A stretch of 13,042 nucleotides of DNA from Candidatus Hydrogenedentota bacterium (GTDB lineage: Bacteria; Hydrogenedentota; Hydrogenedentia; Hydrogenedentales; JAGMZX01): contig JAKQEQ010000064.1 of the NCBI GenBank assembly GCA_029556545.1, positions 1 through 13,042 on the forward strand, read 5' to 3'. Below the pieces are notes generated by a model, which saw nothing but the letters and a program-made list of their open reading frames with translations, searched no databases and was not told where the DNA came from. Shown here in pieces: positions 1-13,042 of this stretch. The number at the start of each line of letters is the position of its first letter. Position 1 is the first letter of the stretch. The position numbers and the translations under genes are program-made.

Positions 1-129
1 TTCCCAGAGGGGGGCGCTCGCGCTGAGGGAATGTCGTTTTAGGGGGTTTTATCGGGGTGAAATTCTCGGGCCTTGCGTTTCGGGGGTGGTTTTTCGGGGT
101 TTGCGGGGCATGTCGCGGAAAGAGTGGCG
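1..129. other. G-rich leader upstream of the terminase; possible cos/pac region
   Basis: No complete gene is seen here. The + strand carries seven runs of four or more G (about 9-14, 42-46, 54-57, 82-86, 96-99, 105-108, with a GGG at 68-70), separated by T-rich spacers of the GGGGTTT type. In lambda-like phages the packaging site lies just upstream of the small terminase gene, so this is where cos or pac would be expected, but I cannot identify a cohesive end. One frame (from base 2) stays open across the leader and stops at 131-133, overlapping the ATG at 130. It could be the C-terminus of an upstream gene, but its codon use is not convincing. Confidence 0.3.
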
Positions 130-687
130 ATGAAAGGTAAGGCGAAGGCTCCATCGAAGAAAGCGACGGGCGCTAAGGCGGCCAGGCCGAAGCGGAAACC
201 CTCGGGGAGCGTGTGGGCTGTGGAGGATCTACGCCGGATGACGGCGACGCAGATGGGCCGGGTGTTTGGGATTTCGCGGCAAGCGTTTTCTGTCTGGCGG
301 GAGTGTCCACGGAACACGGACGGGACCTGGTCGTTACCGGAGGTGGTCGCATGGAAGCTGCGGCGGGTGCAAGAGGAACTGGAACTCGAGGCGGACGGCT
401 CGGGCGCAGACTCCCCCGCACTCGAACGCTACCGTGCAGCGCGGGCGGACCGCGCGGAATTGGAGGTTCTGGAAAAACGCGACGCACTGGTCAGCCGGGT
501 GGACGTGGAGGCGCGATGGGGGCGGGTGCTCACGCATATCGTACAAGCGTTCGACGGGCTGGGTAAGGTGGTGGCGCCGCGCTTGGCTCGCCGGGACGAG
601 AAGGAAATCGCTGGGACGATCCGCGACGAGGTTCACCGGGCCATTGAGACGGCCCGCAATTCGATGTTGCAGGATGGAGATGTTTGA
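130..687 (+). CDS. terS: Terminase small subunit (Nu1-like)
   Basis: DNA-recognition subunit of the packaging terminase; it would bind the packaging site and recruit the large subunit. The 185-residue product is close to lambda Nu1 (181). Residues 1-24 are a Lys/Arg/Ala-rich tail. Residues 37-57 form a helix-turn-helix (MGRVFGISRQAFSVW), as in Nu1-type winged-helix domains. Residues about 98-125 contain the family-like charged helix YRAARADRAELEVLEKRDALV, followed by a helical C-terminus expected to contact the large subunit. I chose ATG 130 because GGAAAGAG (117-124) lies just upstream; an in-frame TTG at 73 would add 19 residues without a better ribosome site. The next gene follows directly, and its alternative TTG start overlaps this stop. 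Known: family, fold and gene order. Inferred: the binding site. Confidence 0.85.
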   Translation: MKGKAKAPSKKATGAKAARPKRKPSGSVWAVEDLRRMTATQMGRVFGISRQAFSVWRECPRNTDGTWSLPEVVAWKLRRVQEELELEADGSGADSPALERYRAARADRAELEVLEKRDALVSRVDVEARWGRVLTHIVQAFDGLGKVVAPRLARRDEKEIAGTIRDEVHRAIETARNSMLQDGDV

Positions 688-716
688 GGTTTTTAGCACA
701 AGAGGCCGGAAATTCA

Positions 717-2636
717 ATGAGCACAAGTGAAGCAGTAGCGGAGTTGGTTTTCGATTCAGCACGGGACGTGGTGGAGCGTGTCTTTCGAGTGCCGGTTCGG
801 GCGCGATGTTCTGAGTGGGCCGAAGGGCGCATTGTGTTGCAGGGGAAAGATTGCGCTGAGCCTGGTCCGCTCCGCCTGAGCCGCACGCCGTATCTTCGTG
901 AACCTCTCGACTGTTTCTCGAACGAAGACATCGAGGAGATCTCGCTGCAATGGGGGACGCAGCTCGGCAAGACCCTCTTTTCGTTCATCACGATGGGGTA
1001 TGCCGTCGACCAGGACCCCGGCACGGGCCTCTATGTGATGCCCGACGAACAGCAGGCGAAGCGCGTGTTACGCACGCGAATCATTCCGTTGTTCGAGGGG
1101 AGCCCGGTAATCCGGCAGCACCAGGCGGGGAACCGGTGGGACAACAGCCAGGAACGTCTCGATTTCGATCGCATGTATATCTTTCCAGCGTGGTCACAAT
1201 CCCCCGCGAGTCTCGCCAGCTTTCCCTGCCGGTACGTGTGGCTTGACGAGGTCGACAAATACCCCGTGTGGTCCGGGCGCGAAGCCGACCCGGCAAGCCT
1301 GGCCGAAGAACGCACAAAGAATTTCTGGAACCGCAAGAAGGTCCGCGTGTCGAGCCCGACGACCCATGCCGGGCTGATCAACCGCCATTACCGGCACAGC
1401 GACCGGCGGCGTTATTGGGTGCCGTGTCCGAAGTGCCACGAGTACCAGGTGCTGACCTGGTCCCAGGTGAAATGGCCCGAGGGCGAGACCCTCGACGCGC
1501 TCAAGTACCACCATCTCGCGTGGTACGAATGCGAACACTGCCACGCGAAGATCGCCGACAAAGACAAGCCCCGGATGCTCGAACAGGGCCGGTGGGCGCC
1601 GTCCGGGTGCAGCGTCGACCGGAAAGGGAACCTCGTGGGCACGCCGCCGGTGAGCGCCCATGCGGGGTTTCACCTGTCGAGCCTCTATTCGCCGTGGATC
1701 ACGTTCGGCGAAATGGCGGCCGAATTCCTCCGCTCCAAGAACGAGCCCAACAAGCTGATGAACTTCATCAACGGCTGGCTGGCGGAGGTGTGGGTCGAGC
1801 GGGTCGAGGAGGTCGACGAAGACAGCGTGCGGAAACTCGCGGCGGAATACCCGCTCGGGTACGTTCCGCGTGACGCGGCGTTTCTCACGGGCGGTATTGA
1901 CGTTCAGGCGAACCGCGCGTACTGGCTGGTGCGGGCGTGGGGGTACGGGGAGAAATCGTGGCTGGTCGCGTACGGGACGGTCTACGATGACGACGCCGAA
2001 CGGGTGGCGGAGATCGGGGGAACGCCGCAGACCTGTTTCGACAAGCTGCCGGTGCGGTCCGCGTTCCCGGTCGAGAACAGCAGCGATGTCATGCCCGTGA
2101 CGCTGTGGTGCGTGGACGGCCGTCACCGAACGGATGAAGCGTACCTGTTCGGCCGCGCGAACAGGGACATCGCGCGGATCATCATGGGGAGTCCGACGAG
2201 TTTGCAGGGCGCGCTCTACGTCGCGACGACCGTCGACCGCGACCGCAAACGGGGGAGCGCCATCCGGGGGCGCTTCGAGGTGTACCGCCTCGACACGGTC
2301 GCCTACAAGGATCGCATCAACCGGCTTCGCAGCGTATTGCCCCAGGTGTGGTTTATCAGCGCGTCCGCGTCGGCCGAGTACTGGGAGCATGTGACCAGCG
2401 AGCAGAAAGTGATCGAGCGGAACTCGCGGGGGCGGCCGACGCCGATGTACACGCTCCGGCCTGGGCACGAACGAAACGACCTATGGGACTGTGAGGTGTA
2501 TGCAACGGCGGCGGCGGATATGCGGGGGTGGCCGTACCGGTACGTGACGCGCCCGAAAGCGCCGGCGAAAGCACGGAGGGAGGGGGAGCCGAAAGCGGCC
2601 GCGTGGATTCCGCGCAAGAAGGGGTGGGTACGATAG
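717..2636 (+). CDS. terL: Terminase large subunit (GpA family)
   Basis: ATP-driven packaging motor and nuclease. With ATG 717 the product is 639 residues, matching lambda gpA (641). The ATPase half has a Walker A-like QWGTQLGKT at 78-86 and a Walker B-like WLDEVDK with LDEV at 176-179. A Cys4 zinc-ribbon-like insert follows (CPKC 237-240, CEHC 272-275). The nuclease half has acidic positions in GIDVQ (D395) and CVDGR (D467) and a C-terminal DLWDCEVYA segment typical of GpA proteins. The basic tail ends in RKKGWVR. ATG 717 has AGAGG/GGAAA upstream. TTG 684 overlaps the terS stop and sits closer to an AGGATGGAG stretch, so an 11-residue longer form is possible. Unlike lambda, the gpW gene is not adjacent: about 520 bases of accessory sequence intervene. 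Confidence 0.95.
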   Translation: MSTSEAVAELVFDSARDVVERVFRVPVRARCSEWAEGRIVLQGKDCAEPGPLRLSRTPYLREPLDCFSNEDIEEISLQWGTQLGKTLFSFITMGYAVDQDPGTGLYVMPDEQQAKRVLRTRIIPLFEGSPVIRQHQAGNRWDNSQERLDFDRMYIFPAWSQSPASLASFPCRYVWLDEVDKYPVWSGREADPASLAEERTKNFWNRKKVRVSSPTTHAGLINRHYRHSDRRRYWVPCPKCHEYQVLTWSQVKWPEGETLDALKYHHLAWYECEHCHAKIADKDKPRMLEQGRWAPSGCSVDRKGNLVGTPPVSAHAGFHLSSLYSPWITFGEMAAEFLRSKNEPNKLMNFINGWLAEVWVERVEEVDEDSVRKLAAEYPLGYVPRDAAFLTGGIDVQANRAYWLVRAWGYGEKSWLVAYGTVYDDDAERVAEIGGTPQTCFDKLPVRSAFPVENSSDVMPVTLWCVDGRHRTDEAYLFGRANRDIARIIMGSPTSLQGALYVATTVDRDRKRGSAIRGRFEVYRLDTVAYKDRINRLRSVLPQVWFISASASAEYWEHVTSEQKVIERNSRGRPTPMYTLRPGHERNDLWDCEVYATAAADMRGWPYRYVTRPKAPAKARREGEPKAAAWIPRKKGWVR

Positions 2637-2662
2637 CGAAATGCCGGGTTTCGCAGCCCGGT
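2636..2662 (+). promoter_or_regulatory. Two mutually exclusive small hairpins upstream of the zinc-ribbon gene
   Basis: GCGAAA (2636-2641) pairs perfectly with TTTCGC (2649-2654). The loop of that hairpin contains CCGGG (2644-2648), which could instead pair with CCCGG (2657-2661). The two stems overlap and cannot coexist. They lie between the terminase stop and the GGAGGAT ribosome site of the next gene, so they could tune its translation or mark an mRNA processing point. No T-tract follows, so it is not a simple terminator. Function is inference only. Confidence 0.25.
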
Positions 2663-2679
2663 GCGGAGGATAGGGTCAA

Positions 2680-2820
2680 ATGGTGAGATGCCCGAATTGC
2701 AAATGCGAGGAGAGCAAGGTGGTGTATACCCGGCATTTCCCGGACGAAGTTCGGCGGGGGCGGGTGTGCGATTTCTGCAAATACCGCTTTACAACCGTCG
2801 AACGCCTGCGAAAAAAATAA
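2680..2820 (+). CDS. Small NrdR-like zinc-ribbon protein
   Basis: A 46-residue protein with four cysteines in a treble pattern: CPNC at 4-7 (plus Cys9) and CDFC at 30-33, followed by KYRFTTVERL. Both the spacing and the RFTT-ER ending match the N-terminal zinc ribbon of the NrdR repressor family (CxxC ... CxKCgkRFTTyER), but the ATP-cone domain that follows in full NrdR is absent. This is a free-standing ribbon and therefore not a complete ribonucleotide reductase regulator. It may bind DNA or RNA, or act as a small transcription regulator in the way that Ogr/Delta zinc-finger proteins do for P2 late genes; that role is inference. ATG 2680 has a strong GGAGGAT site (2665-2671) with 8 bases spacing. 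The gene sits between the large terminase and gpW, a common place for accessory genes. Confidence 0.75.
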   Translation: MVRCPNCKCEESKVVYTRHFPDEVRRGRVCDFCKYRFTTVERLRKK

Positions 2821-2842
2821 AACGGAAGGGCTATATGTGGAA

Positions 2843-2871
2843 TTGACAGCACGGCGTGAGTGTGTCATGCT
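2843..2871 (+). promoter_or_regulatory. Sigma-70-type promoter with extended -10
   Basis: A perfect TTGACA -35 box lies at 2843-2848. Seventeen bases later is a -10 candidate CATGCT (2866-2871; matches three of six positions), preceded by TG at 2863-2864 as in an extended -10. Transcription would start near 2878, which coincides with the GTG proposed as the start of the next gene. It is the only strong housekeeping-type promoter I noticed in the window, and it lies in a locally less GC-rich stretch. A rival -10, GCTAAT (2869-2874), would need a 20-base spacer. Confidence 0.6.
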
Positions 2872-2877
2872 AATAGC

Positions 2878-3051
2878 GTGAACGTGAAAAAGCATTTTAG
2901 CAATGTGCGTGTGTGGCGCCCGGAGCAGGTACGTATTGCCCGGGCGGCCGAACGCTTGTGCAACGTGATCCGCGCCCACGAGAGCGGCGCCCAGAAGGCG
3001 CGCGCGCAACTGGCGGCCCTGCGGGCCGGTGAACAATTGAATCGGGACTAA
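2878..3051 (+). CDS. Small basic helical protein of a moron-like unit
   Basis: I do not recognise a family. The 57-residue product starts NVKKHFSNVRVW, then forms one long predicted amphipathic helix rich in Arg, Ala, Leu and Gln (about residues 15-50: EQVRIARAAERLCNVI and AQKARAQLAALRA), with one Cys and no membrane segment. It looks like a small nucleic-acid-binding or protein-binding helical protein. No Shine-Dalgarno site precedes any start (GTG 2860, 2878 or 2884). GTG 2878 falls at the predicted transcription start of the TTGACA promoter, so the mRNA may be leaderless. A Rho-independent terminator follows the stop. Promoter, gene and terminator together make an independent transcription unit inside the late operon. 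Codon use after residue 10 looks like that of its neighbours. Confidence 0.55.
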   Translation: MNVKKHFSNVRVWRPEQVRIARAAERLCNVIRAHESGAQKARAQLAALRAGEQLNRD

Positions 3052-3078
3052 CGTAAGTCACATCTGAGCGTGTGCATT

Positions 3079-3144
3079 ACGCCCTGTCGCATGGCGAGAC
3101 CCCATGACGTTCTCCTCCATGCCGACGGGGCGTTTTTTGTTTTT
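3079..3144 (+). terminator. Rho-independent terminator upstream of gpW
   Basis: Left arm ACGCCCTGTCGCATGG (3079-3094) pairs with CCATGCCGACGGGGCGT (3117-3133), with one G-T wobble and one bulged base. A T-rich tail follows: six T, a G, then five T (3133-3144). The loop of 22 bases contains a second CCATG (3102-3106), which can pair with the same CATGG (3090-3094) and form a smaller competing hairpin. The terminator ends a few bases before the gpW ribosome site, so late transcription from upstream must read through or be antiterminated. Confidence 0.75.
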
Positions 3145-3159
3145 CGGCGAGGAGAAGCA

Positions 3160-3375
3160 ATGGCGACAGCGGTGGAAATCGTAGCGTCGATCGACGCGTA
3201 CATGGCCGGCCAACTCGAAGCGGGCGGCGTGAAGGACTACGAGATCGGGGGGCGGAAGATCAGCCGGTACCCGATTGCGGACGTCCTGAAACTGCGCACC
3301 TACTACGCGTCGCTGGCCGCCGGTGAATCGCGCGGGTCCGACGTAACCTACGTCAAGTTCACGAGGCCCGGATGA
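3160..3375 (+). CDS. gpW-like head-tail joining protein
   Basis: A 71-residue protein, close to lambda gpW (68), which stabilises packaged DNA and provides the platform for the next connector protein. It has the family-like layout: an N-terminal helix (residues 3-20), a short beta hairpin (DYEIGGRKISRY, 26-37), a second helix (DVLKLRTYYASLAA, 41-54) and a basic/aromatic tail ending VKFTRPG. ATG 3160 is preceded by AGGAG (3150-3154). The frame stays open upstream to 3070, but that stretch is the terminator and is not coding. The stop overlaps the portal start (ATGA at 3372-3375), as expected for a translationally coupled W-B pair. Assignment rests on length, fold pattern and position directly before the portal. 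Confidence 0.8.
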   Translation: MATAVEIVASIDAYMAGQLEAGGVKDYEIGGRKISRYPIADVLKLRTYYASLAAGESRGSDVTYVKFTRPG

Positions 3376-5021
3376 GCGGGCCCGCCGACAAAGACGCGGT
3401 CGTGTCTGAGGTGAAGCTGCGCGTTCGGGGCAGGGGCCATTCCGGCCGCCGCGTGACGCGGGGCTGGTGGGACCGTCTCGGCGAAACCCTCGACAACGCG
3501 ATCGGCGTGGTATCGCCCCGTCGGGCGTTGCGGCGCCAGACCGCGCGCAACCGGCGGTACGCGCTCCAGGCCGTGCGGAAGATTCTCGGAGACGCCTCCG
3601 ACGCGGCCAGCATTTCGCGGCTGAACTCGAGCTGGTCAACCGTATCGGGTTCCGCGGACGCGGACACGCTCAGCGAATTGTCGGCGTTGCGGGGGCGGTC
3701 GCGGCGGCTCATGGACAACGACGGCCACGCGAACGGCATCATCAGCACCATCGTCAACAACGTGGTCGGGACCGGCATTCAGGTGCAATCCCTTGCCGAC
3801 GGCGCGAAGCTGGGCATCTCCGACAAGGCCGCCGAGGCATTGCGGAACGCCCAGGAAGACGCGTGGGAGAGCTGGGGGCGGACCTGCGACGCGAGCGGGC
3901 GTCTGTGTTTCGAGTCCCTTGAGCGCCAGGTGGCGTTTCAGATTCTCATGAACGGCGAGGCGTTCCTGTTGCGGGCCGATTTGCCCGGGCGTCCGTACCG
4001 CTTCGCGTGGATGCACATCGAGGCCGATCGCGTGGATTCGCCGCCCGAGTACGAATACCGCCGCGACCTCGACGTGCGCAAAGGAATCGAGCTCGGTAAG
4101 TTCGGCGAGCCGGTCGCGTACTGGATTTCCAAGGTGCACCCTGGCGACGACCGGGCCGTGCGGAACAAAGCCGATTACGAAAAAGTGCCGGCCTACGACC
4201 GGGACGGCCGCCCGAACGTCCTGCACATTTACGACCAGCGCCGGCCAGGGCAGCGGCGGGGCGTTCCGTTCTTGCGGCCAGTCATGCAGTACTTCCAACA
4301 CCTCTCGCAATACCTCGAAGCGGAACTGGTAGCAGCGCGCGTAGCCGCGTGCTTCGCCCTGGTCATCAACGAAGAAGGCGACCCCGGGACGATGACCGGC
4401 CACGGCGAACTGACGACTGTGGACGGGCAGACAGTGGAAGCCCTCGAACCCGGGATGATCCTGCGCGGCAGCGGCATTTCGCCGACGCAAATCAAGCCCG
4501 AACGGCCGGGGGAGAGTTTCGACCCGTTTGTGCAGCGCGTATTGCGCCTCATTTCGGCGGGGTGCGAGCTGCCGTACGAACTCGTGGCAAAGGATTTCAG
4601 CGAGTCGAACTACTCGAACATGCGCGCGGCGCTCCTTGAAGCGCGGCGGTTTTTCCGGGTCTACCAGCAACTGCTGGGGGAGAAATTGATCCGCCCCTCG
4701 TGGGGGCTGGTCCAGGAAGAAGCCTTTTTGCGCGGGTACGTCCCGATGCCGGATTTCTACGCCAACCGCGAGGCGTACCTGCGCGTGGCAATCGTCCCGC
4801 CGGGCTGGGAATGGGTCGACCCCGAGAAGGAGGTGCGGGCGTCGCTGCGCGCGGTTGCGGGGAACCTGAGCACCCTGGCGATTGAGAACGCGGCGCGCGG
4901 ACACGACTACGCGGAAGTGCTCGAGCAGCGGGCGCTCGAAGAGCGCCGCATGAAGGAATTGGGACTCGAAAACAAGGAGGACCCGGTTGATGAACGGGTT
5001 TCGACTCGCACAGAAGAATAA
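3372..5021 (+). CDS. Portal protein (lambda gpB family)
   Basis: 549 residues, against 533 for lambda gpB. It would form the dodecameric ring at one capsid vertex through which DNA enters and leaves. The strongest signature is residues about 106-136, LRGRSRRLMDNDGHANG followed by IVNNVVGTGI, the conserved N-terminal block of lambda-type portals. Further family features are the FQILMNGEAFLL segment, the helix-rich middle with FLRPVMQYFQHL, SNYSNMRAALLEARRFFR (the crown/stem region), and the C-terminal PPGWEWVDPEKEVRA segment. The first 60 residues are strongly basic. The C-terminus (KELGLENKEDPVDER) is charged and its coding sequence overlaps the protease gene by 32 bases. The AAGGAGG site for the protease lies inside the portal coding sequence, so the two genes are probably translationally coupled. 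Confidence 0.93.
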   Translation: MSGPADKDAVVSEVKLRVRGRGHSGRRVTRGWWDRLGETLDNAIGVVSPRRALRRQTARNRRYALQAVRKILGDASDAASISRLNSSWSTVSGSADADTLSELSALRGRSRRLMDNDGHANGIISTIVNNVVGTGIQVQSLADGAKLGISDKAAEALRNAQEDAWESWGRTCDASGRLCFESLERQVAFQILMNGEAFLLRADLPGRPYRFAWMHIEADRVDSPPEYEYRRDLDVRKGIELGKFGEPVAYWISKVHPGDDRAVRNKADYEKVPAYDRDGRPNVLHIYDQRRPGQRRGVPFLRPVMQYFQHLSQYLEAELVAARVAACFALVINEEGDPGTMTGHGELTTVDGQTVEALEPGMILRGSGISPTQIKPERPGESFDPFVQRVLRLISAGCELPYELVAKDFSESNYSNMRAALLEARRFFRVYQQLLGEKLIRPSWGLVQEEAFLRGYVPMPDFYANREAYLRVAIVPPGWEWVDPEKEVRASLRAVAGNLSTLAIENAARGHDYAEVLEQRALEERRMKELGLENKEDPVDERVSTRTEE

Positions 5022-6018
5022 GCGCCTGGAACTCGACCTGTACGGAATCGTGGGGGACGAGTGGGGCGACGGCATCAACGCGAAGAAGGTGGTGGCGCTA
5101 TTGCGCAACGCCGCCGACGCCGAAGAGATCGTGGTCCGCATCAACTCGATGGGCGGCGTCGTGTGGGACGGCACGGCGATTTTCGATGCGCTGACAGATC
5201 ATCCGGGGAAGGTGCTCGTGAAGATCGACGGGATCGCGGCGAGCGCGGCCTCGGTGATCGCGATGGCCGGCGACCGGATCGAGATGGGCGAAGGCGCGTT
5301 CCTCATGGTTCACCAGCCCTGGGGATTCGCCGTGGGCGACAAGGAAGACATGCTCAAAACGGCGGAAATCCTCGAGAAGGTGGAGGGGGAGATCGTGGGG
5401 ATTTACGCGCGGCGGAGCGGCCAGGACGCGGAGACCGCACGCGATTGGGTGCGGAACGAGACGTGGTTCACGGGCGCGGAAGCCGTGGAGGCGGGCCTGG
5501 CGGACGCGGCCGTTGCGGACGCGGAGAGCACCGAGAAGGCTGCGCGAGCCTATGCGCAGCAGGGGGCGATTTTCAATTTCGCGCACTTGCCCGAGCCGCT
5601 GAAGGCACGGGTGGAGGCGCTTAACCAGGCGGGCGGAGCACTTCCGCCGCCGGAAGAGGAGGGGATGTCGATGAAGGACATCACGACGATGACCTCCGCG
5701 GAGCTTGCGGAAGCCCGCCCCGATTTGGTGGACGCCATCAAATCGGAAGCGCTGAAGGGCGCCGCAGCCGAAGTGGAGGCGGCCGTGAAGGCCGAACGTG
5801 AGCGTGCCGGAAGCATCGCCGCGAAAGCGCGGGAGCTGAGCAGCTCCGTCGACGCCGGGGAGTTGATCGCGAACGGCGCGACGCTCCAGGACGCGCGCGA
5901 GCTGATGCTGAAGGCGAAAGAAGAGGAGCTTCACGCGGGGGCGCAAGCCGCGAACGTGGGGCACGGCGAAGGCACGGAGGATTCGGCAGCGAATCCGTTC
6001 CTGCCGGTGGAGGGGTAA
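4990..6018 (+). CDS. ClpP-like head maturation protease with C-terminal scaffold domain
   Basis: 342 residues. Residues 10-180 are a ClpP/SppA-fold serine protease that would cleave scaffold and portal during head maturation. The triad is visible by alignment with ClpP: Ser85 in GIAASAAS, His108 in MVHQPWG, and Asp172 in EAVEAGLAD; INSMGG (51-56) matches the substrate strand. Residues about 200-225 are a Pro/Glu-rich linker. Residues 228-342 are Ala/Glu/Lys-rich, mostly helical, and end AANPFLPVEG, like a scaffold. This two-part layout resembles lambda C/Nu3. ATG 4990 is chosen (AAGGAGG at 4974-4980); TTG 4987 directly before it is an alternative. It overlaps the portal gene by 32 bases. Confidence 0.9.
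   Translation: MNGFRLAQKNKRLELDLYGIVGDEWGDGINAKKVVALLRNAADAEEIVVRINSMGGVVWDGTAIFDALTDHPGKVLVKIDGIAASAASVIAMAGDRIEMGEGAFLMVHQPWGFAVGDKEDMLKTAEILEKVEGEIVGIYARRSGQDAETARDWVRNETWFTGAEAVEAGLADAAVADAESTEKAARAYAQQGAIFNFAHLPEPLKARVEALNQAGGALPPPEEEGMSMKDITTMTSAELAEARPDLVDAIKSEALKGAAAEVEAAVKAERERAGSIAAKARELSSSVDAGELIANGATLQDARELMLKAKEEELHAGAQAANVGHGEGTEDSAANPFLPVEG
5671..6018 (+). CDS. Nested in-frame scaffold protein (Nu3-like), internal start
   Basis: Within the protease gene, a perfect AGGAGG (5657-5662) precedes an in-frame ATG at 5671 by 8 bases. Another ATG at 5665 is too close to the site. Initiation there would give a 115-residue protein (MKDITTMTSAELAEA...) equal to the C-terminal part of the protease, rich in Ala, Glu and Lys, predicted helical and without the catalytic domain. 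In lambda, scaffold Nu3 is made exactly this way from inside gene C. The sequence shows the site and the composition; production of the shorter protein is inferred. Confidence 0.6.
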   Translation: MKDITTMTSAELAEARPDLVDAIKSEALKGAAAEVEAAVKAERERAGSIAAKARELSSSVDAGELIANGATLQDARELMLKAKEEELHAGAQAANVGHGEGTEDSAANPFLPVEG

Positions 6019-6021
6019 GCG

Positions 6022-6396
6022 ATGGCGATAACGGGGACGAGACTCGCGTGCGCACTCGCGGAGACAAAAGCGCTCACCTTGACGGCGGCCAGCCCCGGCG
6101 TTGTGGCCGGGACGATGGCGAAGGTCGAGGACGTTGTCGGCTTTTACTTCAAAGCCGCGGACACGGGCGATTCGGTGGCGTTCATCTACTACGCGCCGAA
6201 GGTCACGGTGCCGTGCGCAGCCGCCGCAAGCGGTTCGTACGCGGTGGGGTCGAAAGTGTATTTCGACGCCGCCGAAGCGGAAGTGAATGAAAGTACGACG
6301 GGGAACACGCTGTGCGGCGTGGTCCTCGAACAGCCGGCCACGAGCGCCGAAGAGGTGCTGATCGCCCTCGACGGAACGCTCGGGATCGTGAGCTAG
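6022..6396 (+). CDS. DUF2190 family capsid decoration-type protein
   Basis: 124 residues, in the position where lambda has decoration protein gpD. The sequence looks like the DUF2190 family: a small beta-rich protein with an N-terminal LTLTAASPGVVAGT strand pair, an ADTGDSVAFIYYAPKVTVP core, GSYAVGSKVYFDAAEAEV, and a C-terminal EVLIALDGTLGIV strand. These proteins are thought to bind the outside of the expanded head as trimers and stabilise it. ATG 6022 has GGAGGGG (6009-6015) and lies three bases after the protease stop. Family by sequence pattern; virion role by analogy and position. Confidence 0.75.
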   Translation: MAITGTRLACALAETKALTLTAASPGVVAGTMAKVEDVVGFYFKAADTGDSVAFIYYAPKVTVPCAAAASGSYAVGSKVYFDAAEAEVNESTTGNTLCGVVLEQPATSAEEVLIALDGTLGIVS

Positions 6397-6412
6397 GAAG
6401 GGGGTGACGACC

Positions 6413-7432
6413 ATGGTGCGAAAATTCCAGGTGTGTGACTGGCGCGCGGTGAAAGCGGCGCTGGCCGGCAAAGAGCGGGTAGACGCCGAGACGAGCGGCA
6501 ACATCCGCGCGGCCATCAACACGTTCCTCGCGAAGCCGCCATCCAGAGTGTCTCAGGCGCTCGATGTGCGGGCGGCAGCCACGTCGGACGATTTTCCGAC
6601 GACTGTTCTTCCGGTAGTGCGGAAGTTTCAGCAGACCGACTACTACGACGACGGCTGGGAGTCCGTTTTCGACGTGCTCGATTTCACTGGCTCGAACCGG
6701 AACGGGTTCGAGATTCTGGACATCGAGGACGGCCTGAGCTTCCAGCTCGTGCCGGAAGGCGAGAAGGCGCAGGTGTACAAGGTCAAGGGCACGAAAGCGC
6801 CCGTGACGTTCGACATGTACGGGGGCGGCCTCGGCTGGTCCCGGCGCCTGCTCGACGACGAGGAATACTGGGCCATCGAGAACGCGGTGATCTCGTTCCG
6901 CAACAAGTGGTACGCGGACCGATCCGAGATCGCCTACGCGCTGATCGAGGCGCTGAGTTCCTCGTACAACGTGAGCTGGCAGGCGGCGGTGCCGGCCTCG
7001 CTGGCGTCGAGCGATCCGAACTACACGGCGGTGCGGGACATCGAGACCGTCAACAAGGCGTGCTACGACATCCTGAACGCGGTGAAGGGCAACGGATACG
7101 GCGCATCGCCGAAATCGGTGTTCGTGCTGTTGTACCCGCTGGCCCTGTTGAGCCGGATCAACCGCGCGCTGGGCCTGTTGAATTCGGGCCTGGCCGGAAC
7201 GTTCCCGGGCGTGCAGTACAACGTGATGCCCGTGCCAACGCTGGGGCTGACAGGGACCACGTCCTACTACGTGGCGCTTCCCAGCAACAAGCTCATGTGG
7301 GGCGACCGGATGAATCTGACGGTTCTTCCGGACTTTGATCCCGCGTCGTATTCGGACACCCAGTACGGGTGGGGCCGGTACGGCGGCGCGATCGGCGACT
7401 CAAACCAGATTCGCCGTTGCGCGACGAGCTGA
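6413..7432 (+). CDS. Major capsid protein
   Basis: 339 residues, close to lambda gpE (341), presumed HK97 fold, forming the icosahedral shell. The N-terminal 45 residues are helical and basic, without an obvious long delta domain. Residues about 60-150 read like the N-arm and E-loop strands (VRKFQQTDYYDDGWESV; then YKVKGTKAPVTFDMYGGGLGWS). Residues about 155-190 are a long spine-like helix (EEYWAIENAVISFRNKWYA, then EIAYALIEALSS). The C-terminal A-domain ends with MNLTVLPDFDPAS and YGRYGG-like strands. ATG 6413 has AGGAAGGGGG (6395-6404) upstream; GTG 6404 overlaps that site and is less likely. A strong hairpin follows the gene. Assignment rests on length, pattern and position after protease and decoration genes. 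Confidence 0.82.
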   Translation: MVRKFQVCDWRAVKAALAGKERVDAETSGNIRAAINTFLAKPPSRVSQALDVRAAATSDDFPTTVLPVVRKFQQTDYYDDGWESVFDVLDFTGSNRNGFEILDIEDGLSFQLVPEGEKAQVYKVKGTKAPVTFDMYGGGLGWSRRLLDDEEYWAIENAVISFRNKWYADRSEIAYALIEALSSSYNVSWQAAVPASLASSDPNYTAVRDIETVNKACYDILNAVKGNGYGASPKSVFVLLYPLALLSRINRALGLLNSGLAGTFPGVQYNVMPVPTLGLTGTTSYYVALPSNKLMWGDRMNLTVLPDFDPASYSDTQYGWGRYGGAIGDSNQIRRCATS

Positions 7433-7451
7433 TGGGCTGACGAGGAGTAAC

Positions 7452-7481
7452 ACCCGGGGATCTCGAGAGGGGTCCCCGGGT
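7452..7481 (+). terminator. Strong intercistronic hairpin after the capsid gene
   Basis: ACCCGGGGA (7452-7460) pairs perfectly with TCCCCGGGT (7473-7481), nine base pairs around a 12-base loop that itself contains the palindrome TCTCGAGA. Only a weak T-rich stretch (TTCTC) follows, so it is a poor intrinsic terminator. It more likely stabilises the 3' end of the capsid mRNA or reduces read-through into the glycosyltransferase gene. The ribosome site of that gene (AAGGAG, 7486-7491) is directly downstream. Confidence 0.45.
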
Positions 7482-7496
7482 TCTCAAGGAGCGTTC

Positions 7497-8876
7497 ATGC
7501 CGACTGTAATCACCACACATGATATTGCCTGCCGGAGGCGCCAGGCGCTTCCGGATATTCAATCGCCTGCGGCGGACATCATCACGACGCGGAGTATGCA
7601 GAGCGAGCGCGTTCCGCAGCGGATCGGGTACCGGATGGTGCACGCGACGCTGGGGCGGGACGCGTGGGCAGCGGCACCGCGGGTCTGGATTATCGGGGGC
7701 GGGCCTAGTCTGCGCGATTTCGACTGGGAACTCCTGCGGGGCGAAGTGGTGCTCGGATGTAACCGGTGCTACGAACGGCCGCACGTGGGGACCACGATAT
7801 TCATCGACGGCGCGGACGCGTCCGGATTTCTGGCCTGGGCGGAAGCCGGTCGGTTTGGGGGATCGTGGAAGACCTACACCGGGCTGAAGGTGTTCAGTCA
7901 GCTCGAGGGGAAGAACGGAACGCTGGCCGACGACGTGTATGTGGTGACGCGCAAGCGCACCGCGGGCGACGCGCTCGACATGGAGGGCGGGTTGCCACAA
8001 ACCAACAACACGGGGACGCTGGCGCTCCAGTTCGCGGCGGCCCTGGGCGCGAAAGACATCCGCCTGTTGGGGTTCGACCTGGGGAGCGCCGGGAAAACAC
8101 AGGAGCATCACCACGGGGGATATCCCTGGCACGTGCAGCAGGCGGACGTGTGCGAGGGGATGATTCCCGAGTTTGAGAAGTGGGCGGCATTGCTGAGCCT
8201 GCGGGGCGTCCGCGTAACGCAATACGGCGAGAGCCGGTTGACGTGTTTTGACAAGCGCCCGATCGAGGACGCGGCTGCGGAGCTTGAAACGAAACCGGAG
8301 CGGCCCCTTGCGGTGTGCGCGATCACGCCCCAATACCGGCACGAGGCTGAGGAGATGGTGCGGACCGCGCGGGCCATGGGGCTTGAGGTAGTGGTCGAGG
8401 AATACGCGGATCGCGGCAACTGGTACCTGAATACCCATTACAAACCCGAGTTCATGGGGCGGATGCTGCGCGAACACAAACGGCCGATCCTCTGGCTTGA
8501 TGCGGATTCGCGCGTGCGAAAGTACCCGGTACTGTTCGACGAGCTCAAGGCGGACGTGGGCTGGGTCTGGTGGGACTGGGACGAGGTTGGCCGCAGGGGG
8601 ATTGAGGGGCTCGAGCTGAGCACGTCCATTCTCTACCTGAAACCCAAGAAGGACGTGTACCGCCTGCTCGACGCGTGGCAGCAGATCAATGCGGAGCGTC
8701 CCGGCCAGCACGACCAGGAGAATCTACAGGCCCTGCTCGAGGGCGGATTCAAACAAGGGCGGCTCAAGGCGGAACTGCTGCCGATGAGCTATGCGCAGAT
8801 TTACGACCTCCAACGGACGATCGGCGAACCCGTGATTGAGCAGATGCAGGCGAGCCGCCGGTTGGGCGAGAAGTGA
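7497..8876 (+). CDS. Two-domain glycosyltransferase-like protein (GT42/DUF115-like plus GT-A-like)
   Basis: 459 residues. Residues about 62-250 resemble the GT42 sialyltransferase/DUF115 fold: VWIIGGGPSLRDFDW (63-77), a GCN at 87-89, NTGTLALQFAAALGAKDIRL then GFDL (171-195), and a His cluster HHHGGYPWH (204-212) where GT42 enzymes carry a catalytic His. Residues about 268-420 resemble a nucleotide-sugar GT-A transferase: PRPLAVCAIT-type first strand, LWLDADSRV with Asp335-Ala-Asp337 as a metal-binding DxD, GLELSTSILYL and HDQENLQ (405-411). The first 60 residues are unassigned. No signal or membrane segment. ATG 7497 has AAGGAG (7486-7491); the open frame upstream reads through the capsid gene and hairpin and is rejected. 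Substrate unknown; it could modify a virion protein or host glycan. Activity is inferred from motifs only. Confidence 0.65.
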   Translation: MPTVITTHDIACRRRQALPDIQSPAADIITTRSMQSERVPQRIGYRMVHATLGRDAWAAAPRVWIIGGGPSLRDFDWELLRGEVVLGCNRCYERPHVGTTIFIDGADASGFLAWAEAGRFGGSWKTYTGLKVFSQLEGKNGTLADDVYVVTRKRTAGDALDMEGGLPQTNNTGTLALQFAAALGAKDIRLLGFDLGSAGKTQEHHHGGYPWHVQQADVCEGMIPEFEKWAALLSLRGVRVTQYGESRLTCFDKRPIEDAAAELETKPERPLAVCAITPQYRHEAEEMVRTARAMGLEVVVEEYADRGNWYLNTHYKPEFMGRMLREHKRPILWLDADSRVRKYPVLFDELKADVGWVWWDWDEVGRRGIEGLELSTSILYLKPKKDVYRLLDAWQQINAERPGQHDQENLQALLEGGFKQGRLKAELLPMSYAQIYDLQRTIGEPVIEQMQASRRLGEK

Positions 8877-8877
8877 C

Positions 8878-9258
8878 ATGAGCGAATTTCGCGAACAGAT
8901 GGCGGAAGACATCGAGAACGTGTTTCTGAACGCGGCCGAGTTCGCGGAAGAGATCGAATACCACCGGATCGTGGACGGCGAGGAGGCCGAAGGGTTTCCG
9001 CTTGACCTGCTGGTGGTGTGCGAAGACGTTCAAGTGGACCGGGAACTCTATCCGGACCAGGTGCTGAGCGACACGCGGTCGATGGTGGCGAATATCCCGA
9101 CCGCGCTGGTATCGCCGGCGATCAGCACGGATTACATCGAGCGCGACGGCGAAGATTGGACGGTGGTCGAAATACTGGGCGAGAGCGAGGGCATGGCGCG
9201 AATCCGCACGGAAGCGCTGGGCCTGGTAAGGCGGGGTGGCCGGGAGATTGAACGGTGA
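8878..9258 (+). CDS. Head completion / head-tail joining protein candidate
   Basis: 126 residues, starting one base after the preceding stop. An N-terminal helical, acidic segment (residues 1-27, MSEFREQMAEDIENVFLN) is followed by a beta-rich core (YHRIVDGEEAEGFPLDLLVVCEDV, then DTRSMVANIPTAL, VSPAISTDYIERDGEDWTVVEIL). This helix-plus-barrel layout, and the closing 'value of the gap' type strand GEDWTVVEI, resemble FII/stopper-type connector proteins that sit below gpW and close the head. Size (lambda FII is 117) and position between the capsid and the tail connector fit. No catalytic motif is visible. It could instead be a general adaptor of the same fold; family membership needs a profile comparison. 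Stop overlaps the next gene's GTG (GTGA). Confidence 0.5.
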   Translation: MSEFREQMAEDIENVFLNAAEFAEEIEYHRIVDGEEAEGFPLDLLVVCEDVQVDRELYPDQVLSDTRSMVANIPTALVSPAISTDYIERDGEDWTVVEILGESEGMARIRTEALGLVRRGGREIER

Positions 9259-9932
9259 GCGTTACGGTGCCAGATGTAACGGGGCTTGACGCCGAAGGGG
9301 CGGAAGACGCGCTGATCGCCGCTGGCCTCACTCTCGGTACTGCTACAACTGCGCACAGCCGTACGGTGGAGAAGGATCTGGTTATCAGCCAAGACCCAGC
9401 GGCGGGCGAGGAGGTCGAACTGGGTTCGCCTGTTGCGGTGTTGATCTCTCTTGGACCGGTCACGCCGACAGGAGTACTGGGGAAGCTGGTCGACGGGCTT
9501 CGGAAGTGCGTAGCCTCGAGCGTGACATTTCAGAAAATGGTCGGGGCGGACAACGCGACCGAAGCGCTCGAATATGTCTACGCGTGGCAGATGGAGGATT
9601 CCGTCGAGCCGCCATTCGCGTTCGTGGGTCCGTCCGAAGAGATTCGGGAACGGGTTTCGACGGCGGGGGCGTATCCCGAGCGCGGGGGCCTGGTGCTGGG
9701 GGTTGTGCTCGAACTCGAGGACGGCGACGAGCTCGAGGCGTTTTACACCTTCGACAACGCGAGGGACGCAATCATTTCAGAGGTATGCGCAAAGGCGGAA
9801 TCGTCGGGCTTTGTTCATATAAACACCATAGAGCTCGACGCGGACGGATATGGATTGTGGGGCGCGCGGGAGGCGCGGGCCCGGGGGAAGAAAGGCATTC
9901 AAGCCTGGCACACGGTGACGTGGGGCTTTTAA
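9255..9932 (+). CDS. PASTA-domain protein, probable tail connector or terminator
   Basis: 225 residues. Residues 4-67 match a PASTA domain: VPDVTGLDAEGAEDALIAAG, a middle strand, then VISQDPAAGEEVELGSPV and AVLISLG; the V-P-x-V-x-G opening and the S-Q-x-P-A-x-G block are diagnostic. PASTA domains are known from PknB-type kinases and penicillin-binding proteins, where some bind peptidoglycan. Residues 70-225 are an unrecognised alpha/beta domain (LGKLVDGLRKC; a beta-rich GGLVLGVVLELEDGDELEAFYTF; closing WHTVTWGF). Position after the head completion gene and before the tail-tube candidate suggests a tail terminator or connector role like lambda Z/U. GTG 9255 overlaps the previous stop (GTGA), with GGGAGA (9242-9247) upstream. 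No signal peptide. Domain call strong, virion role inferred. Confidence 0.6.
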   Translation: MSVTVPDVTGLDAEGAEDALIAAGLTLGTATTAHSRTVEKDLVISQDPAAGEEVELGSPVAVLISLGPVTPTGVLGKLVDGLRKCVASSVTFQKMVGADNATEALEYVYAWQMEDSVEPPFAFVGPSEEIRERVSTAGAYPERGGLVLGVVLELEDGDELEAFYTFDNARDAIISEVCAKAESSGFVHINTIELDADGYGLWGAREARARGKKGIQAWHTVTWGF

Positions 9933-9947
9933 GAGAGGAAACGAACC

Positions 9948-10829
9948 ATGGAACGCTTCGCAATAGGGCCGGTGGTGATTGGGAGTACGGTGCTGTGGCA
10001 GACGCTGAACGTCCGGGTGAATCCGGGAATTCAGCGGCTCGTGCAGAGCGCTCAGCGCGTGGATACCGCGTTCGCCGGGGCCATCAAACAACTGCCGATG
10101 CTGAGTTTCGACACGCACGCGATCGCGAAGGCGATTGGCGCGATTGGATTCGTCGGAGAGAACGCGGCCACCGTGGACGTGTATTTCCGCGCGCTGGAGC
10201 ATGGTGGCACGTTCCAGGCAGGAGCCAAGCACGTGAAGGTGACGCTGTACGACACGCTCGGGATTCTGCGGCGAATTCGCGCGAACCAGTGGGCGGAAGC
10301 GACGGCGAGCTTCGATGTGATTGGCGTGTTCAACGGAACGCAAGCGCCCATCGCGATCGCGACCGAGCAATCGCTCCCCGCGTACACAGCCGCAAACATC
10401 GAGAAGTTTACGGTAGGGCCCGCGCTGCTTGACGCGGTTCCGCTTGACAACATTCAGTCCTTTGAGCTCGACACGGGGATCCGCGAAGTGGCGGACGGCC
10501 AGGACGGGGGGTTGTACGCACGGTTCGCGGCGATTCACGAACGCCAGCCGATCATCCGCGCGACGACCTTCGACTCGAGCGTGCTCGACACGATCGGCGA
10601 AGGCGGATCGAGCCAGGATGACGCGACGTTCTTCCTTCGCGGACTGACCAACAAAGGCGAACCCGTCGCAGACACCACGGCGGGGCACATCAGCATCGTG
10701 GCGGCAGAATCGCACGTGACGGTATCCGACATGGGCGAGACGACCACGATCGAGGTGCGGCCGGTGCACGATGGCACGAACGACCTGCTGTCGATTACGG
10801 CCGCGCAGGCAATCAGCTCGGAGACGTAG
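9948..10829 (+). CDS. Duplicated-domain structural protein, tail-tube candidate
   Basis: 293 residues made of two diverged copies of one domain. Copy A (about 2-143) starts ERFAIGPVVIG; copy B (about 152-291) starts EKFTVGPALLD. Both continue through a beta-rich segment to an IG followed by charged residues, then NAATVDVYFRAL / DDATFFLRGL, and end in matched strands (TASFDVIGVFNGTQAPIAIA / TTIEVRPVHDGTNDLLSITA). The all-beta pattern and position after the connector genes fit a tail-tube protein. Phage T5 pb6 is a known tail-tube protein with a duplicated tube domain. I recognise no family directly, so tail tube is inference; a baseplate or other tail protein is possible. ATG 9948 has GAGAGGAA (9933-9940). 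No Cys, no signal. Confidence 0.5.
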   Translation: MERFAIGPVVIGSTVLWQTLNVRVNPGIQRLVQSAQRVDTAFAGAIKQLPMLSFDTHAIAKAIGAIGFVGENAATVDVYFRALEHGGTFQAGAKHVKVTLYDTLGILRRIRANQWAEATASFDVIGVFNGTQAPIAIATEQSLPAYTAANIEKFTVGPALLDAVPLDNIQSFELDTGIREVADGQDGGLYARFAAIHERQPIIRATTFDSSVLDTIGEGGSSQDDATFFLRGLTNKGEPVADTTAGHISIVAAESHVTVSDMGETTTIEVRPVHDGTNDLLSITAAQAISSET

Positions 10830-10831
10830 AC

Positions 10832-12955
10832 ATGAAACGGTTTTTGATGGCGGCGGCGGTGGTGGTGGTGATCGTGGCGACCGTGGCCGCGGCGAACCAG
10901 ATGTACCAGCTCGAGATTTACGAATGGCTGCGGTTCCGGGACGATACCCTGATCACGTTCGGGACGGCGGACGATTTCTACGGCTTGTACGCGAGCGCGG
11001 ATGACCAGCTCGAGCTCCGCTCGGGGAACGACGGCGAACTACTCGTGGTAGTGGACCATGACGGGCTCGGGCTTCCGGCGGATCTCGACGTGGCCGGGCA
11101 GATCGAGGCGGGGACGGGGAACCACACGCTGACGAACGCGGCGGGGCTGATCGACGGGGGGAAAATTCAGGCGGGGACCATCACGGCAGCGCAGGTGTAT
11201 GCGGCCGGGCTGGCGGACGGCGCGATTTTCTACGTCGACGACGCCGCCTGGACGGCGGGGGTGATCACCGGGCACGGAACGCTCGACGGCGATGGGGCGT
11301 TGACCGTCCAGACCTACACGTGGGATTCGGGCGGCACGACGGGCCTGGTGCCGGATGCGGCCGACGGCACAACCGATCGGTTTTTGTGCGTGGATGGCAC
11401 GTGGAGCGTGCCGAGTATCGGGGCGGTGGGGGGTCCCGGCTCGAGCACCGACAACGCCGTCATGCGGTGGGACGGAACCGACGGCGACACGGCACAGAAC
11501 AGCCTGGTGATTATCACGGACGGCGGCGCGGTCACGATCCCCGGCACCCTGACGGTGGGCTCGGGCGCTCATTTGTGGAGCAATACGGCCGGGCTGATTG
11601 ACGGAGGGAAGCTCCAGGATGGGACGGTGACGACCCTCAAGATGGCCGCAACGGCTGTTGTGCCGGGTTCGTACACCGTCACATCGCTCACGGTCGACGC
11701 ATCCGGCCGGATTACGGCGGCATCGAGCGGCACGCTCGGGCTGATCGAGCTCGATGATGGCGAGACGGACTACGATGGGGCGGCAGGGTATCCGGTGGTG
11801 GTGAACGCGCTCGAGGACGGCTGGGAGTTTGCGAGCGAACTGGACCCGACCGTCCTTCCGGTCTTCACGGGCGACTCGGGGAGCGGGGGCGTCCAGGGGG
11901 TTGTGCCGGCGCCTACGGCAGGCGATACGGCGGCGGGGAAGTTTTTGTTTGCGGACGGCACCTGGGCGACCCCCAGCGGGACCGGCAACGTGGCCGGGCC
12001 GGGGACGTCGACGGATAACGCCCTCGCGCTGTTTGATGGCACAGATGGGCAGCTCCTGCAGGACTCGAACATCACGAGTTCGGACGGGGACAGCCTGACG
12101 ATCCCGGGGACGATCACGGCGGGCAGCGGCGCGAACGTGCTGACCAATAGCGCCGGCCTCATTGACGGCGGGAAGGTCCAGGCTGCGAGCATCGGGATCG
12201 CGGCGGTCGATATTGCCACCGGGACCGCCGAGACCACGGCCGATGATGCCGACCTCATCCTGATTTACGACGACACCGCCACGGCCAACCGGGTGATGAC
12301 GCGCGGGGATTTCCTGAGCGGGATCACGGGGGGGGCGGGCGCGTTCACGGACCTGACTGACGCGCCATCCGCCTATACGGACGAGGGCGGGAAGTACGTG
12401 CGGGTGAAGGCGACCGAGGACGGCCTCGAGTTCGCGGCCGTGAGCGGCGGCGACGCGGGCCCGGACACGCTGTGCTCCTGGCGCGTGAGCGATGCGACCC
12501 CGCATCCGAATTATCCCGCGCAGCTCGATACGCGCAACTCGAACACGGTGCTCGATTTCGACGCGAGCACCGATGAAACGATGTATTTCGACGACATCCT
12601 GCCGCGCCGGTACGGCGGAGGCGGGGTGGTTGTCGAGATTCACTATGCGATGACCACCGCGACCTCCGGCAACGTGGTGTGGATGGTGGCCTGGGAGAAC
12701 CAGGCGGACGAGGCGCAGGACCTCGACAGCGACGGGTTCGCGAGCGCGAAGACGGTGACACACGCGGTGAGTGATACGAGCGGGAAGGTGAAACGCGCAA
12801 CGATCTCATTTTCCGACGGCGCGCAGATGGACAGCGTGGGCGCGGGCGATCTGTTCAGGATGAGCTTGGTGCGCGATGCGGACAATGCGAGCGATACCGC
12901 GACCGGCGATGCCGAGGTGCGGTTTGTCCACGTGTACGAATACGAGGCGGAATGA
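10832..12955 (+). CDS. Repetitive tail-fibre-like protein with N-terminal signal sequence
   Basis: 707 residues. Residues 1-21 (MKRF, then a hydrophobic Ala/Val stretch ending VAAAN) look like a Sec signal or a membrane anchor, with cleavage possible near 20/21. The start is firm: ATG 10832 follows GGAGA (10820-10824) and the preceding stop. Residues 85-540 are Gly/Asp/Thr-rich fibre repeats: three units with AGLIDGGK (104-111, 253-260, 441-448), two GPG-STDNA blocks with DGTDG (201-218, 389-406), and KFLFADGTW-type strands, all common in tail fibres. FTDLTDAPSAYTDE with KYVRVKATEDGLEF (505-534) is another recurrent fibre motif. Residues 547-707 are a beta-rich C-terminal domain (LDFDASTDETMYF, TSGNVVWMVAWE, DAEVRFVHVYEYE), a likely receptor-binding head. 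Fibre assignment is strong; the signal is unusual for a virion protein. Confidence 0.75.
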   Translation: MKRFLMAAAVVVVIVATVAAANQMYQLEIYEWLRFRDDTLITFGTADDFYGLYASADDQLELRSGNDGELLVVVDHDGLGLPADLDVAGQIEAGTGNHTLTNAAGLIDGGKIQAGTITAAQVYAAGLADGAIFYVDDAAWTAGVITGHGTLDGDGALTVQTYTWDSGGTTGLVPDAADGTTDRFLCVDGTWSVPSIGAVGGPGSSTDNAVMRWDGTDGDTAQNSLVIITDGGAVTIPGTLTVGSGAHLWSNTAGLIDGGKLQDGTVTTLKMAATAVVPGSYTVTSLTVDASGRITAASSGTLGLIELDDGETDYDGAAGYPVVVNALEDGWEFASELDPTVLPVFTGDSGSGGVQGVVPAPTAGDTAAGKFLFADGTWATPSGTGNVAGPGTSTDNALALFDGTDGQLLQDSNITSSDGDSLTIPGTITAGSGANVLTNSAGLIDGGKVQAASIGIAAVDIATGTAETTADDADLILIYDDTATANRVMTRGDFLSGITGGAGAFTDLTDAPSAYTDEGGKYVRVKATEDGLEFAAVSGGDAGPDTLCSWRVSDATPHPNYPAQLDTRNSNTVLDFDASTDETMYFDDILPRRYGGGGVVVEIHYAMTTATSGNVVWMVAWENQADEAQDLDSDGFASAKTVTHAVSDTSGKVKRATISFSDGAQMDSVGAGDLFRMSLVRDADNASDTATGDAEVRFVHVYEYEAE
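11093..11185 (+). repeat. Fibre repeat unit 1 (AGLIDGGK type)
   Basis: Coding repeat, fibre residues 88-118. It contains AGTGNHTLTNAAGLIDGGK followed by IQAGTIT. It aligns without gaps to the units at 11543 and 12107, and conservation is higher in the protein than in the DNA. Confidence 0.75.
11543..11632 (+). repeat. Fibre repeat unit 2 (AGLIDGGK type)
   Basis: Coding repeat, fibre residues 238-267, GTLTVGSGAHLWSNTAGL then IDGGKLQDGTVT. It is preceded by the STDNA/DGTDG block and an IPGT strand, as is unit 3, so units 2 and 3 share a larger repeat of about 65 residues. Confidence 0.75.
12107..12196 (+). repeat. Fibre repeat unit 3 (AGLIDGGK type)
   Basis: Coding repeat, fibre residues 426-455, GTITAGSGANVLTNSAGL then IDGGKVQAASI. 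It is the last unit before the FTDLTDAPS segment that leads into the C-terminal domain. Confidence 0.75.
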
Positions 12956-13042
12956 TGAAAGTGACACGACGCGAGTTTGTGGGGATGACGGCGGCGGCGC
13001 TGGCGGCCGCGCCGGGGGCCGTCGAGAGAACCGAGGCCACCT
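12952..13042 (+). CDS. Start of a gene with a twin-arginine (Tat) signal, truncated by the window end
   Basis: Only about 30 codons are visible. The start overlaps the fibre stop (ATGATG at 12952-12957; either ATG is possible). The product begins MMKVTRREFVGMTAAALAAA, a textbook Tat leader: RR followed by x-Phe-hydrophobic, then an Ala-rich hydrophobic stretch and a small-residue region (APGAVERTEAT) before probable cleavage. Tat substrates are exported folded, often as periplasmic or surface enzymes. The mature domain lies outside the window, so its function is unknown. Its coupling to the fibre gene suggests both are made together. Confidence 0.7.
   Translation, partial: MMKVTRREFVGMTAAALAAAPGAVERTEAT

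Follow-up and report, generated by a model that had tools for sequence, protein, structure and literature searches.

The window analysed here is the whole of a 13,042-nucleotide contig (C73) within a 6.1 Mb genome bin of a Candidatus Hydrogenedentota bacterium. It carries a phage head gene block in which genes for a terminase, a portal, a ClpP-type protease, a decoration protein and a major capsid protein (MCP) are followed by a fused two-domain glycosyltransferase (GT) gene and a connector- or minor-tail-like gene (Table 1). The boundaries assigned to the GT gene in an earlier note on this DNA proved exact, with an ATG at 7497 and an ORF of 459 aa, and its placement among capsid and head-completion genes is borne out by its position between the MCP gene and the connector/tail-completion-like gene. 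All motifs quoted there for the enzyme (GGGPSL, GCN, GTLALQFAAALGAKDIRLLGFD, DAD at D335/D337, and DQEN) were found in its sequence.

Table 1. Features of the head gene block and of the fused enzyme, in window coordinates
Feature	Position	Strand	Basis
Head decoration protein gene	6022..6396	+	PHROG 122 head decoration, E 5.7e-10
Major capsid protein (MCP) gene	6404..7432	+	Pfam Phage_capsid_4, 27.2 bits (cut-off 27)
Shine-Dalgarno-like AAGGAG	7486..7491	+	Sequence; 5 nt before ATG 7497
Fused two-domain glycosyltransferase gene, 459 aa	7497..8876	+	ORF, profiles, AlphaFold2 model
Disordered N-terminal tail, residues 1-42	7497..7622	+	pLDDT below 50
Tail motif copy 1, VITTHDIACR, residues 4-13 (window: VITTHDIACRR)	7506..7535	+	Motif model, regex enrichment
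Weaker tail motif copy 2, IITTRSMQSE, residues 28-37	7578..7607	+	Sequence; loose regex only
N-domain, Maf/DUF115- and CstII (GT42)-like, residues 57-262	7665..8282	+	PHROG 4603, CstII profile match
His206 codon, candidate catalytic residue of N-domain	8112..8114	+	Conserved in 72/73 relatives
C-domain, GT-A fold, A064R-D1-like, residues 267-459	8295..8873	+	PF03407; VIA Z 17.9 to 2p72 over 268-458
DxD motif D335-A336-D337	8499..8507	+	Invariant in 45/45 relatives with C-domain
Next gene, minor tail/connector-/tail-completion-like	8878..9258	+	PHROG 2551, E 7.7e-8

The enzyme consists of a disordered tail, an N-terminal domain (N-domain) and a C-terminal domain (C-domain), and contains no hydrophobic stretch of transmembrane strength (maximum 19-residue Kyte-Doolittle value 1.15). 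When aligned with 73 relatives, it was modelled by AlphaFold2 with a mean pLDDT of 88.7 and a pTM of 0.87; without an alignment the pLDDT was 37. No full-length homologue was found among the 68 genomes searched in the window's phylum. Bacterial proteins with the same Maf/DUF115-like domain occur in the window's own genome (G000:C42:71283, L002) and in its phylum (L003).

The fusion of two transferase-type domains, as first proposed from the motifs, is upheld by matches beyond chance in both halves, profiles supporting each of them and the fold supporting the C-terminal one. The N-terminal half is matched by PHROG 4603 ('alpha-2,3-sialyltransferase') at E 3.7e-16 over profile positions 1-175 of 178; hmmsearch of the PDB with a profile of nine phage homologues gave matches to CstII structures (E 1e-5) and to 5mu5, a Maf structure (4e-4), and a second profile (A5) matched CstII at about 1e-3. 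The correspondence with CstII extends over the nucleotide-binding half, including GxGPSL and the later SG...LG...G.D segments, and stops before the CstII catalytic His. The designation 'GT42/DUF115-like' is therefore apt, with the reservations that the window protein scores 17.5-20.2 bits against a gathering score of 34.6 on the MptE-like/Maf family PF01973 (which one relative, L088, exceeds at 39.7) and that the Asn of the CstII GNG motif is replaced by Gly (GGG) in all 73 relatives, so that donor contacts should differ from those of CstII. Residues R62, GGG67-69, S71, N89, D104, G192 and D194 are invariant across the 73 relatives, and H206 and Y209 are conserved in all but one of them.

The C-terminal half passes the PF03407 cut-off of 22 bits when the domain is taken alone (24 bits, E 4.3e-5), the whole protein scoring 21.8. 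Comparison of the AlphaFold2 model with solved structures (Foldseek and VIA) returned domain 1 of the chlorovirus PBCV-1 protein A064R (PDB 2p6w/2p72/2p73) as the best match (VIA Z 17.9, rmsd 2.8, 177 residues), with the next family at Z 16.0; across residues 265-459, numerous GT-A chains score Z 15-18. The matched structure is recorded as taking part in glycosylation of the major capsid. A064R domain 1 has been assigned to the Glyco_transf_34 fold class (PMC9614988), and the C-domain of one relative scores on that family. In the model, a beta strand (331-334) precedes the putative D335/D337 metal site; together with the domain-level PF03407 score, the fold and this conserved site bear out the earlier GT-A assignment. 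The conservation of putative catalytic residues argues, at the level of sequence, that both domains would be active enzymes; a shared fold with A064R is in itself no demonstration of activity.

The earlier note had implied that such a fusion is rare, which is wrong because it recurs throughout a phage lineage: profile scans recovered many fused relatives on uncultivated phage contigs. In most relatives with the upstream region covered, the gene lies directly 3' of an MCP gene homologous to that of the window, and the order decoration protein, MCP, GT is conserved. The window MCP shares 40-46% identity with the MCPs of other GT-linked phages. In a first scan with MCPs only, the N-domain adjoined the MCP in 32 of 33 informative loci; with a second, broader MCP set, which includes a cultured Microcystis phage, it did so in 55 of 61, some of the six negatives having less than 900 bases after the MCP. 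Clustering at 90% identity gave 90 MCP clusters (80 with the N-domain adjoining the MCP, eight too short to judge and two without it), that is, 80 of the 82 informative clusters for all loci. Counting MCP-seeded loci alone, the N-domain is immediately downstream in 65 of 67 informative clusters (about 97%), the MCP queries having been GT-linked MCPs (A4) or mostly GT-linked MCPs plus that of locus L156 (A6). Distances among MCPs are correlated with those among N-domains (r 0.57) and among C-domains (r 0.51), with a permutation p of 0.0005 in both cases. Both exceptions are revealing. One, L156, represents an empty site, its MCP gene running straight into the head-tail adaptor gene, after which come minor head and neck genes. 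The other is MACPNOA1, a cultured Microcystis phage with a distant MCP and no N-domain gene beside it; no cultured phage was found with both a lineage MCP and the enzyme.

Such adjacency could arise because the gene needs strong late expression, or because it hitch-hikes within a single lineage. The first of these possibilities enters into the proposal that the enzyme, during infection or lysogeny, alters a glycan on the host surface and so blocks superinfection, its place in the head operon serving late expression alone. Host glycans are a frequent target of phage glycosyltransferases in general (PMC12619734), some relatives carry partner domains of the GT9 and capsule-synthesis types, and in jumbo phages remote homologues are found within clusters of several GT genes; yet the gene is fixed beside the MCP with distances that track it, the enzyme is without a membrane segment, and late expression with the capsid genes comes at an unfavourable time for surface remodelling. 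Host-surface modification is accordingly considered unlikely, and the two-sugar glycan on the host surface raised by the earlier note gained no support, whereas its other suggestion, glycosylation of a virion protein, has acquired strong circumstantial support from the MCP linkage, the A064R-like fold, the empty site of L156 and the sugar cassette of L060 described below.

Hitch-hiking bears on a further alternative, in which the gene would be a moron of the late operon whose product acts on a small molecule or on a different part of the virion (tail fibre, decoration protein or tape measure), the position of the gene beside the MCP being inherited and not functional. A single lineage could indeed fix adjacency by descent, PF01973 also names an archaeal pterin diphosphokinase, and N-domain homologues of jumbo phages adjoin tail genes. 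These remote homologues, the 'alpha-2,3-sialyltransferase-like' PHROG 4603 proteins of Caulobacter, Brevundimonas and Xanthomonas jumbo phages, share 24-31% identity with the window N-domain, but they are single-domain proteins whose genes lie in GT clusters or close to genes for tail or lysis functions and not by an MCP of this family, so that the domain is not confined to head gene blocks; in CcrColossus, an annotated nucleotide-diphospho-sugar transferase lies three genes downstream of the PHROG 4603-type protein. Against such passive inheritance, adjacency persists at a mean identity of 47% among MCPs while the partner domains swap freely, and the tail motif considered below is concentrated in MCP-linked members; the moron explanation is judged improbable.

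The partner exchange itself is extensive. Behind the N-domain, the 80 MCP clusters comprise 35 with a GT-A domain in the same ORF, 21 with another partner, 20 without a partner (fewer than 60 aa left) and four that are cut off, and the partners match GT-A, GT2, GT9, GT29, capsule-synthesis and methyltransferase families, a methyltransferase being fused in L054, L061 and L076. A gene of its own, just 3', encodes the C-domain in L108, L113 and L150. Since the N-domain is constant and the partners vary, we infer that the step common to all, which may prime the protein, falls to the N-domain and the step after it to the partner. In L017, the fusion is directly followed by a second, tandem GT-A copy in its own gene (6546-7244), and a further DUF115-like, GT-A and GT4-like fusion appears in the jumbo phage LR756500, where the flanking domains were read by eye.

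Another line of evidence concerns the donor sugar. In L060 the MCP gene is followed by a cassette of radical SAM protein, fusion, methyltransferase, CTP_transf_3 cytidylyltransferase (CMP-sugar synthetase/NeuA-like) and NeuB (4.9e-80), and the presence of the last two points to a CMP-nonulosonic acid as a candidate donor, by analogy with Maf and CstII. Among 28 virus records, a single one contains NeuB, and donors may therefore vary or come from the host; the matches to CTP_transf_3 and the single weak match to NeuB in the bacterial genome G000 are not decisive for a host source of nonulosonate. The sugar-biosynthesis region adjoining the MCP of L060 is large (4279-12891), with two radical SAM proteins and a transketolase N-domain besides the methyltransferase, cytidylyltransferase and NeuB.

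A further alternative is DNA hypermodification, in which the two domains would attach sugar to a modified base in the phage's DNA. Phage GTs that glycosylate hydroxymethylcytosine are cited in two reports (PMC12619734, PMC9614988), but a thymidylate-synthase-like (dCMP hydroxymethylase) gene was found in no MCP-linked record, its only two matches both falling in non-MCP-linked GT records, and the relatives of the N-domain act on protein or glycan acceptors, which together make this explanation very improbable. Glycosylation of the virion is thus favoured over both host-surface modification and DNA glycosylation.

In the relatives, the disordered tail carries one to three copies of a motif of approximate form ILTxSDLPKR. 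The motif model scores 526 on the tails and 148-159 on shuffled tails, and a strict pattern finds 31 sites where 0.36 are expected, figures that overstate the significance because related tails are not independent; the occurrence of multiple copies at varying positions is the stronger argument for the motif. With the strict pattern, two copies occur in only 1 of 3755 other ORFs, and the motif is present in 42 of 61 MCP-linked and 3 of 14 unlinked family members. A docking role for the tail may be proposed on this basis. The subclade of L107, L110, L090 and L067 has a tail of another conserved type (YRVRPGYIIHLPFKRMLRGGELLENPSPE) in place of the ILTxSD motif. A likeness between MCP and tail peptides ('GKIVSDW' and 'GKIIRISDL') was dropped as too weak.

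Taken with the two transferase families and folds, these observations lead to a main reading, held at a probability of roughly 60%, in which the product of the gene is a bifunctional glycosyltransferase, soluble and cytoplasmic, that belongs to the head module, is dedicated to the virion and glycosylates the MCP in the first place. In this mechanism, the tail with its repeated short motif would anchor the enzyme to its client or to the head during assembly; the N-domain of Maf/CstII type, common to all relatives, would transfer to the capsid protein, or to a glycan already primed, a sugar that may be a CMP-activated nonulosonic acid; and the C-domain, as a predicted metal-dependent GT-A enzyme with a DAD site and the A064R-D1 fold, would add a second sugar, a step that in relatives may be swapped (GT2, GT9, GT29 or capsule-type domains) or extended by a methyltransferase. 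The lineage MCPs end in a conserved R-C-x-T-S/A (7411-7429 in the window, and relatives); these C-termini were considered as glycosylation sites and set aside, because the GT-less L156 keeps the same ending.

The constituent domains are of families already known, and there are precedents for glycosylation of virions. With two GT domains and a methyltransferase, A064R assembles the terminal part of the PBCV-1 capsid glycan (PMC9614988, PMC7826918) and is, like the window enzyme, a virus-encoded, soluble, multidomain transferase with a GT-A domain of the same fold; the methyltransferase fusions of some phage relatives resemble A064R-D3. In contrast to A064R, however, the window protein has no methyltransferase domain; A064R, for its part, belongs to a giant algal virus, has the order GT, GT, methyltransferase and, as described, no Maf/CstII-like domain. 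Flagellin is the acceptor of Maf enzymes, whose Maf_flag10 domain is similar to Cst-II (PMC11339370); the Maf/DUF115 flagellin nonulosonic-acid transferases are related in sequence to the window N-domain, and the known cases involve cytoplasmic O-glycosylation of a structural protein, although Maf proteins have N- and C-terminal domains of their own and no GT-A fusion. Mycobacteriophage capsids are reported to carry glycans (PMC11256854, PMC12619734), and these secondary reports describe, for capsid and tail-tube glycosylation of the Che8 type, phage-encoded GTs as proposed here; in that description, the GTs of a related phage lie near the genome 3' end and no MCP-adjacent fusion is reported. 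No earlier account of an MCP-linked fusion family was found in the open-licence literature.

That dozens of uncultivated phages keep a relative beside the MCP gene suggests that many phages sugar-coat their own capsids. To our knowledge, phage capsid glycosylation is known from a few mycobacteriophages and has no general genetic signature. Should the main reading hold, virion glycosylation would become predictable from sequence through an enzyme fixed by the MCP gene in about 97% of the informative members of the lineage, and an MCP-linked phage system would stand in parallel with chlorovirus A064R and the bacterial Maf systems. On a broader and more tentative view, for which the odds are somewhat less than even, a large uncultivated lineage of tailed phages may possess a dedicated, MCP-linked protein glycosylation system. 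Its constant part would be an obligatory priming domain of Maf/CstII type, docked on the capsid by way of the tail motif; its exchangeable part, a second transferase, would in some cases be joined by a methyltransferase or by nonulosonic-acid biosynthesis, so that every phage would have a capsid sugar coat of its own. This raises the question of whether a capsid glycan serves phages in protection, in surface adhesion, or in immune or host recognition.

Two further genes of the window deserve mention. The gene after the connector-like gene (9255-9932) encodes an N-terminal PASTA domain (PF03793, 4.9e-14), which is unusual for a phage head-tail block, and a 707-aa low-complexity protein with 'DGGKIQAGTI'-type repeats (10832-12955), similar to the CcrColossus tail protein gp125 (6.8e-22), is probably a tail fibre.
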